A stretch of DNA of 64,000 nt from Nitratireductor soli (GTDB lineage Bacteria > Pseudomonadota > Alphaproteobacteria > Rhizobiales > Rhizobiaceae): contig NZ_LFVY01000012.1 in NCBI RefSeq assembly GCF_001050155.1, forward strand, positions 1 through 64,000, given 5' to 3'. Positions 1-64,000 of the stretch are shown here, piece by piece; within the stretch, counting starts at the first letter, position 1, and the number at the start of each line of letters is the position of its first letter. The notes under the pieces are model-generated. The model had not been told where the DNA came from and made no database searches. It was given only the letters and a program-made list of their open reading frames with translations. Made by a program: the position numbers and the translations under genes.

Positions 1-98
1 GGGCGCTTTGGTGCGCCGCCGGAACAGGCGTCCGCACGCCTCGATTAACCCCGCGTCAACCTTCTTTGCCGGCGCGCCGGGGCCGAGGTTCCACAGGC

Positions 99-127
99 TT
101 GACGATTGAACAAAAATAGAACATAAA
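99..127 (+). promoter_or_regulatory. SOS-type promoter with LexA box
   Basis: TTGACG at 99-104 and CATAAA at 122-127 are separated by 17 bases and form a plausible sigma-70 promoter. Inside the spacer, GAAC at 108-111 and GAAC at 119-122 are exactly 7 bases apart. GAAC-N7-GAAC is the reverse complement of the GTTC-N7-GTTC LexA box known in alphaproteobacteria. The box would block RNA polymerase until LexA is cleaved. It lies about 35 bases upstream of the small ORF at 156. Box and spacing are seen directly; SOS control is inferred. Confidence 0.7.
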
Positions 128-155
128 GGGAGCATAAAGAGATCAGGAGAGAGTT

Positions 156-242
156 ATGACCGAACTTGTCCAGGATGTCGCTTCCCTCGTCGCCGTCAGT
201 TCCTTCATTGTCGCCGCCGCCGCTTTCATCGGAGCGTTTTGA
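156..242 (+). CDS. 28-residue hydrophobic peptide, SOS-controlled, SidA-like candidate
   Basis: This tiny ORF begins at an ATG preceded by AGGAGAG with good spacing and ends at TGA. The peptide starts MTELVQDVASL. It then becomes a single hydrophobic stretch rich in Val, Ala, Phe and Ile, which is enough for one membrane span, and ends GAF. The promoter carries a LexA box between its -35 and -10. Caulobacter SidA, a 29-residue inner-membrane peptide, is SOS-induced and blocks division through the divisome. Size, membrane character and LexA control match that type, but sequence identity to SidA was not established. The function is therefore inference; the ORF, ribosome site and promoter are visible. 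Confidence 0.65.
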   Translation: MTELVQDVASLVAVSSFIVAAAAFIGAF

Positions 243-253
243 TCTCCGGATGG

Positions 254-278
254 AAAAGAGGCGGGATGCTCCCGCCTC
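254..278 (-). terminator. Rho-independent terminator of ggt
   Basis: A perfect 9-bp stem (258-266 with 270-278, GAGGCGGGA/TCCCGCCTC) has a 3-base loop. Read on the minus strand it is followed by TTTT (254-257). It lies 35 bases past the ggt stop. It could also stop the small plus-strand ORF ending at 242, although no T-run follows on that strand. Confidence 0.75.
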
Positions 279-312
279 CATAGCGTGCCCGCTCGGGCAT
301 TCGTTCTCATGG

Positions 313-2076
313 TCAGTCGCCGATGGCGATGCCCTCGCGGCGCGGATCGGCGCCGCCTTCCAGCCCGTCCGGCGTGATGGTGACCCCGTGCAGCCCCGAG
401 TTCAGCTCACCGACTGAGGTCTTGAAGCCCAGCGCGTCGAGATCGTCGGTCAGTTCTTCCGCCGCCGTTCCCGCCTCGATCGTGTAGGTGCCGAAACGGT
501 TGGTCAGATGCGGCAGGTCGATCGCCTGCTGCATGTTCATCTTCCAATCGACGAGCGCGATGATCGCGTTGGCCACATAGGGGATGATGTTGCTGCCGCC
601 CGGCGAACCCAATGCGTGGAGCGGTTTGCCGTCCTTCAGGATGATGGTCGGCGACATGGAGGAGCGTGGGCGCTTGCCCGCTTCGACCCGGTTGGCCACC
701 GCCTCGCCATTCTCCTCCGGCGCAAACGAGAAATCGGTGAGCTGGTTGTTGAGGATGAACCCGCCTGCCATCTGCCGCGAGCCGAAAGCGCTTTCGACCG
801 ACGTCGTCATGGAGGCGACGTTGCCGTCCTTGTCGACGATGACGAAATGCGAGGTGGAGGGCTGCGTCAGGCTGGTGCCGTCGATGCGCAGCTCCGCCTT
901 GTCCCAGGGCGGCATGCCGGCCTTGGCTTCGTCCTCCCCGAGCGCCGTCGGGCGGCGAATGAGCGCGGCGCGCTCCTTGAGATAGGCGGGATCGAGCAGG
1001 CCGCTCGGCATTTTGACGAAATCGCTGTCGGCCATGTAGCGGCCGCGGTCAGCGAAGGCGAGGCGGGTCGCATCGCCGATGATGCGCCAGCTTTCCGGAT
1101 CGTCCGGGCCGAGGCCCGCCAGGTCGAACTCGGCCGCCATGCCGAGAATCTGTCCGACGGTTAGCGCGCCCGAAGAGGGCGGTCCCATGCCGCAGACCTC
1201 GAGGCCGCGATACGGCGCGCAGACGGCCTCGCGCTCCTTGACCTCATAGGCGGCGAGGTCTTCGAGCGTCAGCAGGCCGGGATTGGTTTCATGCGCCTTG
1301 ACCGCGGCGACGATCTGTTCCGCCACCGCTCCCTTGTAGAAGCCGTCGGCGCCCTCGGCGGCAATCGTCTTCAGCGTCGCCGCATAATCCGGGTTCTTCA
1401 AAATGGTGCCGGTGGCCAGCGGCTCGCCGGCATCGTCGTAGAAATAGGCGCGCGCGGTTGCCTGCGTGTCGAGCTTGCCCTTGTCATCGGCCAAGAGCGC
1501 GTTGAGACGCGGCGAGACGGCAAAGCCCGATTCGGCCATGGCGATCGCCGGTTCGAGCGTCTCGGCCCAATCCAGCTTGCCTGCCTTCTGATGCACGGCC
1601 TCCATCAGCCGGACGACACCGGGCGTGCCGACCGAACGGCCGCCGACCACCGCGTCGAAGAAGGCGAAGGGCTCGCCCTTGTCATCGAGGAACAGGGCGG
1701 GTGTGGCGGCGGCGGGCGCCGTTTCGCGGCCGTCGAAGGTGGTGATCTTGCCGCTCGCTGCATCGTACCAGACGAGAAACGCCCCGCCGCCAATGCCCGA
1801 CGATTGCGGCTCGACCAGGCCGAGCACCGTTTGCACAGCGACCAGTGCGTCGGCGGCGCTGCCGCCCTGGCGCAGGATTTCGAGACCGGTCTCTGCGGCC
1901 AGCGGATTGGCCGCGGCGACCATCTGGTCCTTGGCCTGCACCGCCGCCTTGCTGGTGACGCCGCTGGCGATTTCCGGGGCGTGGGCGTCCGTCGCCTGCT
2001 GCGCCGTGCCGACGCCTCCCGACAGGAGCAAAATCGACAATAGTGCGACGGATTTCGTCGCGTGGGGAAAACGCAT
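313..2076 (-). CDS. ggt: gamma-glutamyltransferase (gamma-glutamyl transpeptidase)
   Basis: This is a 587-residue periplasmic enzyme that cleaves gamma-glutamyl bonds of glutathione and transfers the glutamyl group. The start at 2076 (MRFPHATK) is chosen because AGAGGAG sits 8 bases upstream, where the longer ORF has none. An N-terminal signal peptide runs to about residue 25. The proenzyme self-cleaves before a conserved Thr, visible as PSTSHFVIVDKDGNVASMTT around residue 400. The substrate-loop motif GSPGGSNI and the SSGIGGG block near residue 90 also fit the family, and the length is typical. The gene is followed by its own terminator and lies downstream of lipB on the same strand. Confidence 0.95.
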   Translation of the reverse strand: MRFPHATKSVALLSILLLSGGVGTAQQATDAHAPEIASGVTSKAAVQAKDQMVAAANPLAAETGLEILRQGGSAADALVAVQTVLGLVEPQSSGIGGGAFLVWYDAASGKITTFDGRETAPAAATPALFLDDKGEPFAFFDAVVGGRSVGTPGVVRLMEAVHQKAGKLDWAETLEPAIAMAESGFAVSPRLNALLADDKGKLDTQATARAYFYDDAGEPLATGTILKNPDYAATLKTIAAEGADGFYKGAVAEQIVAAVKAHETNPGLLTLEDLAAYEVKEREAVCAPYRGLEVCGMGPPSSGALTVGQILGMAAEFDLAGLGPDDPESWRIIGDATRLAFADRGRYMADSDFVKMPSGLLDPAYLKERAALIRRPTALGEDEAKAGMPPWDKAELRIDGTSLTQPSTSHFVIVDKDGNVASMTTSVESAFGSRQMAGGFILNNQLTDFSFAPEENGEAVANRVEAGKRPRSSMSPTIILKDGKPLHALGSPGGSNIIPYVANAIIALVDWKMNMQQAIDLPHLTNRFGTYTIEAGTAAEELTDDLDALGFKTSVGELNSGLHGVTITPDGLEGGADPRREGIAIGD

Positions 2077-2145
2077 GCCTGGCACTCCTCTGCTGGGCAT
2101 GGAGCGTGCGGCGCGCGCTCCAATTCTGCGATAGGGCTGGTACCG

Positions 2146-2862
2146 TCAGCGGCGCTCAGTGGAACCGAATGTGTCCTCGAAGGCCGCTTTCAGTGCCAGA
2201 TCGAAGTCCTCCATCGTCACCGGCAGGCCGAGATCGACCAGGCTGGTAACGCCATAGCCGCTTATACCGCACGGCACGATGCCGTTGAAATGTGCCAGTT
2301 CCGGTTCGACGTTGACCGATATGCCGTGAAAGGTGACCCAGCGCCTGACGCGAATGCCGATGGCGGCGATCTTGTCCTCGGCCGGCAGACCGCCCGGAAG
2401 CAATGGCTTGTCGGGCCGCCGCACCCAGACGCCGACGCGGTCCTCGCGCCGCTCGCCCGTGACGTTGAAGCGGCGCAGCGTATCGATGATCCAATGCTCC
2501 AGCGCGGCGACAAAGGCCCTGATGTCCTCGCGGCGCGATTTCAGATCGAGCATCACATAGGCCACCCGCTGGCCGGGGCCATGATAGGTGTATTCACCGC
2601 CGCGCCCGGCCTTGAAGACGGGAAAGCGCCCGGCATCCAGCAGATCGTCGGATTTGGCGCTGGTGCCGGCGGTGTAAAGGGGAGGGTGCTCCACTAGCCA
2701 GACGAGTTCGCGGGCCTTGCCCTCGCGGATCAGGCCCGCGCGCTCTTCCATGAAGGCAAGCGCCGCGGCGTAGTCGGTCAGGCCCGGCGCGACGCGCCAT
2801 TCGACCGGCGGTGCCGCAAAGCGTGGCTGGAAAGCGGTGTCGATCTGACCGCGTTCGCTCAT
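2146..2862 (-). CDS. lipB: octanoyl-[ACP]:protein N-octanoyltransferase LipB
   Basis: LipB moves octanoyl groups from acyl carrier protein to lipoyl domains, the first step of lipoate synthesis. The 238-residue form starting MSERGQ fits the family; an open frame upstream to 3168 overlaps the tRNA gene and is not coding. Family motifs are visible: [26 protein letters not shown] (RGG and HGPGQ are active-site loops), and [15 protein letters not shown] with the conserved Lys region just before it (AEDKIAAIG). Near the end, FNGIVPCGI carries the catalytic Cys. A start at 2874 (MEQLMSERG) is possible. The gene is read toward ggt. Confidence 0.93.
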
Positions 2863-3059
2863 TAACTGTTCCATCTCAAGCTTGTTCCTACGCGCACATA
2901 TGGCGATAAACATGGCTCGGGTCCAGTCGCCGGGCGCTGCTTGAGCCGCGCTTGTGCATGCGTGTCGTTTTTGCGAAGATTCGCCCCCTGCCGGCTTGTC
3001 TCTCCATGGCCGATTTGCTACACGCGCTCTGGCCGGTGCAAGCTGGCCTTTCGTTGCGT

Positions 3060-3144
3060 GCGGTCGTGGCGGAATTGGTAGACGCGCAGCGTTGAGGTCG
3101 CTGTGGGGCAACCCGTGGAAGTTCGAGTCTTCTCGACCGCACCA
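3060..3144 (+). tRNA. tRNA-Leu(GAG)
   Basis: The acceptor stem GCGGTCG (3060-3066) pairs with CGACCGC (3134-3140), followed by A and an encoded CCA (3142-3144). The anticodon arm CAGCG-TTGAGGT-CGCTG gives anticodon GAG. A long variable arm (GTGGGGCAACCCGT region) is typical of tRNA-Leu. The T arm is GTTCGAGTC. An integrase remnant begins 12 bases downstream, so this tRNA probably served as an integration site. Confidence 0.95.
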
Positions 3145-3155
3145 ATGACCCTCCC

Positions 3156-3329
3156 TCATGCTATGCATTTCAGTTGGTTGCGGGTCATTGTGTCCCGCGT
3201 CAACCCCATGCAGGGGCCATCAATCCTCCCTATCGCTGATGTCGCAAGCTTCCAACGCTCCACGCGGCGGGCATAGACCTCGCTCGTCTTGGCCTCCGAA
3301 TGGCCAAGAACCGTAATGATGTCGTACTG
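3156..3329 (-). pseudogene. tyrosine integrase C-terminal remnant
   Basis: Read on the minus strand, the open frame gives QYDIITVLGHSEAKTSEVYA followed by RRVERWKLA and a stop at 3156-3158. LGH...SEVYARR is the C-terminal box of phage-type tyrosine recombinases, with the last conserved His and the nucleophile Tyr. Upstream, the frame gives only a short HGSLGQ stretch, and the R-H-R part and N-terminal domains are gone. It lies 12 bases from the 3' end of tRNA-Leu, as expected for an island integrase. No intact integrase is present in the window. Confidence 0.7.
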
Positions 3330-3362
3330 GCCTAAAGACCCGTGGCAGGTCGGAAGCGGTCT

Positions 3363-3509
3363 ATGCGTCTGGGGGGGGGCGACCAGGGCAAACGAGCGCC
3401 CTACCTGTGGGCTGCCCTCGCATGGCTACTGGATGAGAACGACAAGAAGATGGGGCAGATTGAGAGGTTGCTTAATCGGATCGACGCCCTCGGAGCCAAG
3501 GGAAGCTGA
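3363..3509 (+). CDS. 48-residue ORF or protein tail, unknown function
   Basis: The ORF starts at ATG 3363, with GGAAG about ten bases upstream, and encodes a charged amphipathic helix-like protein. Its middle reads RAPYLWAALAWLLDENDKK and its end IERLLNRIDALGAKGS. The composition looks coding rather than random. A run of nine G (3371-3379) lies in its first codons, so it may be the C-terminal part of a longer protein broken by slippage. It lies between the integrase remnant and the PseH-like gene. I do not recognise the family. Confidence 0.35.
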   Translation: MRLGGGDQGKRAPYLWAALAWLLDENDKKMGQIERLLNRIDALGAKGS

Positions 3510-3555
3510 TGCTATATGCCCGCAGCGTGTAGTTGGCGCGCGGGCATCCGCCTCC

Positions 3556-4161
3556 CTAGCGCGCCGTCCATTCCTGCTTCGTGATTCCGAGTAGGATAGC
3601 GTCAAACTTCTGACCATCTCGGATAACATGTTCTCTGCGAACGCCCTCGATACGAAACCCGAACTTCTCGTGAAGCTTCACAACGCGGTCATTGAAAGAG
3701 ATGACCTCACAGTTGAGCTTTTCGATTTTGAATTGGTCGAACGCGAGAGACACAACTTTGTACTCAAGTGCTGCGCCAATACCGCGGCCGTGGGTGGTTT
3801 CAGACAAATAGAAAGCCCAGTCTGCCCGTTTGTGTACCGTGTTTATGCCGCTTAGGCTAACCCCGCCCACGATCTCGCCATCAAAGCGAACCGCAAAGAA
3901 CTTGATGTCTTCTCTGCCGCGCAGGCGGTCTATCCAATTGAAGTGCTCATCACGAGAGATTTCGTGATTGGTGTACATGTTGTTGCGGATAGGAGCTTCA
4001 TTCCTGATCGCTAGAACCTGAAGAGCGTCCTTTTCATCAATTTTTGTAATATCGGAAAATTCAATTTTTTGTGCTGTTGCTTCAATTCTACGCGTCCGTT
4101 CCGAAGTATCAGTCACCAAAATACATCCTAATGTTTCGTCAGGTCCGCCCTCGGCAACCAT
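3556..4161 (-). CDS. GNAT N-acetyltransferase, PseH/FlmH-like
   Basis: The 201-residue protein has the GNAT fold signature. IRNEAPIRNNMYTNHEISRD near residue 52, ADWAFYLSETTHGRGIGAALEYK (acetyl-CoA loop R/Q-x-x-G-x-G/A as GRGIGAA), LNCEVISFNDRVVKLHEKFGF and a final LLGITKQEW closely follow the PseH pattern. PseH acetylates UDP-4-amino-4,6-dideoxy-N-acetylaltrosamine in pseudaminic acid synthesis. The first 30 residues are poorly conserved, so the true start may be internal (near MYT is too late; no better ATG was seen). The gene is more AT-rich than the surrounding chromosome and divergent from a TPR-GT gene. Other pse genes are absent here, so the substrate is inferred. Confidence 0.7.
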   Translation of the reverse strand: MVAEGGPDETLGCILVTDTSERTRRIEATAQKIEFSDITKIDEKDALQVLAIRNEAPIRNNMYTNHEISRDEHFNWIDRLRGREDIKFFAVRFDGEIVGGVSLSGINTVHKRADWAFYLSETTHGRGIGAALEYKVVSLAFDQFKIEKLNCEVISFNDRVVKLHEKFGFRIEGVRREHVIRDGQKFDAILLGITKQEWTAR

Positions 4162-4276
4162 AGAATTCCCACCACCTTATGGCAAGTTGCCGAAGGCGCA
4201 ACATCTCAGTATCTCGCTAGTGAGACACAGTGCGGTGGGCGGCAAGTCAAGTTGGAGGTTGATCGCGAGTTCGGCG

Positions 4277-6160
4277 ATGGGTAATGAGATGCGCCACCGA
4301 ATCGACCTAGGCCAAACCATGTCTTCCAAACGATCCTTGCCTTTTGAACGCACAGCCCGACATGCAGCGGCCGCTATCTCCAATGGCGATTTTCGCGAGC
4401 TTAGACGGTTGAGTGTCCACGCGGTGCGCGTCGTTGGCGTGAAGGCGGGGTTGATTAAAAAGAAGAAGAACGGCGTTGCGCACCTGACGAAGAAGGGCAG
4501 CCAGGCAGAGAACTTCAGAAAGCTTGCAGAACAGCGATTTGCCCATTGGTCTCTCCCTGCCGCACTGGTGGCGGTCAATCGCAGCATTGGAATGAACCCG
4601 CGTGACAGTTCGGCCTACCGGCTGAACTGTGAAATTCTGGAAATGATTGGTGATTCGAGCACCGCTAGAACGAGCGCCCTGGAGGCTTTTAGGCGCGATC
4701 CTCTGAACCCTAAGTCGCTTACATTGCTGGGAAAATTCTTCGGTGGCGAAACCTTGGGCAGGGCACTCGACGGCATCCCTGATGTTGTAGAGCGTCGCTA
4801 TTGGACGAGAAGCGCGGCAATTAATGGGGTCAAGGCCCTCTCAGAATTCGGTCGAGGCGAGCAGGCCCTACAGTTGCTGAACGATGCCTTCGAGCGAGGC
4901 GCGATTCCGGACGAATTCGAGGCCGCGTATCTGGCTGGCATCGCGCATATGAGGTTGCGGGAATTCGAGAAAGCCGTAACGTTGTTTGGCAAACTCTTTG
5001 AACATCAAAGCTACGGCCGAGCGAGCAAGATCTACGCTGGCGATTGCCTGTACGAGCTTGGCCGATTTGACACTGCGATAACGATCATCGAATCCGCATA
5101 CGAAGGCGATGACCCGAGCAAGCCACGCGGTTTCAACAATCCGCTCTTTTACATGAAGTTTAAACTCGGCCGGGTCAGGGACGCATTTCTGGAGGCCAGG
5201 GCGCGTGGCCTTACCTACGCCATGCGCGAGGACGTCAACGGGAAGTATGTCCGGTGTTTGTCCACTCTAGCAAAGGCAGAATCATCAGTCGTCATCGCTG
5301 ACTACGGAATCGGCGATGAAATTCGTTTTGCGTCGATCTATCCGGACCTGTCTGCCAAGTGCTCCAATCTCACCATCACGTGCGAGCCCCGGCTACATTC
5401 TCTCCTGAAGCGCAGCTTTCCGGAGGTTCACTTTCTGCCGGTGACGCGATGGCGCGGCGAGATGATTGTGCGGAACCCGGAGACACGAGCGGGCGTGACC
5501 TCGCGACGGTTGACGCCTGTGTTCTCTAAGGCGGCTCTGGATGCAGCCGAGAATGCCGGCGCATTCACATCGATATTCGAGATGCTGGCAGACACGCGCC
5601 CCAGACTCTCGTCGTTCGGAAAAGTCCGCTCCTATCTCGTGCCGGATGAACGTCATGTGGCAAAATGGGCGAAACGGATTCCGCGCAATGGATCGAACAT
5701 CGCTCTTTCGTGGCGGAGTGTCCTCAACGGCGCGCGTCGCGACATCAACTACCTGTGTGCAGCGGACCTCGCGCCCCTGGCTGATGTAGATGGGACCTTC
5801 TGGATATTCCAGACTGCAGTCGAGACGGACGAACTGGAAATACTGAAATCTGTTCTTCCGAACGTGCGCGTCATCAGGGGCCTCGACTTGATGGACGATT
5901 TTGAGGGAATGGCGGGGTTTCTGGCCAACATGGATGCGGTCGTAGCCCCGGGAAACACGACGGCAGAACTGGCAGGTGCTCTTGGTGTTCCAACTGTGTT
6001 GTTCGGGCGCACCGAGGGATCTAAGTGGCGCGCATATGCCGATGGGCGAGATGTGTGGCATAAGTCGGTGCTCAACGTGTTCGGCGATCCCCTGAACGAT
6101 CCCGAGGCGACCGCCATTGCGATCGCTGGTGGGCTGAGCAAGCTCATCGGGAAAAACTAG
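4277..6160 (+). CDS. TPR protein with GT-B (GT9-like) glycosyltransferase domain
   Basis: The protein has about 627 residues. The N-terminal third is basic, then tetratricopeptide-like helices follow (for example AAYLAGIAHMRLREFEKAVT and GDCLYELGRFDTAITIIESA). The C-terminal 290 residues resemble heptosyltransferase-type GT-B domains: VVIADYGIGDEIRFASIYPD, NIALSWRSVLNGARRD, and MDAVVAPGNTTAELAGALGV, which is the nucleotide-sugar side. TPR-fused transferases of this layout, such as Caulobacter FlmG, glycosylate flagellin. The divergent PseH-like neighbour supports a surface or protein glycosylation role, which is inference. Start candidates are TTG 4187, ATG 4277 and ATG 4319; none has a strong ribosome site. 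Confidence 0.7.
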   Translation: MGNEMRHRIDLGQTMSSKRSLPFERTARHAAAAISNGDFRELRRLSVHAVRVVGVKAGLIKKKKNGVAHLTKKGSQAENFRKLAEQRFAHWSLPAALVAVNRSIGMNPRDSSAYRLNCEILEMIGDSSTARTSALEAFRRDPLNPKSLTLLGKFFGGETLGRALDGIPDVVERRYWTRSAAINGVKALSEFGRGEQALQLLNDAFERGAIPDEFEAAYLAGIAHMRLREFEKAVTLFGKLFEHQSYGRASKIYAGDCLYELGRFDTAITIIESAYEGDDPSKPRGFNNPLFYMKFKLGRVRDAFLEARARGLTYAMREDVNGKYVRCLSTLAKAESSVVIADYGIGDEIRFASIYPDLSAKCSNLTITCEPRLHSLLKRSFPEVHFLPVTRWRGEMIVRNPETRAGVTSRRLTPVFSKAALDAAENAGAFTSIFEMLADTRPRLSSFGKVRSYLVPDERHVAKWAKRIPRNGSNIALSWRSVLNGARRDINYLCAADLAPLADVDGTFWIFQTAVETDELEILKSVLPNVRVIRGLDLMDDFEGMAGFLANMDAVVAPGNTTAELAGALGVPTVLFGRTEGSKWRAYADGRDVWHKSVLNVFGDPLNDPEATAIAIAGGLSKLIGKN

Positions 6161-6400
6161 CCGCCGGTCGCAATCCATTTGGCCTTGCTAGCGATGCGTC
6201 AGATGAGGGAGCGCTGCTTGGGTGAGCACGCGCGGCGATCTCGTTATCTGTGATTTTGGCGCGAACTATCGATTGGGGCGGCGCAGCAGTTCCTGGGGAG
6301 AGCCGGATCGACTTCCTCAAGCGCAGTCTAACGACGCAATCCAGCGTAACGGCAGACGAGATCAGCGACACATGGTCGATTTACGGGACGGTCTGCTACC
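6161..6400. other. gap with a possible short reading frame
   Basis: No confident gene lies between the TPR-GT gene and the acyltransferase. One plus-strand frame without ATG (a GTG is available near 6250) reads RIDFLKRSLTTQSSVTADEI and then SDTWSIYGTVCYLTDD before a stop at about 6408-6412. It looks protein-like but is not recognised. It may be the remnant of a gene lost during island decay. Confidence 0.3.
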
Positions 6401-7465
6401 TCACCGATGACTAATGGTAGGTCGGATGTGCCTGTTTGCGGTCGACTTGATCCAATCACGCACCCATTTGTGATGTATCTCGAACATAAAAGAGAATCCG
6501 ACCGCAGCGACCAGAGGCATGACAATAGCGGCGGTGCTGACTGCAAGCGTGCCTGGCGACGCGTATGAATAGACCGCTCGCTGAAGCGGCATGTGGATCA
6601 GATAAAGCGGGTAGGAGATTAGGGCCAGGTGTATGATCATTCTCCGAGAGCCCAGACCTAATTTCAGGTTCTGAGCAAACACGAGGACGGCAAATGTTGC
6701 GAGCGCCACACCCATGATCATGTTGGGCGAACTCCATAGAATCCGCGTGGCGTTCGCTCCAGTAAATGCGAAGGGCGTGACAATTATGGCGCATGCGACA
6801 ATCGCCAACCCTACGCCGATTGAGCCGTTCGCGCGCGGCGCGAAATGGAACATCACGGCTGCGCAGGCGCCAATAAGCCATGCGGTTCCGATCCCTGCAT
6901 GTCCGGTCGAGTAGGTGAACGTCGCAATCGCTATCGGGGCCATGATGACCTTGAGCACGAGGCCAGCTCGTCCGCCGGCTGGCAGGAACAGCACGCCAAA
7001 CAGCATGTACAGCCACCATTCGATCGGGATTGACCAAAGTGGGGTGTTGGTTCCCAGGCGCGGAATGAGGTCGAGGCCGAAGTACCACAACAGGCCGGCG
7101 TTGTTCTCTAGCATCAGCAGATTGCCGACGAACGTCTCGGCTGAGTATTGCCGCGTCGTCAAATCCTGACCGCCGATCCAGTCTATCAGATAGATCAGAA
7201 CGAGAGCGGGAATCAGGCTCGTATAGATGCGCGAGAACCGGTCGATTGAATATTCTACGAAGTTGTAACCCGTTTTGATGAGGCACGTATACGTAATCAG
7301 GAAACCTGACAGGACGAAGAAGATAACCACCCCCAACGTTTGGATTTCGATGTACTTCGCCGCTGGTGTTTTGGTCACCGCCCAGGCGTGCCCTACCAGA
7401 ACGACGAGGCTCGCCAGCCCGCGTAGAAGATCGAGGGCGACTGATTGACCTGGTGTCAGTTTCAT
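6401..7465 (-). CDS. acyltransferase family 3 (OafA/YrhL type) membrane protein
   Basis: This is a 354-residue integral membrane protein that O-acylates surface polysaccharides. The start MKLTPGQSVALDLLRGLASL at 7465 is preceded by GGAGGG and fits the family, which begins with the same LDxLRGxA pattern. VVLVGHAW carries the family His. VIFFVLSGFLITYTC is the classic FFxLSGFLI motif, and RFSRIYTSLIPALVL carries the conserved Arg-rich loop. About ten hydrophobic segments are visible up to the C-terminal WVRDWIK. It belongs to the island with the PseH-like and TPR-GT genes, consistent with decoration of a surface glycan. Confidence 0.88.
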   Translation of the reverse strand: MKLTPGQSVALDLLRGLASLVVLVGHAWAVTKTPAAKYIEIQTLGVVIFFVLSGFLITYTCLIKTGYNFVEYSIDRFSRIYTSLIPALVLIYLIDWIGGQDLTTRQYSAETFVGNLLMLENNAGLLWYFGLDLIPRLGTNTPLWSIPIEWWLYMLFGVLFLPAGGRAGLVLKVIMAPIAIATFTYSTGHAGIGTAWLIGACAAVMFHFAPRANGSIGVGLAIVACAIIVTPFAFTGANATRILWSSPNMIMGVALATFAVLVFAQNLKLGLGSRRMIIHLALISYPLYLIHMPLQRAVYSYASPGTLAVSTAAIVMPLVAAVGFSFMFEIHHKWVRDWIKSTANRHIRPTISHR

Positions 7466-8350
7466 GAGCCCTCCAAGCATAGCCGCTTCGCGCGAAGAAA
7501 ATATAGACGACGCGTTTGCCGAGTGCATCGAGCACCCTCACGGCGGCTATACAATACAACTGACGCCACGCCAACTTTCCCGGAAACCCAACGCGCCTCT
7601 TTTCGCTTCTGAATGATGCGCTGGCGGACCCGCAGTTCGGCACATTGCCGGTGCTGCGATACCCGAGCCCGCCAGCGTCATCGGGCTGGCGCAACGTCTT
7701 CAGCGATGTGTTGAATTCGTTTCGGCGGTGCGTGGGCCGGCGCAATCGGAGGGCGGTCCTTCTGCGCCGACCCAGCGGCCCCTACAGGTCCCCACTTGCG
7801 GTCCGCCGCAGGCGAAGTGTTCAGCGATTCTCCGCTGTGGGCCATTCACGGAATGTTGGTTGTGGAAACAATCGTTTCGGAGCGGTGCTGGCGAGCGCCG
7901 TCAAGTGAACGGGTCGGATCACCTGAAGCATTGCCTGAGAAATGCTCGCCAGCGACGAGCTCTCTAGTCACCAAACATTAAGCAAAGGAAAACCCCATGA
8001 AAAGAACCGTGCCGCCGGCGCGGCGATCCTGCTCGACCGCGTCCGCAAGGTTTTTGCGCCAGATGGCGCAGTCCGTGCAGGCGACATTCCGGCTTTCAAG
8101 ACGAAGGAGAAGACCGATGGAGGTCCGTGCAAAGTTCCGCTGCAATGAGAAAAACCAGAACGAGAGCGGCTATGGCTCGTGTTCTGGCCGGTGACGTCCG
8201 GCGGGCAGATTCTGTCTTGTCGACAGTGTTGTCGAACAGCAACACAGGGCGGTTCAAAACTGTACTGGCAGTCAATTGCGCGTTTCTTGCCATATTCGTC
8301 GTGAAGGTAGATGTCGAAGGGACGCGAAATTTACGAGCGGAGGATAACGA
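7466..8350. other. gene-poor stretch of the island
   Basis: Nearly 900 bases hold no confident full-length gene. Fragments read like decayed coding sequence, such as an ALADPQFGTLPVLRYPSP stretch near 7620-7670. Just upstream of the next gene, GTGTTG (8226-8231) and CAACAC (8240-8245) form a short inverted repeat. A small ORF at 7997-8194 is listed separately. Confidence 0.4.
7997..8194 (+). CDS. small ORF, possibly truncated
   Basis: The frame is open from ATG 7997 (AAAGGAAAA upstream) to TGA at 8192-8194, 65 codons. A second ATG at 8117, with AAGGAGA eight bases upstream, begins MEVRAKFRCNEK. That resembles the first residues of a family of small phage-associated proteins starting M-K-V-R-A-K-F, but it stops after 25 residues. 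It is therefore either a short peptide gene or the truncated head of a larger one. The Arg/Ser-rich N-terminal half of the longer form looks non-coding. Confidence 0.25.
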   Translation: MKRTVPPARRSCSTASARFLRQMAQSVQATFRLSRRRRRPMEVRAKFRCNEKNQNESGYGSCSGR

Positions 8351-8914
8351 ATGTCTCGACTTCGTCACTTCTACTCTCCGATATTGGGTGCGGTCGCGCT
8401 GATTGCTGCCGCATTCAGTTCGGGAGAGAGCTTCGCGAAAGAACCTGCTCCGGCGTTGGTCGAGCGGGATTGGGAGAATTACAAAGAGCCGGGTCTGCAA
8501 AAACCCGTCGTCGATCCGATCTCAGTCGGGGTTGGAGGCGTGATGGGCGCAGTGAAAGGGGCGGTTACTGTTGCTGCGGGCACGACTGCCCTTGAGATAG
8601 CCATCAGCTCAGCGCGCGGTTCGATCATCGGCGTCGCAAAGTCCATGGTCTGGGCCATCCTGAAAGGTGCGGGCAAGAATGTCGTTGCCCGGGACGCGCA
8701 ACCCAAGGGAAAATCCGCGGGTAGAGTTGTCGTCCGTCCCGGAATTGACGATCCGCGTCCTCGCGGTACCCACCCTGGTCTGCCATTCGATGGGCCGGGC
8801 GCTGGAAGACCGTTCCCTTGGACCGAGCACCTGCCTCGAGGAGGGGGTGGAGGCGGTTGTGGTGGAGGTATAGGCCCCGCTGAGCCGACATGGCGCTTCT
8901 GCAATGCGGTTTAG
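8351..8914 (+). CDS. secreted glycine-rich protein of unknown function
   Basis: This 187-residue protein has GGAGG about nine bases before its ATG. A signal peptide covers residues 1 to about 29 (hydrophobic ILGAVALIAAAFSSG, cleavage near SFA-KE). Residues 55-110 form two helical, weakly hydrophobic segments full of small residues with GxxxG spacing (GVGGVMGAVKGAVTVAAGTT, then ISSARGSIIGVAKSMVWAIL). The rest is proline- and glycine-rich and ends with GGGGGGCGGG before a short aromatic tail. A strong terminator follows. No family was recognised. The layout resembles secreted pore-forming peptides or surface proteins, but that is speculation. Confidence 0.6.
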   Translation: MSRLRHFYSPILGAVALIAAAFSSGESFAKEPAPALVERDWENYKEPGLQKPVVDPISVGVGGVMGAVKGAVTVAAGTTALEIAISSARGSIIGVAKSMVWAILKGAGKNVVARDAQPKGKSAGRVVVRPGIDDPRPRGTHPGLPFDGPGAGRPFPWTEHLPRGGGGGGCGGGIGPAEPTWRFCNAV

Positions 8915-8937
8915 CCAAAACGGGTTCGATACAGCTT

Positions 8938-8968
8938 GCCCCGCTGGCTCCGGCCGGCGGGGCTTTTT
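8938..8968 (+). terminator. Rho-independent terminator
   Basis: GCCCCGC (8938-8944) pairs with GCGGGGC (8957-8963), with further pairing possible in the 12-base loop, and TTTTT follows at 8964-8968. It terminates the secreted-protein gene ending at 8914. Confidence 0.85.
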
Positions 8969-9096
8969 GCGTCCAGCCGGTCGCGACAAGAGGTGCTCGA
9001 TTGTCGAACCTAAACAGTCGTCATGCTGCAGGATCAATCCCGAGCGAAAAATCGCGCGGCGATGGGACGAATTCAGCCATGCTGCGAGGCTCTTTC

Positions 9097-9906
9097 TCAA
9101 TCGTCGGGATCGGGAATCTTCAGCGGATGGCCGCAAGCCTTGCAATGGACCGCATCGGGGTCGTGGCGCAACAGCCCGCATTGCGGGCATGGATATCGGA
9201 CCTTGTAGGGACGAAAGATCGCCTGGGCCAGGCGGATGAACAGCGAAATGCCGGCAATCATGATGACGACGGAGGTCAACTTACCCCACATGCCTGGCAG
9301 GAGGATGTCACCGTAGCCGGTCGTCGTCATGCTCGTGACCGTATAGTAGAGGGCGTCCACATAACCGGCGAGCCCCGAATCCTCCCGGAAAAAGAACGTG
9401 TAGATGAATCCGGTCACCACGAATAGGAACGTGACCAGATTGAGAGCCGAATGGACGACCTCCCGCCATGATCCGTAACCCCGCCGGATCAGTGGACGCC
9501 ACAGAAAACCGCTGCGTGAGAGCGACCATAGGCGCAGGACGCGCAGGAAGCCGAGATTGGCCAGCCAGAGCGGCGCAAGCAACGTCGCCAGGATGAAAAG
9601 ATCGACGACACTTGTGGGCTGCCGCAACCAGCGCGCAATGTCATTGGCGGCAAGGGCGCGCGCCGCGATATCCGCAGCGAGCAGTGCTGCGATAGAATAG
9701 TCGATCCAGAGAAAGGATGGCCGGTCGCGCAGCACCGGGCTTGCAACGAAGAATGCGATGATCAGAAGATCGACGACCATGACAGCGAGTTGGAACCGCA
9801 ACGCGCCTTGTGAATGACCGTGGTAGAGACTGCGCAAGCGTCCTCGCAGGCGGTCCAGCGCGTTCGCTTCCCGTTCAGTTCCGCCGGTTTCTGAGGAAAT
9901 ATCCAT
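9097..9906 (-). CDS. voltage-gated-type K+ channel with C-terminal zinc ribbon
   Basis: The protein has about 269 residues from MDISSETGG; a GTG at 9969 is an alternative start. Five to six hydrophobic segments precede the pore. Segment 4 is followed by Arg-rich FLRVLRLWSLSRSG, like a voltage sensor. The pore loop SMTTTGYGDI carries the TxGYGD potassium selectivity filter. After the last membrane helix the tail reads YPCPQCGLLRHDPDAVHCKACG, a CxxC-x13-CxxC zinc ribbon at residues 243-262. This tail is unusual for K+ channels and may sense metal or redox state. The gene is convergent with the secreted-protein gene. Confidence 0.88.
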   Translation of the reverse strand: MDISSETGGTEREANALDRLRGRLRSLYHGHSQGALRFQLAVMVVDLLIIAFFVASPVLRDRPSFLWIDYSIAALLAADIAARALAANDIARWLRQPTSVVDLFILATLLAPLWLANLGFLRVLRLWSLSRSGFLWRPLIRRGYGSWREVVHSALNLVTFLFVVTGFIYTFFFREDSGLAGYVDALYYTVTSMTTTGYGDILLPGMWGKLTSVVIMIAGISLFIRLAQAIFRPYKVRYPCPQCGLLRHDPDAVHCKACGHPLKIPDPDD

Positions 9907-10102
9907 CGTTTGTTGCCCAATGCGTTTGCTAGGGAGCGTTTCGGCAGCAGCAACTGGTGCCGTCCGCACGCACCCAGCTTATCTGATCCTGAACACGGCA
10001 CCTAGGTGAGGACCTGTTAACCGACAGAAGTGTTCGATGACTGCTCTGAGCGCCTTTTCAGACATCGCAGTTACGCGGAAAACAGCTTCTGACTTCGGTC
10101 TG

Positions 10103-10966
10103 TCACTCGGGCGCGCAAAAGAATGCCGACAACGCAGCAGCAAGCTGTTCTGGCGCTTCCTCGGCCATGTGATGCCCGCAATCGATGCCGTGACCGCGGA
10201 GGTCCGGTGCCCATGTTCGCCACACAGCCAAGACATCGCCATAAAGCGGTTCGAGATCGTCATCGAGCGACCAGAGGACAAGCGTGGGGCAGGCCAGCGT
10301 TCTGCCGCTGATCCGATCTGCGCGGTCGTGATCAGCGTCGAGGGTCAAACCGGCCCTGTAGTCGCCGAGCATTCCTCGCACTGTTTCTGGTTTGGTGACG
10401 GCAGCCACAAAGTCTGCATAGTTCTCGAGCCCCATCGATTCTGCGGATCCGCCATACCATGCGATCGGATCGGCAAGGATGGCGCGTTCGGGCTTGTCTG
10501 GCTGGGCGAAGAAGAACCAGTGCCACCACGCTTCGGCGAATTGCGCGTCGCAACGCTCCAAGGCCTCCAGGATTGGCACACCGTCAAGTATGGCCAAGCG
10601 CTCGACCCGCTCCGGGTGATCCATCGCGCAGCGGAACGCGGTATAGCTGCCTCGGTCGTGGCCCGCGATCATGAAGCGTTCATGACCCAGCGCCTCCATC
10701 AGCAGAAGGCAGTCATGAGCCTTCGCCCGCTTGGATGCCTGCGAATGATCCGTCACGTCGGGCGGCGACGACGACTGCCCGAAGCCGCGCAGGTCGGGGC
10801 ACACGACGGTGAAATTTGCCGCAAGCAGGGGGGCGACACGGTGCCATGTCGCGTGCGTACGCGGATGCCCATGCAAGAGGAGGAGGGGTGGGCCTGACCC
10901 GCCGTGCCGCACCCGCAGCACGACATCGCCAACATCAATCCAATCCAGTGCAAAGCCCTCGAACAT
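10103..10966 (-). CDS. alpha/beta hydrolase, haloacetate dehalogenase/epoxide hydrolase-like
   Basis: The 287-residue enzyme has HGHPRTHATWH (oxyanion region), nucleophile elbow GHDRGSYTAFR with Asp as nucleophile, WWHWFFF in the cap, and a final GHHMAEEAP with the catalytic His. The overall pattern follows fluoroacetate dehalogenases. In those, the elbow normally has two Arg (DRG-x-R) that hold the carboxylate; here the second position is Tyr. The substrate may therefore differ, for example an epoxide or ester. The start at 10966 (MFEGFALDW) matches the family; the open frame continues upstream to 11059. It is a single gene. Confidence 0.8.
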   Translation of the reverse strand: MFEGFALDWIDVGDVVLRVRHGGSGPPLLLLHGHPRTHATWHRVAPLLAANFTVVCPDLRGFGQSSSPPDVTDHSQASKRAKAHDCLLLMEALGHERFMIAGHDRGSYTAFRCAMDHPERVERLAILDGVPILEALERCDAQFAEAWWHWFFFAQPDKPERAILADPIAWYGGSAESMGLENYADFVAAVTKPETVRGMLGDYRAGLTLDADHDRADRISGRTLACPTLVLWSLDDDLEPLYGDVLAVWRTWAPDLRGHGIDCGHHMAEEAPEQLAAALSAFFCAPE

Positions 10967-11171
10967 GCTCCCGATGCTATCATCAGGGCGCGTAGGGTAA
11001 AGCTCCGCTCTGGCTGCGCAGCAGACTTCGGCAAACCGGTACACCATCTGACGTGACATCGTGATTCAAGCGCGGCAAGAGGGGCTGTCGATGTCTGATC
11101 AATTCTGGCTACAGCATCGGCCCGAAAATCAGAATCGATCTTCGGAAAGCACGATGTGTAGATTCAAAGCG

Positions 11172-11214
11172 TTAGAGCGTCCTTTGGCGTCCGAATGGAC
11201 GCACGGCGCTCTAG
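11172..11214. repeat. Rhizobiales-type intergenic palindrome (copy A)
   Basis: TAGAGCG and CGCTCTA form the outer arms, and GCGTCC/GGACGC form the inner arms around GAAT. A closely related element lies at 59661-59696, sharing GCGTCCTTT, GCGTCCGAATGG and CGCA. Such palindromes are scattered between genes in rhizobia. This copy stands in a 410-base gap together with a terminator at 11373. Confidence 0.7.
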
Positions 11215-11372
11215 CCAAGGCCCAGCTTAAGCGCATTGAACGCTTTTTCCCGTTCCCGCGGGCGCATGGACGATCGGCGAGTTGGGCGCGATTGAGGTCG
11301 GGTGTTTCAGCGCCTACACCTGGCCGCCAGGCCGGCCGCCGCCGTAATCCCTGCGTACATCTCTCCCCTTCC

Positions 11373-11406
11373 GCCTCTGCCGGCTCCGGCTGGCAGGGGC
11401 ATTTTT
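11373..11406 (+). terminator. orphan Rho-independent terminator
   Basis: GCCTCTGCC (11373-11381) pairs with GGCAGGGGC (11392-11400), nine pairs including one G-U, followed by A and TTTTT. No protein gene precedes it on this strand after 8914. It may end a small RNA made from the gap 11060-11400. Confidence 0.6.
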
Positions 11407-11470
11407 GCGTTTGGAACGTTCGGACGGTTCTTAACCGGTATGAAACACTCACCTGATAATCGCCGCCGGC

Positions 11471-12253
11471 ATGAAGATCGTCTTGCTGAAAGCTGCTCTC
11501 GCAACGTGTCTGTCCATCATTGCTTCGCTAGCCATATGCTGGTTCGTACTCAGCATGGCCGGCAGCGAGATGGACTGGTTTCCCGTGATCATGAGTGCGC
11601 TCTGCCCGCTGTTGATCGCTTTCCCGGCGAGCACCTACACCTTCTACCAGAACCACAGAATAGCGCTTGCGCATGCTCAGCTTGAAGCGGCTCACAAGGA
11701 GTTGGCGGACGTGCATGGCGATCTTGCCATCGCTGCCCGTACCGATGGAATGACCGGGCTGCTCAATCGGAGTTCCTTTATCGCCGACCTGGACGAGATC
11801 GGGCAGCGCGGAACTGGAGGCGTTCTTCTCGTCATCGATGCGGATGACTTCAAGGCTATCAATGACACTCACGGCCATCTAATCGGAGATCGTGCGCTCT
11901 GCTCTATTGCGAGCGTCATTCGCGATGCCGTTGGCGACACCGGAATCGCTGCCCGCATTGGCGGAGAAGAGTTTGGCGTTTTCGTAGAGGCGGCATCGCT
12001 GGACGATGGATTGGCACTGGCAGAGAAGGTGCGTCTTGGAGTTGAGCAGTTGGTGTTTCGACCAACTTGGAATGAAATCACCGCATTGAGCGTGAGCGTT
12101 GGTGTGGCATTCGCAGAGACCAAGGCGGACTTTTCATCACTCATGGCCGTCGCCGACGACCAGCTTTACCGGGCAAAGCGAAGTGGCCGCAATCGGATAT
12201 GTGCTCCCCAACTCCGTGGTTCCGGGGGGCGTCTGCGGGCTGCTATCGGGTGA
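11471..12253 (+). CDS. membrane-anchored diguanylate cyclase (GGDEF)
   Basis: This 260-residue protein makes cyclic di-GMP from two GTP. Two membrane helices occupy residues 3-30 and 38-57, followed by a short coiled-coil linker (ALAHAQLEAAHKELADVH) and a GGDEF domain from about residue 85. TGLLNRSSF opens the domain, DADDFKAINDTHGH binds metal and GTP, and the active loop is ARIGGEEFGVF. The RxxD inhibition site normally five residues before the loop is absent, so product feedback is probably weak. No sensory domain is visible beyond the membrane part. It is monocistronic. Confidence 0.92.
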   Translation: MKIVLLKAALATCLSIIASLAICWFVLSMAGSEMDWFPVIMSALCPLLIAFPASTYTFYQNHRIALAHAQLEAAHKELADVHGDLAIAARTDGMTGLLNRSSFIADLDEIGQRGTGGVLLVIDADDFKAINDTHGHLIGDRALCSIASVIRDAVGDTGIAARIGGEEFGVFVEAASLDDGLALAEKVRLGVEQLVFRPTWNEITALSVSVGVAFAETKADFSSLMAVADDQLYRAKRSGRNRICAPQLRGSGGRLRAAIG

Positions 12254-12497
12254 TCGGGGCAGGCTCTTTCATTGGCCTTCGATGATGCCGATCGCCTGCC
12301 TGATCTGCTCACCCGTCTTCTTGCTGCATGCGCTGCCACGGATTTCAGCCATCGCCGGGCAGAGCAATGTGAACTCGACTTCGGTCTCCGGTCTCCGGCC
12401 ATCCGGTGCCGACTGCGCGTCGCGCGAGGCCCTGGAACTCGGCCGCATCAATCGATCAACTGGCTCTACCAAGCCGTTGAATATCAAAGATTCCCTG

Positions 12498-14048
12498 CTA
12501 TTTCCAGGGTGGTTCACAGGCTGCGAGATCGTCCCAGAGCGCTTGGGCATGGGCCCAGCTGTGCTCCGCCTTCGTCTGGCAGGAACCGATCACCCGGCCG
12601 ATGGCGCGCTGGGCCATCGGGTCGGCCATGGCGCCGAAGGGCGCGGCGGTCAAGGTGGTCTCGGCCATGGCGGCGTCATTGAGGTCGCCGAAAACCGCCT
12701 GCAGCGTCTTCAGCCTGCGCGAAAACGGCCGCATTCTTTTATCCGGCAGCAAGGGGCTGAAGAATTCGACTGTGTAGCGGAGAGCCTTGAGCTTCTTGCG
12801 CAGGGTATGCCTCTGACGCAGATCGAATGAGGCAATGCCTTCCGCGTGACGCGCAGTGTTGCGCCATCGCCTGTCGAGCGCCCGCCGGGCATACTTCATG
12901 ACGGACATTGCCGACCGCTCGCCCTTTGCCGGCGTGCTCGATGCGGCCCAATCCCCCGCCTCGATGAACTCGGCGAGGTTGATCAGCATCGACTGCGTGC
13001 GCCGGCCGATCAGCAAATGGCGCAATGCGTCGCGAACCTGCGCCGTTTGTTCGTCAAGCGCCTCGGTGAGGGAATGGAAGCCTGCTTCCCCGCCATGGGC
13101 GGCGGCGAGCGGCGTGACGATCGTTCCCGACACGACATCCAGATCGCGCAGGCGACCGACCTGATGCGCCAGCCAGCGGCAGTCTTCGACAAGATCGACC
13201 CGCTCCGGACAATCCACGATCGGTTTGAAGATCGACAGGGCGGTGCGCAGCCGTCGCAGCCCGACGCGCAATTGATGCGGCGGCTCGGCGGTGTCGAGCC
13301 GGCGAACGGCCTGGATGTTTGCCGTCACCTGATCGAGGCATTCGCGCAAGCTCGCCCGTGCCGCCTGCTGCACCGTGTTCGCGGGGTCGAGCGCCACCTT
13401 TCTGGCCATGCGCGGCTTGGCCGGTGGCTCGATATAGCCTCTTTCAGCGAGCAGGAAGCCGCGCGCGGCCTTTGAAAGGCTGGAGAACTGCAAGCCACCC
13501 TCCGGCAGGACCGCCCGGGCGATGGTGTAGAGGCTTTTCGGGTCGCCGCGCACCAGCTCGATTTCCAGTTCGTTCAGCATGCGGCTGAGTTCGGCTGCCT
13601 TGATCTGGCCTGCGTCGACGGCGATGTTGGCTTGCGTGCCGTCATCCAGCGTAATGTCGAAACTGGTTCGCCTGATATCGGTTTCCACCACCGGATGGAG
13701 CGGAGCGTTGCCAACCAGCGCGCGGACCCGCTTGCGCATGGGTTTGCTGGCGATCGCCGCAAGACGAAGGCGTCCTTCGGGCGCCGGCTGTTCTATTTCC
13801 TCCGCTTGCGACAGGCCGCCGGCGATCCTGCCACGCTGCTTGACGGTCTGCAGCCATTGCGTACCATCGTGCCTGAGGCGCAGCGAAATGCCCGCCGCCT
13901 GCAAGGCACGGGCTTCCGTGTCGTAGTAGATGCTGCGCAGCAAGCGGCAATGCTGTTCCCCGTCGGCGATGCCGAGCCTGGAAATGCGCTGCAGGACCCC
14001 GGCGGCGTGATCCGCATCCAGAAGAAGTTTGAGTTCGATCTCGCTCAT
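12498..14048 (-). CDS. CYTH-CHAD domain protein (inorganic triphosphatase-like)
   Basis: The 516-residue protein begins MSEIELKLLLD, where E-x-E-x-K is the CYTH signature. The CYTH domain occupies residues 1-200 (SIYYDTEARALQAAGISLRL, ETDIRRTSF). It belongs to the triphosphate-tunnel superfamily and probably hydrolyses triphosphate, as E. coli YgiF does. Residues 220-510 form a helical CHAD domain rich in His, Arg and Lys (PHQLRVGLRRLRTALSIF, KKLKALRYTVEFF), a fold known to bind polyphosphate. The start at 14048 is chosen over 14066 because it begins directly with the motif. Confidence 0.9.
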   Translation of the reverse strand: MSEIELKLLLDADHAAGVLQRISRLGIADGEQHCRLLRSIYYDTEARALQAAGISLRLRHDGTQWLQTVKQRGRIAGGLSQAEEIEQPAPEGRLRLAAIASKPMRKRVRALVGNAPLHPVVETDIRRTSFDITLDDGTQANIAVDAGQIKAAELSRMLNELEIELVRGDPKSLYTIARAVLPEGGLQFSSLSKAARGFLLAERGYIEPPAKPRMARKVALDPANTVQQAARASLRECLDQVTANIQAVRRLDTAEPPHQLRVGLRRLRTALSIFKPIVDCPERVDLVEDCRWLAHQVGRLRDLDVVSGTIVTPLAAAHGGEAGFHSLTEALDEQTAQVRDALRHLLIGRRTQSMLINLAEFIEAGDWAASSTPAKGERSAMSVMKYARRALDRRWRNTARHAEGIASFDLRQRHTLRKKLKALRYTVEFFSPLLPDKRMRPFSRRLKTLQAVFGDLNDAAMAETTLTAAPFGAMADPMAQRAIGRVIGSCQTKAEHSWAHAQALWDDLAACEPPWK

Positions 14049-14244
14049 CGACAAGCCCCGTGCCATGCTCCGGGCCTACAACTAGCGGTGTTTCACCGCC
14101 CGCGCAAAGACATGTTCGAAGCACGGGCCGTGCTCGGCGCTGCGCTACGGCTCTCACAGGGTTCGGCTGGAGGAACAGGCGGCCGCTCGCGCGATGGTTG
14201 CGGATGTTGAAGCCGGGGGCATGGACAGGAAGGCGGTGCATGGA

Positions 14245-14352
14245 TCAGTGGTCGTCTGCGTCCGATTGCCGGCGTGCGATGAATGGCACGACCAACCCCC
14301 CTATGACGAGGAAAAGGATGCAACAGGCCAGATAAACATAGAGGTAGAACAC
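14245..14352 (-). CDS. possible small membrane protein (35 residues)
   Basis: From a GTG at 14352 the frame encodes a strongly hydrophobic segment (VFYLYVYLACCILFLVIGGL) followed by VVPFIARRQ and an acidic tail DADDH. This is one membrane span with a positive-inside tail, and it is more protein-like than the upstream part of the same frame (to 14499). No clear ribosome site is seen. Function unknown. Confidence 0.35.
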   Translation of the reverse strand: MFYLYVYLACCILFLVIGGLVVPFIARRQSDADDH

Positions 14353-14569
14353 GCTCGAACTCTTACCCGCCCCACGCAGAAAACGACGCGTGGAGTCATC
14401 CCAATGAGAACGTGGTGCCGTTCGTGATGTCCGTTTGCACCCAGCCCTCCCCCCCAGAGGTGATCCTCGAATCTCCCAGCGTGGAGACAAAAGGCTCACT
14501 GAAATTCAAGCAGATTTACCCAAGGGAAGCAATAGCCGGCTATCTACGTGCGCTGACCAACTCGCCGCG

Positions 14570-14824
14570 TCAAAGTTTGGGCGATGTGTAGATCGGCACG
14601 CCCAACTGCAACGGTTTTGGCTCGATCAGCCGCGGTATGTCCCGTTGTTGTTGCTGCCATTGCTGGTGCTGCGCCTCCAGCATGCGTTCCGCCCTGTCAG
14701 CCTGCCGTATCGCTCGCTCGGCATCGCGCAGCCTTGCCTCGTCGGCCTTTTTGCCATCGGCCAGAGCAGGGGCGCCGGCAAGGGCGATCATGAGAAGAGT
14801 GGTGACAATCCTTGTCGCGTTCAT
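14570..14824 (-). CDS. small secreted Gln-rich protein
   Basis: This 84-residue protein starts MNATRIVTTLLMIALAGAPA, a clear signal peptide with cleavage near ALA-DG. The mature part is charged and helical (ARLRDAERAIRQADRAERML), then EAQHQQWQQQQRDI, then a Pro-rich end. It probably sits in the periplasm. No family was recognised. The long open frame running upstream to 15793 on this strand is a shadow of mgtE. It is divergent from mgtE. Confidence 0.65.
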   Translation of the reverse strand: MNATRIVTTLLMIALAGAPALADGKKADEARLRDAERAIRQADRAERMLEAQHQQWQQQQRDIPRLIEPKPLQLGVPIYTSPKL

Positions 14825-15100
14825 CGTGCCGCCGCTTAGCTGTGTTCGATTTCTCCTGTCCCGGCAACAGATGTAGGGCGTCCTCCGCGTTTGTTCAAAC
14901 CCTGGGATCGACCGGTCCGAAAGGCCTGTCGGCGTTCCGGGAGGAACCAGCGTCGCCGTGCCACATTGTGTCTCAAGGGGCGGGCGAATTTCTTCGATGG
15001 AAAGCGGGCCACCGGTTGCGGTGCGGCCTGCGCCTCTATATTGCCGGGAACTGAGACTGCACCTGTTCCCAGTATCCTTTTTCCACCCAGGGAGGTGTTT

Positions 15101-16519
15101 TTGAGCGAGCCGGAAGGACTGGACACGGACGCTGGCGCGGGCGGCGCGCCGGATATGGGTATTTACGACGCCGATGGCGTCGTCTCGGCACATTTCCTTG
15201 CTCATGTCGGCGCGGCGATCGCCGATCGCGACACGCTGACGCTGCGCCAGGATGTCAGTTCGCTGCACCAGTCCGAGATCGGCGATCTGCTCGAGGCGCT
15301 GCTTCCCGAGCAAAGACTGGCGCTCGTCGTCCTGATGGGGGACGATTTCGACTATACGGCGCTGACCGAGGTCGACGAGGCGATCCGTCTCGACATTCTG
15401 GAAAACCTGCCCAACCAGCAGGTGGCGCGCGCCGTCGAGCAACTCGATTCGGATGACGCGGTCTACATCCTCGAGGATCTCGACCAGCAGGATCGCGATG
15501 AAATCCTGGCCGAGCTGCCGTTCACCGAACGCGTGCGCCTGCGCCGCTCGCTTGGCTATCCCGAAGAGACCGCCGGCCGGCGCATGCAGACGGAGTTCGT
15601 CGCCGTGCCGCCTTTCTGGACCGTCGGCCAGACCATCGACTACATGCGCGAGGAGCAGAACCTGCCGGAGAGCTTTTCGCAGATATTCGTCATCGACCCG
15701 ACGTTCCGCCTGGTCGGCGCCGTCGACCTCGACCGCATCCTGCGCACCAAGCGCGGCGTCAAGGTCGAGGATGTGATGCGCGAGACGCGCCACGCCATTC
15801 CCGCCACGATGGACCAGGAAGAGGCGGCGCAGATTTTTGAAAAGTACGATCTTCTGTCGGCCGCCGTGGTTGACGAGAACGAACGCCTTGTCGGCGTTCT
15901 GACCATTGACGACGTGGTCGACGTTATCCAGCAGGAGGCCGAGGAGGATCTGCTGCGCATGGGCGGCGTCGGCGACGAGGAGCTGTCGGACCGTGTCTTG
16001 ACGGCGGCGCGCTCGCGCGTGCCATGGCTGATGGTCAATCTGGTCACGGCCTTTCTCGCCGCCTCCGTCATCGGCCTGTTCGACGCAACGATCGAGAAGA
16101 TCGTCGCGCTTGCGGTGCTCATGCCGATCGTTGCCGGCATGGGCGGCAATGCCGGTTCACAGACCATGACGGTCACCGTGCGCGCCCTGGCGACGCGCGA
16201 CATCGACATCTACAATGCGGGCCGCATTATTCGCCGCGAAATGGGCGTCGGCGTCCTCAACGGCCTGATCTTCGCCGTCCTGATCGGCGCGGTGGCCGCC
16301 GCCTGGTTCCAGGATTACAACCTTGGCGGCATCATCGCCGCCGCCATGATCATCAACATGTTCGTCGCGGCCGTCGCCGGCATCCTGATTCCGCTCCTGC
16401 TCGACCGCGTCGGGGCCGATCCGGCGGTCGCCTCATCTGTTTTCGTCACGGCGGTCACCGACGTGGTCGGCTTTTCCGCCTTCCTCGGCCTTGCCACCTG
16501 GTGGTTCGGCCTGTTGTGA
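15101..16519 (+). CDS. mgtE: magnesium transporter MgtE
   Basis: This is a 472-residue Mg2+ channel. The TTG start at 15101 is chosen because GGAGG lies five bases upstream; the frame is open further, but without a ribosome site. Domains in order: MgtE N domain (HQSEIGDLLEALLPEQRLAL, residues 40-160), two CBS domains (about 160-290, with EDVMRETRHAIPATMDQEEA), a connecting helix (ARSRVPWLMVNL), and five membrane helices containing MPIVAGMGGNAGSQTMTV and the end AVTDVVGFSAFLGLA. The Asp of AVTDVVGF lines the pore. The N and CBS domains sense cytosolic Mg2+. No riboswitch was recognised in the 270-base leader. Confidence 0.93.
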   Translation: MSEPEGLDTDAGAGGAPDMGIYDADGVVSAHFLAHVGAAIADRDTLTLRQDVSSLHQSEIGDLLEALLPEQRLALVVLMGDDFDYTALTEVDEAIRLDILENLPNQQVARAVEQLDSDDAVYILEDLDQQDRDEILAELPFTERVRLRRSLGYPEETAGRRMQTEFVAVPPFWTVGQTIDYMREEQNLPESFSQIFVIDPTFRLVGAVDLDRILRTKRGVKVEDVMRETRHAIPATMDQEEAAQIFEKYDLLSAAVVDENERLVGVLTIDDVVDVIQQEAEEDLLRMGGVGDEELSDRVLTAARSRVPWLMVNLVTAFLAASVIGLFDATIEKIVALAVLMPIVAGMGGNAGSQTMTVTVRALATRDIDIYNAGRIIRREMGVGVLNGLIFAVLIGAVAAAWFQDYNLGGIIAAAMIINMFVAAVAGILIPLLLDRVGADPAVASSVFVTAVTDVVGFSAFLGLATWWFGLL

Positions 16520-16546
16520 GGCGCGGAGGGGCAATGGATAGATCGG

Positions 16547-16870
16547 TTATGGTGCGTGTCGGGCTTCCACATAATTCTCATTTGGCAGAGCCGGGGAGAC
16601 TGTCATTCTGACCCCGAGCGCTTTGACAACGCCGAGCAAGGTTGAGAGCTTTGGATCGCCTTTATCGCTAAGCGCTTTGTATAGGCCCTCACGGGTGATC
16701 CCGGCAGCCTTTGCAACGTCAGTCATGCCGATCGACCGAGCAACATCATTGAGTGCATGGGTGATGAAAGCAGGGTCACCCTCCTCGAAAGCTGCTTCGA
16801 TATAGGCAGCGCGATCCTCTGGGGTTTTGAGGTGATCCTGAATATCAAACTTGGTTGTCTTGAGTGGCAT
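16547..16870 (-). CDS. antitoxin of HigBA/RelBE-type module (TIGR02684-like)
   Basis: The protein has 107 residues. The N-terminal part (DIQDHLKTPEDRAAYIEAAF) and the helix-turn-helix TDVAKAAGITREGLYKALSD, followed by PKLSTLLGVVKALGVRM, match the addiction-module antidote family of XRE-like proteins. It binds the partner toxin and the operator upstream. It follows the toxin gene with a one-base gap, the reverse of the usual antitoxin-first order but typical of this family. It is convergent with mgtE. Confidence 0.88.
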   Translation of the reverse strand: MPLKTTKFDIQDHLKTPEDRAAYIEAAFEEGDPAFITHALNDVARSIGMTDVAKAAGITREGLYKALSDKGDPKLSTLLGVVKALGVRMTVSPALPNENYVEARHAP

Positions 16871-16871
16871 G

Positions 16872-17162
16872 TCAGAGTTCCTTTGCCATCCGTTTTGCTT
16901 CGGCGATGTCTCGGCTCTGTGAGGATTTGTCACCACCACAAAGGATGATGATGATGGTTTTCCCATCCTGCACAAAGTACACTCGATAGCCAGGGCCGTA
17001 GGTGATCCGCATTTCGCTCACGCCTTCGCCAATTGCCTTCACGTCGCCGGGGTTTCCCATCTCCATGCGCCGAATGCGTGTTGCAATACGAATGCGAGCA
17101 CTCTGGTCGCGAAGTCCGTCGAGCCATTTGGTAAAGGTGTCACTTAGCCGGACTTCGATCAT
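16872..17162 (-). CDS. RelE/HigB-type toxin (TIGR02683-like)
   Basis: This 96-residue toxin, a probable ribosome-dependent mRNA interferase, has the family pattern FTKWLDGLRDQSARIRIATR, then RRMEMGNPGDVKAIGEGVSEM, RITYGPGYRVYFVQ and IIIILCGGDKSSQSRDIAEA. It is first in the operon. The ATG has no ribosome site, and the -10 element ends only six bases before it, so the mRNA is probably leaderless. Expression should be controlled by the partner antitoxin at the adjacent palindrome. Confidence 0.9.
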   Translation of the reverse strand: MIEVRLSDTFTKWLDGLRDQSARIRIATRIRRMEMGNPGDVKAIGEGVSEMRITYGPGYRVYFVQDGKTIIIILCGGDKSSQSRDIAEAKRMAKEL

Positions 17163-17168
17163 ATGTGA

Positions 17169-17220
17169 AATATAGTTTACAGATGGGTGTTGGTCAAGAG
17201 GATTGTGAACTGTGGTTCAC
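17169..17220 (-). promoter_or_regulatory. toxin-antitoxin promoter and operator
   Basis: On the minus strand TTGACC (17192-17197) and TATATT (17169-17174) are 17 bases apart, a near-consensus sigma-70 promoter. Immediately upstream lies the inverted repeat GTGAAC-TGTG-GTTCAC (17205-17220), a likely operator for the antitoxin. The expected transcription start coincides with the toxin ATG at 17162. Confidence 0.75.
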
Positions 17221-17469
17221 GCGTCCATTCCTCAGCCGCTAGGTAGCCATTGGAGCGCGTCCAGTCGGTCAGAATCTTCAATATGAGAGAGGACACACGG
17301 ATCGAATGTCTTCGGTGGCGCTGGACGCCGCCGCCTGCGGAGTGATCAATTGGAATGAGTCACCTACTCAATCGCAGAGAACCACTGTGCAACGCGCAAA
17401 CCGCGTTGCGAGCAAAGGTGTATAACGCCGGGTGCTAATTATCTGAAATTATGGTGAAAAACCATCAAT

Positions 17470-17543
17470 TGGAGGCCTCGCCCGGAATCGAACCGGGGTG
17501 CAAGGATTTGCAGTCCTCTGCGTAACCACTCCGCCACGAGGCC
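17470..17543 (-). tRNA. tRNA-Cys(GCA)
   Basis: On the minus strand the acceptor GGCCTCG pairs with CGAGGCC, followed by discriminator U and encoded CCA. The anticodon loop ACTGCAAAT gives anticodon GCA. D-arm GGCGGAGTGGTTACGC and T-arm GGTTCGAATCC are canonical. It lies upstream of the ltrA stop. Confidence 0.95.
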
Positions 17544-17591
17544 ATGCCGAACGGCATCGACGCCGTTCAATAGGTTGCGGCCAATTTTGCG

Positions 17592-18815
17592 TCAAGCGGA
17601 TAAGCGCCGATTGGGCAAACTTTCCTTTTCCGTCGCGTCGGCCAGTGCCCGTTCCCGCGCGGCCAGGCGGTTCCGCGCAATCACGCTCGCCACCGTCACC
17701 AGCGCGACGCCCTCCAGCGCCAGCGGGCTGAGCGGCACCAGCAGGACCAGGAGCGCGAAGGCCGGCAGCACATGGCGCGCGGCGCCCTTGAAGATGAAAC
17801 GGTCGCGCACGAACCATAGGCCGAGCATGTACAGCGCGACCGGGATGCCGACCGCGTAATCGCCGACGATCAGCGGCACTTGCGAATGATGGGTCAGGAT
17901 GTCGACCAGCGCGGCAAAGCCCGCACCGACCGCCGCGCCCGAGGCGAAGATGACGAAATGACCATAACCCCAGGTGAGGGTGCGCGACAGGGCGCCGGTC
18001 TGCAGATGCTCTTCGCGGGAAAAATACAGCCACCAGAGGCAGAAGACGATGACCAGCGCCGCCAGCGCAATGTGGATCAGGCCGCCGACCGATCCGTCGA
18101 TCGCCGCCTGGCGCAGCGCGACCGAACCGGCAAGCAGCGTTTCGCCGAGCACGATGATGTTGAGCAGGCCGTAGCGCTCCATGATGTGATGGCGATGCCA
18201 GGGGGTCTGGGCGCTGCGCTCGGCGAAGGCCGGAACGGCGAGTTCCAGGAGAACGCCGGTGCCGAACAGGATGTACAGGGTCGCGCCGGACAGCGGCTGG
18301 GCGAAAAGCAGGCCGATCCAGTAGAGCTGGACGACCAGGATGCCGAACGCATAGGTCAGCGCGGTGCGGCGGCAGCGCGCGTCATGCTGTGCGGCACGCA
18401 GCCAGAGCACCACCAGCGCGACGCGCATGATGATGTAGCCGATGATGACGGTGGTCATGACGAAGCCGCCGAACAGCAGCGATATGCCGGCCGCCATGGT
18501 CAGCGCGCCGGCCATGGTCAGCATGGTCAGGAGGCGGAACACCGTATCGTCATTGTCGTAGGCGGAGGCGAACCAGGTGAAATTCATCCACGCCCACCAG
18601 ATGGCGAAGAACGCCATGGTGAAGGTGATCACACCGTCAAGGACATGCGCTTCGCTGATGGCGTGGTGCAGGCCTGCGGCAGCCGCCGCGATGGCGATCA
18701 CCGAAACCAGGTCGAACAGCAGTTCCAAGGGGGTAGCGGCACGGTGCGGCTCATGCGCATCGCGCGGCAGCATCGGCCGGATCAGGCCGGCGAAAGGTGA
18801 ATTCGAATCCTGCAT
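17592..18815 (-). CDS. low temperature requirement A family membrane protein
   Basis: The 407-residue protein has about eleven hydrophobic segments. The start MQDSNSPFAG at 18815 follows GGGGGAA. The family signature TPLELLFDLVSVIAI lies at residues 27-41, followed by WWAWMNFTWFASAYDNDD, and WHRHHIMERYGLLNIIVLGETLLAG near residue 190 is the second conserved box. LtrA proteins were named for a cold-growth phenotype in Listeria; their biochemical role is unknown. The gene is divergent from pirin. Confidence 0.88.
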   Translation of the reverse strand: MQDSNSPFAGLIRPMLPRDAHEPHRAATPLELLFDLVSVIAIAAAAAGLHHAISEAHVLDGVITFTMAFFAIWWAWMNFTWFASAYDNDDTVFRLLTMLTMAGALTMAAGISLLFGGFVMTTVIIGYIIMRVALVVLWLRAAQHDARCRRTALTYAFGILVVQLYWIGLLFAQPLSGATLYILFGTGVLLELAVPAFAERSAQTPWHRHHIMERYGLLNIIVLGETLLAGSVALRQAAIDGSVGGLIHIALAALVIVFCLWWLYFSREEHLQTGALSRTLTWGYGHFVIFASGAAVGAGFAALVDILTHHSQVPLIVGDYAVGIPVALYMLGLWFVRDRFIFKGAARHVLPAFALLVLLVPLSPLALEGVALVTVASVIARNRLAARERALADATEKESLPNRRLSA

Positions 18816-18946
18816 CGTTCCCCCTGCGATAGAGCGCTTCTTTTCGGCCCGCGTTGATGCCACACTCGCATGGCCCTGTCATCACCGGCGGGCCGTATGC
18901 ACGCACACATTACACAGGCGCGCGTCTCGCGCCTACAGGAGGCATG

Positions 18947-19882
18947 ATGAGTTGGAATCCCGCCCTTTCGCCCGGTTGTCCCGATACGGTTGGCGTCGAT
19001 GCGATCGAAACGCTGATCATCCCGCGCGCCCGCGACATTGGCGGGTTCGAGGTGCGCCGCGCGCTGCCGGCGCCGAAGCGCCAGATGGTCGGGCCGTTCA
19101 TTTTCTTCGACCAGGCGGGGCCGGCGGAATTCCTCACCGGGCAGGGGATCGATGTGCGCCCGCATCCGCATATCGGGCTTGGAACGGTGACGTATCTCTA
19201 TCGCGGCGACTTTCATCACCGCGATAGCCTGGGCAGCGACCAGATCATTCACCCCGGCGCGCTGAACTGGATGGTCGCCGGGCGCGGCGTGACGCATTCC
19301 GAGCGCACAAGCGACGCCGCCCGCCAGGGCCCGCACAGCCTGTTCGGCATCCAGACCTGGGTCGCCTTGCCGGAGGGCGTCGAGGACATGGCGCCGATGT
19401 TCGAGCATCACGCCAAGGAGGCTCTGCCGTTGATCGAGGCGGACGGCGTGGCGCTGCGGCTGATCCTCGGCAACGCCTATGGCGAACGCGCGCCGGGCCG
19501 CGTCTTTTCGGAGATGTTTTATGCCGACGCCGTGCTCGAGCCCGACGCGCGCCTTCCCTTGCCCGACGACCACGAGGACCGCGGCATCTATGTGACCGAC
19601 GGCAGCGTCACCATTGCCGGGCAGGATTTCGAGGCCGGCCGCATGATGGTCTTTCGTCCCGGAGATGCCATCACGGTGGGGGCCGGGCCGCAGGGCGCCC
19701 GGCTGATGCTGCTGGGTGGCGCGACGCTCGGTGGGCCGCGCTACATCTGGTGGAATTTCGTCGCATCCTCGCAAGAGAGGATCGAGGCGGCCAAGGCGGA
19801 TTGGCGCAAGGCGCGCTGGGGGGCGGGCTTGTTCGACCTGCCGCCCGACGACCGGGCGGAGTTCATCCCGCTGCCGGGTTGA
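18947..19882 (+). CDS. pirin family protein
   Basis: This 311-residue bicupin has AGGAGG four bases before the second of two adjacent ATGs (18944, 18947). The metal-binding set is complete by eye: HPHIGLGTVTYLYRG supplies two His and GRGVTHSE supplies His and Glu. FIFFDQAGPAEF and RGDFHHRDSLGSDQIIHPG are family blocks, and a second cupin domain follows (VFRPGDAITVGAG). Pirins are iron-binding; some have quercetinase activity and others act as protein partners. The specific role here is unknown. Confidence 0.9.
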   Translation: MSWNPALSPGCPDTVGVDAIETLIIPRARDIGGFEVRRALPAPKRQMVGPFIFFDQAGPAEFLTGQGIDVRPHPHIGLGTVTYLYRGDFHHRDSLGSDQIIHPGALNWMVAGRGVTHSERTSDAARQGPHSLFGIQTWVALPEGVEDMAPMFEHHAKEALPLIEADGVALRLILGNAYGERAPGRVFSEMFYADAVLEPDARLPLPDDHEDRGIYVTDGSVTIAGQDFEAGRMMVFRPGDAITVGAGPQGARLMLLGGATLGGPRYIWWNFVASSQERIEAAKADWRKARWGAGLFDLPPDDRAEFIPLPG

Positions 19883-19992
19883 TCAAGTTTGCGGACCGCC
19901 TCTGTCGTCGTGGCGCTCCCGTGGAGAGCCTGGCCCATAGTGCGTCCCTCCATTCCGAAAAAACAATGCACCATCAAAAACACGGGATCGCG

Positions 19993-20042
19993 CCACCAGA
20001 TCAGTTCATCGATTCCGTGAAAATGATGAACTGATCTGGTGG
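19993..20042. repeat. perfect 18-bp inverted repeat
   Basis: CCACCAGATCAGTTCATC (19993-20010) and its exact complement (20025-20042) flank a 14-base loop. It lies between pirin and the anti-sigma gene, with no T-run on either side. The preceding bases GGGATCGCGCCACCAGA resemble one end of the repeats that flank tolC (25092-25108), suggesting a shared mobile or REP-like family. Confidence 0.7.
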
Positions 20043-20148
20043 TGAGATGGCATCCATCGTCAGGGAAAATTGCTCCGCCCGGACCGTCTGCCGGTTCGCC
20101 AAAGCATCCACTCTGGCTGTCGGGTAATGGCGTTGGTCGCATCGCGCC

Positions 20149-20922
20149 TCAGCCAAGCTGCTCATAGGCCTGGGTGGCGATCGCCTGCAATTCGTCGCGC
20201 GGCAATTCACCCACCAGCGCGCAACTGATCCCCTCATCGCGCCAGAACAGCGCGGCAACCGGGCCGGTGTTGGCGAAACGGAACGAGGATTCGCCGCTTT
20301 CGAGCGTTGGCTTGATGTACAGCGTCACCCGCCGACCCTGGTGGTCCTCATACATGAACTGGGCCGCCGGGCCACGCCCGTCCGGCAAAAGCCGGCCGCC
20401 GACCAACGAGAAGCCCGCGGGCTTGAGGTCTGGAATGGCGATCGTCCGATCGAGCCGTTTCGACAGCCAGCGGGCGAGATGGCCATCCTGCGCGCCGGCG
20501 ACTTCGACCGGGTGTACCACCTCGCCGACGTAGAGATTGTGGGCGGCAACCGCCTTGTCCAGGAGCGTCGCGGTGGAGGCCTGCCCGGCCTCGGTGAAAT
20601 CGCGCCCATACCAGCCGGCCGCCGCCCCCACCGCGACCAGGACAAGACCGGCCGCCGCCAGCTTGCGCCAGTCGGTCGGCCTGCCATGACCTTGCCGGGC
20701 AATCCGGTGCGGCGACAGGGCGGGCGGCACGGATTCGCCGCCGATGGGGCCGTAAAGCGCGCGCAGCGCATGGCCGTCGCGTTCCCAGCCGGCAACCAGT
20801 GCTGCGTCTTCCTGGTGGCTTGCCAGGTGCCGTTCGACGGCAGCGTGCGCCTCGGCGCTCAACTGGCCATCGATATACGCGTGCAGGGTGTCGCGCGGGA
20901 TGCCTGGCTCGGTCTTCGTCAT
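20149..20922 (-). CDS. anti-sigma factor, ECF type
   Basis: The 257-residue membrane protein has an N-terminal zinc-finger-like anti-sigma region (IPRDTLHAYIDGQLSAEAHA, with AVERHLASH) that lacks the Cys pair of ZAS domains. A single membrane span follows at about residues 87-104 (LAAAGLVLVAVGAAAGWYG). The outer domain ends near ISCALVGELPRDELQAIA. This is the COG5662 type. It overlaps the sigma gene by four bases (ATGA), so the two are translationally coupled. It would hold the sigma factor at the membrane. Confidence 0.87.
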   Translation of the reverse strand: MTKTEPGIPRDTLHAYIDGQLSAEAHAAVERHLASHQEDAALVAGWERDGHALRALYGPIGGESVPPALSPHRIARQGHGRPTDWRKLAAAGLVLVAVGAAAGWYGRDFTEAGQASTATLLDKAVAAHNLYVGEVVHPVEVAGAQDGHLARWLSKRLDRTIAIPDLKPAGFSLVGGRLLPDGRGPAAQFMYEDHQGRRVTLYIKPTLESGESSFRFANTGPVAALFWRDEGISCALVGELPRDELQAIATQAYEQLG

Positions 20923-21422
20923 TTCACAGTCCTCAGGCGCGGTGGCGCCTCCAGCAGGGCGCGCAATGCCTCGCGCGCTCTGGCGATGCGCGACATCAAT
21001 GTGCCGAGCGGGATTTCGAGCACGCTTGCCGCCTCCGCGTAGCTCAGGCCCTCGAGCGCGACCAGCAACAGCGCCTCGCGCTGCTCGGCGGTCAGTTGCT
21101 CCAGCGCGCGCGCCGTGTCCGCCAGGGCGAGCCGCCCTGGCTGGTCGGCCGGTGAGGGCGGCTCGCTTGCCATTGTGTCGATGGGAAACGACATGGGCGC
21201 GCGGCGGTCACGGCGCAAATCGTTGCGATAGACATTCAGCAGGATGCGGAACAGCCAGGCCCTGAGCGGTCCCGTCGGCCGCCACAGGCTGCGCTTGCGG
21301 ATCGCCCGCTCCAGGCAATCCTGGACGAGATCGTCGGCGCGGTCGGCGTCACGGGTCAAGGCCCGCGCATAGCGCCTGAGCGCTGGCACGCAGGCTTCGA
21401 CCTCGTCCAGGAAATCAGGCAT
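20919..21422 (-). CDS. ECF RNA polymerase sigma factor
   Basis: This is a 167-residue sigma-70 family protein of the ECF group. Region 2 includes LRRYARALTRDADRADDLVQ and DCLERAIRKRSLW, followed by LRAWLFRILLNVYRND. Region 4 includes LTAEQREALLLVALEGLSYAEA and the recognition helix IPLGTLMSRIARAREALR. The start at 21422 (MPDFLDEV) is chosen because the open frame further upstream invades the secreted-protein gene and does not fit the family. It lies in one operon with the anti-sigma gene and the secreted protein. Confidence 0.93.
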   Translation of the reverse strand: MPDFLDEVEACVPALRRYARALTRDADRADDLVQDCLERAIRKRSLWRPTGPLRAWLFRILLNVYRNDLRRDRRAPMSFPIDTMASEPPSPADQPGRLALADTARALEQLTAEQREALLLVALEGLSYAEAASVLEIPLGTLMSRIARAREALRALLEAPPRLRTVK

Positions 21423-21430
21423 CGGCCTTG

Positions 21431-21823
21431 TCAGTTCATCGCTGTGTGCCAGGCTCCGCCAACGCCGTCGCCAGTCATGTCGCCAGGCTTCTGGTCGTTC
21501 TTCCACAGATACAGCGGCATGCCGTCATGCGCCCACTGCTTGCTGCCGTCCAGGCGCTCGACGAGTGTGAACTCCCCCTCGGCAGCGGCATCGGCGGCGG
21601 CCATCAGGGGCGGCCAGTTCATGGCGCACTGATCATAGCAGTTCGACTTGCCGGCTTCGTCCTTGTCGAACGTGTAGAGCGTCATGCCATCGGCATCGGT
21701 CAGGACTTCGCCCTTATCCGAGGCCATCGTCTTGATCGCCCCGCCCGCGTAATCATCGGCGAGCGCGAAAGTGGAGGTGAATGCGAGCGCCGCGGCTGCG
21801 GCCAGAAGAGAGCGCGTAAGCAT
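21431..21823 (-). CDS. secreted COG4315-type repeat protein
   Basis: This 130-residue protein carries a signal peptide (SLLAAAAALAFTSTFALA). The mature part has the Lipoprotein_15 pattern: DADGMTLYTFDKDEAGKSNC followed by YDQCAMNWPP, then a second diverged copy KQWAHDGMPLYLWKNDQKPG and DMTGDGVGGAWHT. The two Cys may form a disulfide. The role is unknown. It is the first gene of the sigma/anti-sigma operon, eight bases upstream of the sigma start, so it is a probable member of the sigma regulon. Confidence 0.85.
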   Translation of the reverse strand: MLTRSLLAAAAALAFTSTFALADDYAGGAIKTMASDKGEVLTDADGMTLYTFDKDEAGKSNCYDQCAMNWPPLMAAADAAAEGEFTLVERLDGSKQWAHDGMPLYLWKNDQKPGDMTGDGVGGAWHTAMN

Positions 21824-21871
21824 CGATTGGATCCTTCTTGGCAATTTGGAGCCGGGGAGCGGCTTCCGAAC

Positions 21872-21900
21872 TAAGAACAGCATCGGAGCGGATTTATTCC
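21872..21900 (-). promoter_or_regulatory. candidate ECF promoter of the sigma operon
   Basis: On the minus strand GGAATAAA (21893-21900) is followed by CTGTTCTTA (21872-21880). Scored as GGAAT-N17-GTT, this resembles the GGAAC-N16/17-GTT type used by alphaproteobacterial ECF factors. It lies about 50 bases upstream of the secreted-protein start, which fits autoregulation. No transcription data support it. Confidence 0.45.
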
Positions 21901-21922
21901 GCCGCCTCTACTTATAATGCAA

Positions 21923-22330
21923 TCAAGACCTTATGGCGTCATCAAAGACAGTCTGCCCGATCGTCGTGTCGAAACGGACGGTGTTTGCGTAGATCGGCGT
22001 GCCGAGATCCATGTCATGGGGAGAGCGTGAGACATCGCCCACCGCGCGATCGATGCGCGACTCACCCGTGACGACGCTGGCCGGCATGATGCGGAATGTG
22101 ACTTTCGGCCATTCCCGCATGGGCGCAACACGCTCGATCCTGCCCGAAAACTGTGGAAACCGTCCGGCGAAACCGCCACCGCCAACCTGCGCCAACCTGT
22201 TCAACGGGGAAGGAAATCTGCGACGATGGAGCGATTTCGTAGTGTCCGGCGATCTGGTCGAGCGAGGCGGTGGCAGCGTGCAGCGCCGTGCGCAGGATGC
22301 GGTGGCGCCGATGGGACGTTTGCGCGGCAT
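21923..22330 (-). pseudogene. yceI-family pseudogene (frameshift by 10-bp tandem duplication)
   Basis: Minus-strand frames give ASLDQIAGHYEIAPSSQISF-PVEQVG, then in a second frame GGGFAGRFPQFSGRIE, WPKVTFRIMPASVVTGESRI and SPHDMDLGTPIYANTVRFD. Together these match the start, core and end of YceI (polyisoprenoid-binding, periplasmic) proteins. The switch of frame occurs at a 10-bp tandem duplication, CGCCAACCTG at 22180-22189 and 22190-22199. The middle between RIDRAVGD and SRSPHDM is also shortened. The frame of the signal region from ATG 22330 is disturbed too. It is read toward the ECF operon and was probably once part of its regulon. Confidence 0.75.
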
Positions 22331-22619
22331 TCGCGCCGAACCTCGGGCAGGATCCTCCTGACGGGTGAACACCGCCTCCACACCCTCAGTCCGCAGGGCA
22401 TCGCGAAAGGAGTGGAAACGGGGACCCGCCCGGAGCCGAGCCGACGAATTGCCTGTCCGTATCGCATGGTCCCGGCAGGCTGCAGCCGTTGTCGGCAGCG
22501 GCAATCTAGAGATTGACAGGGCCAATCGCAGTCGTTAGCAAACCGTTTAAATCGTTGTTTTCGCAACGCGCACCGGGGCCTGCAGGCCGAGACCGGAACT
22601 TGCATCGGGAACCGACCTT

Positions 22620-23294
22620 ATGAACGCCGATTTTTCCCTGCAGCGCGCCAAGATGGTGGAAGGTCAGCTGCGCACCACGGACGTGACCAGCGTGCCGCTG
22701 CTCGACGCCATGGGCGACATTCCGCGCGAGGCCTTCGTGCCGGGACGCAGGAAGAGCCTTTCCTACATCGACGAGGATCTGGAAATAGCCAGCGCCACAA
22801 GCGAGGGAGCGGCGCGCTATCTGATGGAGCCGTCGCCTTTCGCCAAACTCATCCAGCTAGCCGATGTGCAGTCGAGCGACGTGGTGCTCGATGTCGGTTC
22901 GGGAACCGGTTATTCGGCCGCCGTTCTGTCGCGGCTGGCCAGCTTCGTCGTGGCGCTGGAATGCGATGAGACGCTTGCCGGGTCGGCCGCCGAGACGCTG
23001 AGCGAACTCGGCTGCGTCAATGTCGCGGTCGTTGGCGGCGCGCTCGAGAATGGCTACGCGGACGATGCGCCTTACGACGTGATCTTCGTTGGCGGAGCGG
23101 TCGATGCGGTACCGGAGAAATTGCTCGGCCAGTTGCGTGATGGCGGGCGGCTCGTCGCTGTGATCGGCGAGGGCAATGCGGCGCGCGCGCATCTGTTCAT
23201 CAAGGATGACGGGATTGTTTCGAGCCGTGCCACCTTCAATCTTGCCGTGAAGCCGTTGCCGGGTTTCCAGAAGGCGCCCGCGTTCGTTTTTTGA
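22620..23294 (+). CDS. protein-L-isoaspartate O-methyltransferase family protein
   Basis: The 224-residue protein has the Pcm layout. An N-terminal helix region (MVEGQLRTTDVTSVPLLDAM) precedes REAFVPGRR, and the SAM-binding motif is VVLDVGSGTGYSAAVLSRLA, followed by VVALECDETLA and YDVIFVGGAVD. The repair-type active-site block is weak (IGEGN). In rhizobia this gene precedes tolC. A second Pcm-like gene occurs at 54727, so this copy may have diverged in substrate. A repeat and tolC follow. Confidence 0.88.
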   Translation: MNADFSLQRAKMVEGQLRTTDVTSVPLLDAMGDIPREAFVPGRRKSLSYIDEDLEIASATSEGAARYLMEPSPFAKLIQLADVQSSDVVLDVGSGTGYSAAVLSRLASFVVALECDETLAGSAAETLSELGCVNVAVVGGALENGYADDAPYDVIFVGGAVDAVPEKLLGQLRDGGRLVAVIGEGNAARAHLFIKDDGIVSSRATFNLAVKPLPGFQKAPAFVF

Positions 23295-23410
23295 GGATGG
23301 ACTTGTTGCCATCCTGCAACGGAATTGATCGCCGGTTTGTTGTAGTGTCCCGGCAGAGTCGTGCTTGATTTGTACATGAGACGGGAAATGGCGCGGGGGC
23401 GTTGTCTCCC

Positions 23411-23528
23411 GGTGGTTGCGATCCCAGCAGATGATATCCATCTGTTGGGGAAAATCGCCCCACCAGATCGATGGCTTGCGGGCTGACTTGTCGAAACGGA
23501 TGGAGGCCATCTGTTTCGGTCAGACCAC
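23411..23528 (+). repeat. tolC-flanking repeat, copy 1
   Basis: This ~118-bp element recurs in inverted orientation at 24989-25105, about nine-tenths identical by eye. It contains internal palindromes (CAGATGATATCCATCTG and AAACGGATGGAGGCCAT...) and the block GGGGAAAATCGCCCCACCAG. It ends 97 bases before the tolC start. It is probably a small non-coding mobile or REP-like element. Confidence 0.8.
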
Positions 23529-23624
23529 GAGGGGCGCGGAAGCCGGCCTGAGGGCCGGAATTGATAAGACAGGGCGGCGTGTCTGTTGGCATGGCCGTCA
23601 GAAACAGTCCGAGGTTGCCAGATC

Positions 23625-24989
23625 GTGTCATTTTATCGCCGTTTCATTGTTCCTTTGGTCGCCACCACAGCGCTGATTGCCGCGCCGGCCACCGTTTCGG
23701 CCGAAACCATCCTTGGCGCACTCGCCAAGGCTTACCAGAACAACTCGACATTGAACGCCGAGCGTGCCGGTGTGCGCGTCACGGACGAGAATGTGGCGAT
23801 CGCCAAATCGGGGATGAGGCCGCGCGTCGAGGGAACCGTCACCGCCGGCCTGGCCACCAACGATGGCACGGACATCAGGACGGGCGAGTTCGGCATTGCG
23901 CTCACCCAGCCCATTTTCGACGGTTTCCAGACCCGCAACAATGTTCAGTCGGCCGAAGCCGGTGTTCGCGCCGCCAACGAAGCGTTGCGCAACCAGGAAC
24001 TCGACATCCTGTTCAATGCGGCGAGCGCCTATATGGACGTCATCCGCGACCGGCAGATCGCCGCGCTGCGCGAGCAGAACCTCGAATTCCTGGCCGAACA
24101 GGTGCGTTCGTCGCGCTCGCGCTTCGACGTCGGCGAGGGCACGCGCACCGATGTTGCCCAGGCCGAGGCACGCCGCCAGGCGGCGCTGGCCCAGCTCAGC
24201 GCGGCGCGCGCTGCCGTTGCATCGCGCTCGGCCGTCTATCAGCAGCTGATCGGCGATGCGCCGAAAAACCTCAAGGCGGCCAGCCCGCTGGGCAAGTTGC
24301 TGCCGAAGAACATGGACAGCGCTCTGGCGCTCGGCCTCGCCGAACACCCCGTCATCAAGGCGCGCCAGCATCAGATCGACGCCGCCTCGTTCAAGGTGAA
24401 ATCCTCCGAGGGTTCCTTCCTGCCCCAGCTTTCCGGCTCCGCCGGCCTGTCGCACAGTTATCGCGATTCGAGCCCCGGGACGCTTTCCGACGGTTCGGCA
24501 AACTCGGCAAATGTCGGCCTCCGGCTGACGGTGCCGATCTATCAGGGCGGCCTGGCCTCGGCGCAGGTGCGGCAGAACAAGGAATCGCTCGGTCAGGCGC
24601 GCATCAATCTCGATGTCAGCCGCGATCAGGTGCGCGCGGCGGTCGTGTCGGCCTGGACCCAGTACCAGGCGGCGCGCGAATCGCTCGCCGCCAACCGCGA
24701 GCTCGTGCAGGCGGCCCAGTTGGCGCTGAACGGTGTCATCGAGGAGCGCAATGTCGGCCAGCGCACCACGCTCGAAGTGCTGAATTCGCAGGCCGACGTG
24801 ATCGACGCCAAGATCAATCAGGTGACTGCTGAGCGCGACATCGTCGTGGCGAGCTACGCCATCCTTTCGGCAACCGGCCGCCTTTCGGCCAGCCGGCTTG
24901 GCCTTCAGGTCAGCGAATACCGGCCTCAGGAACATTACGAGGCCGTCAAGGACAAATGGTACGGATTGCGCACGCCGGACGGTCGCTAG
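23625..24989 (+). CDS. tolC: TolC-family outer membrane efflux/type I secretion protein
   Basis: This 454-residue protein starts at GTG 23625, which directly opens the signal peptide (SFYRRFIVPLVATTALIAAP, cleavage near SA-ET). The two internal repeats of the outer-membrane-efflux fold are visible: residues 20-220 (ILGALAKAYQNNSTLNAERA, TDVAQAEARRQAALAQLSA) and 225-440 (QHQIDAASFKVKSSEGSFLP, TLEVLNSQADVIDAKINQV). These form the beta-barrel and coiled-coil tunnel. Partner pump genes are not adjacent. Inverted repeats flank the gene tightly, the downstream one starting at the stop codon. Confidence 0.92.
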   Translation: MSFYRRFIVPLVATTALIAAPATVSAETILGALAKAYQNNSTLNAERAGVRVTDENVAIAKSGMRPRVEGTVTAGLATNDGTDIRTGEFGIALTQPIFDGFQTRNNVQSAEAGVRAANEALRNQELDILFNAASAYMDVIRDRQIAALREQNLEFLAEQVRSSRSRFDVGEGTRTDVAQAEARRQAALAQLSAARAAVASRSAVYQQLIGDAPKNLKAASPLGKLLPKNMDSALALGLAEHPVIKARQHQIDAASFKVKSSEGSFLPQLSGSAGLSHSYRDSSPGTLSDGSANSANVGLRLTVPIYQGGLASAQVRQNKESLGQARINLDVSRDQVRAAVVSAWTQYQAARESLAANRELVQAAQLALNGVIEERNVGQRTTLEVLNSQADVIDAKINQVTAERDIVVASYAILSATGRLSASRLGLQVSEYRPQEHYEAVKDKWYGLRTPDGR

Positions 24990-25105
24990 TGGTCTGACCG
25001 AAACGGATGGTACCCATCCGTTTCGACAAGTCAGCCCACAAGCTGTTGATCTGGTGGGGCGATTTTCCCCAACAGATGGCTACCATCTGTTGGGATCGCA
25101 CCACC
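24989..25105 (-). repeat. tolC-flanking repeat, copy 2 (inverted)
   Basis: This is the inverted counterpart of 23411-23528. It begins with the last base of the tolC stop codon (GTGGTCTGACCGAAACGG) and ends with GGGATCGCACCACC. Within it, ACGGATGG-TACCCATCCGT and CAACAGATGGCTACCATCTGTTG are palindromes. The two copies enclose tolC as 1.5-kb-spaced inverted arms. Confidence 0.8.
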
Positions 25106-25216
25106 AGAGTATTTATGCGGAAAAACAATGAGATAGACCGGGCCTTCGTCAGGACGCTCTATCGGCTTGAGCCGCCACGTCGTGCCTTGGTTCACTGCCA
25201 CAATATCGGATCGTGA

Positions 25217-25250
25217 TGCCGGGCGCTGTCATGCAGCGCCCGGCATTCTT
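25217..25250 (+). terminator. Rho-independent terminator
   Basis: TGCCGGGCGCTG (25217-25228) and CAGCGCCCGGCA (25234-25245) form a perfect 12-bp stem with a 5-base loop, followed by TTCTT. It probably ends the tolC transcript and separates it from popZ. Confidence 0.75.
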
Positions 25251-25385
25251 GTGTGCAACCATAGGCAAGTGCCTTGGGGGGATTCTATCCGGCTGCCGCG
25301 TCAGATACGATCAGCTAGTGATTCGACCTTTCGCATCAACGCTCGGGCCGACGGAACGACAGGGCTGAAGTGTACCGGGTAACCA

Positions 25386-25417
25386 TTGTTGGGCGGATAC
25401 CTTTGTTGGGCGGATAC
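25386..25417 (+). repeat. tandem 15-bp repeat upstream of popZ
   Basis: TTGTTGGGCGGATAC occurs at 25386-25400 and again at 25403-25417, a 17-base period. It lies 26 bases before the popZ start, within the probable leader or promoter. It may bind a regulator or be a recent duplication. Confidence 0.6.
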
Positions 25418-25442
25418 AGGGCAGAGGCGGCAGATTTTGACG

Positions 25443-26171
25443 ATGTCACATGGAATCGGGGCACAGAAGACCGATGCGCCCGCCGAGGGTTTCGCGGCGG
25501 GTGGTGCGCAGCGCGAACCATCGATGGAAGAGATTCTCGCTTCCATTCGGCGCATCATCGAGGACAATGACGCGCCGCCCGCATCAGACCAGGGTGGCGG
25601 TCAATCCCTGCGCGAAACCCCGCTGCGCGGCGCGCTCGAGCGCGAAGCGTCCCCAGCCGAAGCTCCGACTGAAGGAAAATCGATCGCTGGGCCGCGGCAG
25701 TCGACCGAACGAGCTTCTGCCATGGTTGAACGGCTGCCCGTCGAAGCGAGACCCGTTGCCGGCGAGACAGGCGGGGAGATCGAGCATTTTCGCGCCGAGC
25801 TCAATGCCGAAAACCACCCTTTGCGCCCCGAGCGCTTTGAGGAACCCACCCCTCAATCCGCGCGGCCGGATGATGAGGACGACGCGCTCTCCGGCGATGA
25901 GCGGGAGCATGCCCGGCGCGAACTTGGCCCGATCGCCCGCGAGCAGGAAGAGCGGCGGCAGAGCATTCTTTCCGAATATACGGGCCGCAAGGTCGCGGCG
26001 GCGTTTGGCGAGCTGAACGAGGCGTTCGAAGCCAGCCGCAAGCGCAATTTCGATCAGATGGCCGAGGAAATGCTGCGGCCGATGCTGCAGGATTGGCTCG
26101 ACAACAACCTGCCGACATTGGTCGAGCGGCTTGTGCGCGAGGAAATAGAACGCGTGGCGCGCGGCGGATAG
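25443..26171 (+). CDS. popZ: polar organizing protein PopZ (DUF2497)
   Basis: The 242-residue protein has the PopZ plan. A short N-terminal helix, PSMEEILASIRRIIEDN, lies at residues 26-42. A long acidic, proline-rich disordered middle follows. The C-terminal oligomerisation helices include YTGRKVAAAFGELNEAFEAS, RNFDQMAEEMLRPMLQDW and LPTLVERLVREEIERVARGG. PopZ forms a polar matrix that anchors centromere-ParB complexes and cell-cycle kinases; in rhizobia it marks the growing pole. The start at 25443 (MSHGIGAQK) is preferred over 25386, which lies in the tandem repeat. The tolC-popZ-valS order is conserved in rhizobia. Confidence 0.92.
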   Translation: MSHGIGAQKTDAPAEGFAAGGAQREPSMEEILASIRRIIEDNDAPPASDQGGGQSLRETPLRGALEREASPAEAPTEGKSIAGPRQSTERASAMVERLPVEARPVAGETGGEIEHFRAELNAENHPLRPERFEEPTPQSARPDDEDDALSGDEREHARRELGPIAREQEERRQSILSEYTGRKVAAAFGELNEAFEASRKRNFDQMAEEMLRPMLQDWLDNNLPTLVERLVREEIERVARGG

Positions 26172-26287
26172 GCCTGCGCGCGGATCGCGACGCGTCCGGT
26201 TGACTTGGCCTGACCCTTCCGCTTTACACCGTGCTCTGATCGTACCAAGGTCTCTTGGTCTATAGCCTCGCGAGCGCGGATATCCCT

Positions 26288-29068
26288 ATGCTTGAAAAGA
26301 TTTACGACGCGGCAAGCGTCGAGCCGAAAATCGCTGAACTCTGGGAAGAGGCGGGCGCCTTCAAGGCGGGCGCCGGGGCGAAGCCTGGCGCCGAACCCTT
26401 CACCATCGTCATTCCGCCGCCCAATGTGACCGGCTCCCTGCATATGGGCCACGCGCTCAACAACACGCTGCAGGACATCATGGTCCGCTTCGAGCGCATG
26501 CGCGGCAAGGATGTGCTGTGGCAGCCCGGCATGGACCATGCGGGCATCGCAACGCAGATGGTCGTCGAGCGGCAGCTCATGGAGCGCCAGCAGCACCGTC
26601 GCGATCTCGGCCGCGACAAGTTCATCGACAAGGTCTGGGAGTGGAAGGCGGAATCCGGCGGCGCCATCATGAACCAGCTGAAGCGGCTGGGCGCGTCCTG
26701 CGACTGGAGCCGCGAACGCTTCACCATGGACGAGGGCCTGTCGAAGGCGGTTATCGAAGTCTTTGTCTCACTTTACAAGCAAGAGCTCATCTACAAGGAC
26801 AAGCGCCTGGTCAATTGGGACCCGAAGCTCCTGACGGCGATCTCCGATCTCGAGGTGGAACAGGTCGAGACCAACGGCAATCTCTGGCATTTCCGCTATC
26901 CGATCGAGGGCAAGGCCTTTGATCTGCAGGACGAGACGAGTTTCGTCACCGTGGCGACGACGCGGCCGGAGAGCATGCTGGGCGACACCGGTGTTGCCGT
27001 GCATCCCGAGGACGAACGCTACACGCATCTGGTCGGCAAGAATGTCGTCCTGCCGTTGGTCGGCCGCCTGCTGCCCATCGTGGCCGACGACTATTCTGAT
27101 CCCGAGAAGGGAACCGGCGCGGTGAAGATGACGCCGGCGCATGATTTCAACGATTTCGAGGTCGGCAAGCGCCACGGGCTGCGGCAGATCAACATCCTGA
27201 CGGTCGAGGCGGCGATCACGCTGAAGGACAATGAGGATTTCCTGGCCGGGCTGGAAGGCCAGGAACTGGTGAGCCGGACCGTTGCGGCGCTCGACGGGCT
27301 GGATCGCTTCGAGGCGCGCAAGGCCGTCGTCGCCATGATGGAGGAGGGCGGTTTCCTCGCCAAGGTCGAGCCGCACAAGCATACGGTGCCGCACGGCGAC
27401 CGCGGCGGCGTGCCGATCGAGCCGTTCCTGACAGACCAGTGGTATGTCGATGCCAGGACGCTGGCCAAGCCGGCCATCGCCTCGGTGCGCGAGGGGCGCA
27501 CGAATTTCATGCCGAAGAACTGGGAAAAGACCTATTTCGAATGGATGGAGAACATCCAGCCCTGGTGTGTCTCGCGCCAGCTGTGGTGGGGACACCAGAT
27601 CCCCGCCTGGTACGGTCCCGACGGGCAGGTGTTCGTCGAGAAGGACGAGGAGACCGCGCTCGAGGCCGCCATCCAGCACTACATCGCCCATGAAGGGCCG
27701 TGGAAGGGATGGGTCGAGGAAAAGCTCGAGAATTTCAAGCCGGGCGAAATCCTGACGCGCGACGAGGACGTGCTGGACACCTGGTTCTCGTCGGCATTGT
27801 GGCCGTTCTCGACGCTGGGCTGGCCCGACAAGACGCCTGAGCTGGCGCGCTACTATCCGACCTCGGTGCTCGTCACCGGCTTCGACATCATCTTCTTCTG
27901 GGTGGCCCGGATGATGATGATGGGCTTGCATTTCATGGATGAGGAGCCGTTCCACACGGTCTATGTCCACGCGCTGGTGCGCGACAAGTCCGGCGCCAAG
28001 ATGTCGAAGTCGAAGGGCAATGTCATCGATCCGCTGGAGCTGATCGACGAATATGGCGCCGATGCGCTGCGCTTCACGCTGACCATCATGGCCGCGCAGG
28101 GTCGCGACGTGAAGCTCGACCCGGCACGCGTCGCCGGCTACCGCAATTTCGGCACCAAGCTTTGGAACGCCACACGCTTCGCCGAAATGAACGGCGTCGC
28201 GCGTGATGCGGAATTCAAACCGGAGAACGCGAAGCTCGCCGTCAATCGCTGGATCCTGACCGAGCTGACCCGCGCCGCGAAGGCGATCACCGACGGCATC
28301 GCCTCCTACCGCTTCAACGAGGCGGCGGGCGGCGCCTACCGTTTCGTCTGGAGCCTTTTCTGCGATTGGTATCTGGAGCTGCTGAAGCCGGTCTTCGCCG
28401 GCACGGACGAGGCCGCGAAGGCGGAGGCGCGTGCTTGCGCGGCTTATGTGCTGGATGAGATCTACAAGCTCCTGCATCCGATGATGCCGTACATGACGGA
28501 GGAGCTTTGGACGCATACGGCGGGCGACGCGGGGCGCGACGACCTTCTGGCGCTGACCGCCTGGCCGGAGCTCGATTTCGAGGACGCCGAGGCGGCTACC
28601 GACATCAACTGGCTGGTCGATCTCGTGTCCGGCATTCGCTCGGTGCGCGCCGAGATGAACGTGCCGCCGGCGGCCATCGCGCCGTTGATCGCAGTCGGCG
28701 CCGATGAGACGACGCGGGCGCGCATCGCCAGGCACGATCCGGCGATCCGCCGCCTGGCGCGCGTCGGCGAGCTGGGTTTTGCCGGCGAAGCCCCCAAAGG
28801 CTCGGCGCAGATCGTCCTTGGCGAGGCGACGTTCTGCCTGCCGCTTGGCGATCTGATCGACCTGTCCGCCGAAACGGCCCGACTGCAGAAGGAGATCGCC
28901 AAGATGACCGGCGAGATGCAGCGGCTGGAAAAGAAGCTCGGCAACGACAAATTCGTCGCCAACGCGCCCGAGGACATCGTCGCTGCCGAACGCGAGAAGC
29001 TGGCGGAATTCGCCGACGCAAAGGGCAAGTTGGAAGTGGCGTTGGCCCGCGTCAAGGAAGCCGGTTGA
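26288..29068 (+). CDS. valS: valyl-tRNA synthetase
   Basis: This 926-residue class I synthetase charges tRNA-Val. The HIGH-type motif is in PPNVTGSLHMGHALN (about residues 41-55) and the KMSKS loop in GAKMSKSKGNVIDPLEL (about residue 570). The editing domain lies between (TTRPESMLGDTGVAV). The anticodon-binding domain spans about 690-830. A C-terminal coiled coil (ETARLQKEIAKMTGEMQRLE) clamps the tRNA, as is typical of ValRS. ATG 26288 (MLEKIYDAASVEPK) matches family starts. Confidence 0.97.
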   Translation: MLEKIYDAASVEPKIAELWEEAGAFKAGAGAKPGAEPFTIVIPPPNVTGSLHMGHALNNTLQDIMVRFERMRGKDVLWQPGMDHAGIATQMVVERQLMERQQHRRDLGRDKFIDKVWEWKAESGGAIMNQLKRLGASCDWSRERFTMDEGLSKAVIEVFVSLYKQELIYKDKRLVNWDPKLLTAISDLEVEQVETNGNLWHFRYPIEGKAFDLQDETSFVTVATTRPESMLGDTGVAVHPEDERYTHLVGKNVVLPLVGRLLPIVADDYSDPEKGTGAVKMTPAHDFNDFEVGKRHGLRQINILTVEAAITLKDNEDFLAGLEGQELVSRTVAALDGLDRFEARKAVVAMMEEGGFLAKVEPHKHTVPHGDRGGVPIEPFLTDQWYVDARTLAKPAIASVREGRTNFMPKNWEKTYFEWMENIQPWCVSRQLWWGHQIPAWYGPDGQVFVEKDEETALEAAIQHYIAHEGPWKGWVEEKLENFKPGEILTRDEDVLDTWFSSALWPFSTLGWPDKTPELARYYPTSVLVTGFDIIFFWVARMMMMGLHFMDEEPFHTVYVHALVRDKSGAKMSKSKGNVIDPLELIDEYGADALRFTLTIMAAQGRDVKLDPARVAGYRNFGTKLWNATRFAEMNGVARDAEFKPENAKLAVNRWILTELTRAAKAITDGIASYRFNEAAGGAYRFVWSLFCDWYLELLKPVFAGTDEAAKAEARACAAYVLDEIYKLLHPMMPYMTEELWTHTAGDAGRDDLLALTAWPELDFEDAEAATDINWLVDLVSGIRSVRAEMNVPPAAIAPLIAVGADETTRARIARHDPAIRRLARVGELGFAGEAPKGSAQIVLGEATFCLPLGDLIDLSAETARLQKEIAKMTGEMQRLEKKLGNDKFVANAPEDIVAAEREKLAEFADAKGKLEVALARVKEAG

Positions 29069-29475
29069 GCAGAAGGGCGAGCGGCGCGGACCAGGTTGGA
29101 CCGTGCGCCTCGATCGTCGACAACGACTGATCGTCCCGTCTCATCGTTCTGCGGGGCCTTACCGCGATCCATTGGTCGGTCGCAGCAACGCATTGGCGGG
29201 GCATACGAGGCTGGATCGCCGATCCTTCACCGCCTGTCCGACCGGCGATGATTCGACGGTTGTCCAGCAAACAAAACAGGCGGCCAAGGGGCGCGCAAAC
29301 CAGCGTTCAATGACGGTTTTGCGAAATCTCCACGATTGTTGCAATTTTGCAACTTTTGCTCGTTTCCAAGGGCCATGGATGCGATTTCAGCGCTTTTTTA
29401 CCCCAATTCTGCGGTTGATTTACCGTATTCACGATATCAAGGAGCCATTTTTGCGAGCAGCGCGCGCGGTTGTCG
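29069..29475. other. intergenic stretch without recognisable gene
   Basis: About 400 bases between valS and the operator of the porin gene hold no supported ORF, RNA or repeat. The last 150 bases are AT-richer than the surroundings and probably contain promoter elements for the gene at 29579. Confidence 0.5.
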
Positions 29476-29489
29476 TTACGTAAACGTAA
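29476..29489 (+). promoter_or_regulatory. palindromic operator, LiuR-like
   Basis: TTACGTAAACGTAA is an inverted repeat (TTACG/CGTAA), followed by a further half-site GTAACGT at 29492-29498. The pattern TTACGTTTACGTAA is known for LiuR, a MerR-family regulator of branched-chain and fatty acyl-CoA catabolism. It lies 90 bases upstream of a FadL-type porin, a plausible member of such a regulon. The regulator itself is not in this window. Confidence 0.5.
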
Positions 29490-29578
29490 GAGTAACGTGC
29501 GACAATATGCGCTGTAACGATTGAGGTTAACCGCAGCGCTGCTATCCTCGCTACCACATTTGGAGGAGAGGGGTTCCC

Positions 29579-30727
29579 ATGCGTTTTACCCGCATCGCTT
29601 CGGCCATGACGCTCATTGCCGCATCCGTTGGAACCGCCCAGGCTGGCGGTTTCTCGCGCGGCACGGCCGATACGGATATTCTTTACGAGGACGGCAACAT
29701 CAACTTCCGCGCCGGGGTGATCGTCGTCGTGCCGACGCAGAAGTTCAAGACCGGAGTGGGCGGCACGACGAGCGGCGGCGTGGTCGGCACGGATTATCTC
29801 GACACCTACGCGATCCCGTCCGGCGCGGTGAAATTCAAGGTTTCCGATAATCTGTCCTGCGCCGGCACCTATACGGACGTCCATGGCGCGGCATCGAGCT
29901 ATGACGCACCTTTCGGCCCATCCGGCAAGCGCTCGGAAAAGTTCACGGTCACCGAGTTCGGCGCGACCTGTGCCGTGTTCTTCGATGTCGGCAAGGGGCG
30001 TCTGTCCGTGCTCGGCGGTGCGTTCGCCGAAAAGTTCGACTACGATCTGCAGGCATCGCTGCCGCCGGCGCTTGGCGGGCTTCCGCTGAACGTCGATCTC
30101 AACAGCACCGCTTTCGGCTGGCGCGCGGGCATCGGCTACGACATCCCCGAAATCGCCTTCCGTGCGCAGCTTCTTTATCGCTCCGGCACGAAGCACGAAG
30201 CCGATGGCGGCGGCTCCATCCTGCATCCGCTCGCCGGCGCCATTCCGCTGGTTTCCTCCGGCTCGGGCGAGTTGCCGCAGAGCGTCGAACTGAAGGTGCA
30301 GACCGGCGTTGCGCCGGGCTGGCTGGTCTTCGGCTCCGTCAAGTGGATGGATTGGTCGGTCAACGAAACGCTGAATCTAAGCGCCTCCTCAGCCGCGACG
30401 GGAACGATCAACAGTCTCAATCAGTATTACTGGCGCGATGGCTGGACGATCACCGGCGGCGTCGGTCACGCCTTCAACGATCGGGTTTCCGGTCTCGTCA
30501 GCCTGCAATGGGATCGCGGTGTCTCTACGGGTTATGATTTCCGCACCGACAAATGGCTGCTCGCCGCAGGTGTCGGCGTCAAGGACGACATGGGTGGCGA
30601 ACTGCGCTTCGGCGGCGGCATCACCTATCTCACCTCGGCCAGTGCCACCAAGGGGATCGAGACAGGGGCGTCCGTCGATTCCGGTTGGGTCGGGATCGCT
30701 TCCGCCAGCTACAAGATCAAATGGTGA
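29579..30727 (+). CDS. OmpP1/FadL-family outer membrane transporter
   Basis: This 382-residue beta-barrel protein is preceded by GGAGGAGAGG. The signal peptide MRFTRIASAMTLIAASVGTA is cleaved before GGFSRG. An N-terminal plug-like segment GGFSRGTADTDILYEDGNIN is followed by alternating strands, and the end YKIKW has a terminal aromatic as in barrel proteins. Family blocks include SVKWMDWSVNE and GWTITGGVGHAFNDRVSGLV. FadL proteins let long-chain fatty acids or aromatic hydrophobics cross the outer membrane. The LiuR-like operator upstream fits lipid uptake. A terminator follows. Confidence 0.9.
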   Translation: MRFTRIASAMTLIAASVGTAQAGGFSRGTADTDILYEDGNINFRAGVIVVVPTQKFKTGVGGTTSGGVVGTDYLDTYAIPSGAVKFKVSDNLSCAGTYTDVHGAASSYDAPFGPSGKRSEKFTVTEFGATCAVFFDVGKGRLSVLGGAFAEKFDYDLQASLPPALGGLPLNVDLNSTAFGWRAGIGYDIPEIAFRAQLLYRSGTKHEADGGGSILHPLAGAIPLVSSGSGELPQSVELKVQTGVAPGWLVFGSVKWMDWSVNETLNLSASSAATGTINSLNQYYWRDGWTITGGVGHAFNDRVSGLVSLQWDRGVSTGYDFRTDKWLLAAGVGVKDDMGGELRFGGGITYLTSASATKGIETGASVDSGWVGIASASYKIKW

Positions 30728-30756
30728 GCGCCGTCTGATTTCTTGCGACGTCAAAA

Positions 30757-30781
30757 GGCCCGGTCATTGCCGGGCCTTTTT
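30757..30781 (+). terminator. Rho-independent terminator
   Basis: GGCCCGG (30757-30763) and CCGGGCC (30770-30776) with loop TCATTG are followed by TTTTT. It terminates the FadL-type gene. Confidence 0.9.
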
Positions 30782-30993
30782 GCGTTCGCGGTCATCTGAG
30801 ATTGGTGATGCGCACCTGCCATGCGGCATTTGCATGACTGTGGTGAAAATTCGCATGGGGCTTGAAACAGAAGGCGTTGTGCCGCAAATAGGTGCAGTCA
30901 CCCGGACCGGGCCCCTCTGGCAGGCAAGGCGTTGCCTGTGATGTCGGACCGCACGACAACGCGCTGACGCGGCGCAAGAATTGTATCAGCTCC

Positions 30994-31926
30994 ATGACAA
31001 TGCACGACTGGCTGTGGCCCGGCTTTCTGGCCTTTGTGGCCCTTATTCTGTTTTTCGACCTTTTCGTTCTGCACCGCCGCGACCACGTCATCTCGACGCG
31101 CGAAGCGTGCAAGACCGTTGCCGGCTACGTCGCCCTGGCGATGATGTTCGCCGTCGGCGTCTTTCTGTTCGCCGGCAAGGACCGCGGCGCCGAGTTCCTC
31201 ACCGGCTACCTGATCGAGCAGGCCCTGTCGCTCGACAACATCTTCGTCATCGCCCTCATTTTCACCTATTTCAAGGTGCCGGCCGAAGCCCAGTACCGCG
31301 TGCTGTTTTATGGCATTGTCGGCGCCATCGTCATGCGCCTGTCGCTGATCGTGCCGGGCGTCAAGCTGGTCGACCAGTTTCTCGTCATCGGCATGGCGCT
31401 GGGGGCGCTGTTGATCTTCTCCGGCTTCAAGATGATGACGTCGGGCGACGAGATGATCGACCCTGGCCAAAGCCGTATCGTCAGGCTCTTGATGCGCACG
31501 GGGCGCGTGACGACCGAATATGAGGGGTCGAAATTCCTCACCAGGCGCAATGGCCTGCTGTACATGACACCGCTGTTCGTCGTGCTGATGACGGTGGAGG
31601 TGACGGACCTCATTTTCGCCATCGATTCGATCCCGGCGGTCCTGGCGATCTCCAACGATGCCTTCATCGTCTTCTCGTCGAACGTTTTCGCCGTGATGGG
31701 GCTGCGCGCCATGTTCTTCGTCCTGTCGGGCATGATGCGGACCTTCAAGCACCTGAAGACCGGGCTTTCGCTGGTCCTGATGTTCATCGGCCTGAAAATG
31801 CTTCTGGCGCATTGGATCAAGATTCCGTCGCCCCTGGCCCTGACGGTAACCGTGCTTCTCATCGGCGGCTCCATCGTCGCCTCGGTCATTGCGCGCAAGC
31901 GCGAAGAACAGCGGGCTGAACGCTAG
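30994..31926 (+). CDS. TerC/Alx family membrane protein
   Basis: The 310-residue protein has about nine membrane helices. Family acidic motifs are LILFFDLFVLHRRDHV near the start, EQALSLDNIFVIALIFTYF in helix 3, and MTVEVTDLIFAIDSIPAVLA in helix 6; the paired Asp residues form the metal path. Alx/TerC proteins export Mn2+ and protect against metal or alkaline stress. The start at 30994 or 31000 (MHDWLWPGF) is chosen because the upstream frame is non-membrane. The leader shows no convincing yybP-ykoY riboswitch, which often precedes this family. The stop is followed directly by an IS relic. Confidence 0.92.
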   Translation: MTMHDWLWPGFLAFVALILFFDLFVLHRRDHVISTREACKTVAGYVALAMMFAVGVFLFAGKDRGAEFLTGYLIEQALSLDNIFVIALIFTYFKVPAEAQYRVLFYGIVGAIVMRLSLIVPGVKLVDQFLVIGMALGALLIFSGFKMMTSGDEMIDPGQSRIVRLLMRTGRVTTEYEGSKFLTRRNGLLYMTPLFVVLMTVEVTDLIFAIDSIPAVLAISNDAFIVFSSNVFAVMGLRAMFFVLSGMMRTFKHLKTGLSLVLMFIGLKMLLAHWIKIPSPLALTVTVLLIGGSIVASVIARKREEQRAER

Positions 31927-31927
31927 A

Positions 31928-32365
31928 GCCGGCAGGTTGTCCATGACGACGACGTCGCCTGGGCGAAGCTCGGGTGCCAGAGCCTGCCCGGCATAGGCAC
32001 GCAGGGCCGCACCGTTCATCGGCCCGTCGAGCAGCATCGTTGCGGTCATGCCATCAAGCGGCAGGCCACCCGTCAACGTCGTGGTCTTCCGCCGGCCGTG
32101 GGGGATGCGGCTACGCGGCATCGTTGGCCGCGTGGGCGCGGCCTACCTGCCGGCCCTTCTTCATGGATGCCGACGTCTCGTCGATGAAGATCAGCCTCCC
32201 CGGGGGCGAGATCGAGCCGGCCGTTGAACCAGCTATGCGGCGGCGCAGGACATCGCGCTACTGCTCGGCGGCAAGGCGCTCGCCGATCTCGGCAAGGTTG
32301 ATGTCTGGCGCCTCCGCGATGAGCCTGAGAGCGAAGGCTTCGTGCGCGTCGAGCTTCGACCCTGG
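31928..32365 (-). pseudogene. IS630-family transposase remnant
   Basis: Minus-strand fragments in different frames match IS630 transposase. KLDAHEAFALRLIAEAPDIN-LAEIGERLAAEQ ends in a stop; then FIDETSASMKKGRQVGRAHA; then KTTTLTGGLPLDGMTATMLL-DGPMNG, ending at GDVVVMDNLPA, with the rest missing. The last block holds the second catalytic Asp region. Internal deletion and loss of the C-terminus make it inactive. It abuts the terC stop, so the insertion may have trimmed the original downstream sequence. Confidence 0.8.
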
Positions 32366-32474
32366 AGGCCGGTGCCCAGGCACCTGGTCATCTCCATCTC
32401 CTGACAAGTCGTCAGCAGCGATGAATGAGACAAGCCCGATGCGTGAATCTCAAAACGCGCGACCCGGCTGAGGA

Positions 32475-33353
32475 TCAGCGGCCGGCTGGTTCAACCGTTG
32501 CGACAACGTGCTCGATCGCTGTCGTCAGGGAAACCGTTCCGCGGCGGTGTTCGCTGTCATTGTGGTGCATGAACAGGCCGTTGGCGATCCCCTCATACAT
32601 GCCGAGAAGCGCGTTGGCCACCTCGCGGGGCAAGCCTTCCTCGGCAAGCAGCGCGGCGCGACGCTCCGGCGGGACCGACACCGGCACCACCGGGCGGCCA
32701 AGAATTTCCGCGAAGGCCGATGCCACATCACCGGCGCTCCAGTCTTCCGGCCCGCCCAACTCCACGATCCGCTTCCCGGTCCATCCTTCGCACAGCAGGG
32801 TTGCCGCCGTGCGCCCGACATCGATGGTGCTCACCATCGGGATTCTCTGGGAGGGTTCGATAAAGGTCGGCAGCACGCCTTCCGACATGACCGCTTGCGC
32901 CACCTCGCCCCAGGTCTCGACAAAATAGCCCGAACGCAGGAAGGCGGTCGCCAGTGCCGCCCCGTCAAGCAATGCCTCGAACCGGTTGAGGGTGGCGATG
33001 ACCCCGGTGCCGGAGGCATGCTGCGCTCCGATAGACGACAGGACAACGGCCTTGGGCAGACGCGCCCGCTGTGCCGCATCGGCCAGCGCCGCGCCGAGTT
33101 CTTCCGTGCGGGCATCGGGATCACCGCTCACCGGCGGCGGATTGAGCAGGACCGCTGCCGACGCTCCCTTCAGCGCATCGGCCATCGCGTCGGCATCCTC
33201 GATGCTCGCAACGACCACCTCCGCGCCGAGGGTTGTCCACTTTTCACCCTGTTCCTTGCGACGCAGGACGACACGCACCGTCTCGCCGCGTTCGATGAGG
33301 GCGCGCGCTGTCTCGCCGCCGGCCCGACCGTTTGCACCAAGCACAACATACAT
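32475..33353 (-). CDS. NmrA/SDR-like NAD(P)-binding protein
   Basis: The 292-residue protein has an N-terminal Rossmann motif VVLGANGRAGGETARALI. NAD(P)-binding follows at VRVVLRRKEQGEKW, typical of the atypical SDR (NmrA/HSCARG) group that senses or uses NADP(H). The family Tyr-Lys pair is not clear, so catalysis is uncertain. MYVVLG at 33353 follows GGAG. It is divergent from a LysR regulator, its likely controller. Confidence 0.87.
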   Translation of the reverse strand: MYVVLGANGRAGGETARALIERGETVRVVLRRKEQGEKWTTLGAEVVVASIEDADAMADALKGASAAVLLNPPPVSGDPDARTEELGAALADAAQRARLPKAVVLSSIGAQHASGTGVIATLNRFEALLDGAALATAFLRSGYFVETWGEVAQAVMSEGVLPTFIEPSQRIPMVSTIDVGRTAATLLCEGWTGKRIVELGGPEDWSAGDVASAFAEILGRPVVPVSVPPERRAALLAEEGLPREVANALLGMYEGIANGLFMHHNDSEHRRGTVSLTTAIEHVVATVEPAGR

Positions 33354-33411
33354 GATTGCCACTCCTTCAGATCGCTCGATAGAGGAACAGATAAGCGCGG
33401 GATTTTCATGC

Positions 33412-33442
33412 GTCCAATGCATGTGATATATAGTTGGCATGC
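33412..33442. promoter_or_regulatory. divergent promoter/operator between NmrA-like and LysR genes
   Basis: The 85-base divergent gap contains CCAA...TTGG (33414-33417 and 33434-33437) and GCATG/CATGC arms (33419-33423, 33438-33442) around an AT-rich TGATATATAG core. Such a dyad is a reasonable LysR-type binding region that would control both genes. One arm overlaps the LysR start codon, which would allow autorepression. Confidence 0.35.
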
Positions 33443-34371
33443 GTGAAGTGGATTTACGTCGGATCGACCTCAACCTGCTGGTGGCGCTTGAGGCGCTGCT
33501 GGACGAGAAGAATGTCACACGGGCCGCCCACCGGCTTGGCATGAGCCAGCCGGCTGCAAGCCGAGCGCTCGGGCGATTGCGCGCGCTGTTTTCGGATGCG
33601 CTGCTGGTCGATGGACCGGGCGGCTACATCCTCAGCGCCCGTGCTGAAGAGGTGCGCCCGGCGCTGCGCAGGATACTGGCAGGCGTAGGAGAAATGTTGG
33701 AGGCCAACGCGTTCGTTCCAGCGACGGCAACGGGGCGAATCCGGCTCCTCATGCCCGATCTCCAGGCCGCCGCGCTCGCGCCGCATCTGCTCGCCCGCCT
33801 TGCCCGCGAGGCGCCGTCTCTCGATCTCGACATTGTCGCGCCGGGCACGAACGGGATCGAAGTGCTGGAGCACGGTGCCGCGGATGCGATGGTGGCGCTG
33901 ATCGACGAAGCGCCGGCCGGCATCCAGCGACGCCGCCTCTATGACGAAGAACTCGTGACGCTGGTGCGGGCGCATCACCCTGCGCTTACCGGAACATTCA
34001 CGCTCGACCGTTTTCTGGCGCTTGAGCATATCGTGGTGAGCGTCACCGGCGTCGGGCCTGCACCCGTCGACGAGGTGCTTGCGCGGATGGGGCGAACGCG
34101 CCGGGTGAAGCTGCGCGTGCCCAACTTCTTCGCGGCGGTCGAGATCGCCGCTCGCTCCGACCTGATCATGACCCTGCCGTCGAGCCTGGCACGAGCGGCC
34201 GCCAACATGAGGCGCCTGGTATCGCTGCCGCCACCCCTCGATCTCGGGAGTTTCACCATGAGCCTCGCCTGGCACGCACGCCAGCAAGACGCGCCCAGGC
34301 ACATATGGTTGAGAGGTGCCATTGTCACGGCGGCGATGGATATGTCATCGGCGAACGAAGTTGGCGGCTGA
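33439..34371 (+). CDS. LysR-family transcriptional regulator
   Basis: This is a 310-residue regulator. The winged helix-turn-helix lies at residues 5-65 (DLNLLVALEALLDEKNVTRA, AAHRLGMSQPAASRALGRLR), followed by the substrate-binding domain (TGRIRLLMPDLQAAALAPHL, AVEIAARSDLIMTLPSSLA). It resembles the NodD/NahR-like subgroup, with its DLNLL start and DALLV. It is divergent from the NmrA-like gene, which it probably controls in response to an unknown small ligand. Confidence 0.93.
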   Translation: MREVDLRRIDLNLLVALEALLDEKNVTRAAHRLGMSQPAASRALGRLRALFSDALLVDGPGGYILSARAEEVRPALRRILAGVGEMLEANAFVPATATGRIRLLMPDLQAAALAPHLLARLAREAPSLDLDIVAPGTNGIEVLEHGAADAMVALIDEAPAGIQRRRLYDEELVTLVRAHHPALTGTFTLDRFLALEHIVVSVTGVGPAPVDEVLARMGRTRRVKLRVPNFFAAVEIAARSDLIMTLPSSLARAAANMRRLVSLPPPLDLGSFTMSLAWHARQQDAPRHIWLRGAIVTAAMDMSSANEVGG

Positions 34372-34667
34372 GGCCGCAAGGCGGGCTATCTGTCGCGCAG
34401 TTTCTCCTGCCGCTCCTGATCATCGAATATGTTCCAGTTTCAGCTCCCGTGGGGCGTACAACGGATGCCCCGCCGCCCGCGCTCGGTCATCGCGCCGCCG
34501 CTGTGCCCATTTGGCAACAGTTTCTCAATAAGCATTCGGTTAAGACTGCTGCGGGATGCAATGCCAATTTCCCGCCATAAACCCGGCGCATCGACGATGT
34601 TCGAAAGCGCGCCGGAAGCCAACCGAGTGTTTTCAGGAAAATGCCGCGCGCAGCGGCTGGGGTGATT
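34372..34667. other. intergenic region upstream of ilvD
   Basis: About 300 bases without a supported gene. It should carry the ilvD promoter. No attenuator hairpin or branched-chain leader peptide was recognised. Confidence 0.5.
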
Positions 34668-36392
34668 ATGGACGCTAAAGCCATTTCGAAAGCTAAACTT
34701 CCAAGCCGTCATGTGACCGTTGGGCCGGCCCGCGCGCCGCACCGTTCGTATCTTTATGCGATGGGTCTTTCGGCGGACGAGATCGCCCAGCCTCTGGTCG
34801 GCGTCGCCACCTGCTGGAACGAAGCCGCACCTTGCAACATTTCGCTGATGCGCCAGGCCCAGGTGGTCAAGAAGGGCGTCGCGGCCGCCAACGGAACGCC
34901 GCGCGAATTCACCACCATCACCGTCACCGACGGCATCGCCATGGGCCATCAGGGCATGAAGGCCTCGCTGGTCTCGCGCGACGTGATCGCCGATTCCGTC
35001 GAACTCACCATGCGCGGCCATTGCTATGACGCGATGGTCGGCCTGGCCGGCTGCGACAAGTCGCTGCCCGGCATGATGATGGCCATGGTGCGCCTCAACG
35101 TGCCGTCGGTGTTCATCTATGGCGGGTCGATCCTGCCTGGCACCTATCGCGGCCGGCAGATCACCGTGCAGGACGTGTTCGAGGCGGTCGGCCAGCATTC
35201 CGTCGGCTCGATCAGCGACGACGATCTGATGGAGATCGAGCAGGCGGCATGCCCGTCGGCCGGCTCCTGCGGCGCGCAGTTCACCGCCAACACCATGGCG
35301 ACCGTCGCCGAGGCGATCGGCCTTGCGCTGCCTTATTCCTGTGGCGCGCCGGCCCCTTATGAAATGCGCGACCGCTTCAACTATGCGTCCGGCGAAAAGG
35401 TGATGGAGCTGATCGCCAAGCAGATCCGCCCGCGCGACATCGTCACGCTCAAGGCGCTGGAAAACGCAGCCGCCGTCGTCGCCGCCTCCGGCGGTTCGAC
35501 CAATGCCGCGCTGCATCTGCCGGCCATCGCCCACGAGGCCGGCATCGAGTTCGACCTGTTCGATGTCGCCGAGATCTTCAAGAAGACACCCTATATCGCC
35601 GATCTGAAGCCCGGCGGGCGCTACGTCGCCAAGGACATGTTCGAGGCTGGCGGCATTCCGCTGTTGATGAAGACGCTGCTGGAGCACGGTTTCCTGCATG
35701 GCGACTGCATGACGGTGACCGGCCGCACAATTGCCGAAAACATGGCGCATGTTCCCTGGAACGACGAGCAGGATGTCGTGCGTCCGGCGAACAACCCGAT
35801 CACCAAGACTGGTGGCGTCGTCGGCCTCAAGGGCAATCTGGCTCCCGAAGGCGCGATCGTGAAGGTCGCGGGCATGAAGAACTTGCAGTTCTCCGGTCCG
35901 GCGCGGTGCTTCGATTCCGAGGAAGAGTGTTTCGCCGCCGTCACGGAGCGCAGCTACAAGGAAGGCGAAGTGCTGGTCATTCGCTATGAAGGCCCCAAGG
36001 GTGGACCGGGCATGCGCGAGATGCTGGCCACAACGGCCGCCCTGTACGGGCAGGGCATGGGCGACAAGGTGGCGCTGATCACCGATGGCCGCTTCTCGGG
36101 CGCCACGCGCGGCTTCTGCATTGGCCATGTGGGGCCGGAAGCCGCCGTCTGCGGGCCGATCGGCCTGTTGAAGGATGGTGACATCATCACCATCGATGCC
36201 GTGAACGGCACCATCGAGGTGGCGCTGAGCGACGACGAACTCGCCGCCCGTGCCAAGGATTGGAAACCGCGCGAGACCGATTACCAGTCCGGCGCGATCT
36301 GGAAATATGCACAGACGGTCGGCCCGGCGCGCGATGGCGCGGTGACCCATCCGGGCGCGAAGAAAGAAACGCACTGTTATGCGGATATTTGA
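34668..36392 (+). CDS. ilvD: dihydroxy-acid dehydratase family enzyme (IlvD/EDD)
   Basis: The 574-residue enzyme dehydrates dihydroxyacids in the common Ile/Val pathway. The iron-sulfur Cys residues lie in [22 protein letters not shown] and [16 protein letters not shown]. The C-terminal catalytic Ser region is [20 protein letters not shown]. Length and the [20 protein letters not shown] start correspond to the shorter, [2Fe-2S]-type branch of the family, some members of which are sugar-acid dehydratases; IlvD is the most likely assignment. ATG 34668 is preferred. Its end overlaps exoR by 14 bases, so the two are probably co-transcribed. Confidence 0.92.
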
Positions 36393-37185
36393 AGCAGGCA
36401 AAGCAGCGGTCTTAGCTGGCTTGGTGGCGTCCACAGTGGTGGCGCTGCCAGGTGCGGCGCTGGCGCTTGATGAGCGGGCCGTCGTCAGGGAGCCGGAAAA
36501 GCGCAGCCCCTGGGCCGTTTTCCGCTTTGGCTTTTCCGCCTACAAGCGCGGCGAAAAGCAGGAGGCTGTCGAAGCCTATCGCTACGCCGCTGAAAACGGC
36601 CAGGTCGGTGCGCGCTGGAAGCTGGCGCGCATGTATGCGGAAGGCGATGGCGTCGCCCGCAACGACTATGAAGCCTTCAAGTTCTTCTCCGACGTCGCCC
36701 AGCAGGACGTGCATCCCGGCAGCCCCGACGAGGCCTATGTCGCCGATGCCCTGGTGGCGCTCGGCAAATATCTGCAGACCGGCATCACCAACAGTCCGAT
36801 CCGCGCCAACCCGCTGGCCGCGCAGGAGCATTTCATGCGCGCCGCGGCCACCTATCGCAACTCCGAGGCCCAATACCAGGTCGGCAAGATGTTCCTGTCG
36901 GGCGAGGGCGTTGCCCAGAGCGTCCAGCAGGCGGCCCGCTGGTTCCAGCTGGCGGCCGAAAAGGGGCATTCCGGCGCCCAGGCGACGCTCGGCCACATCC
37001 TGTTCGAGAGCGGCAAGGTGGTGAAGGGGCTGGCCATGATGACGGCAGCGCTCGACCACGCGGCGCCGGGCGACGTGAGCTGGATCCGCGCCATGCAGGA
37101 ACAGGCTTTCGCGCTGGCCGGCGAATCCGACCGGCGCACGGCGATCGCTCTGGCGCATGATCTGCGCGACAACGGCTTCGACTGA
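36379..37185 (+). CDS. exoR: ExoR-like periplasmic Sel1-repeat regulator
   Basis: This 268-residue protein, the length of Sinorhizobium ExoR, carries a signal peptide ([21 protein letters not shown]). Sel1/TPR-like repeats fill the rest: [59 protein letters not shown], and RGLALMTAALD-type [18 protein letters not shown]. The end DDRRTAVSLAH-like [16 protein letters not shown] is diagnostic. ExoR binds the ExoS sensor kinase in the periplasm and represses exopolysaccharide synthesis until it is degraded. It overlaps ilvD by 14 bases. Confidence 0.92.
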
Positions 37186-37192
37186 TCGGCGA

Positions 37193-37492
37193 CTATTGCG
37201 GGCGGTTGCTGACGGGCGATGTCGGCAGGGGCGCGAGGGACGCAAGCGCAGATCCTTGATCTGAAAGCTCCGTCATCTCAAGGCAGCCCTTCTTGAGAAC
37301 CTTCCACGACGAATTGTTCAAAACCTTCTCGCACCGCGCCAGGTGCGGGCCATCTGGCATATTGAGGCAGGCAAGCTGCCCTTGCTCGAATTCCGCGCCA
37401 TTGGCCCGGCAAAGGCATTCCGCCGAAGCGTTGCCTGCCGCAAGGGGCGCCGCCATCGTCAGCGCGGCGAAGACCGTTAAACGCATTTTCAT
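37193..37492 (-). CDS. small Cys-containing periplasmic protein
   Basis: The 99-residue protein begins MKMRLTVFAALTMAAPLAAG, a signal peptide cleaved before ECLCRANG. Four to five Cys (ECLC, LACL, ARCE, KGCLE) suggest disulfides. GPHLARCEKVLNNSSWKVLK is the best-conserved-looking part. Function unknown. It is convergent with exoR, 7 bases between stops, so their transcripts may interfere. Confidence 0.65.
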   Translation of the reverse strand: MKMRLTVFAALTMAAPLAAGNASAECLCRANGAEFEQGQLACLNMPDGPHLARCEKVLNNSSWKVLKKGCLEMTELSDQGSALASLAPLPTSPVSNRPQ

Positions 37493-37705
37493 GGCATTTG
37501 AAGAATAGCACGCTTCCGGACGCTGCGCCATTCTACGGCGCAGCAGAGGCATGGCAATGGGTGAGAGAACAAAGTCCTATTTACCGCTTGGCGCGATCAA
37601 TGGAAACCATCTTCGCGAAGCGAAAATGGCAAGGCCGACTGGCCGTCGCGCCTTTTGGCGCGTGAAGCCAGGTCGCGGATGCGACCGCCGGCGTTTGAGG
37701 CAGCA

Positions 37706-37740
37706 AGAAAACAAGGGCAATCGGGTTCACCCGATTGCCC
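37706..37740 (-). terminator. Rho-independent terminator of xthA
   Basis: GGGCAATCGGG (37715-37725) and CCCGATTGCCC (37730-37740) form an 11-bp stem with a TTCA loop. On the minus strand it is followed by TTGTTTTC. It lies 14 bases past the xthA stop. Confidence 0.85.
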
Positions 37741-37753
37741 TGGCAGCAGTTTC

Positions 37754-38545
37754 TCATGGCTGCCCGAGGCTCAGTTCCGCCACGACGGGCACGTGATCGG
37801 ACGGCTTTTCCCAGGCGCGCGTGTGCTTTTCGACGGTGACCGACACCAGACGGTCGGCGGCCTCCGGCGACAGCAGCAGATGGTCGATGCGGATGCCGTT
37901 GTTCTTCTGCCAGGCGCCGGCCTGGTAATCCCAGAACGTGTAGATGCCGGCCTCGTCATTGACGGCGCGCAGGGCCTCGGTCAGGCCAAGCCCCTTCAGG
38001 CGGCGAAAGGCCTGGCGGCTCTCGGGTCGGAACAGCGCATCGCCGATCCAGGCATCCGGGTTCTTCGCGTCGATCGGCTCGGGGATGACATTGTAGTCGC
38101 CGGCCAGAACCAGCGGCTCCTCGAGGCGCAGGCGCTCGGCGCTCCAGCGTTCGAGCCGCTCCATCCAGCCGAGCTTGTAGGGAAATTTCTCGCTGTCGAC
38201 CGGGTTGCCGTTGGGCAGGTACAGCGAGACGACGCGCAGGGCGCCGCGATCGGTCGAGAACACGCCCTCGATGAAGCGCGCCTGTTCGTCGCCGTCATCG
38301 CCAGGCAGGCCTCGATTGACCTCGTCGAAGCGCAGTTTCGACAGAAGCGCCACGCCGTTGAAGCCCTTCTGGCCATGCGTTTCCACATGGTAGCCCAGCG
38401 CCTCGATGGCCTCGCGGGGGAATTGCTCGTCGACCGACTTGATTTCCTGAAGGCAGGCGATGTCCGGGCTGGATTCGCCCAGCCAGTGCAGGAGATTGTC
38501 GATGCGCGCCTTGACGCCGTTGATGTTCCAGGTTGCGATCTTCAT
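37754..38545 (-). CDS. xthA: exodeoxyribonuclease III
   Basis: This 263-residue AP endonuclease/3' exonuclease acts in base-excision repair. Start MKIATWNINGVKARIDNLL, catalytic Glu in IACLQEIKS, GFNGVALLS, LYLPNGNPVDSEKF, Asp/Asn pair in VLAGDYNVIPEP, and the C-terminal GIRIDHLLLSP with SDHVPVV (Asp-His) are all present. The upstream extension of the frame to 38710 overlaps the deacetylase and is not coding. Confidence 0.96.
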   Translation of the reverse strand: MKIATWNINGVKARIDNLLHWLGESSPDIACLQEIKSVDEQFPREAIEALGYHVETHGQKGFNGVALLSKLRFDEVNRGLPGDDGDEQARFIEGVFSTDRGALRVVSLYLPNGNPVDSEKFPYKLGWMERLERWSAERLRLEEPLVLAGDYNVIPEPIDAKNPDAWIGDALFRPESRQAFRRLKGLGLTEALRAVNDEAGIYTFWDYQAGAWQKNNGIRIDHLLLSPEAADRLVSVTVEKHTRAWEKPSDHVPVVAELSLGQP

Positions 38546-38642
38546 GCGAACCACTCCACGCTTTCCCCAACTTGGCCCCTGTCTTAGGTTTGTCGCGCCT
38601 TGCCCGCAACCGGCGTGCAAAAGATACTGACAGGGTGCGCCG

Positions 38643-39716
38643 TCAAGGGGCTTGGCCGCCGGCGATGGCCCGCAACTTGAAGGGAAGGCCCGAAAGCAGC
38701 GCCCGCACATAGCGCTTCTTCTGGTAGAACCCGTTCAGCGAAACGCGACGGAAGGCGGTGGGGCTTGCCTGGAACCGCTGTTCGATCAGGCCGGGCATGT
38801 TGGTCACCGCTGCCGTGAAACCGGCGTCGGCGGCGGCTGCGATCTCACGAGAGCCGACCGCCGCCGCATACCCATAGGGATAGGCGAAGGCCTTCGGCCG
38901 GACGCCCACATAGCGTTCGACGGCCTCGGCAGAGCCGGTCATCTCGAGGCGCAGGCGGTCGTCCGTGACGCGGCGCAGATTCGGATGCGTGAGGGTGTGC
39001 GCGCCGAACTGGGCGAGCGGGTCTTGCGCCAGTTCGCCAAGCTCGGTGGCGCTCATCGTCTGCTGTTCGGTGATGGCCAGCGCGTCGATGCCGCATTGGC
39101 GGGCAAGCGCGTCGAGGGCGGCGACCGCCGCATCCTCGTCGCCGGCTTCCGTAACGAAGGTCGCAAGCCGGTCGAAGGCGGCGATCTTTTGCAGTTCGGT
39201 CCGCGTCGTCAGGCGCTGCGGACCGTCGGGGAAGGCGAACTCGAATGCGCTCACCGCGCTGACGATGTCTTCTGCCGTCTTCCACCAGATGGAGCGGCTG
39301 CGCTCGACAAAGCCGGCGGTGATGAAGATCGTGTAGGGAATGCCGTATCGGCGGAAGACAGGGGCGGCGAAGCGCGCATTGTCACGGTAGCCATCATCGA
39401 GAGTGAAGCAGACATAGCGCCGCTTGTCGGCCGCATCCGCCAGGCGCTCGGGCAGGTCCTCGACGGCGATGGGCGTCAGCCCGCTTTCGAGCGCCACCTG
39501 GATGGCTTGTTCGAGAAATGCCGGCGTCACCGTCAGCCAGCTGTTGGGCGCCCAGCGCGCGGGGATGCGCGGATCGACATGATGCAGCGTGAAGATCGCT
39601 CCGCGCCCGCCAAGGAGAGGCCACGGTCCCACCAGTCCGGGCAGCGCAGCGCTTTCCAGTCCTGCCCGGATAAGTTCATAGCGGGCAAACCTCCTGAAGG
39701 CTTGAAGCGGGATCAT
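38643..39716 (-). CDS. polysaccharide deacetylase (NodB homology) family protein
   Basis: The 357-residue protein has the NodB core. TLDDGYRDNARFAAPVFRRY holds the catalytic and metal Asp, THPNL with the preceding His (GAHTLTHPNLR) is the metal HxxxH pair, and KAFAYPYGYAAAVG is motif 3. The protein starts MIPLQAFRRFARYELIRAG and lacks a signal peptide, though it may be membrane-associated. Members deacetylate N-acetylated sugars in polysaccharide or LPS assembly; TLHHVDPR and YGIPYTIFITAG match the cell-wall/EPS group. It is upstream of xthA on the same strand. Confidence 0.9.
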   Translation of the reverse strand: MIPLQAFRRFARYELIRAGLESAALPGLVGPWPLLGGRGAIFTLHHVDPRIPARWAPNSWLTVTPAFLEQAIQVALESGLTPIAVEDLPERLADAADKRRYVCFTLDDGYRDNARFAAPVFRRYGIPYTIFITAGFVERSRSIWWKTAEDIVSAVSAFEFAFPDGPQRLTTRTELQKIAAFDRLATFVTEAGDEDAAVAALDALARQCGIDALAITEQQTMSATELGELAQDPLAQFGAHTLTHPNLRRVTDDRLRLEMTGSAEAVERYVGVRPKAFAYPYGYAAAVGSREIAAAADAGFTAAVTNMPGLIEQRFQASPTAFRRVSLNGFYQKKRYVRALLSGLPFKLRAIAGGQAP

Positions 39717-40073
39717 GCTATCTTCGACGCTGTTTCACCCCGATCTCAAGGAAAAGCACGGGCCGGTGACCGCCAATGCAGAGCGTCGTTTTCGAGCAAA
39801 ATGACGCGCGGCCATCCAAGCAGGAAATGCTGAACAAATCGCTTCCGGCAAACGTCGGTCGAAGCGTCTTTGCGCGTTTTGATTGCGGCGTTCGCGGACG
39901 GAAACCCGCCGAGTTGAGATGATGTTTCCTGCCTTGCGAACACCCGGGGCCGAAGACCGCGGCGAAACCGCGGTCTCCGGATTGGCGGGCGATTGCAGCA
40001 CGCGCTTGCGGCACCGCTTGACGCGACCGGTTGCGGGTGTTGCCCGATCTCGGCCGCTAGCCCTTCCTGCAAC
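39717..40073. other. intergenic region with one hairpin
   Basis: No gene was supported in these 357 bases. A perfect 9-bp stem, AGACCGCGG (39954-39962) with CCGCGGTCT (39968-39976), lies near the middle, without a T-run on either strand, so it is not a standard terminator. Confidence 0.5.
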
Positions 40074-40511
40074 TCATGGGCGCGTTACCGGCGGAACAAT
40101 TTCCGAGCCGACGAACACCGCCAGAACGCGTACCGGCTTCTCCCCGACGACGCGGCCATTGTGCCAGGTATGAACCGCTTCGACGAATCCATCCCCGGCA
40201 CGGAATACTTCTTCCGTTCCGCCCTCGTAAGCGATGGCCAACTCGCCCTCGAGGATGTAGCCGAACGTGGGCACCGAATGCAGATGCCGGCCCGTTTCCT
40301 CGCCTGGCAGCAGGGTAACCACGACGGATGTGATCTTCGCCTGTCCGGAAGGATAGGTGATTTGCTGATTGAGCACCGTCTTTTCGGTGTCGACCAAAGG
40401 AACAACGCGCTGATAATCGGTAGGAACGGTTTTCTGCTCGGCTGAAACGGGAGATGCTGTCATGAGCACAATTGCGGAAACGAAATTTACCAGATAAATA
40501 TTATGAAGCAT
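40074..40511 (-). CDS. secreted cupin-domain protein
   Basis: The protein has about 145 residues from MLHNIYLVNF, which opens a signal peptide (VSAIVLMTASPVSA). A single cupin domain follows: LLPGEETGRHLHSVPTFGYI supplies the metal-type His residues, GELAIAYEGGTEEVFRAGDG, and AVHTWHNG ends motif 2. Ligand unknown. The N-terminal coding sequence and the 170 bases upstream are markedly AT-rich compared with the rest of the window, suggesting acquisition by transfer. An ATG at 40559 is the alternative start. Confidence 0.8.
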   Translation of the reverse strand: MLHNIYLVNFVSAIVLMTASPVSAEQKTVPTDYQRVVPLVDTEKTVLNQQITYPSGQAKITSVVVTLLPGEETGRHLHSVPTFGYILEGELAIAYEGGTEEVFRAGDGFVEAVHTWHNGRVVGEKPVRVLAVFVGSEIVPPVTRP

Positions 40512-40683
40512 AAATAGCAACCACCATAAAATAGAATATAACAACAACAGAAGCCACATTCAATGCGGCTGTCTCTTTGTCAATGGTAGATCGGGATACT
40601 TGTTCGTAATGCAAAGAAAATGATGGCAGGGTGGTCCGCCGTCATCTCGCTTTGCTTTATCGCAAGAGCAGGGAATCTGCGTT

Positions 40684-41034
40684 TTAGATCGAGAAGCTCG
40701 TGCCGCAGCCGCAGGAGGCAACGGCGTTCGGGTTTCTGATCTGGAACGATTGGCCGATCAGGTCGTCGACGAAGTCGATCACCGAGCCGCCCATATAGAC
40801 CAGCGAGAGATCGTCGATCAAAACGGTCGCGCCGTTCTTCTCTATGGCGATGTCGTCGTCATTGCGGGTATCGACCAGGTCGAACAGATAGGAGAAGCCA
40901 GAACAGCCGCCGCCCTCGACGGCGACGCGCAGGGCGATCTTGCCGGGATCATCCTTCAGAATGGCCGCGATGCGCCGTGCCGCGGCCTCGGTCATCTCGA
41001 CATTCTTCATTTCCGTTCCGGCGTCCATGCCCAT
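40684..41034 (-). CDS. erpA: A-type iron-sulfur cluster carrier (ErpA/IscA)
   Basis: This 116-residue A-type carrier delivers Fe-S clusters to apoproteins. TEAAARRIAAILKDDPGKIA opens the fold. The three ligand Cys lie in GGGCSGFSY and the end SCGCGTSF, with QSFQIRNPNA before it. AGGACA lies six bases before ATG 41034; ATG 41010 (MKNVEMTEAA) is a possible alternative. It is divergent from dgt, an arrangement common in alphaproteobacteria. Confidence 0.92.
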   Translation of the reverse strand: MGMDAGTEMKNVEMTEAAARRIAAILKDDPGKIALRVAVEGGGCSGFSYLFDLVDTRNDDDIAIEKNGATVLIDDLSLVYMGGSVIDFVDDLIGQSFQIRNPNAVASCGCGTSFSI

Positions 41035-41150
41035 GACGTTGTCCTGACGGTCACCTTGCGTTCTTGTTCATGGAATAGGTATGAAGCCGGAGGCGGCAAG
41101 TCAACCGGAGCGGTGATCCTGCCCGCTCTGCGAAGGTGGTGTGGCGGAAC

Positions 41151-42371
41151 ATGCAAGGCAAAGAGAGTTTGCGGGAGATCGGTTTCGGCTACCGGCCGCG
41201 TGCCGCCTATGCCACGGATCCGGCGGCCTCGCGCGGGCGCCTGTTCGCCGAGCCGGAAAGCCCGACCCGCACGCCGTTCCAGCGCGATCGTGACCGCATC
41301 ATCCATTCGACCGCATTTCGCCGTCTGAAACACAAGACCCAGGTCTTCATCGCCCATGAGGGCGACCATTACCGCACGCGGCTGACCCACTCGATCGAGG
41401 TGGCGCAGATCGCCCGTGCGCTGGCGCGGGCACTGTGCGGCGACGAGGATCTGGCCGAGGCGATCGCCCTGGTGCATGATTTCGGCCACACGCCGTTCGG
41501 CCACACGGGCGAAGACGCGCTCCATGCCCGCATGGCGCGCTGGGGCGGGTTCGATCACAATGCGCAGTCGCTGCGCATCGTCACCGACCTGGAACGCCGC
41601 TATGCCGAATTCGACGGGCTGAACCTGAGCTGGGAAACACTCGAAGGCCTGGTCAAGCACAATGGACCGCTGACCGACGCGCAGGGCGCAGGCCTGGACG
41701 GGCCGGTGCCGGGCGCGATCCTCGATTATGTGGCGCGCCACGATCTGGAATTGTCGCTCCATGCCGGGATCGAAGCCCAGTGCGCGGCCATCGCCGACGA
41801 CATCGCCTACAATGCCCACGACATCGACGACGGACTGCGTTCGGGCCTGCTGACGCTCGACATGCTGGCGGGCGTGACCTTGCCCGGCCGCATCCTCGAC
41901 ACGGTCGCCGCGCGCTATCCGGGGCTTGATCCCGTCCGCCGGGGGCACGAGTTGATGCGCCGCCAGATCACCGCCATGGTCGAGGATGTGATCGTCACGG
42001 CGCGCGCCAATCTCGACGCGCTCGGGCCGCAAAGTGCCGCCGACGTGCACCGCGCCGGACGAACGATGGTGACTTTTTCGCCGGCCATGCAGGCGCAGGA
42101 GAAGGAATTGAAAAGCTTTCTCTACGCCAATCTCTATCGGCATGAAGCGGTGATTGCCGTGCGCACGCATGCCGAGCAGATCGTCCGCGATCTGTTCGAT
42201 GCCTATTTTGCCGATCCGCGCGCCATGCCGGAGGGCTGGCACGAGGAACAGAACCTCGTCGACGAGGCCGCAAAGGCCCGCCATGTGGCCGATTTCCTGG
42301 CCGGCATGACCGACACCTATGCGGTCAAGGAACACCGCCGCCTGTTTGACCGGACTCCCGATTTGAGCTAG
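41151..42371 (+). CDS. dgt: deoxyguanosinetriphosphate triphosphohydrolase-like protein
   Basis: This is a 406-residue HD-domain enzyme that splits dNTPs to deoxynucleoside and triphosphate. The metal-binding set runs [20 protein letters not shown], then [15 protein letters not shown] (HD) and the later Asp in [38 protein letters not shown] is the N-terminal signature. Length and the absence of inserts match the Rhizobiales type 2 proteins. GTG 41136 is an alternative start. argS follows after 70 bases. Confidence 0.93.
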
Positions 42372-42441
42372 TCCGGGCGGCGCTCGGGCCTTGCAGGCCG
42401 GATGCGCGAACGTTTGCCGAAGCATTTTCAGGACATCGTCC

Positions 42442-44199
42442 ATGAACATTTTTGCCGATTTCACCGATCGGGTGTTGAAGACCGTCGAATCCCTCGAATT
42501 GCGCTCCAGCGCCGGCGAGGCGCTTGACTTGTCGCGCATCGCCGTCGAACCGCCGCGCGATGCGACCCATGGCGACGTGGCGACCAATGCCGCCATGGTG
42601 CTTGCCAAGGCGGTCGGCGAAAATCCGCGCCTGCTGGGCGAAAAGATCGCCGCCGCCTTCGCCGGCGATCCGGATGTGGCGGCGGCGAGCGTGGCCGGGC
42701 CCGGCTTCGTCAACCTCAAGCTGAGCGACGGTTTCTGGCAGGCGCGCCTCGGCGAGATGCTTGACCTGGGCACGGATTACGGTCGTTCCGCGCTCGGCGG
42801 CGGTGAGAAGGTGAATGTCGAGTATGTTTCGGCCAATCCGACCGGACCGATGCATGTCGGCCATTGCCGTGGCGCCGTCGTCGGCGACGCGCTGGCCAAT
42901 CTTCTGGCTTTCGCCGGCTATGCGGTGACGCGCGAATACTACATCAATGACGCGGGCGTGCAGATCGACGTGCTCGGCCAATCGGTCATGCTGCGCTATC
43001 GCGAGGCGCTGGGCGAGAAGATCGGCGAGATTCCGGCGGGGCTCTATCCGGCCGATTACCTGGTGCCCGTCGGCGAGGCGCTGGCCGGCGAGTTCGGTAC
43101 AAAACTCCTCGAAATGCCGGCCACCGAGGCCATGGCGATCATCAAGGACAAGACCATCGACATGATGATGGCGATGATTCGCGACGATCTTGCCGTCCTC
43201 AACATCAAGCACGACGTGTTCTTTTCCGAACGTTCCCTGCATGCGGGCAACGGTGCGCCGATCCGCTCCGCCATCAACGATCTGACGATGAAGGGGCATG
43301 TCTACAAGGGCAAGCTGCCGCCGCCCAAGGGGCAGAAGCCGGAAGACTGGGAAGACCGCGAGCAGACCCTGTTCCGTTCGACGGCGGTCGGCGACGACAT
43401 CGACCGGCCGTTGATGAAGTCGGACGGGTCCTTCACCTATTTCGCCGCCGACGTCGCTTACATGAAGGACAAGGTGGATCGCGGGTTCGAACACCTGATC
43501 TATGTGCTGGGCGCCGATCACAGCGGCTATGTCAAGCGGCTGCAGGCGGTTGCCCGGGCACTCGCCGGCGACGATCTGGAATTGACCGCGCTGCTGTGCC
43601 AGCTGGTCAGGCTGTTCCGCGCCGGCGAACCGGTGCGCATGTCGAAACGGGCAGGGGAGTTCGTCACCCTGCGCGAGGTGGTCGATGAGGTCGGCCGCGA
43701 TCCGATCCGTTTCATGATGCTGTACCGGAAGAACGACGCGCCGCTCGATTTCGACTTCGCCAAGGTCACCGAGCAGTCGAAGGACAATCCGGTTTTCTAC
43801 GTGCAGTACGCCTCGGCGCGCTGCCACTCGGCGTTCCGCCAGGCTCGCGAGCAACTCGCCGTCGAACGGTTCGAGCGGGCCGACATGCGGGCAGCCCTGT
43901 CGCTGCTGACCGACGAGGGCGAAATGGCGCTGGTGCGCAAGCTGGCTGAGTACCCGCGCCTGATCGAAAGTGCGGCCCAGGTCATGGAGCCGCATCGGCT
44001 GGCTTTCTACCTCTACGACCTTGCCAGCCTGTTCCATGCCCAGTGGAACCGGGGCACAGAGATAGACGGCTTACGTTTTGTTAAGGTTAACGACCGACAA
44101 TTGACTTACGCCAGGCTGGGTCTGGTGCAGGCAGTTTGCGACGTTCTGACGTCCGGACTGGCGTTGATCGGGGCGGAGGCGCCTTCCGAAATGCGCTGA
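42442..44199 (+). CDS. argS: arginyl-tRNA synthetase
   Basis: The 585-residue class I enzyme begins [20 protein letters not shown] after AGGACA. The N-terminal Add-1 domain occupies residues 1-110. The HIGH motif is in [20 protein letters not shown] (about residue 140). A KMSKS-like [14 protein letters not shown] lies near residue 405, and the anticodon domain ends in [15 protein letters not shown]. It is in a likely operon with dgt and the SPOR protein. A weak hairpin with TTTT lies just past the stop. Confidence 0.97.
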
Positions 44200-44217
44200 T
44201 CCATCCATCAACAGGGT

Positions 44218-44237
44218 GTGACGGCCTGTCACCTTTT
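44218..44237 (+). terminator. weak terminator-like hairpin after argS
   Basis: GTGAC (44218-44222) and GTCAC (44228-44232) form a 5-bp stem with a GGCCT loop, followed by C and TTTT. It is too weak to be certain; the downstream SPOR gene may still be read through. Confidence 0.35.
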
Positions 44238-44310
44238 GCCCACATTGCGCTGGTAGGTGCAACAGTTGCGACGTCGCCGGCGTCCGACCGAGTGTGAGTG
44301 CGGAAGACAA

Positions 44311-47004
44311 ATGGCAGATCATAGCTCGAACCAACGTGCAGACATTGCTGGACTGACAGACGACGACCCGTTTGCGGAACTGACCCGCATCATGGGGCAC
44401 GACCCGCGACGCGTGGATGTGCCGAAATCGGATCTGGACGTGGCCAGCGATGATCTCGCGCTTGAACTGGAAAACGAACTTCTTGGCGATCTGACGGCGT
44501 TTTCCGACCTGGAGCCGCAGGAGGCTGCCGCCGCCGCAGACAATGATCCATGGCAGCCCGCGCCGTCCGACTGGCGTTTCGGCCCGGCCGACCAGACGGT
44601 TGAAGAGACGGCGCCTGAACTGGCCGATGCGCTGGACGAGACCTTCGCCGCCAGCTTCGAGCAGGAAATGCGCCTCGATGTCGCTGAGGACGATGACGTC
44701 GTCAACGAGATGCCGATTGACGAAGAGGCGGCGGACGAATGGTCGCCCAAGGATTTTGCCGCGCATCCCGATGCTGATGAGACGGCGCTGAACGACACGG
44801 ATGTCCCCGAATCCCCCTTTGCCGACGACGGCCGCGCTGCCGATCCCTTCGCCGCTGACGATGCTGATGTCGAGGTGGTGTTCAACCCGGGCGATTGGGC
44901 GCAACTCGACGCCGATTTCGCTGAAACAGAGACGGTTCCGGCGTCTGCCGGAGAACCCCTCGATCAACCGGCGGATCAGGATTTTGCTCACCTGCCTTCC
45001 ACGTTCCAGGCCGAGCCGGTCGCGGTCGGGATGGGCGCCGGTGAGGAGGCGCCGTTTGAGGTAGCGCCGTTCGACGAAGCGTCGTTTGACGAAGCGCTGC
45101 CGCACAGCCCCATTGCCGACGATTTCACGCAGCCGGCAGCGCCGGTCGGCGCGCGCCAATACATGTCGCCGCAGGATTTTGCCTCGTCCGTTGCCAAGGG
45201 CAGCGAGCAGGCAGCGGCAGAGGAACCGGCAGTTTCCGACGAGCATCTGGATCTGGCCGCGCAATTCGAAGCCGAATTCGATCCGCATGACGACATGACT
45301 GCGGCGACGGCCGACGCGCCGGCACAGACGGAGTGGCAGGCCCCCGTCGGTGAGCCTGCGTCGTGGACTTTCGCTGAAGATGAGCCTGAACCGACACCCG
45401 AGCCTGAACAGTCTGCCACCGAGGCTGTCGCCGAGGACGCCAGTTCGTTCTGGCGCCAGCCCGAGCCGCCGCAGCCGCCCGCCGATGACGGGCCGCCGCT
45501 GATCGACATTGTCGATGTGCCGGGCGATGCACGGGTCGCCGTCGAGCAAGCCCAGCATATTCCCGAGTTCCATAGCGAGCCCGACAAGGGACCGGAAGCC
45601 GACGCCGATGATCTGGAACTGGCCCTGGCCAGGGCGTTCGGCGATGCGGAAGGTGTTCCCGAGACGCTTTCGGCGCCGGCTGAAAAGCCGGCCGTGGATT
45701 TTCCACGCGATCAGTACGCCACGGCGGCACTGGGCGCCGACGGAAACCAACGGGCGGACGATTTCGCCTTCGACGACGATTTCGCCGACGAAGCCGTCGA
45801 GCAGACCGCTGCCCGGTACGAGGCGCCCCAGTACGAGGCGCCCCGCTATGAGGCTGACGGAGCGACGGCCTATGACCAGGCCGACGCCTATCTCGCCGCC
45901 GACGATGATCCTTGGCGCGACCAGGCCGAGGATGGCCTGGGGGCAAAAACCGCCGCTTTGGGCATGGCGCCCGTGGCTCTGCGTGACCGATTGCCGAAAG
46001 GCCGCAGCGGCATCCTGATCGCCGCCATTGGCGGTGTGGCCGTTCTCGGCGCGATCGCTGTCTTTGCTTTTGGAACGGGCGGCGGCAGCGGCGAAACCCC
46101 GGCACTGGTGCGCGCCGACAGCGATCCGGTGAAGGTGAAGCCGGACAATCCAGGTGGCCAAACGGTACCGAACCAGGACAACCAGGTTTATCAGCGCGTT
46201 ACCGGGGCAGAGGCCGCCGGGAACCCGGCGCAGGAGCGTCTCGTTTCCACGGCTGAAGAGCCGGTCGATGTGCCGGCCCCACAGGTTGAGTCCTCGGCTC
46301 CCAAATCCGAAGAGCGCCTTGCATCCGCAGCTCCCGATCAATCGGCCACCGCTGTCGACGAAGCCGTGACAGCGATGGCGCCGCGCCGCGTTCGCACGAT
46401 GGTCGTGCGTCCGGACGGAACGATGGTGCCGCGTGAGGAGATTGAACCGGCAGCACAAACCGCCGCAGCGGCGCCGACGCCGGCCGCTTTGCAGCCAGAG
46501 ACCAGCGCCCAGCCGGAAACAGCCGCGCCCAGCGCGTCATCGGCGGCGATCGCGGACGAACCTGCCGCGGCTGAAAGCGCCGCTGGCGTGGCCACCGATG
46601 TAAACGTGCCGACGGCGGCTCCTGTGCCGACCTCGCGTCCGGCATCGGCGCCTGTGCAGAGGCAGCAACCGGCAGAGACGGCGCCGGCACGGGTGGCATC
46701 CGCTCCCGCACAGCCGACGCAGCCCGTGGCGCAGCCGGCCCAGCCGACTGCTGCGGCGGCCGACGGCTGGTCCGTGCAGATTTCATCGCAGCCGACAGCC
46801 GAAAGCGCCCAGCAATCCTATCAGGACATGGCGCAGCGCCATGGCAATCTCCTGACGGGCAGGGGCGTGAACATCGTCAAGGCGGACGTCGCCGGCAAGG
46901 GCACGTATTATCGGGTGCGCATTCCTTCCCAGTCGAAGGAAGATGCGATCCAGCTCTGCTCGAATCTGAAAGCCGCAGGCGGCAGCTGCTTCGTTTCGAA
47001 ATAG
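44311..47004 (+). CDS. large SPOR-domain membrane protein
   Basis: The 897-residue protein has GGAAGA nine bases upstream of its ATG. Residues 1-560 are extremely acidic and low-complexity (Asp, Glu, Ala, Pro), a cytoplasmic disordered tail. One membrane span lies at about 565-590 (GILIAAIGGVAVLGAIAVFA). A long Ala/Pro/Gln-rich periplasmic linker leads to a C-terminal SPOR domain, residues 818-897 (WSVQISSQPTAESAQQSYQD, VAGKGTYYRVRIPS, AIQLCSNLKAAGGSCFV). SPOR binds stripped glycan at the septum, so this is a division-site protein. It is followed by a terminator and nagZ. Confidence 0.9.
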   Translation: MADHSSNQRADIAGLTDDDPFAELTRIMGHDPRRVDVPKSDLDVASDDLALELENELLGDLTAFSDLEPQEAAAAADNDPWQPAPSDWRFGPADQTVEETAPELADALDETFAASFEQEMRLDVAEDDDVVNEMPIDEEAADEWSPKDFAAHPDADETALNDTDVPESPFADDGRAADPFAADDADVEVVFNPGDWAQLDADFAETETVPASAGEPLDQPADQDFAHLPSTFQAEPVAVGMGAGEEAPFEVAPFDEASFDEALPHSPIADDFTQPAAPVGARQYMSPQDFASSVAKGSEQAAAEEPAVSDEHLDLAAQFEAEFDPHDDMTAATADAPAQTEWQAPVGEPASWTFAEDEPEPTPEPEQSATEAVAEDASSFWRQPEPPQPPADDGPPLIDIVDVPGDARVAVEQAQHIPEFHSEPDKGPEADADDLELALARAFGDAEGVPETLSAPAEKPAVDFPRDQYATAALGADGNQRADDFAFDDDFADEAVEQTAARYEAPQYEAPRYEADGATAYDQADAYLAADDDPWRDQAEDGLGAKTAALGMAPVALRDRLPKGRSGILIAAIGGVAVLGAIAVFAFGTGGGSGETPALVRADSDPVKVKPDNPGGQTVPNQDNQVYQRVTGAEAAGNPAQERLVSTAEEPVDVPAPQVESSAPKSEERLASAAPDQSATAVDEAVTAMAPRRVRTMVVRPDGTMVPREEIEPAAQTAAAAPTPAALQPETSAQPETAAPSASSAAIADEPAAAESAAGVATDVNVPTAAPVPTSRPASAPVQRQQPAETAPARVASAPAQPTQPVAQPAQPTAAAADGWSVQISSQPTAESAQQSYQDMAQRHGNLLTGRGVNIVKADVAGKGTYYRVRIPSQSKEDAIQLCSNLKAAGGSCFVSK

Positions 47005-47029
47005 CCTGTCTGGCCCACTGCACCGAAAG

Positions 47030-47059
47030 AAGCCGCCATGCTTGCCAGGCGGCTTTTTT
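47030..47059 (+). terminator. Rho-independent terminator
   Basis: AAGCCGCC (47030-47037) pairs with GGCGGCTT (47048-47055), followed by TTTT to 47059. It ends the SPOR-gene transcript. It also argues that nagZ starts at 47104, not at the open-frame start 47038, which lies inside this hairpin. Confidence 0.85.
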
Positions 47060-47103
47060 CATGGGCGCTTTCCGCTGTCGTCATCGGCGGCTATCCTGGG
47101 TGC

Positions 47104-48123
47104 ATGAGCGAATCAAAAGCTATGATTCTCGGTGCGACCGGGACGGAATTGACGGCCGACGAGTGCGCCTTCTATCGCGACGAGCGCCCGTGGGGATTCA
47201 TCCTGTTTGCGCGCAATGTCGCCGAGCCTGAACAGTTGCGCGACCTGGTCGCGGCCATGCGCGACAGCGTCGGGCGCGCCGACGCGCCGGTGTTCATCGA
47301 CCAGGAGGGCGGCCGCGTGCAAAGGCTTCGTCCGCCGCTGGCCCCGGACTATCCGAACGCCGCGACGCTGGGCGCCATCTACGGCCGCGACCATGGTGCG
47401 GGGCTGCGCGCCGCCTGGCTGATGTCGCGGCTGCATGCGATGGATCTTGCCCGCTACGGCATCACGGCCGATTGCCTGCCGGTGCTCGACGTGCCGGTGG
47501 CCGGCGCGCACGATGTCATCGGCAACCGCGCCTATGCGCACGACCCGCAAGCCGTCATCGCGCTTGGCCGGGCCGCCAGCGAGGGCCTGATGGCCGGCGG
47601 CGTCCTGCCGGTCATGAAGCACATGCCCGGCCATGGCCGGGCTTTCGCCGACAGCCACAAGGCGCTGCCCGAGGTGACGGCGTCGCTGGATGAGCTTCGC
47701 GCCCATGATTTTCTGCCGTTCAAGGCCCTGGCCGACCTGCCGATGGCAATGACCGCGCACATCGTCTACCACGCCATCGACGCGGAGCGTCCGGCCACCA
47801 CCTCGCCGTTGGTCATTGGCGACATCATTCGCGGCGAGATCGGTTTCGACGGGCTTTTGATGAGCGATGACGTGTCCATGCACGCACTTTCTGGGGATTT
47901 CGCCGCCCGTGCAGAAGCAATCCTTGCGGCGGGATGCGATCTTGTCCTTCACTGCCATGGAATTATGCCGGAAATGCAGGCGGTGGCCGAAAAGGCGCCC
48001 GAATTGTCGGGCAAGAGCCTTGAACGCGCCAATCGGGCGCTTGCCCACCTGAAGCCGGGGGACGATCTAGAAGAGACGGTGGCGCGTGCGGAGTTCGCGC
48101 GATGCTTCGAGGCCGTCGCGTGA
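47104..48123 (+). CDS. nagZ: beta-N-acetylhexosaminidase NagZ (GH3)
   Basis: This 339-residue cytoplasmic enzyme removes GlcNAc from muropeptides in wall recycling. GH3 features: FIDQEGGRVQRL, the His-loop KHMPGHGRAFADSHK (the flexible acid/base His-Asp pair of NagZ), and the nucleophile Asp in GLLMSDDVSMHAL. Length is standard. It is followed within 20 bases by scpA, suggesting an operon that continues to scpB. Confidence 0.95.
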   Translation: MSESKAMILGATGTELTADECAFYRDERPWGFILFARNVAEPEQLRDLVAAMRDSVGRADAPVFIDQEGGRVQRLRPPLAPDYPNAATLGAIYGRDHGAGLRAAWLMSRLHAMDLARYGITADCLPVLDVPVAGAHDVIGNRAYAHDPQAVIALGRAASEGLMAGGVLPVMKHMPGHGRAFADSHKALPEVTASLDELRAHDFLPFKALADLPMAMTAHIVYHAIDAERPATTSPLVIGDIIRGEIGFDGLLMSDDVSMHALSGDFAARAEAILAAGCDLVLHCHGIMPEMQAVAEKAPELSGKSLERANRALAHLKPGDDLEETVARAEFARCFEAVA

Positions 48124-48142
48124 AGACGAGGACTGGGGATTT

Positions 48143-48994
48143 TTGGCCCAGAATGTTGAAAAACAGGCCGCCAAGCCCATTCCCATGGACAGGCTGTGGG
48201 AAGATGACAGCGCCAAGGACCGGGGTGTCTCCGAGCCGGCGCTGACGGTCGACGTGGCCGGTTTCGAGGGACCGCTCGATCTGCTCCTGCATCTGGCGCG
48301 GACCCAGAAGGTTGATCTCGCCCGTATTTCCGTTTTGGCGCTGGTGGAGCAGTATATCGCCTTCGTCGAGCGTGTTCGCGAGATGCGGTTGGAACTGGCC
48401 GCTGACTATCTGGTCATGGCCGCCTGGCTTGCCTATCTCAAATCGCGTCTGCTGATTCCCAAGAAGCCCGAGGATGACGAACCCTCCGGTGAGGAAATGG
48501 CGGCGATCCTGCAGTTCCGCCTCAAGCGCCTGGAAGCCATGCGCGACGCGGCCGCCCGGCTCGTCAACCGCAACCGGCTGGGCCGCGACGTCTTCGCGCG
48601 CGGCATGCCCGAGCCGATCGTCGTGGCCAGGCAGAGCGCGTTCTCGGCATCGCTCTACGATCTTCTGACCGCCTATGCCGGCCAGCGGCAGCGCCGCGCC
48701 GTCACCAATGTCCGCATCGCCCAGCGCGGTGTGTGGTCGCTGAAGCAGGCGCGCGACATTCTGGTGCGGATGATCGGCGATTTCGCCGACTGGACCGCGC
48801 TCGACCAGTTCCTCATCAAGTACATGACGAGCGGCGAGGAGCGGGCGACCGCAGTGGCAAGCTCGTTCGCCGCCACGCTCGAACTGGTGCGCGAGGGGGC
48901 GCTTGAAATCCGCCAGCAGCAGCCCTTCGCGCCGATCTACATGCGCACCGGCAAGGAAAAGCCAGAAAATCTGTTCGAGACGATACATGATTGA
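48143..48994 (+). CDS. scpA: segregation and condensation protein A
   Basis: ScpA is the kleisin that links the heads of SMC in chromosome condensation. It has about 283 residues from TTG 48143, with GAGGA upstream; ATG 48185 (MDRLWEDDS) is the alternative start. The N-terminal FEGPLDLLLHLARTQKVDLA is the SMC-binding helix pair. YLVMAAWLAYLKSRLLIPKK follows, and a C-terminal winged helix includes FIATLELVREG-like SSFAATLELVREGALEIRQQ. It overlaps scpB by eight bases. Confidence 0.95.
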   Translation: MAQNVEKQAAKPIPMDRLWEDDSAKDRGVSEPALTVDVAGFEGPLDLLLHLARTQKVDLARISVLALVEQYIAFVERVREMRLELAADYLVMAAWLAYLKSRLLIPKKPEDDEPSGEEMAAILQFRLKRLEAMRDAAARLVNRNRLGRDVFARGMPEPIVVARQSAFSASLYDLLTAYAGQRQRRAVTNVRIAQRGVWSLKQARDILVRMIGDFADWTALDQFLIKYMTSGEERATAVASSFAATLELVREGALEIRQQQPFAPIYMRTGKEKPENLFETIHD

Positions 48995-49724
48995 GAACAG
49001 CAACGTGGTTCCCTTCGCCGACGACGACGACGCAGACAGCGCGGCCGCCGGATCCGGTCCGGTTTCACGACCGCAACCTGTCGAGGTCAAGCGCATGGCC
49101 GAGGCGATCGTGTTTGCCAGCGCCGAGCCGGTTTCAGAGAAAGCCATTGCCGATCGCCTGCCCGACGGCGCCGACGTCGCCCAGGCGATGGAGGAATTGC
49201 GCATCGAATACGCCATGCGCGGCGTCAATCTGGTACAGATCGCCGATTGCTGGGCGTTTCGCACCGCCAGCGACCTGTCCTTCCTGATGAACCGCAATGC
49301 AGTGCAGCAGCGCAAATTGTCGCGCGCGGCGCTCGAAATGCTGGCGGTGGTGGCCTATCACCAGCCGGTGACGCGCGCCGAGATCGAGGAAATTCGCGGC
49401 GTCGAAACCTCCAAGGGCACGCTCGACATCCTCCTGGAAACCGGTTGGGTGAAGATGCGCGGCCGCCGCCGCACGCCGGGTCGCCCCGTGACCTATGGCA
49501 CCAGCATCGAGTTTCTCGATCATTTCGGCCTCGAGGAACTGCGCGACCTGCCGGGCCTCGAGGAGCTCAAGGGCGCCGGCCTCCTGTCGCCGCGCATGCC
49601 GTCCAACTTCGCCGTGCCGCAGCCCATCTCCGATCCGGACGTCCTGGCAGACGACGAGGACCCGCTGACCGACATCGACCTGGAGGAACTCGGTCTGTTG
49701 ACACCGCTCGCCCAGGATGATTGA
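48987..49724 (+). CDS. scpB: segregation and condensation protein B
   Basis: The 245-residue partner of ScpA forms a winged-helix dimer that binds the kleisin. KRMAEAIVFASAEPVSEKAI starts the first domain, SRAALEMLAVVAYHQPVTRA the second, followed by EIRGVETSKGTLDILLETGW and GRRRTPGRPVTYGT. The C-terminal acidic tail is family-typical in alphaproteobacteria. The start ATGATTGA overlaps the scpA end, so the two are translationally coupled. Confidence 0.96.
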   Translation: MIENSNVVPFADDDDADSAAAGSGPVSRPQPVEVKRMAEAIVFASAEPVSEKAIADRLPDGADVAQAMEELRIEYAMRGVNLVQIADCWAFRTASDLSFLMNRNAVQQRKLSRAALEMLAVVAYHQPVTRAEIEEIRGVETSKGTLDILLETGWVKMRGRRRTPGRPVTYGTSIEFLDHFGLEELRDLPGLEELKGAGLLSPRMPSNFAVPQPISDPDVLADDEDPLTDIDLEELGLLTPLAQDD

Positions 49725-49774
49725 CGAGAAGGGTGGGCGCAGTCCGGTCACGATCCATCCAGGGATGTCAGCGA

Positions 49775-50923
49775 ATGAACAGTCAGAGGCAAGCTTCGGC
49801 ACGGGTGACGGCCGGTGTCAGCTTTGCGGCCCGCCTGTCCTTCGACGGCATCAGCCACAGCTATCCTTCAGGCGCAGAGACCCTGCGCGAGGTTTCGCTG
49901 GCCGCCGAGCCGGGCGAGGTGCTTTGCCTGCTCGGGCCGTCCGGCTCCGGCAAGACGACCCTGCTCAGGATCGCGGCCGGCATCGAGACGCAGACGGCCG
50001 GGCGGATCGTTCTCAACGATCGGTTGATCGCCGGGCCGGGTGTCTTCCTGCCGCCGGAGCAGCGTTCGATCGGCCTCGTCTTCCAGGATTTCGCGCTGTT
50101 CCCGCATCTGAGCATTTTGGACAATGTCCGCTTCGGCCTGACGGCCCTGTCCGCCGACGAGGCGCGCCATGAGGCGATGATAGCGCTGGAGCGCGTCGGG
50201 CTCGAAACCTATGCGGCCGCCTATCCGCATGTTCTGTCGGGCGGCGAGCAGCAGCGTGTGGCCCTGGCGCGCGCGCTGGCCCCGCGCCCGGCGGTGCTTC
50301 TGATGGACGAACCCTTTTCCGGTCTCGATTCACGGCTGAAGGACACGGTGCGCGCCGAAACGCTGGACATCCTGCGGCAAAGCCGGGCGACGGCCATCGT
50401 CGTCACGCATGACGCCGAGGAGGCGATGCGCATGGGCGACCGCATCGCGCTGTTGAAAGATGGGCGCCTGGTGCAGGTGGGCGCGGCCGAGGACCTATAC
50501 CAGAACCCGGCCGATCTTTTCGTCGCCGGGTTCTTCTCCGAACTCAACGAATTCTCCGGCAAGGTCGCCGGCGGCGCCGTCGAGACGCCGCTTGGGCGTT
50601 TCCCCGCGCCGAAACTGACCGACGGGCAGGAGGCGGTTGTCGCCGTGCGGCTGTCGGGCTTTCAGATCAATCAGCAGGGCGGTGCGATCCCCGCGCGTCT
50701 CGTCTCGCGGCGCTTCCTGGGCGTCGTTGAGTTTCTGGAACTTGCGGTTCCCGGCGCCGACAGGCATGTGCGGGCGCGGGTGCGCTGCGGAAACCTGGAA
50801 CCGGGCGTGCGCGACGTGTGGATCGATATCGTCCCGGCGGATGTGCTGGTGTTCGCCAATCCAGCACGATTAATAGACCCTGACCCCAGACATTCGTTTG
50901 AAAGATCGGGCGAAAGCGCATAA
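49775..50923 (+). CDS. ABC transporter ATP-binding protein, FbpC/PotA-like
   Basis: The 382-residue ATPase has Walker [13 protein letters not shown]-loop [11 protein letters not shown], signature [15 protein letters not shown], Walker [13 protein letters not shown] and H-loop [10 protein letters not shown]. The C-terminal 130 residues form a TOBE-like regulatory region. The subgroup is that of Fe3+, spermidine and sulfate importers. No permease or binding-protein gene is adjacent, so its partners must lie elsewhere or it is an orphan. It sits between scpB and tatA, with AGGGATG before ATG 49775. Confidence 0.9.
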
Positions 50924-50957
50924 ATCAACTCAATGGCAATTGGCGAAAGAGACTGAC

Positions 50958-51188
50958 ATGGGTTCCTTTTCTATCTGGCACTGGCTCATTGTGCTCGTCG
51001 TGGTGCTGCTCCTGTTCGGACGCGGCAAGATTCCCGAGCTGATGGGCGACATGGCCAAAGGCATCAAGAGCTTCAAGAAGGGCATGTCCGAAGAGGACGA
51101 GGATGCGGAGACGGCAAAGACCGTCGAGCATCAGCCGGACGAGCCGATTAAGGACGCGGCCAAGACGAGCAAGAAGAAGGCCGGCTGA
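50958..51188 (+). CDS. tatA: Tat translocase subunit TatA
   Basis: This 76-residue pore component of twin-arginine export starts [20 protein letters not shown], the single N-terminal membrane helix. The hinge [20 protein letters not shown] and amphipathic helix follow, then a charged tail ending in Lys residues. It is first of tatABC; the upstream frame overlaps the ABC gene and is not coding. Confidence 0.96.
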
Positions 51189-51236
51189 TTCACGCCGTGC
51201 GGCTTGCGCTGTCTATCGCCCTTATTCTGGTGACAT

Positions 51237-51788
51237 ATGTTTGACATTGGCTGGCCTGAAATGCTGGTGATCGCCGTCGTCCTGATCGTTGTGGTCGGGC
51301 CGAAGGATTTGCCGCGTATGCTGCGCACCTTCGGGCGCACCACCACGAAACTGCGCGGCATGGCCGGCGATTTTCGCAAGCAGTTCGACGAGGCGCTGAA
51401 GGAAGCGGAGCTTGACGACGTCAAGACCATGGTCGATGACGCCCGCAAGCTCGACCCGCGCAACGAGATCAAGAAGCATCTCAATCCGATCGAGAAGGTC
51501 GGCCAGGACATCCGCGCCGGGCTCGACGCGGCGATGAAGCCACAACCGGCGAAACCGGCAACCCCGGCCAAAACGGGGGTGCATCCAGCCGAGCCGGTGA
51601 AGAAGGCGGCGACCGGCATGCCGGCAGGGACCACGGCATCGGCGAAGGCCAAATCGTCAGCCCAATCTGAAGCCAAGTCTCCGGCTAAATCCCCGGCCAA
51701 GCGAGCACCGGTGAAGGCGGCGGCCAAACCCAAACCGGCAGCCGCGAAATCGACCGCAAGCAAGAAAACCAGCGGAGCGGCCTCGTGA
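51237..51788 (+). CDS. tatB: Tat translocase subunit TatB
   Basis: This 183-residue substrate-receptor partner of TatC begins MFDIGWPEMLVIAVVLIVVV with the Glu of the membrane helix, then the GPKDLPRMLRTFGR hinge and a long helix. The last 90 residues are a Lys/Ala/Pro-rich linker. Its stop overlaps the tatC start by four bases, consistent with coupled translation. Confidence 0.95.
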   Translation: MFDIGWPEMLVIAVVLIVVVGPKDLPRMLRTFGRTTTKLRGMAGDFRKQFDEALKEAELDDVKTMVDDARKLDPRNEIKKHLNPIEKVGQDIRAGLDAAMKPQPAKPATPAKTGVHPAEPVKKAATGMPAGTTASAKAKSSAQSEAKSPAKSPAKRAPVKAAAKPKPAAAKSTASKKTSGAAS

Positions 51789-52618
51789 GCGCTGACGGCA
51801 AAGACGATATAGACCAGTCCTCGGCGCCGCTGCTCGATCACCTGATCGAACTGCGCTCGCGCCTGATCTGGGCGATCGGCGGTTTTTTCGTCGCTTTCCT
51901 CGTCTGCTTCTTCTTCGCCAAGCAGATCTTCAACCTGCTTGTCATTCCGTTCCAGTGGGCAACCTTGTGGGCTGGGCTCGATGCGAGCAAGGTCGACCTG
52001 ATCTACACAGCACCGCAGGAATTCTTCTTCACGCAGATCAAGCTGGCCATGTTCGGCGGCGTGGTGGTGGCCTTCCCGGTGATCGCCATGCAGGTGTACA
52101 AATTCGTCGCGCCCGGGCTCTACAAGAACGAGCGGCGCGCCTTCATGCCGTTCCTCATAGCCTCGCCGATCCTGTTCCTCATCGGCGGCGCGCTGGTCTA
52201 TTTCTTCTTCACGCCGATGGTCATGTGGTTCTTCCTGTCGATGCAGCAGGTGGGGCCGGAAAACACCGTGCAGATCTCGCTGCTGCCGAAGGTTTCCGAA
52301 TATCTCGGGCTGATCATGACGCTGATGCTGTCCTTCGGCCTGGTGTTTCAATTGCCCGTGGTGACGACGCTGATGGCGCGGGTCGGATTGCTGACCTCGC
52401 AGGGCCTTGCCGACAAGCGCAAATACGCCATCGTCGCCGCCTTCGTCGCCGCTGCCGTGCTGACGCCGCCGGACCCGGTGAGCCAGATCGGTCTTGCGCT
52501 TCCAACCATCCTTCTCTACGAGATTGCCATCTGGGCCGCCCGTATGGTGGAGCGCAGTCGCGCGCGGGAGAAAGCCGCGGCTGACCAAACCGACGAAGCG
52601 GACCAGCCGACCGCCTAG
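51785..52618 (+). CDS. tatC: Tat translocase subunit TatC
   Basis: The 277-residue, six-helix core receptor binds twin-arginine signals. The N-terminal APLLDHLIELRSRLIWAIGG matches the H-x-x-E-L-R-x-R signature. QEFFFTQIKLAMFGGVVVAF and the fourth-helix region PVVTTLMARVGLLT are conserved. The last helix pair contains LTPPDPVSQIGLALP. The protein ends in a charged tail. It completes tatABC. Confidence 0.96.
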   Translation: MSADGKDDIDQSSAPLLDHLIELRSRLIWAIGGFFVAFLVCFFFAKQIFNLLVIPFQWATLWAGLDASKVDLIYTAPQEFFFTQIKLAMFGGVVVAFPVIAMQVYKFVAPGLYKNERRAFMPFLIASPILFLIGGALVYFFFTPMVMWFFLSMQQVGPENTVQISLLPKVSEYLGLIMTLMLSFGLVFQLPVVTTLMARVGLLTSQGLADKRKYAIVAAFVAAAVLTPPDPVSQIGLALPTILLYEIAIWAARMVERSRAREKAAADQTDEADQPTA

Positions 52619-52683
52619 ACTGAAGGCATTTCCTGTCGCTGTCGGGGCGGTTGTTCAAATCTCTCCGCGATTGGAAGCCTGAC

Positions 52684-53967
52684 ATGCTCGACATCAAATG
52701 GATTCGCGAGAACCCGCTGGCGCTTGACGAAACGCTGGAAAAGCGTGGCGCGAACCCCGAAAGCCAAAAGCTCCTGGCGCTCGACGAAGCGCGCCGCCAG
52801 CACCTGACCAGGCTGCAGGAGGCGCAGGAGCGCCGCAACGCCGCCTCCAGGGAAATCGGCAAGGCGATGGCTTCCGGCGACAAGGCGCTGGCCGAGACGC
52901 TGAAGGCCGAAGTGGCCGAGCTGAAGGGCTTCGTCCAGGAGGGCGAGGCCGAGGAGCGCCGCCACGATGCCGCGCTGCGCGACGCATTGGCGCGCCTTCC
53001 CAACATCCCGCTCGACGACGTGCCGGTCGGCGCCGACGAAAGCGATAATGTCGAGGTCCGCAAAATCGGCGAGGCCAGGCACAGCAACTGGTCGAAAGAG
53101 CATTTCGAGATCGGCGAGGCGCTCGGCCTGATGGATTTCGAGCGCGCGGCGAAGATTTCGGGTTCGCGCTTCACCGTGCTGTCGGGCCAGCTTGCCAGGC
53201 TGGAACGCGCGCTCGGCCAGTTCATGCTCGACCTGCACACAATCGAACATGGCTATACGGAAGTCCAGCCGCCGCTCCTGGTGCGCGACGAGGCGATGTT
53301 CGGCACCGGGCAATTGCCGAAATTCGAGGAAGACCTTTTCCGCGCCGGCGACGACCATTGGCTCATCCCCACCGCCGAGGTCCCGCTCACCAATCTCGTG
53401 CGCGAGGAAATCCTCGATGGCGAGAAACTGCCACTGCGCTTCACCGCGCTGACGCCGTGCTTCCGCTCGGAGGCAGGCTCTGCCGGCCGCGACACGCGCG
53501 GCATGCTGCGCCAGCATCAGTTCTACAAGGTCGAGCTGGTGTCGATTACCGATGCGGATTCCTCCCTTGCCGAGCACGAGCGCATGACCGAATGCGCCGA
53601 GAGCGTGCTGAAGAAGCTCGACCTGCCGTTCCGCACCATGGTCCTGTGCACCGGCGACATGGGCTTCGGCGCGCGCAAGACCTACGATCTCGAGGTCTGG
53701 CTGCCGGGGCAGAAAGCCTATCGCGAAATCTCGTCCTGCTCGGTCTGCGGCGATTTCCAGGGACGCCGCATGAACGCGCGCTACCGCATCGGCAGCGACA
53801 AGCAGACCCATTTCGTCCACACGCTGAACGGCTCGGGCACGGCGGTTGGCCGGGCGCTGATCGCCGTTCTGGAAAACTACCAGAACGAGGATGGCAGCGT
53901 GACGGTGCCGGATGTTCTGCGTCCCTATATGGGCGGCCTGGAGAAGATCGAAGCATTAAAGGACTGA
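52684..53967 (+). CDS. serS: seryl-tRNA synthetase
   Basis: The 427-residue class II enzyme starts [20 protein letters not shown]. The N-terminal coiled-coil arm (residues 25-105) binds the long variable arm of tRNA-Ser. Class II motif 2 lies in [20 protein letters not shown] and motif 3 in [20 protein letters not shown]. It is followed four bases later by surE, in a conserved serS-surE-pcm order. Confidence 0.97.
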
Positions 53968-53971
53968 TATC

Positions 53972-54730
53972 TTGCGCATTCTGTTAACCAACGACGACGG
54001 CATTCACGCCGAGGGCCTGGCGGTTCTCGAACGCATCGCCAGGACGCTCTCCGACGATGTTTGGGTGGTTGCGCCGGAGACCGACCAGTCCGGCTTCGCT
54101 CATTCGCTGTCACTGTCCGAGCCGCTCAGGATGCGCAAGATCGACGACCGCCATTTCGCCCTGCGCGGCACGCCCACCGATTGCGTCATCATGGGCGTGC
54201 GCCACGTGATGGACCGGCAGCCGGATTTGATCCTGTCGGGGGTCAACAACGGCACCAACATCGCCGACGACGTGACCTATTCGGGCACCGTGGCCGGCGC
54301 CATGGAGGGCACGCTGCTCGGCATCCGCTCCATCGCCCTCAGCCAGGCCTATGATTTCAGGGATGAAAGCCGTTTCGTGCCGTTCGGCACGGTGGAAGCG
54401 CTCGCCCCGCCGCTGTTGAAGCGCCTCGTCGAAACGCCGCTGCCGGCCGGCGTGTTCCTCAATCTCAACTTTCCCAACTGCCCGCCCGAAGAGGCCAAGG
54501 GCACGCTGGTCACGGCGCAGGGCAAGCTGGTGCATGGCCTGTGGGTCGAGGAGCGCAAGGACGGGCGCAACTTTCCCTACTACTGGCTGCGCTTTGGCCG
54601 CGAACAGGCCGACATCCGCGCCGGCAGCGACCAGGCCGCCATGCGCGACAATTATGTTTCGGTGACGCCGCTGCATCTCGACCTGACCGCGCATGAGGTG
54701 CGCGACCGGCTGACCAAGGCGCTTGCATGA
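53972..54730 (+). CDS. surE: 5'-nucleotidase SurE
   Basis: This 252-residue stationary-phase survival phosphatase uses a TTG start (53972) with AAAGGA upstream. The metal-binding [16 protein letters not shown] at the start, [20 protein letters not shown], and [21 protein letters not shown] in the middle are diagnostic. It hydrolyses nucleoside 5'/3'-monophosphates. It overlaps the next gene by four bases. Confidence 0.96.
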
Positions 54731-55380
54731 TGGCGCCGGATCCTGAACGGGAGGGGTTTGCCGCCTTCATGCTGCGCATGCGCGCGCGCGGGCTGGGCGG
54801 CAAGGCGCTGTTTTCCGCCATGGAGATGACGCCGCGCGCGGGCTTCATCCCGTCGCAATGGAATGCCTCGGCCTGGTCCGACCGCATGGTGCCGATCGCC
54901 TGCGGCGAGGCGATCGAGGGATGCGACCTGCAGGCACAGGTGATCGAGGCGCTCGAACTGTCGTCCGGTCACCGCGTGCTGGAGATCGGCACTGGCTCGG
55001 GCTTCACTGCCGCCGTCATGGCGCGGTTGGCCGGCCGCGTCGTCAGCCTGGATCGCTACCGGACGCTTGTCGCCGAGGCACAGTCGCGCTGGGAGGTTCT
55101 GGGCATCGCCAATGCGGTCGCGCGCCACGCCGACGGCATTGACGGCCTGGCCAGCGAAGGGCCGTTCGACAGGATCGTTGCCTGGGCGGCGTTCGATGAA
55201 CTGCCGCGCCGTTTCGTCGATCAACTGGCGACGGGCGGCATCATGATCTGCCCCGTGGGAGCGGCCGAGGAGGTGCAGACGATGATGAAGCTCGTCAAGA
55301 TCGGCAGCCGCTTCGAGCGGACGGACCTGGCGTCGGTGCGTCTCCAGCCGCTGGTGAAACGGGCCTCCGAAGCCATCTGA
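54727..55380 (+). CDS. pcm: protein-L-isoaspartate O-methyltransferase
   Basis: The 217-residue repair methyltransferase follows surE with an ATGA overlap, the classic surE-pcm pair. [40 protein letters not shown], the SAM loop [20 protein letters not shown] and [20 protein letters not shown] are visible. This copy has the more canonical context of the two Pcm-like genes in the window. A repeat element follows the stop. Confidence 0.93.
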
Positions 55381-55393
55381 TTGGCTGCCGCGC

Positions 55394-55510
55394 TAGAGCG
55401 GGATGAGGAAAAGTGCGAAGCGGTTTTCCGCCCGCATCCCGCTCTAACTTACCAGGAGCGATCACGTTTATGATTTTGGATTGGTTCAATCCAAAATCAT
55501 CGTGATCTAG
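55394..55510. repeat. Rhizobiales intergenic mosaic/REP-like element
   Basis: Two long palindromes stand side by side: AGAGCGGGAT/ATCCCGCTCT arms (55395-55445), then GATCACG...CGTGATC arms with the inner pair ATGATTTTGGATTG/CAATCCAAAATCAT (55460-55507). TCTAG-type ends bound the block. Elements of this design are very common between genes of Mesorhizobium and Rhizobium (RIME-like). It probably has no specific function here but may affect transcript ends. Confidence 0.8.
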
Positions 55511-55536
55511 AGATTCCAATAATTTCCACCGTCTTC

Positions 55537-55552
55537 TTAACCGCTGAGTAAC
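55537..55552 (+). promoter_or_regulatory. candidate CtrA site
   Basis: TTAA-N7-GTAAC (55537-55552), followed by another ATTAAC, resembles the CtrA consensus TTAA-N7-TTAA with one mismatch. It lies 50 bases upstream of a LytM-family division gene, a class often under cell-cycle control in alphaproteobacteria. Confidence 0.35.
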
Positions 55553-55604
55553 ATTAACGCGATCTAATTGCCGGTGTTCAAGTATCGGGTACGCGGGTAG
55601 TCTC

Positions 55605-57152
55605 ATGCGTTGCATCACACGGAAATTCGAGCGCACTCTGGTGCGTGGAGCGGCTGTTCTCCTGGTGGGTGGCGCGGTCGCCGGCTGCAGTTCCGATGTC
55701 TCACGCTTCAGGGCAAGCGATTTTTCTGACGGGCGACCGTCCGCCAACCGCAACATCGCCATGGCCCCGGCCAGCCAGCCCTATCCGGGCGATGCCGGCT
55801 ACAACACGGCAGGCCTCGACACCACCGCCACGGGATCGATCAACCGCCAGGCCGCACGCCCGGCAGGGCTCGTTGGCGGGGTTGCGCAGCAGCAGCCATT
55901 GCCGGCGCCCGGCTCGAGCCGGATGAACCAGCCTGTCACCTTGGCGCCTGCGGCTTCCACACCCATCCAGCGCCAGCAGATCGCCGCGCCCACGCAGCAG
56001 CCGGCCCCCATTGCCGCTGCCCGTCCGCAACTCGACGGAACGGCGACCGGCTCCGTGGCACAACCCGCAGCGCCTGCAGGCAACACGGTTGTCACCGTGC
56101 GCGAGGGCGACACCGCCTACAGCCTGTCGCGGCGCTTCGGTGTGCCGGCGAGTGTGATCCTCAGCGCCAATGGCTTGCCCAAGGACGCCGGTCTGAAGAC
56201 CGGCCAGCAGATCGTCATTCCGAGCTACGCATATTCGCGCGGTGCTCCCGGCGCCAATGGCAATGCACCACAAGACAACACCCGGACAGCGACACGCGAA
56301 CCGGTTCCCAGCCAGCGCGAGCCGCAGGAGCGGCTGGCAGTGCTGCCCGAGACGCCGAAGCCGCGCGCCCGACCGGACCGGTCCGAAGCCAGCAGCACGA
56401 CGGCGAACAACAGCAATGCCGCCGGCGGCAACATGGTCTCGGGCGGGGTCTACACCGTCGCCTCCGGCGACACGCTGTACGGCATCGCACGCAAGACCGG
56501 TGCCAGCGCGGCCAGCATCAAGGCGGCCAACGGACTGGCTGACGGCTATTTGCAGATCGGCCAGAAATTGACCATTCCAGCAGGCGGCGCCGGCCAGACG
56601 ACGCAAGTTGCAAGCGCTTCCAAACCAGTCGACAAGACCACCACCAGCGCCACCACGCGTGAGCCAGCGCCGGTCGTGAAGGCCAGCGCCGAGCCCATCG
56701 CCCAACCCGCCGGTGGCGAAACCCAGGTGGCGGCCGTCGCCAGCAACAGCAGTGCCGCAGCGCCCGATTCAACCGGTATTGGCAAATTGCGCTGGCCGGT
56801 GCGCGGACGCATCGTCTCGAATTTCGGCAGCACCTCCGGTTCGGTCAGGAACGACGGCATCGACATTTCCGTCCCGGCCGGCACCGCTGTGAAGGCGGCG
56901 GAGAATGGCGTCGTCATCTACGCCGGCGACGGGCTGAAGGAATTCGGCAACACGGTTCTGGTGCGCCATGATGACGGCATGGTCACCGTCTACGGCCACG
57001 CCAGCGCCCTGCGCGTCAAGCGCGGCGAGAAGGTCAAGCGTGGCCAGGAGATCGCGCTTTCGGGCATGAGCGGCAATGCGGACAGCCCGAAACTGCATTT
57101 CGAAGTGCGCAAGAACGCGACGCCGGTCAATCCGACCGGATATCTCGAATAG
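55605..57152 (+). CDS. LysM-LytM lipoprotein, NlpD/DipM-like (degenerate peptidase)
   Basis: The 515-residue lipoprotein has a signal ending VGGAVAGC, a lipobox with Cys at about residue 28. Two LysM domains (TVREGDTAYSLSRRFGVPAS around 165, YTVASGDTLYGIARKTGASA around 285) bind peptidoglycan. The C-terminal M23 domain begins GKLRWPVRGRIVSNFGSTSG. The zinc motif HxxxD is replaced by NDGID, and the HxH motif reads YGH, so two of four active residues are lost. This matches NlpD/DipM, which activate amidases instead of cutting wall. It is expected at the septum. Confidence 0.9.
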   Translation: MRCITRKFERTLVRGAAVLLVGGAVAGCSSDVSRFRASDFSDGRPSANRNIAMAPASQPYPGDAGYNTAGLDTTATGSINRQAARPAGLVGGVAQQQPLPAPGSSRMNQPVTLAPAASTPIQRQQIAAPTQQPAPIAAARPQLDGTATGSVAQPAAPAGNTVVTVREGDTAYSLSRRFGVPASVILSANGLPKDAGLKTGQQIVIPSYAYSRGAPGANGNAPQDNTRTATREPVPSQREPQERLAVLPETPKPRARPDRSEASSTTANNSNAAGGNMVSGGVYTVASGDTLYGIARKTGASAASIKAANGLADGYLQIGQKLTIPAGGAGQTTQVASASKPVDKTTTSATTREPAPVVKASAEPIAQPAGGETQVAAVASNSSAAAPDSTGIGKLRWPVRGRIVSNFGSTSGSVRNDGIDISVPAGTAVKAAENGVVIYAGDGLKEFGNTVLVRHDDGMVTVYGHASALRVKRGEKVKRGQEIALSGMSGNADSPKLHFEVRKNATPVNPTGYLE

Positions 57153-57212
57153 GCTTTCGCGAATAATCAAGAAAAGACGCGGCCTGCCTGACCTCCGGTC
57201 AGGCTGCTCCTT

Positions 57213-57241
57213 AACCCGCCCGCAAGGGCGGGTTCTTTATT
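57213..57241 (+). terminator. Rho-independent terminator
   Basis: AACCCGCCC (57213-57221) and GGGCGGGTT (57226-57234) form a 9-bp stem with a GCAA tetraloop, followed by CTTTATT. A second hairpin, CCTGACC-TCC-GGTCAGG (57187-57203), stands just upstream. It ends the LysM-LytM gene. Confidence 0.85.
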
Positions 57242-57686
57242 GGGGCGCGCGTGCGGGGGGCGGACAGCGTCGCCTGACCGATTGCGCCTTGACGACGGAG
57301 GTGCTCGTCTGGGCCTTGTCGGAGATCGCGTCGATCAGCACGTCAAGATCCTCGATCGACCGGGCGAACAGGCGGACCACGAAGCAATCGTCGCCCGTCA
57401 CCTTGTCGCATTCGACCACTTCGGGAATTTCGGCGATCAGCTTCTCGACGATGTGCAGCTTGCCGGGCAGGGGGCGTATCCGCACGATGGCCTGCAACTG
57501 ATAGCCGAGCGCGCGCGGATCGAGCTCGAGCGTGTAGGCGCGGATCACGCCGCGCTCCTCAAGCCGGCGTACCCGCTCGGAAACGCTGGGTGAAGACAGG
57601 CCGACCACGGCCGCCAGGTCCTTCAACGACATGCGGGCATCCTCGATCAAGGCCCCGATGATCCGTTGGTCCATTTGGTCAAGCAT
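57237..57686 (-). CDS. Lrp/AsnC-family transcriptional regulator
   Basis: The 149-residue regulator is preceded by GGAAGACC. The helix-turn-helix lies at residues 5-60 (DQRIIGALIEDARMSLKDLA, AVVGLSSPSVSERVRRLEER). The C-terminal RAM domain binds amino acids (ECDKVTGDDCFVVRLFARSI). It is divergent from a DMT transporter, a common pairing in which the regulator controls amino-acid or metabolite efflux. Confidence 0.93.
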   Translation of the reverse strand: MLDQMDQRIIGALIEDARMSLKDLAAVVGLSSPSVSERVRRLEERGVIRAYTLELDPRALGYQLQAIVRIRPLPGKLHIVEKLIAEIPEVVECDKVTGDDCFVVRLFARSIEDLDVLIDAISDKAQTSTSVVKAQSVRRRCPPPARAPQ

Positions 57687-57759
57687 TGGTCTTCCTTCGG
57701 AGTTCGCCTGTTTCACCTAAGATAATTAGGTTTACCATCACCATCTCCTTCGCGAAAGC

Positions 57760-58755
57760 ATGGAGATCGCCCAGGCACCGTCACATACTCCGCCGCCAAC
57801 CATGCGTGAGGCGTTGATGAACGAGCGAGTGCGCGGGACGGTCGAGATGACCGCCGCAATGACCATCCTGGGAACGATCGGCTGGTTCGTCGTGCTGTCG
57901 GGCGCCGCGCCGATCGACGTGGTGTTCTGGCGCTGCGTCTTCGGCGCGGCAACGCTGTTCGTCATCTGCGCGGCGATGGGGCTCTTGCGCGGCGTGCTGA
58001 CCTGGCGACTTGCCGCCATCGCTGCTTTGGGCGGTGTGGCGATCGTCGTCAACTGGGTGCTGTTGTTCAGTGCCTATGAGCATGCTTCCATCGCCATCGC
58101 CACGGCAGTCTACAACACCCAGCCCTTCATGCTGGTCGGCTTCGGGGCGTTGTTTTTCGGCGAAAGGCCGACACTCGCCAAGCTTGCCTGGCTGCTGGTC
58201 GCCTTTGCCGGACTGATCCTGATCGTTCAGTCCAAGCCCGGCGCGGACTATGTTGGTGCGAATTACTTCATCGGCATCGCAATGGCGCTGGGCGCAGCCT
58301 TCTTCTGGGCGCTGGCGGCTGTCGTCACCAAGGCGCTGAAAGGCATGCCGCCGCATCTGATCGCCCTCGTCCAGACGAGCGTTGGCATTGCCATGCTGGC
58401 GCCTTTCGCCAATCTGGCCAATCCGCCCGTCGGGTTCGGCGCGTGGTCGGCGCTGGCCACGCTCGGCATCGTCCATACGGGACTGATGTACATATTGATG
58501 TACGGCGCCGTGCAGAAACTGCCGACCCACCTGCAAGGCGCTTTGTCCTTCGTCTATCCGGTGGTGGCGATTTTCGTCGACTACGCGGCCTTCGGCCACC
58601 GGCTGCAGGCCCTGCAATTGCTGGGCGCCGCGGCCATCCTCATTGCCGCCGCCGGCATGACGCTGGGGTGGACGCTCGGTTGGCGCCGACATCCCCCAGC
58701 CAACGGGGTCAGTCGTCCAGCCGCTTGCCCAGCCGACCAGCCAGGTCCTGGATGA
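57760..58755 (+). CDS. DMT-superfamily transporter (EamA)
   Basis: The 331-residue transporter has ten predicted helices in two EamA repeats (WFVVLSGAAPIDVVFWRCVF, ..., GLIHTGLMY-like GIVHTGLMYILMYGAVQKLP, FVYPVVAIFVDYAAFGHRLQ). Substrates of close relatives include amino acids and metabolites. ATG 57760 or the later ATG 57817 (MNERVRGT) may be the start. It is divergent from an Lrp-type regulator, its likely controller. Its 3' end overlaps the convergent ATPase gene by 47 bases. Confidence 0.9.
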   Translation: MEIAQAPSHTPPPTMREALMNERVRGTVEMTAAMTILGTIGWFVVLSGAAPIDVVFWRCVFGAATLFVICAAMGLLRGVLTWRLAAIAALGGVAIVVNWVLLFSAYEHASIAIATAVYNTQPFMLVGFGALFFGERPTLAKLAWLLVAFAGLILIVQSKPGADYVGANYFIGIAMALGAAFFWALAAVVTKALKGMPPHLIALVQTSVGIAMLAPFANLANPPVGFGAWSALATLGIVHTGLMYILMYGAVQKLPTHLQGALSFVYPVVAIFVDYAAFGHRLQALQLLGAAAILIAAAGMTLGWTLGWRRHPPANGVSRPAACPADQPGPG

Positions 58756-59587
58756 ATTGCCAGGCGACGCGGCCGGAGCGGCTGCCGCGTGTCGTCGCCC
58801 ATTCGAGCGCGTCTGCGCGCAAGGCGTCGGGGGCGACGCTCAGCCCGTAATGGCGCACATAGCCGTCGATCATCGCCAGATATTCTTCCTGCGAGCATTT
58901 GTGGAAGCCGAGCCACAGGCCGAATCGATCCGACAGAGACACTTTTTCCTCGACCGCTTCGGACGGGTTGATGGCCGTCGAGCGTTCGTTCTCGATCATG
59001 TCGCGCGGCAGGAGGTGCCGGCGGTTCGACGTGGCGTAGAGGATGACATTCGCCGGCCGTCCCTCGACGCCGCCCTCGAGCGCCGCCTTCAGCGATTTGT
59101 AGGACGTGTCGTTCTGGTCGAAGGACAGATCGTCGCAGAAGAGGATGAAGCGGAACGGCGCCGCCTTCAATAGAGCCATCAGCTGCGGCAGGGTTTCGAT
59201 GTCCTCGCGGTGAATCTCGACCAGCTTGAGCGGCGCTTGCCCGGCCTTTGCCGAACCGTTCACCGCTGCGTGGACAGCCTTCACCAGCGATGACTTGCCC
59301 ATGCCGCGCGCGCCCCACAGAAGCACGTTGTTGGCCGGCAGGCCGCGGGCGAAGCGCTCCGTATTGTCGGCCAGGATGTCGCGCACCCGGTCGACGCCAT
59401 GGATCAGGCCGATCTCGACGCGGTTGACCTTTTCTATGGGCACAAGGGCTCGGCTTTCGGCATGCCAGACGAAACAGTCGGCTGCGTCGAATCGCGCGGG
59501 CAGGGGCGTGGCCGGGCCGAGACGTTCCACCGCGGCGATCAGGCGGTCGAGCTTGTCGCTCAGCGCTTCAATACTTTTGTCCTGCAT
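58709..59587 (-). CDS. DUF815-family P-loop ATPase
   Basis: The 292-residue AAA-type ATPase has Walker A WGARGMGKSSLVKAV and Walker B FILFCDDLSFDQND, sensor region NVILYATSNRRHLLPRDM, and arginine-rich EEVSLSDRFGLWLGFH-like KVSLSDRFGLWLGFHKCSQ. This is the DUF815 group (ATP/GTP-binding, YeaC-type neighbours); the function is unknown. MQDKSIEALSDKLDRLIAAV at 59587 is the family start. It overlaps the DMT gene tail to tail by 47 bases. Confidence 0.88.
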   Translation of the reverse strand: MQDKSIEALSDKLDRLIAAVERLGPATPLPARFDAADCFVWHAESRALVPIEKVNRVEIGLIHGVDRVRDILADNTERFARGLPANNVLLWGARGMGKSSLVKAVHAAVNGSAKAGQAPLKLVEIHREDIETLPQLMALLKAAPFRFILFCDDLSFDQNDTSYKSLKAALEGGVEGRPANVILYATSNRRHLLPRDMIENERSTAINPSEAVEEKVSLSDRFGLWLGFHKCSQEEYLAMIDGYVRHYGLSVAPDALRADALEWATTRGSRSGRVAWQFIQDLAGRLGKRLDD

Positions 59588-59660
59588 GAATCGTCCTATA
59601 GCATCTGCAATCCGGCGGAATCGCCCGACGTCCGCACAAACGCGGAAAAACAAAGAAACA

Positions 59661-59696
59661 GTGCGTCCTTTATGCGTCCGAATGGCCGCATGGCAC
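59661..59696. repeat. Rhizobiales-type intergenic palindrome (copy B)
   Basis: GTGCGTCCTTTATGCGTCCG followed by AATGGCCGCATGGCAC forms a stem (ATGCG/CGCAT plus GTG/CAC). It shares its core with the element at 11172-11214. It lies between the DUF815 gene and yajC. Confidence 0.65.
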
Positions 59697-59731
59697 CCCT
59701 CAACAGCTTATGCAAAGCGGAAATTCATATG

Positions 59732-59747
59732 CGTACCGTACGGTACG
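59732..59747. promoter_or_regulatory. 16-bp perfect palindrome, TetR-operator-like
   Basis: CGTACCGTACGGTACG is a perfect palindrome, extended to GTAC direct repeats on both sides. Operators of TetR-type repressors often look like this. It lies 170 bases upstream of yajC and 145 upstream of the DUF815 gene, with no regulator gene nearby. Confidence 0.5.
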
Positions 59748-59915
59748 GTTCTGTCACAAGGCCGAGGGATTTGCAAGCCGCGCCGGGCGCTCAGTGGTAC
59801 GCCAGGCAAACAGCGGCGCACAAAGGCGGCGAATGGTTGCAATGGAGGGCCGAAAGTCTATATTCCGGCCACATTTACGACCAGCCGGCCTGCCGGCGCA
59901 TTTCAGGAGTATCCC

Positions 59916-60260
59916 ATGTTCGTAACCCCGGCATATGCACAGGCTGGCATCGGCGCCACGCCGGACATCTTCGTCAGCATCCTGCCTTTCGTGCTGATCT
60001 TCGTCATCATGTATTTCCTCATCATCCGGCCGCAGCGCCAGCAGATGAAGCGACGCACCGAAATGCTCGCGGCTGTTCGGCGCGGCGACACGGTGGTGAC
60101 CGGCGGCGGCCTCATTGGCAAGGTGACCAAGGTCGTCAACGATCATGAGCTCGAAATCGATCTGGGCGGCGGCAACAAGGTAACTGCCCTCCGCTCCATG
60201 CTTGCCGAAGTGCGCGTCAAGGGCGAACCGGTGGCCGATAACACCTCCGCCAAGAAATAA
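59916..60260 (+). CDS. yajC: preprotein translocase subunit YajC
   Basis: This 114-residue Sec accessory protein has one membrane helix at about residues 18-37 (IFVSILPFVLIFVIMYFLII), then RPQRQQMKRRTEMLAAVRRG and DTVVTGGGLIGKVTKV, all family hallmarks. CAGGAG precedes the ATG. The yajC-secDF order is conserved. Confidence 0.96.
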   Translation: MFVTPAYAQAGIGATPDIFVSILPFVLIFVIMYFLIIRPQRQQMKRRTEMLAAVRRGDTVVTGGGLIGKVTKVVNDHELEIDLGGGNKVTALRSMLAEVRVKGEPVADNTSAKK

Positions 60261-60326
60261 CCGCAATATGACGTGATTTCCGGGGAGGGCCGTTGCGGCG
60301 GACCCACCCCGAAATGAAGAGGCACC

Positions 60327-62897
60327 ATGCTACATTTCTCGCGCTGGCAAACGATCCTCATCTGGCTGGCCGTGGCGCTCGGCATCGCCTATGCGGCGCC
60401 GAACATCATCCCGGCCTCCTATCTGTCGTCCGTGCCGAGCTGGGCGCCGACGCGTCCGATGACGCTCGGCCTCGATCTTCAGGGTGGTTCGCACATCCTC
60501 CTGCAGATCGAGAAGAACGAACTGATCGAGGAACGGATCGTCACCACGCGCGACGACATTCGCCGCGTGCTGCGCGACAAGAAGATCGGCTACACAGGCC
60601 TGACGGGATCGGGCCAGAGCGTCCAGGTGCGCATCCGCGATGCCGGCGATGTCGCGGCGGCCAAGGAAGCGCTGAGCGAATTGACCCAGCCGATCACTTC
60701 AGGCCTGTTTGGCGGCGGCACCGTCACCGAGCTGACGCTGAGCGAGCCGGAGCCGGGGCTTCTGCGCTTTTCGCTCACCGGTGACGGTATCCAGTACCGC
60801 ATCACCTCGGCCTTGACCCAGTCGATCGAAGTGGTCGGCCGGCGCGTCAACGAACTTGGCACCACCGAGCCGGTCATCCAGCGCCAGGGCGACGACCGCA
60901 TTCTGGTACAGGTGCCAGGCCTGCAGGATCCACAGCGCCTGAAGGACATTCTTGGCCAGACCGCCAAGATGACCTTTCAGATGGTCGACCAGTCAATGCC
61001 CGTGCAGGAAGCCATCACCGGCCGACCGCCGATCGGCACATCGGTCAAATACTCGATGGATGACCCGCCGGTTCCCTATCTGATCGAGGACCGCGTCATC
61101 GTCTCGGGCGAAAACCTCGTCGATGCGCAGGCGACTTTCGACCAGCGCACCAACGAGCCCGTCGTCAGCTTCCGCTTCGACACCAAGGGTGCGACGCGTT
61201 TCGGCCAGGCGACGCAGGAGAATGTCAGCCGGCTGTTCGCCATCATTCTCGACGATCAGGTGATCTCGGCCCCGCAGATTCGCGAGCCGATCCTCGGCGG
61301 CACGGGCCAGATTTCCGGCAGTTTCAATGTGCAGAGCGCCAACGACCTGGCTGTTCTGTTGCGCGCCGGTGCGCTGCCGGCGACCCTGACCATCATCGAG
61401 GAGCGGACCGTCGGGCCGGGTCTCGGCCAGGATTCCATCGACGCCGGCAAGATTGCCTCGGTCATCGGCGCTGTTCTCGTCGTGGCGTTCATGATCGCCG
61501 CCTATGGCCTGCTTGGCGTGTTCGCCGTCGTCGCGCTGGTCGCCAACGTGACGATGATCATCGCCATCCTGTCGGCGCTGGGCGCCACGCTGACCTTGCC
61601 TGGCATTGCCGGCATCGTGCTGACCATCGGCATGGCGGTCGATTCCAGCGTCCTGATCTTCGAGCGGATACGCGAGGAACGCGCCGGCGGGCGATCGCTC
61701 ATCCAGGCGGTCGACACGGGCTTCTCCAAGGCGCTGGCAACCATCATCGACGCCAATGTCACGACGCTCATCGCCGCCATCATCCTGTTCTATCTCGGTT
61801 CCGGGCCGGTGCGCGGTTTCGCCGTCACGCTGGCTGTCGGTATCGCGACCACGGTGTTCACGGCCTACACGCTGACCCGTTGGATCGTCGCCGATTGGGT
61901 GCGCCGCCGCCGGCCGAAGGAATTGCCGCGCTCGCCGATAAAGTTGGTGCCCGACGGGACGCGCATCGGTTTCATGAAGATTCGCCGCGTCACCTTCTCC
62001 CTGTCGGCCATCGCCTCCATCGCCGCCGTCGTTCTGTTCATGAGCTTCAACATGAACTACGGCATCGATTTCCGCGGCGGCTCGTCGATCGAGGTGCAGT
62101 CGCGCGAAGGGCCGGCCGATCTCGCCGACATCCGGGCGCGGCTCTCCGGCCTGAACCTCGGCGAGGTCCAGGTGCAGGAATTCGGCGACCCGCGCGAGGT
62201 GCTGATCCGCGTCCAGGCGCAGGATGGCGGCGACAACGCCGAACAGACCGTCATCGCCAAGATGCGCGGCGAGCTGGAGGACGCCTACGAGTTCCGCCGC
62301 GTCGAGGTGGTCGGTCCGACCGTTTCCAACGAATTGGCGCGCGCCGGAACCATCGCCGTGCTGGCCTCGCTGCTGGCCATCCTGATCTATATCTGGCTGC
62401 GTTTCGAATGGCAGTTCGCCGTCGGCGCGATCCTGGCAACGCTGCACGATGTCATCATGACCATCGGCTTCTTCGTCGTTACCGGGATCGAGTTCAACCT
62501 GACGAGCATCGCGGCCATCCTGACCATTGTCGGCTATTCGCTGAACGACACGGTCGTGGTCTATGATCGCGTGCGCGAGAATTTGCGTCGCTTCAAGAAG
62601 ATGCCGATGCCGCAATTGCTCGACCTGTCGATGAACCAGACCCTGTCGCGCACGACGATGACCTCGGTGACGACGCTCCTGGCGCTCGTTGCATTGTTCA
62701 TCTTCGGCGGGGAAGTGATCCGCTCTTTCACGGCGGCCATGATCTTTGGCGTGGTGATGGGCACCTATTCGTCGATCTTCATCGCCGGACCGTTGTTGAT
62801 CCTGTTCCGTATGCGCGGCGCCGGCTCGCAGGCCGGAACGGCGGATGACGGTGACGCGACCGGCGGGGAAACCGCCGGCCAGCTGCCGGCGAAGTGA
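60327..62897 (+). CDS. secDF: fused protein translocase SecDF
   Basis: The 856-residue fusion of SecD and SecF uses the proton gradient to pull exported proteins. The SecD part (about 1-525) has LGLDLQGGSHILLQIEKNEL, the P1 head domain, and GIVLTIGMAVDSSVLIFERI with conserved Asp and Arg. The SecF part (about 550-835) has GIDFRGGSSIEVQ and IVGYSLNDTVVVYDRVRENL. In E. coli these are two proteins; the fusion is usual in many Rhizobiales. Its stop overlaps the next gene (TGATG). Confidence 0.97.
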   Translation: MLHFSRWQTILIWLAVALGIAYAAPNIIPASYLSSVPSWAPTRPMTLGLDLQGGSHILLQIEKNELIEERIVTTRDDIRRVLRDKKIGYTGLTGSGQSVQVRIRDAGDVAAAKEALSELTQPITSGLFGGGTVTELTLSEPEPGLLRFSLTGDGIQYRITSALTQSIEVVGRRVNELGTTEPVIQRQGDDRILVQVPGLQDPQRLKDILGQTAKMTFQMVDQSMPVQEAITGRPPIGTSVKYSMDDPPVPYLIEDRVIVSGENLVDAQATFDQRTNEPVVSFRFDTKGATRFGQATQENVSRLFAIILDDQVISAPQIREPILGGTGQISGSFNVQSANDLAVLLRAGALPATLTIIEERTVGPGLGQDSIDAGKIASVIGAVLVVAFMIAAYGLLGVFAVVALVANVTMIIAILSALGATLTLPGIAGIVLTIGMAVDSSVLIFERIREERAGGRSLIQAVDTGFSKALATIIDANVTTLIAAIILFYLGSGPVRGFAVTLAVGIATTVFTAYTLTRWIVADWVRRRRPKELPRSPIKLVPDGTRIGFMKIRRVTFSLSAIASIAAVVLFMSFNMNYGIDFRGGSSIEVQSREGPADLADIRARLSGLNLGEVQVQEFGDPREVLIRVQAQDGGDNAEQTVIAKMRGELEDAYEFRRVEVVGPTVSNELARAGTIAVLASLLAILIYIWLRFEWQFAVGAILATLHDVIMTIGFFVVTGIEFNLTSIAAILTIVGYSLNDTVVVYDRVRENLRRFKKMPMPQLLDLSMNQTLSRTTMTSVTTLLALVALFIFGGEVIRSFTAAMIFGVVMGTYSSIFIAGPLLILFRMRGAGSQAGTADDGDATGGETAGQLPAK

Positions 62898-63286
62898 TGT
62901 CCGCCGGCCTGCAAATCCGCGCGGCCCATTTTCCCGGCCGCGCGCCCATCGATGCCTATGGCAATGGCGGTTTCCGCTTCGCCGACATGTCGCATCGTGG
63001 CTCGATCCTCTGCCTGCCGTCGGGCATTCATGGCTGGGATGTGACGGCGTTCGAAGGGCTCGGGGAGGGCGATTACGCTGCGCTGATCGCAGAGGCGGAC
63101 GCCTTCGACATTCTGCTTGTCGGCACGGGCAAGACGCTGATCCCGCTGCCGGCGGAATTGCGCAAGCGGTTCCGCGACGCGGGCGTCGCCGTGGAGACCA
63201 TGGCGACCGGCGCTGCGGTGCGCACCTACAATGTCCTGCTTGCCGAGAGCCGGACCGTTGCCGCAGCGCTGATTGCCGTCGATTGA
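62897..63286 (+). CDS. Mth938-like (DUF498) domain protein
   Basis: The 129-residue protein follows secDF with a one-base overlap. FRFADMSHRGSILCLPSGIH, DILLVGTGKTLIPLPAELRK and GVAVETMATGAAVRTYNVLL are the family blocks. Eukaryotic relatives (NDUFAF3) assist complex I assembly, and the next gene is NDUFAF6-like, so a shared role in respiratory complex I assembly is a reasonable inference. Confidence 0.9.
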   Translation: MSAGLQIRAAHFPGRAPIDAYGNGGFRFADMSHRGSILCLPSGIHGWDVTAFEGLGEGDYAALIAEADAFDILLVGTGKTLIPLPAELRKRFRDAGVAVETMATGAAVRTYNVLLAESRTVAAALIAVD

Positions 63287-63287
63287 G

Positions 63288-64000
63288 ATGGCGGGTGATC
63301 CGCACTACGCGCTGTCGGTGGTGCGCGAAGCCGACCCCGACCGCTATCTCTCCGTGCTTTACGCGCCGGCGCAAAAGCGCGATGCGCTGTTCGCCCTCTA
63401 CGCCTTCAATGCCGAGATTGCGGCAATCCGCGACCGCGTCAGCGAACCGCTGCCCGGTGCCGTGCGCCTGCAGTTCTGGCGCGACGTTCTGACGTCGCAA
63501 GCGCCGGAAACATCCACGAGCGCCCCGCTTGCCGCTTCCCTGATCGACACGGTGCGGACCTTCCATCTACCGGTCCAACCGCTGCTCGACATGCTCGATG
63601 CGCGCGAGTTCGATCTCTACGACGACCCGATGCCCAGCCGCAACGATCTGGAGGGCTATTGCGGTGAGACCGCCTCGGCGCTGATCCAGCTTGCCGCACT
63701 GGTGCTCGATGCATCGGCCGCCGCGCAAACGGCCGAAATCGCCGGTCATGCCGGCTGCGCCCAGGCGATTGCCGGCCTGCTGCGGTCCTTGCCGGTCCAC
63801 CGGCGACGCGGCCAGTGCTACCTTCCAGCCGATCTTCTGGCCGCCGCCGGGACAACGCGTGAAGCCCTGCTTGCCGGCAATGACCCGCAAGGCACCCGGC
63901 GCGCCGTGCTGGCGATGGTGGCGCTCGGACGCGAGCATGCGGGACGGTTCGAATCCGCGGCCAGGGCCTTGCCGGCTTCGCTGCGCCCCGCCTACCTGCC
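63288..64000 (+). CDS. squalene/phytoene synthase-family protein, NDUFAF6-like (partial)
   Basis: The frame is open from ATG 63288 to the window edge (237 codons). YALSVVREADPDRYLSVLYA, RDALFALYAFNAEIAAIRDR, DVLTSQAPETSTSAPLA and the helix LEGYCGETASALIQLAALVL follow the trans-isoprenyl diphosphate synthase fold. The first Asp-rich motif of true squalene synthases is replaced (FNAEIAAIRD), as in NDUFAF6, a complex I assembly factor. Pairing with the Mth938-like gene supports that reading. The C-terminus lies outside the window. Confidence 0.88.
   Translation, partial: MAGDPHYALSVVREADPDRYLSVLYAPAQKRDALFALYAFNAEIAAIRDRVSEPLPGAVRLQFWRDVLTSQAPETSTSAPLAASLIDTVRTFHLPVQPLLDMLDAREFDLYDDPMPSRNDLEGYCGETASALIQLAALVLDASAAAQTAEIAGHAGCAQAIAGLLRSLPVHRRRGQCYLPADLLAAAGTTREALLAGNDPQGTRRAVLAMVALGREHAGRFESAARALPASLRPAYL

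Follow-up and report, generated by a model that had tools for sequence, protein, structure and literature searches.

A conserved membrane-peptide gene behind a LexA-type box

The first few hundred nucleotides of the analysed stretch of Nitratireductor soli DNA (64,000 nucleotides, referred to as the window) contain a gene for a 28-residue peptide with one predicted membrane helix, preceded by a LexA-type box that lies within a promoter-like region. We are nearly certain that a real peptide is under LexA-type control at this locus, and consider it fairly probable, by analogy, that the peptide is repressed by LexA and inhibits septal wall synthesis in the manner of SidA of Caulobacter. Protein-level selection on the ORF, conservation of the LexA-type box and the hydrophobic, single-helix character of the peptide are directly supported, and in many genomes no gene of the same orientation follows the peptide unit. 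The first-pass annotation had proposed a SidA-like SOS division inhibitor; its interpretation is partly supported, and the finding itself is real and extends further than it assumed.

All elements read by the first-pass annotation at positions 99–242, i.e. a TTGACG-N17-CATAAA promoter with GAAC-N7-GAAC inside it, a ribosome-binding site and a short ORF, were found (Table 1). The start of the window coincides with the end of the contig. A strict sigma-70 scan of window positions 1–400 called no promoter and did not pick CATAAA; in relatives, visual inspection again shows TTGAC at the -35 place. The distance from the end of the box to the ATG of the peptide gene is 33 nt. The hairpin behind the peptide gene is absent among the terminator-like sites of the terminator/promoter scan; followed by TTTT on the minus strand, it is a candidate terminator for ggt, and perhaps for both genes. 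Downstream of the peptide gene, ggt and lipB are both encoded on the opposite strand, and since ggt is convergent, there is no second gene directly after the peptide that the window promoter could transcribe. Neither an unconserved ORF nor a promoter serving another gene was thus encountered: the ORF is kept in relatives, and the next gene is convergent.

Table 1. Features of the peptide locus in the window, and positions of homologues without a LexA-type box in other loci
Feature	Position	Strand	Remarks
-35 hexamer TTGACG	99..104	+	read from sequence
LexA-type box GAACAAAAATAGAAC	108..122	+	perfect GAAC-N7-GAAC, between the promoter hexamers
-10-like hexamer CATAAA	122..127	+	17-nt spacer from TTGACG
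Degenerate third half-site GAGC	130..133	+	one 11-nt period past the LexA-type box
Ribosome-binding site AGGAGAG	145..151	+	
28-codon gene MTELVQDVASLVAVSSFIVAAAAFIGAF	156..242	+	ATG at 156, TGA at 240–242; one predicted membrane helix
9-bp GC-rich hairpin	258..278		between peptide gene and convergent ggt; read from sequence
Gamma-glutamyltransferase gene ggt	313..2100	-	convergent neighbour, outside the peptide system
Box-less homologues	L319:3938; L320:3738; L321:3338; L324:3292(-); L328–L333:5001		

Conservation and protein-level selection

All ten genomes of the genus, among them that of the window, encode the peptide, and the best match among named relatives is Nitratireductor pacificus (93% of the peptide). 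Within the family, a single-sequence query retrieved it from 104 of 297 genomes and profile A1 from 166 of 297 (75 of 109 genera); within the order, profile A1 matched 35 of 297 genomes, and profile A3 115 of 295 (51 of 122 genera). These per-genome tallies were made at E ≤0.1, so that the weakest family and order matches are partly due to chance; together with the complete occurrence in the genus they bear out the claim of a real conserved gene. At class level, profile A3 matched 19 of 337 genomes, one of them the window's own. Among 15 of the other 18 loci, which were examined, a box was present in two (L193 and L194, the latter belonging to the order) and missing from 12, and one lay at a contig edge. 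Searches with 44 members of A3 gave no credible match in Pfam (best E=0.05), in NCBIfam (E=0.01, an antenna peptide) or in PHROGs (best E=0.0052, to phrog_1692 of unknown function).

The codons of the peptide show purifying selection. The pN/pS ratio was 0.26 among 17 close sequences (124 pairs) and 0.53 among 101 sequences (4151 pairs with pS under 0.75), compared with 0.87 (136 stop-free pairs) and 2.06 (2556 pairs), respectively, in a shifted-frame control, and second codon positions were the least variable ones. Among 90 distinct 28-mers, Asp7 is kept in 88 and Phe17 in 89; S/A10, L/F11, S/G15, A22 and A27 are also strongly kept. The best 19-residue segment of the window peptide has a mean hydropathy of 2.27, and the corresponding value is at least 1.6 in 127 of 131 members, predicting a single membrane helix. 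The mean Lys/Arg content over 131 members is about 0.40 in residues 1–8 and 0.09 thereafter. At 100 degrees, the conservation pattern does not single out one side of the helix clearly (1609 of 10000 shuffles were as strong) and so does not support a single binding face.

These properties bear on the possibility that the peptide is toxin-like and resembles TisB: under LexA control, it would depolarise the membrane and slow metabolism or make persisters instead of acting on the divisome. Other LexA-controlled hydrophobic peptides, such as TisB, are not known to act on division, and the hallmarks of TisB-type toxins are a cationic amphipathic helix and control by antisense RNA. The size, the hydrophobicity and the LexA box of the family would fit such a toxin, but the nearly invariant Asp7 and Phe17 and the small residues at positions 10, 15 and 22 suggest a specific partner, the few Lys and Arg residues are unlike those of cationic pore formers, and the leader, comprising a short predicted 5' UTR with a fold z-score of -0.27, has no evident structure. 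We regard a toxin of this kind as unlikely.

Statistics of the LexA-type box

The box alone is weak evidence, because the window genome (5.1 Mb) contains 176 perfect boxes, as compared to 114 sites for the pattern read backwards. The association of boxes with the peptide was therefore assessed from all small ORFs in 302 loci, which comprised 157 distinct matching peptides at a score of at least 15, one of them at a contig edge. A perfect box is located within 75 nt upstream of 125 of the remaining 156 peptides, and a one-mismatch box precedes another 13; in the same loci, a box precedes 110 of 7058 other ATG ORFs of 24–60 aa, some of which share promoters with peptide members. Since the loci were found by the peptide or by other proteins and never by the box (eight loci retrieved through a box search were excluded from the box statistics), the count is not biased towards boxes. 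The order of box, promoter and peptide noted in the first-pass annotation is thus a conserved arrangement. The 18 matches with neither type of box include prophage copies, chance-like matches, and some with degenerate promoters. The most common spacing between box and ATG is the 33 nt seen in the window (22 of 125 members), and a third half-site with at least three of four matches to GAAC at the 11-nt offset occurs in 57 of the 125 members with a perfect box. This degenerate half-site, one period on, may enable LexA binding in two registers.

Boxes were also counted batch by batch. Perfect boxes were present in 33 of a batch of 39 named loci, in 32 of 40 fetched family matches, mostly weak ones (within 120 nt), and in 30 of 40 fetched order matches. 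Order loci from profile A1 matches outside the family (19 of 22 examined, one at a contig edge) contained a box in eight of nine cases of short frames and in one of nine frames of at least 175 codons. The eight long-frame matches without a box were treated as chance; the box-bearing one, L075, is probably a true member, because it neighbours dnaE and occupies the same place as L185. Small ORFs and boxes are both common, which would be in line with a chance ORF behind a real or a chance box; however, conservation across relatives, codon selection and the box statistics contradict such a coincidence and show that the peptide is not a chance ORF, leaving this explanation a negligible probability.

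Five other boxes of the window genome, chosen among 100 listed, were inspected. One lies in the gap between ssb and uvrA, in which two LexA-type boxes (L313:1190 and L313:1877) are present, another box precedes the gene of a ligase-associated DNA-damage helicase, and the LexA-type box GAACAAAATCGGAAC (L311:1226) is located just before a DNA cytosine methyltransferase gene. The surroundings of two further boxes (L312 and L315) did not reveal a clear target.

Gene neighbourhood

The usual locus has the order lolC-lolD-peptide-dnaE. In a survey of 131 members with scores of at least 25, lolD was found co-directional and at most 1.6 kb upstream in 80; 48 had no lolD upstream, ten of those with only about 0.5 kb of upstream sequence, and three loci were too short. 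The nearest downstream marker is dnaE in 47 members and a convergent gene in 51, including the window, namely ggt in 34 and lipB in 17; in the others it is a reversed lolD (one member), or no marker was seen (15), or the locus was too short (17). In the window genome, dnaE is located on a contig other than that of the peptide. Two rearranged loci were observed: at L093:3001–3084 the peptide unit alone, its box containing one mismatch, is inverted with respect to lolD, and at L107:3001–3084 the peptide gene and lipB are inverted together.

The neighbourhood in Sinorhizobium meliloti (CP090106.1) comprises the genes of proline--tRNA ligase, a lipoprotein-releasing permease and an ABC ATP-binding protein, followed by a 469-nt gap and dnaE. 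The gap (L326:3769–4237), for which the gene table of that collection, known to be incomplete, lists no gene, contains the peptide ORF MADFVRDLAAFASMSLFIVSISVIALGL and two overlapping boxes. The record is labelled pSymB; its size of 3.7 Mb and the presence of proS, lolC, lolD and dnaE make it look like a chromosome. According to PMC10117765, S. meliloti translates an sORF25 located in the 5'-UTR of dnaE1, which, judging from its described position, may be the same ORF as the family peptide. Apart from this possible case, no description of the peptide for Hyphomicrobiales was recognised among the literature matches listed, which mostly did not cover subscription journals. The suggestion of the first-pass annotation that the peptide may be undescribed is therefore sustained as far as Pfam and NCBIfam are concerned, which hold no credible match, but is qualified by the potential identity with sORF25.

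For such sORFs, sORF25 included, the authors of PMC10117765 suggest roles as uORFs, and the frequent position in front of dnaE, also in S. meliloti, would suit an ORF that adjusts dnaE expression during the SOS response, as a leader peptide or uORF. However, the box and the peptide are kept in the 51 members with convergent ggt or lipB behind them, indicating that the peptide is not just a dnaE leader, and likewise in the window genome with its dnaE on another contig; the unit is moreover inverted relative to lolD in L093 and L107, and selection acts at the protein level. A leader function is very improbable. The frequency of a co-directional lolD upstream could instead point to a peptide that is controlled by LexA and regulates some other membrane complex, such as the adjacent LolCD lipoprotein exporter. 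This reading, which we consider improbable, conflicts with the separate promoter of the peptide gene with its LexA-type box, with the two inversions against lolD, and with the prophage homologues described below, which have no lolD among the neighbours seen.

Homologues in phages and prophages

Several homologues without a box are located in phage-like surroundings (Table 1). An exonuclease VIII gene is found by the peptide gene in L319 and L320, accompanied by RecT in L319, and a gene for a RecE-like exonuclease is present in L321; in L320, a phage-type repressor is encoded upstream of the peptide. The phage-like character of L324, where a neighbour belongs to a PHROG of unknown function, is less supported. 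Six viral contigs (L328–L333) encode the same type of peptide. Each also carries an exonuclease VIII gene that begins 0.7 to 1.3 kb downstream of the peptide gene, and in L328, L329 and L333 a RecT match follows. Because L328 and L319 are identical DNA, and L330 and L331 as well as L332 and L333 share their peptide DNA, the number of independent cases is about four. No perfect box lies in the 150 nt upstream of any of the six viral copies, which would fit expression from a phage early promoter.

A mobile-element origin of the chromosomal gene was considered and rejected. A search of viral contigs with A1 gave 65 pattern matches, none of which was confirmed, a prophage copy used as query against phages gave no match, and the plasmid matches were all to chromosome-sized records, save one Rhizobium plasmid at E=4.

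The locus beyond the order

The class sample contained 132 genomes with a dnaE match, among them the window's own and one of the order. From 49 genomes outside the order, made up of the 30 best and a further 19, 48 usable dnaE upstream regions were obtained. A forward box precedes dnaE in 12 of these and is missing from 36, while the reverse box occurs in three and the reversed-letter pattern in one of the same 48 regions. A small membrane-type ORF starts 10–60 nt past the forward box in all 12; among these loci there are two pairs whose members belong to the same family. One such ORF, MTNFLKDFLALSSVVGVLWAVTVWSAIVGSALT (L253), scores 14 bits against profile A3. Given such low similarity, common descent beyond the order rests on position, on the box and, mostly, on a D near the N-terminus. 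The dnaE-containing record of Methylobacterium bullatum has no box upstream of dnaE.

Caulobacter itself was not found in the genome sample, in which MipZ served as one query (identities of at most 52% and 49%) and dnaE, at order level, as another (4 genomes). Locus numbers provide a link: sidA is CCNA_02004 (PMC11034885, available part) and the dnaE gene of Caulobacter is CC1926 (PMC1839093, available part), while recN is both CC1983 and CCNA_02062, and CCNA_02005 codes for a nucleoside hydrolase. With recN as anchor of the two numbering systems, sidA and dnaE would be at most one or two genes apart, i.e. at the locus found here. Homology of the peptide family to SidA is, on balance, an even proposition. 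We put the same weight for as against the broader proposal that SidA represents one branch of an ancient alphaproteobacterial lolD-dnaE microprotein family under LexA, which would include the missing SOS division inhibitor of Hyphomicrobiales and would have been captured by temperate phages as a Kil-like early gene without LexA box.

Proposed function

If the peptide is a division inhibitor of the SidA type, LexA bound between the -35 and -10 hexamers would block RNA polymerase in the undamaged cell. Upon DNA damage, RecA would trigger the cleavage of LexA, and a short mRNA with a strong ribosome-binding site would be made at once. The 28-residue peptide is predicted to insert into the inner membrane as one helix, with the conserved Asp7 near its cytoplasmic end. 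By comparison with SidA and YneA, it might then bind the divisome at one of its membrane-embedded components, for which FtsW of the FtsW/FtsI/FtsN complex is the likeliest candidate, and the septal wall complex thus bound would stay inactive until repair is done.

With a conserved peptide that has a LexA-type box and matches neither Pfam nor NCBIfam, the proposed role could be put to a direct test in symbionts and elsewhere in the order. The family moreover offers a natural alignment of 28–32-residue helices, from which one could map how the septal wall machinery is silenced by one helix; the phage copies suggest that phages use the same trick.

Comparison with known systems

The closest parallel is SidA of Caulobacter, described in the available part of PMC4211646 as a LexA-controlled inner-membrane inhibitor of 29 residues which interacts with FtsW and FtsN. 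It resembles the family in length (29 versus 28 residues), in being a small inner-membrane protein (a predicted property in our case), in its GTTC/GAAC-N7 LexA box and, judging from locus numbers, in a position apparently next or nearly next to dnaE, which follows the peptide gene in 47 of 131 members, albeit not in the window genome. Function and FtsW interaction of SidA are, however, experimental findings, whereas the family is likened to it by description and not by the SidA sequence. DidA, the second inhibitor of Caulobacter, is likewise a damage-induced small membrane protein and blocks division through FtsN, but it comprises 71 residues and is SOS-independent, being activated by DriD (PMC4211646, same part). 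The helix of YneA binds TM7 of FtsW, where low-confidence AlphaFold 3 models also place SidA (available part of PMC13396833).

YneA, SosA, ChiZ, DivS and SulA resemble the proposed role of the peptide as SOS-induced division inhibitors; they differ in being larger, YneA requires a LysM domain, and SulA targets FtsZ. None of these proteins is known to be related in sequence to the peptide family. TisB of E. coli, a 29-residue SOS membrane peptide, shares the character of a small SOS-type membrane peptide, but acts on the membrane potential and is paired with an antisense RNA. KilR of the Rac prophage and Kil of lambda are small division inhibitors encoded in prophage early operons beside recombination genes. 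They act on FtsZ and in this respect differ from the mode of action proposed here, but in position they are matched by the box-less homologues, which likewise sit upstream of exonuclease VIII and RecT genes.
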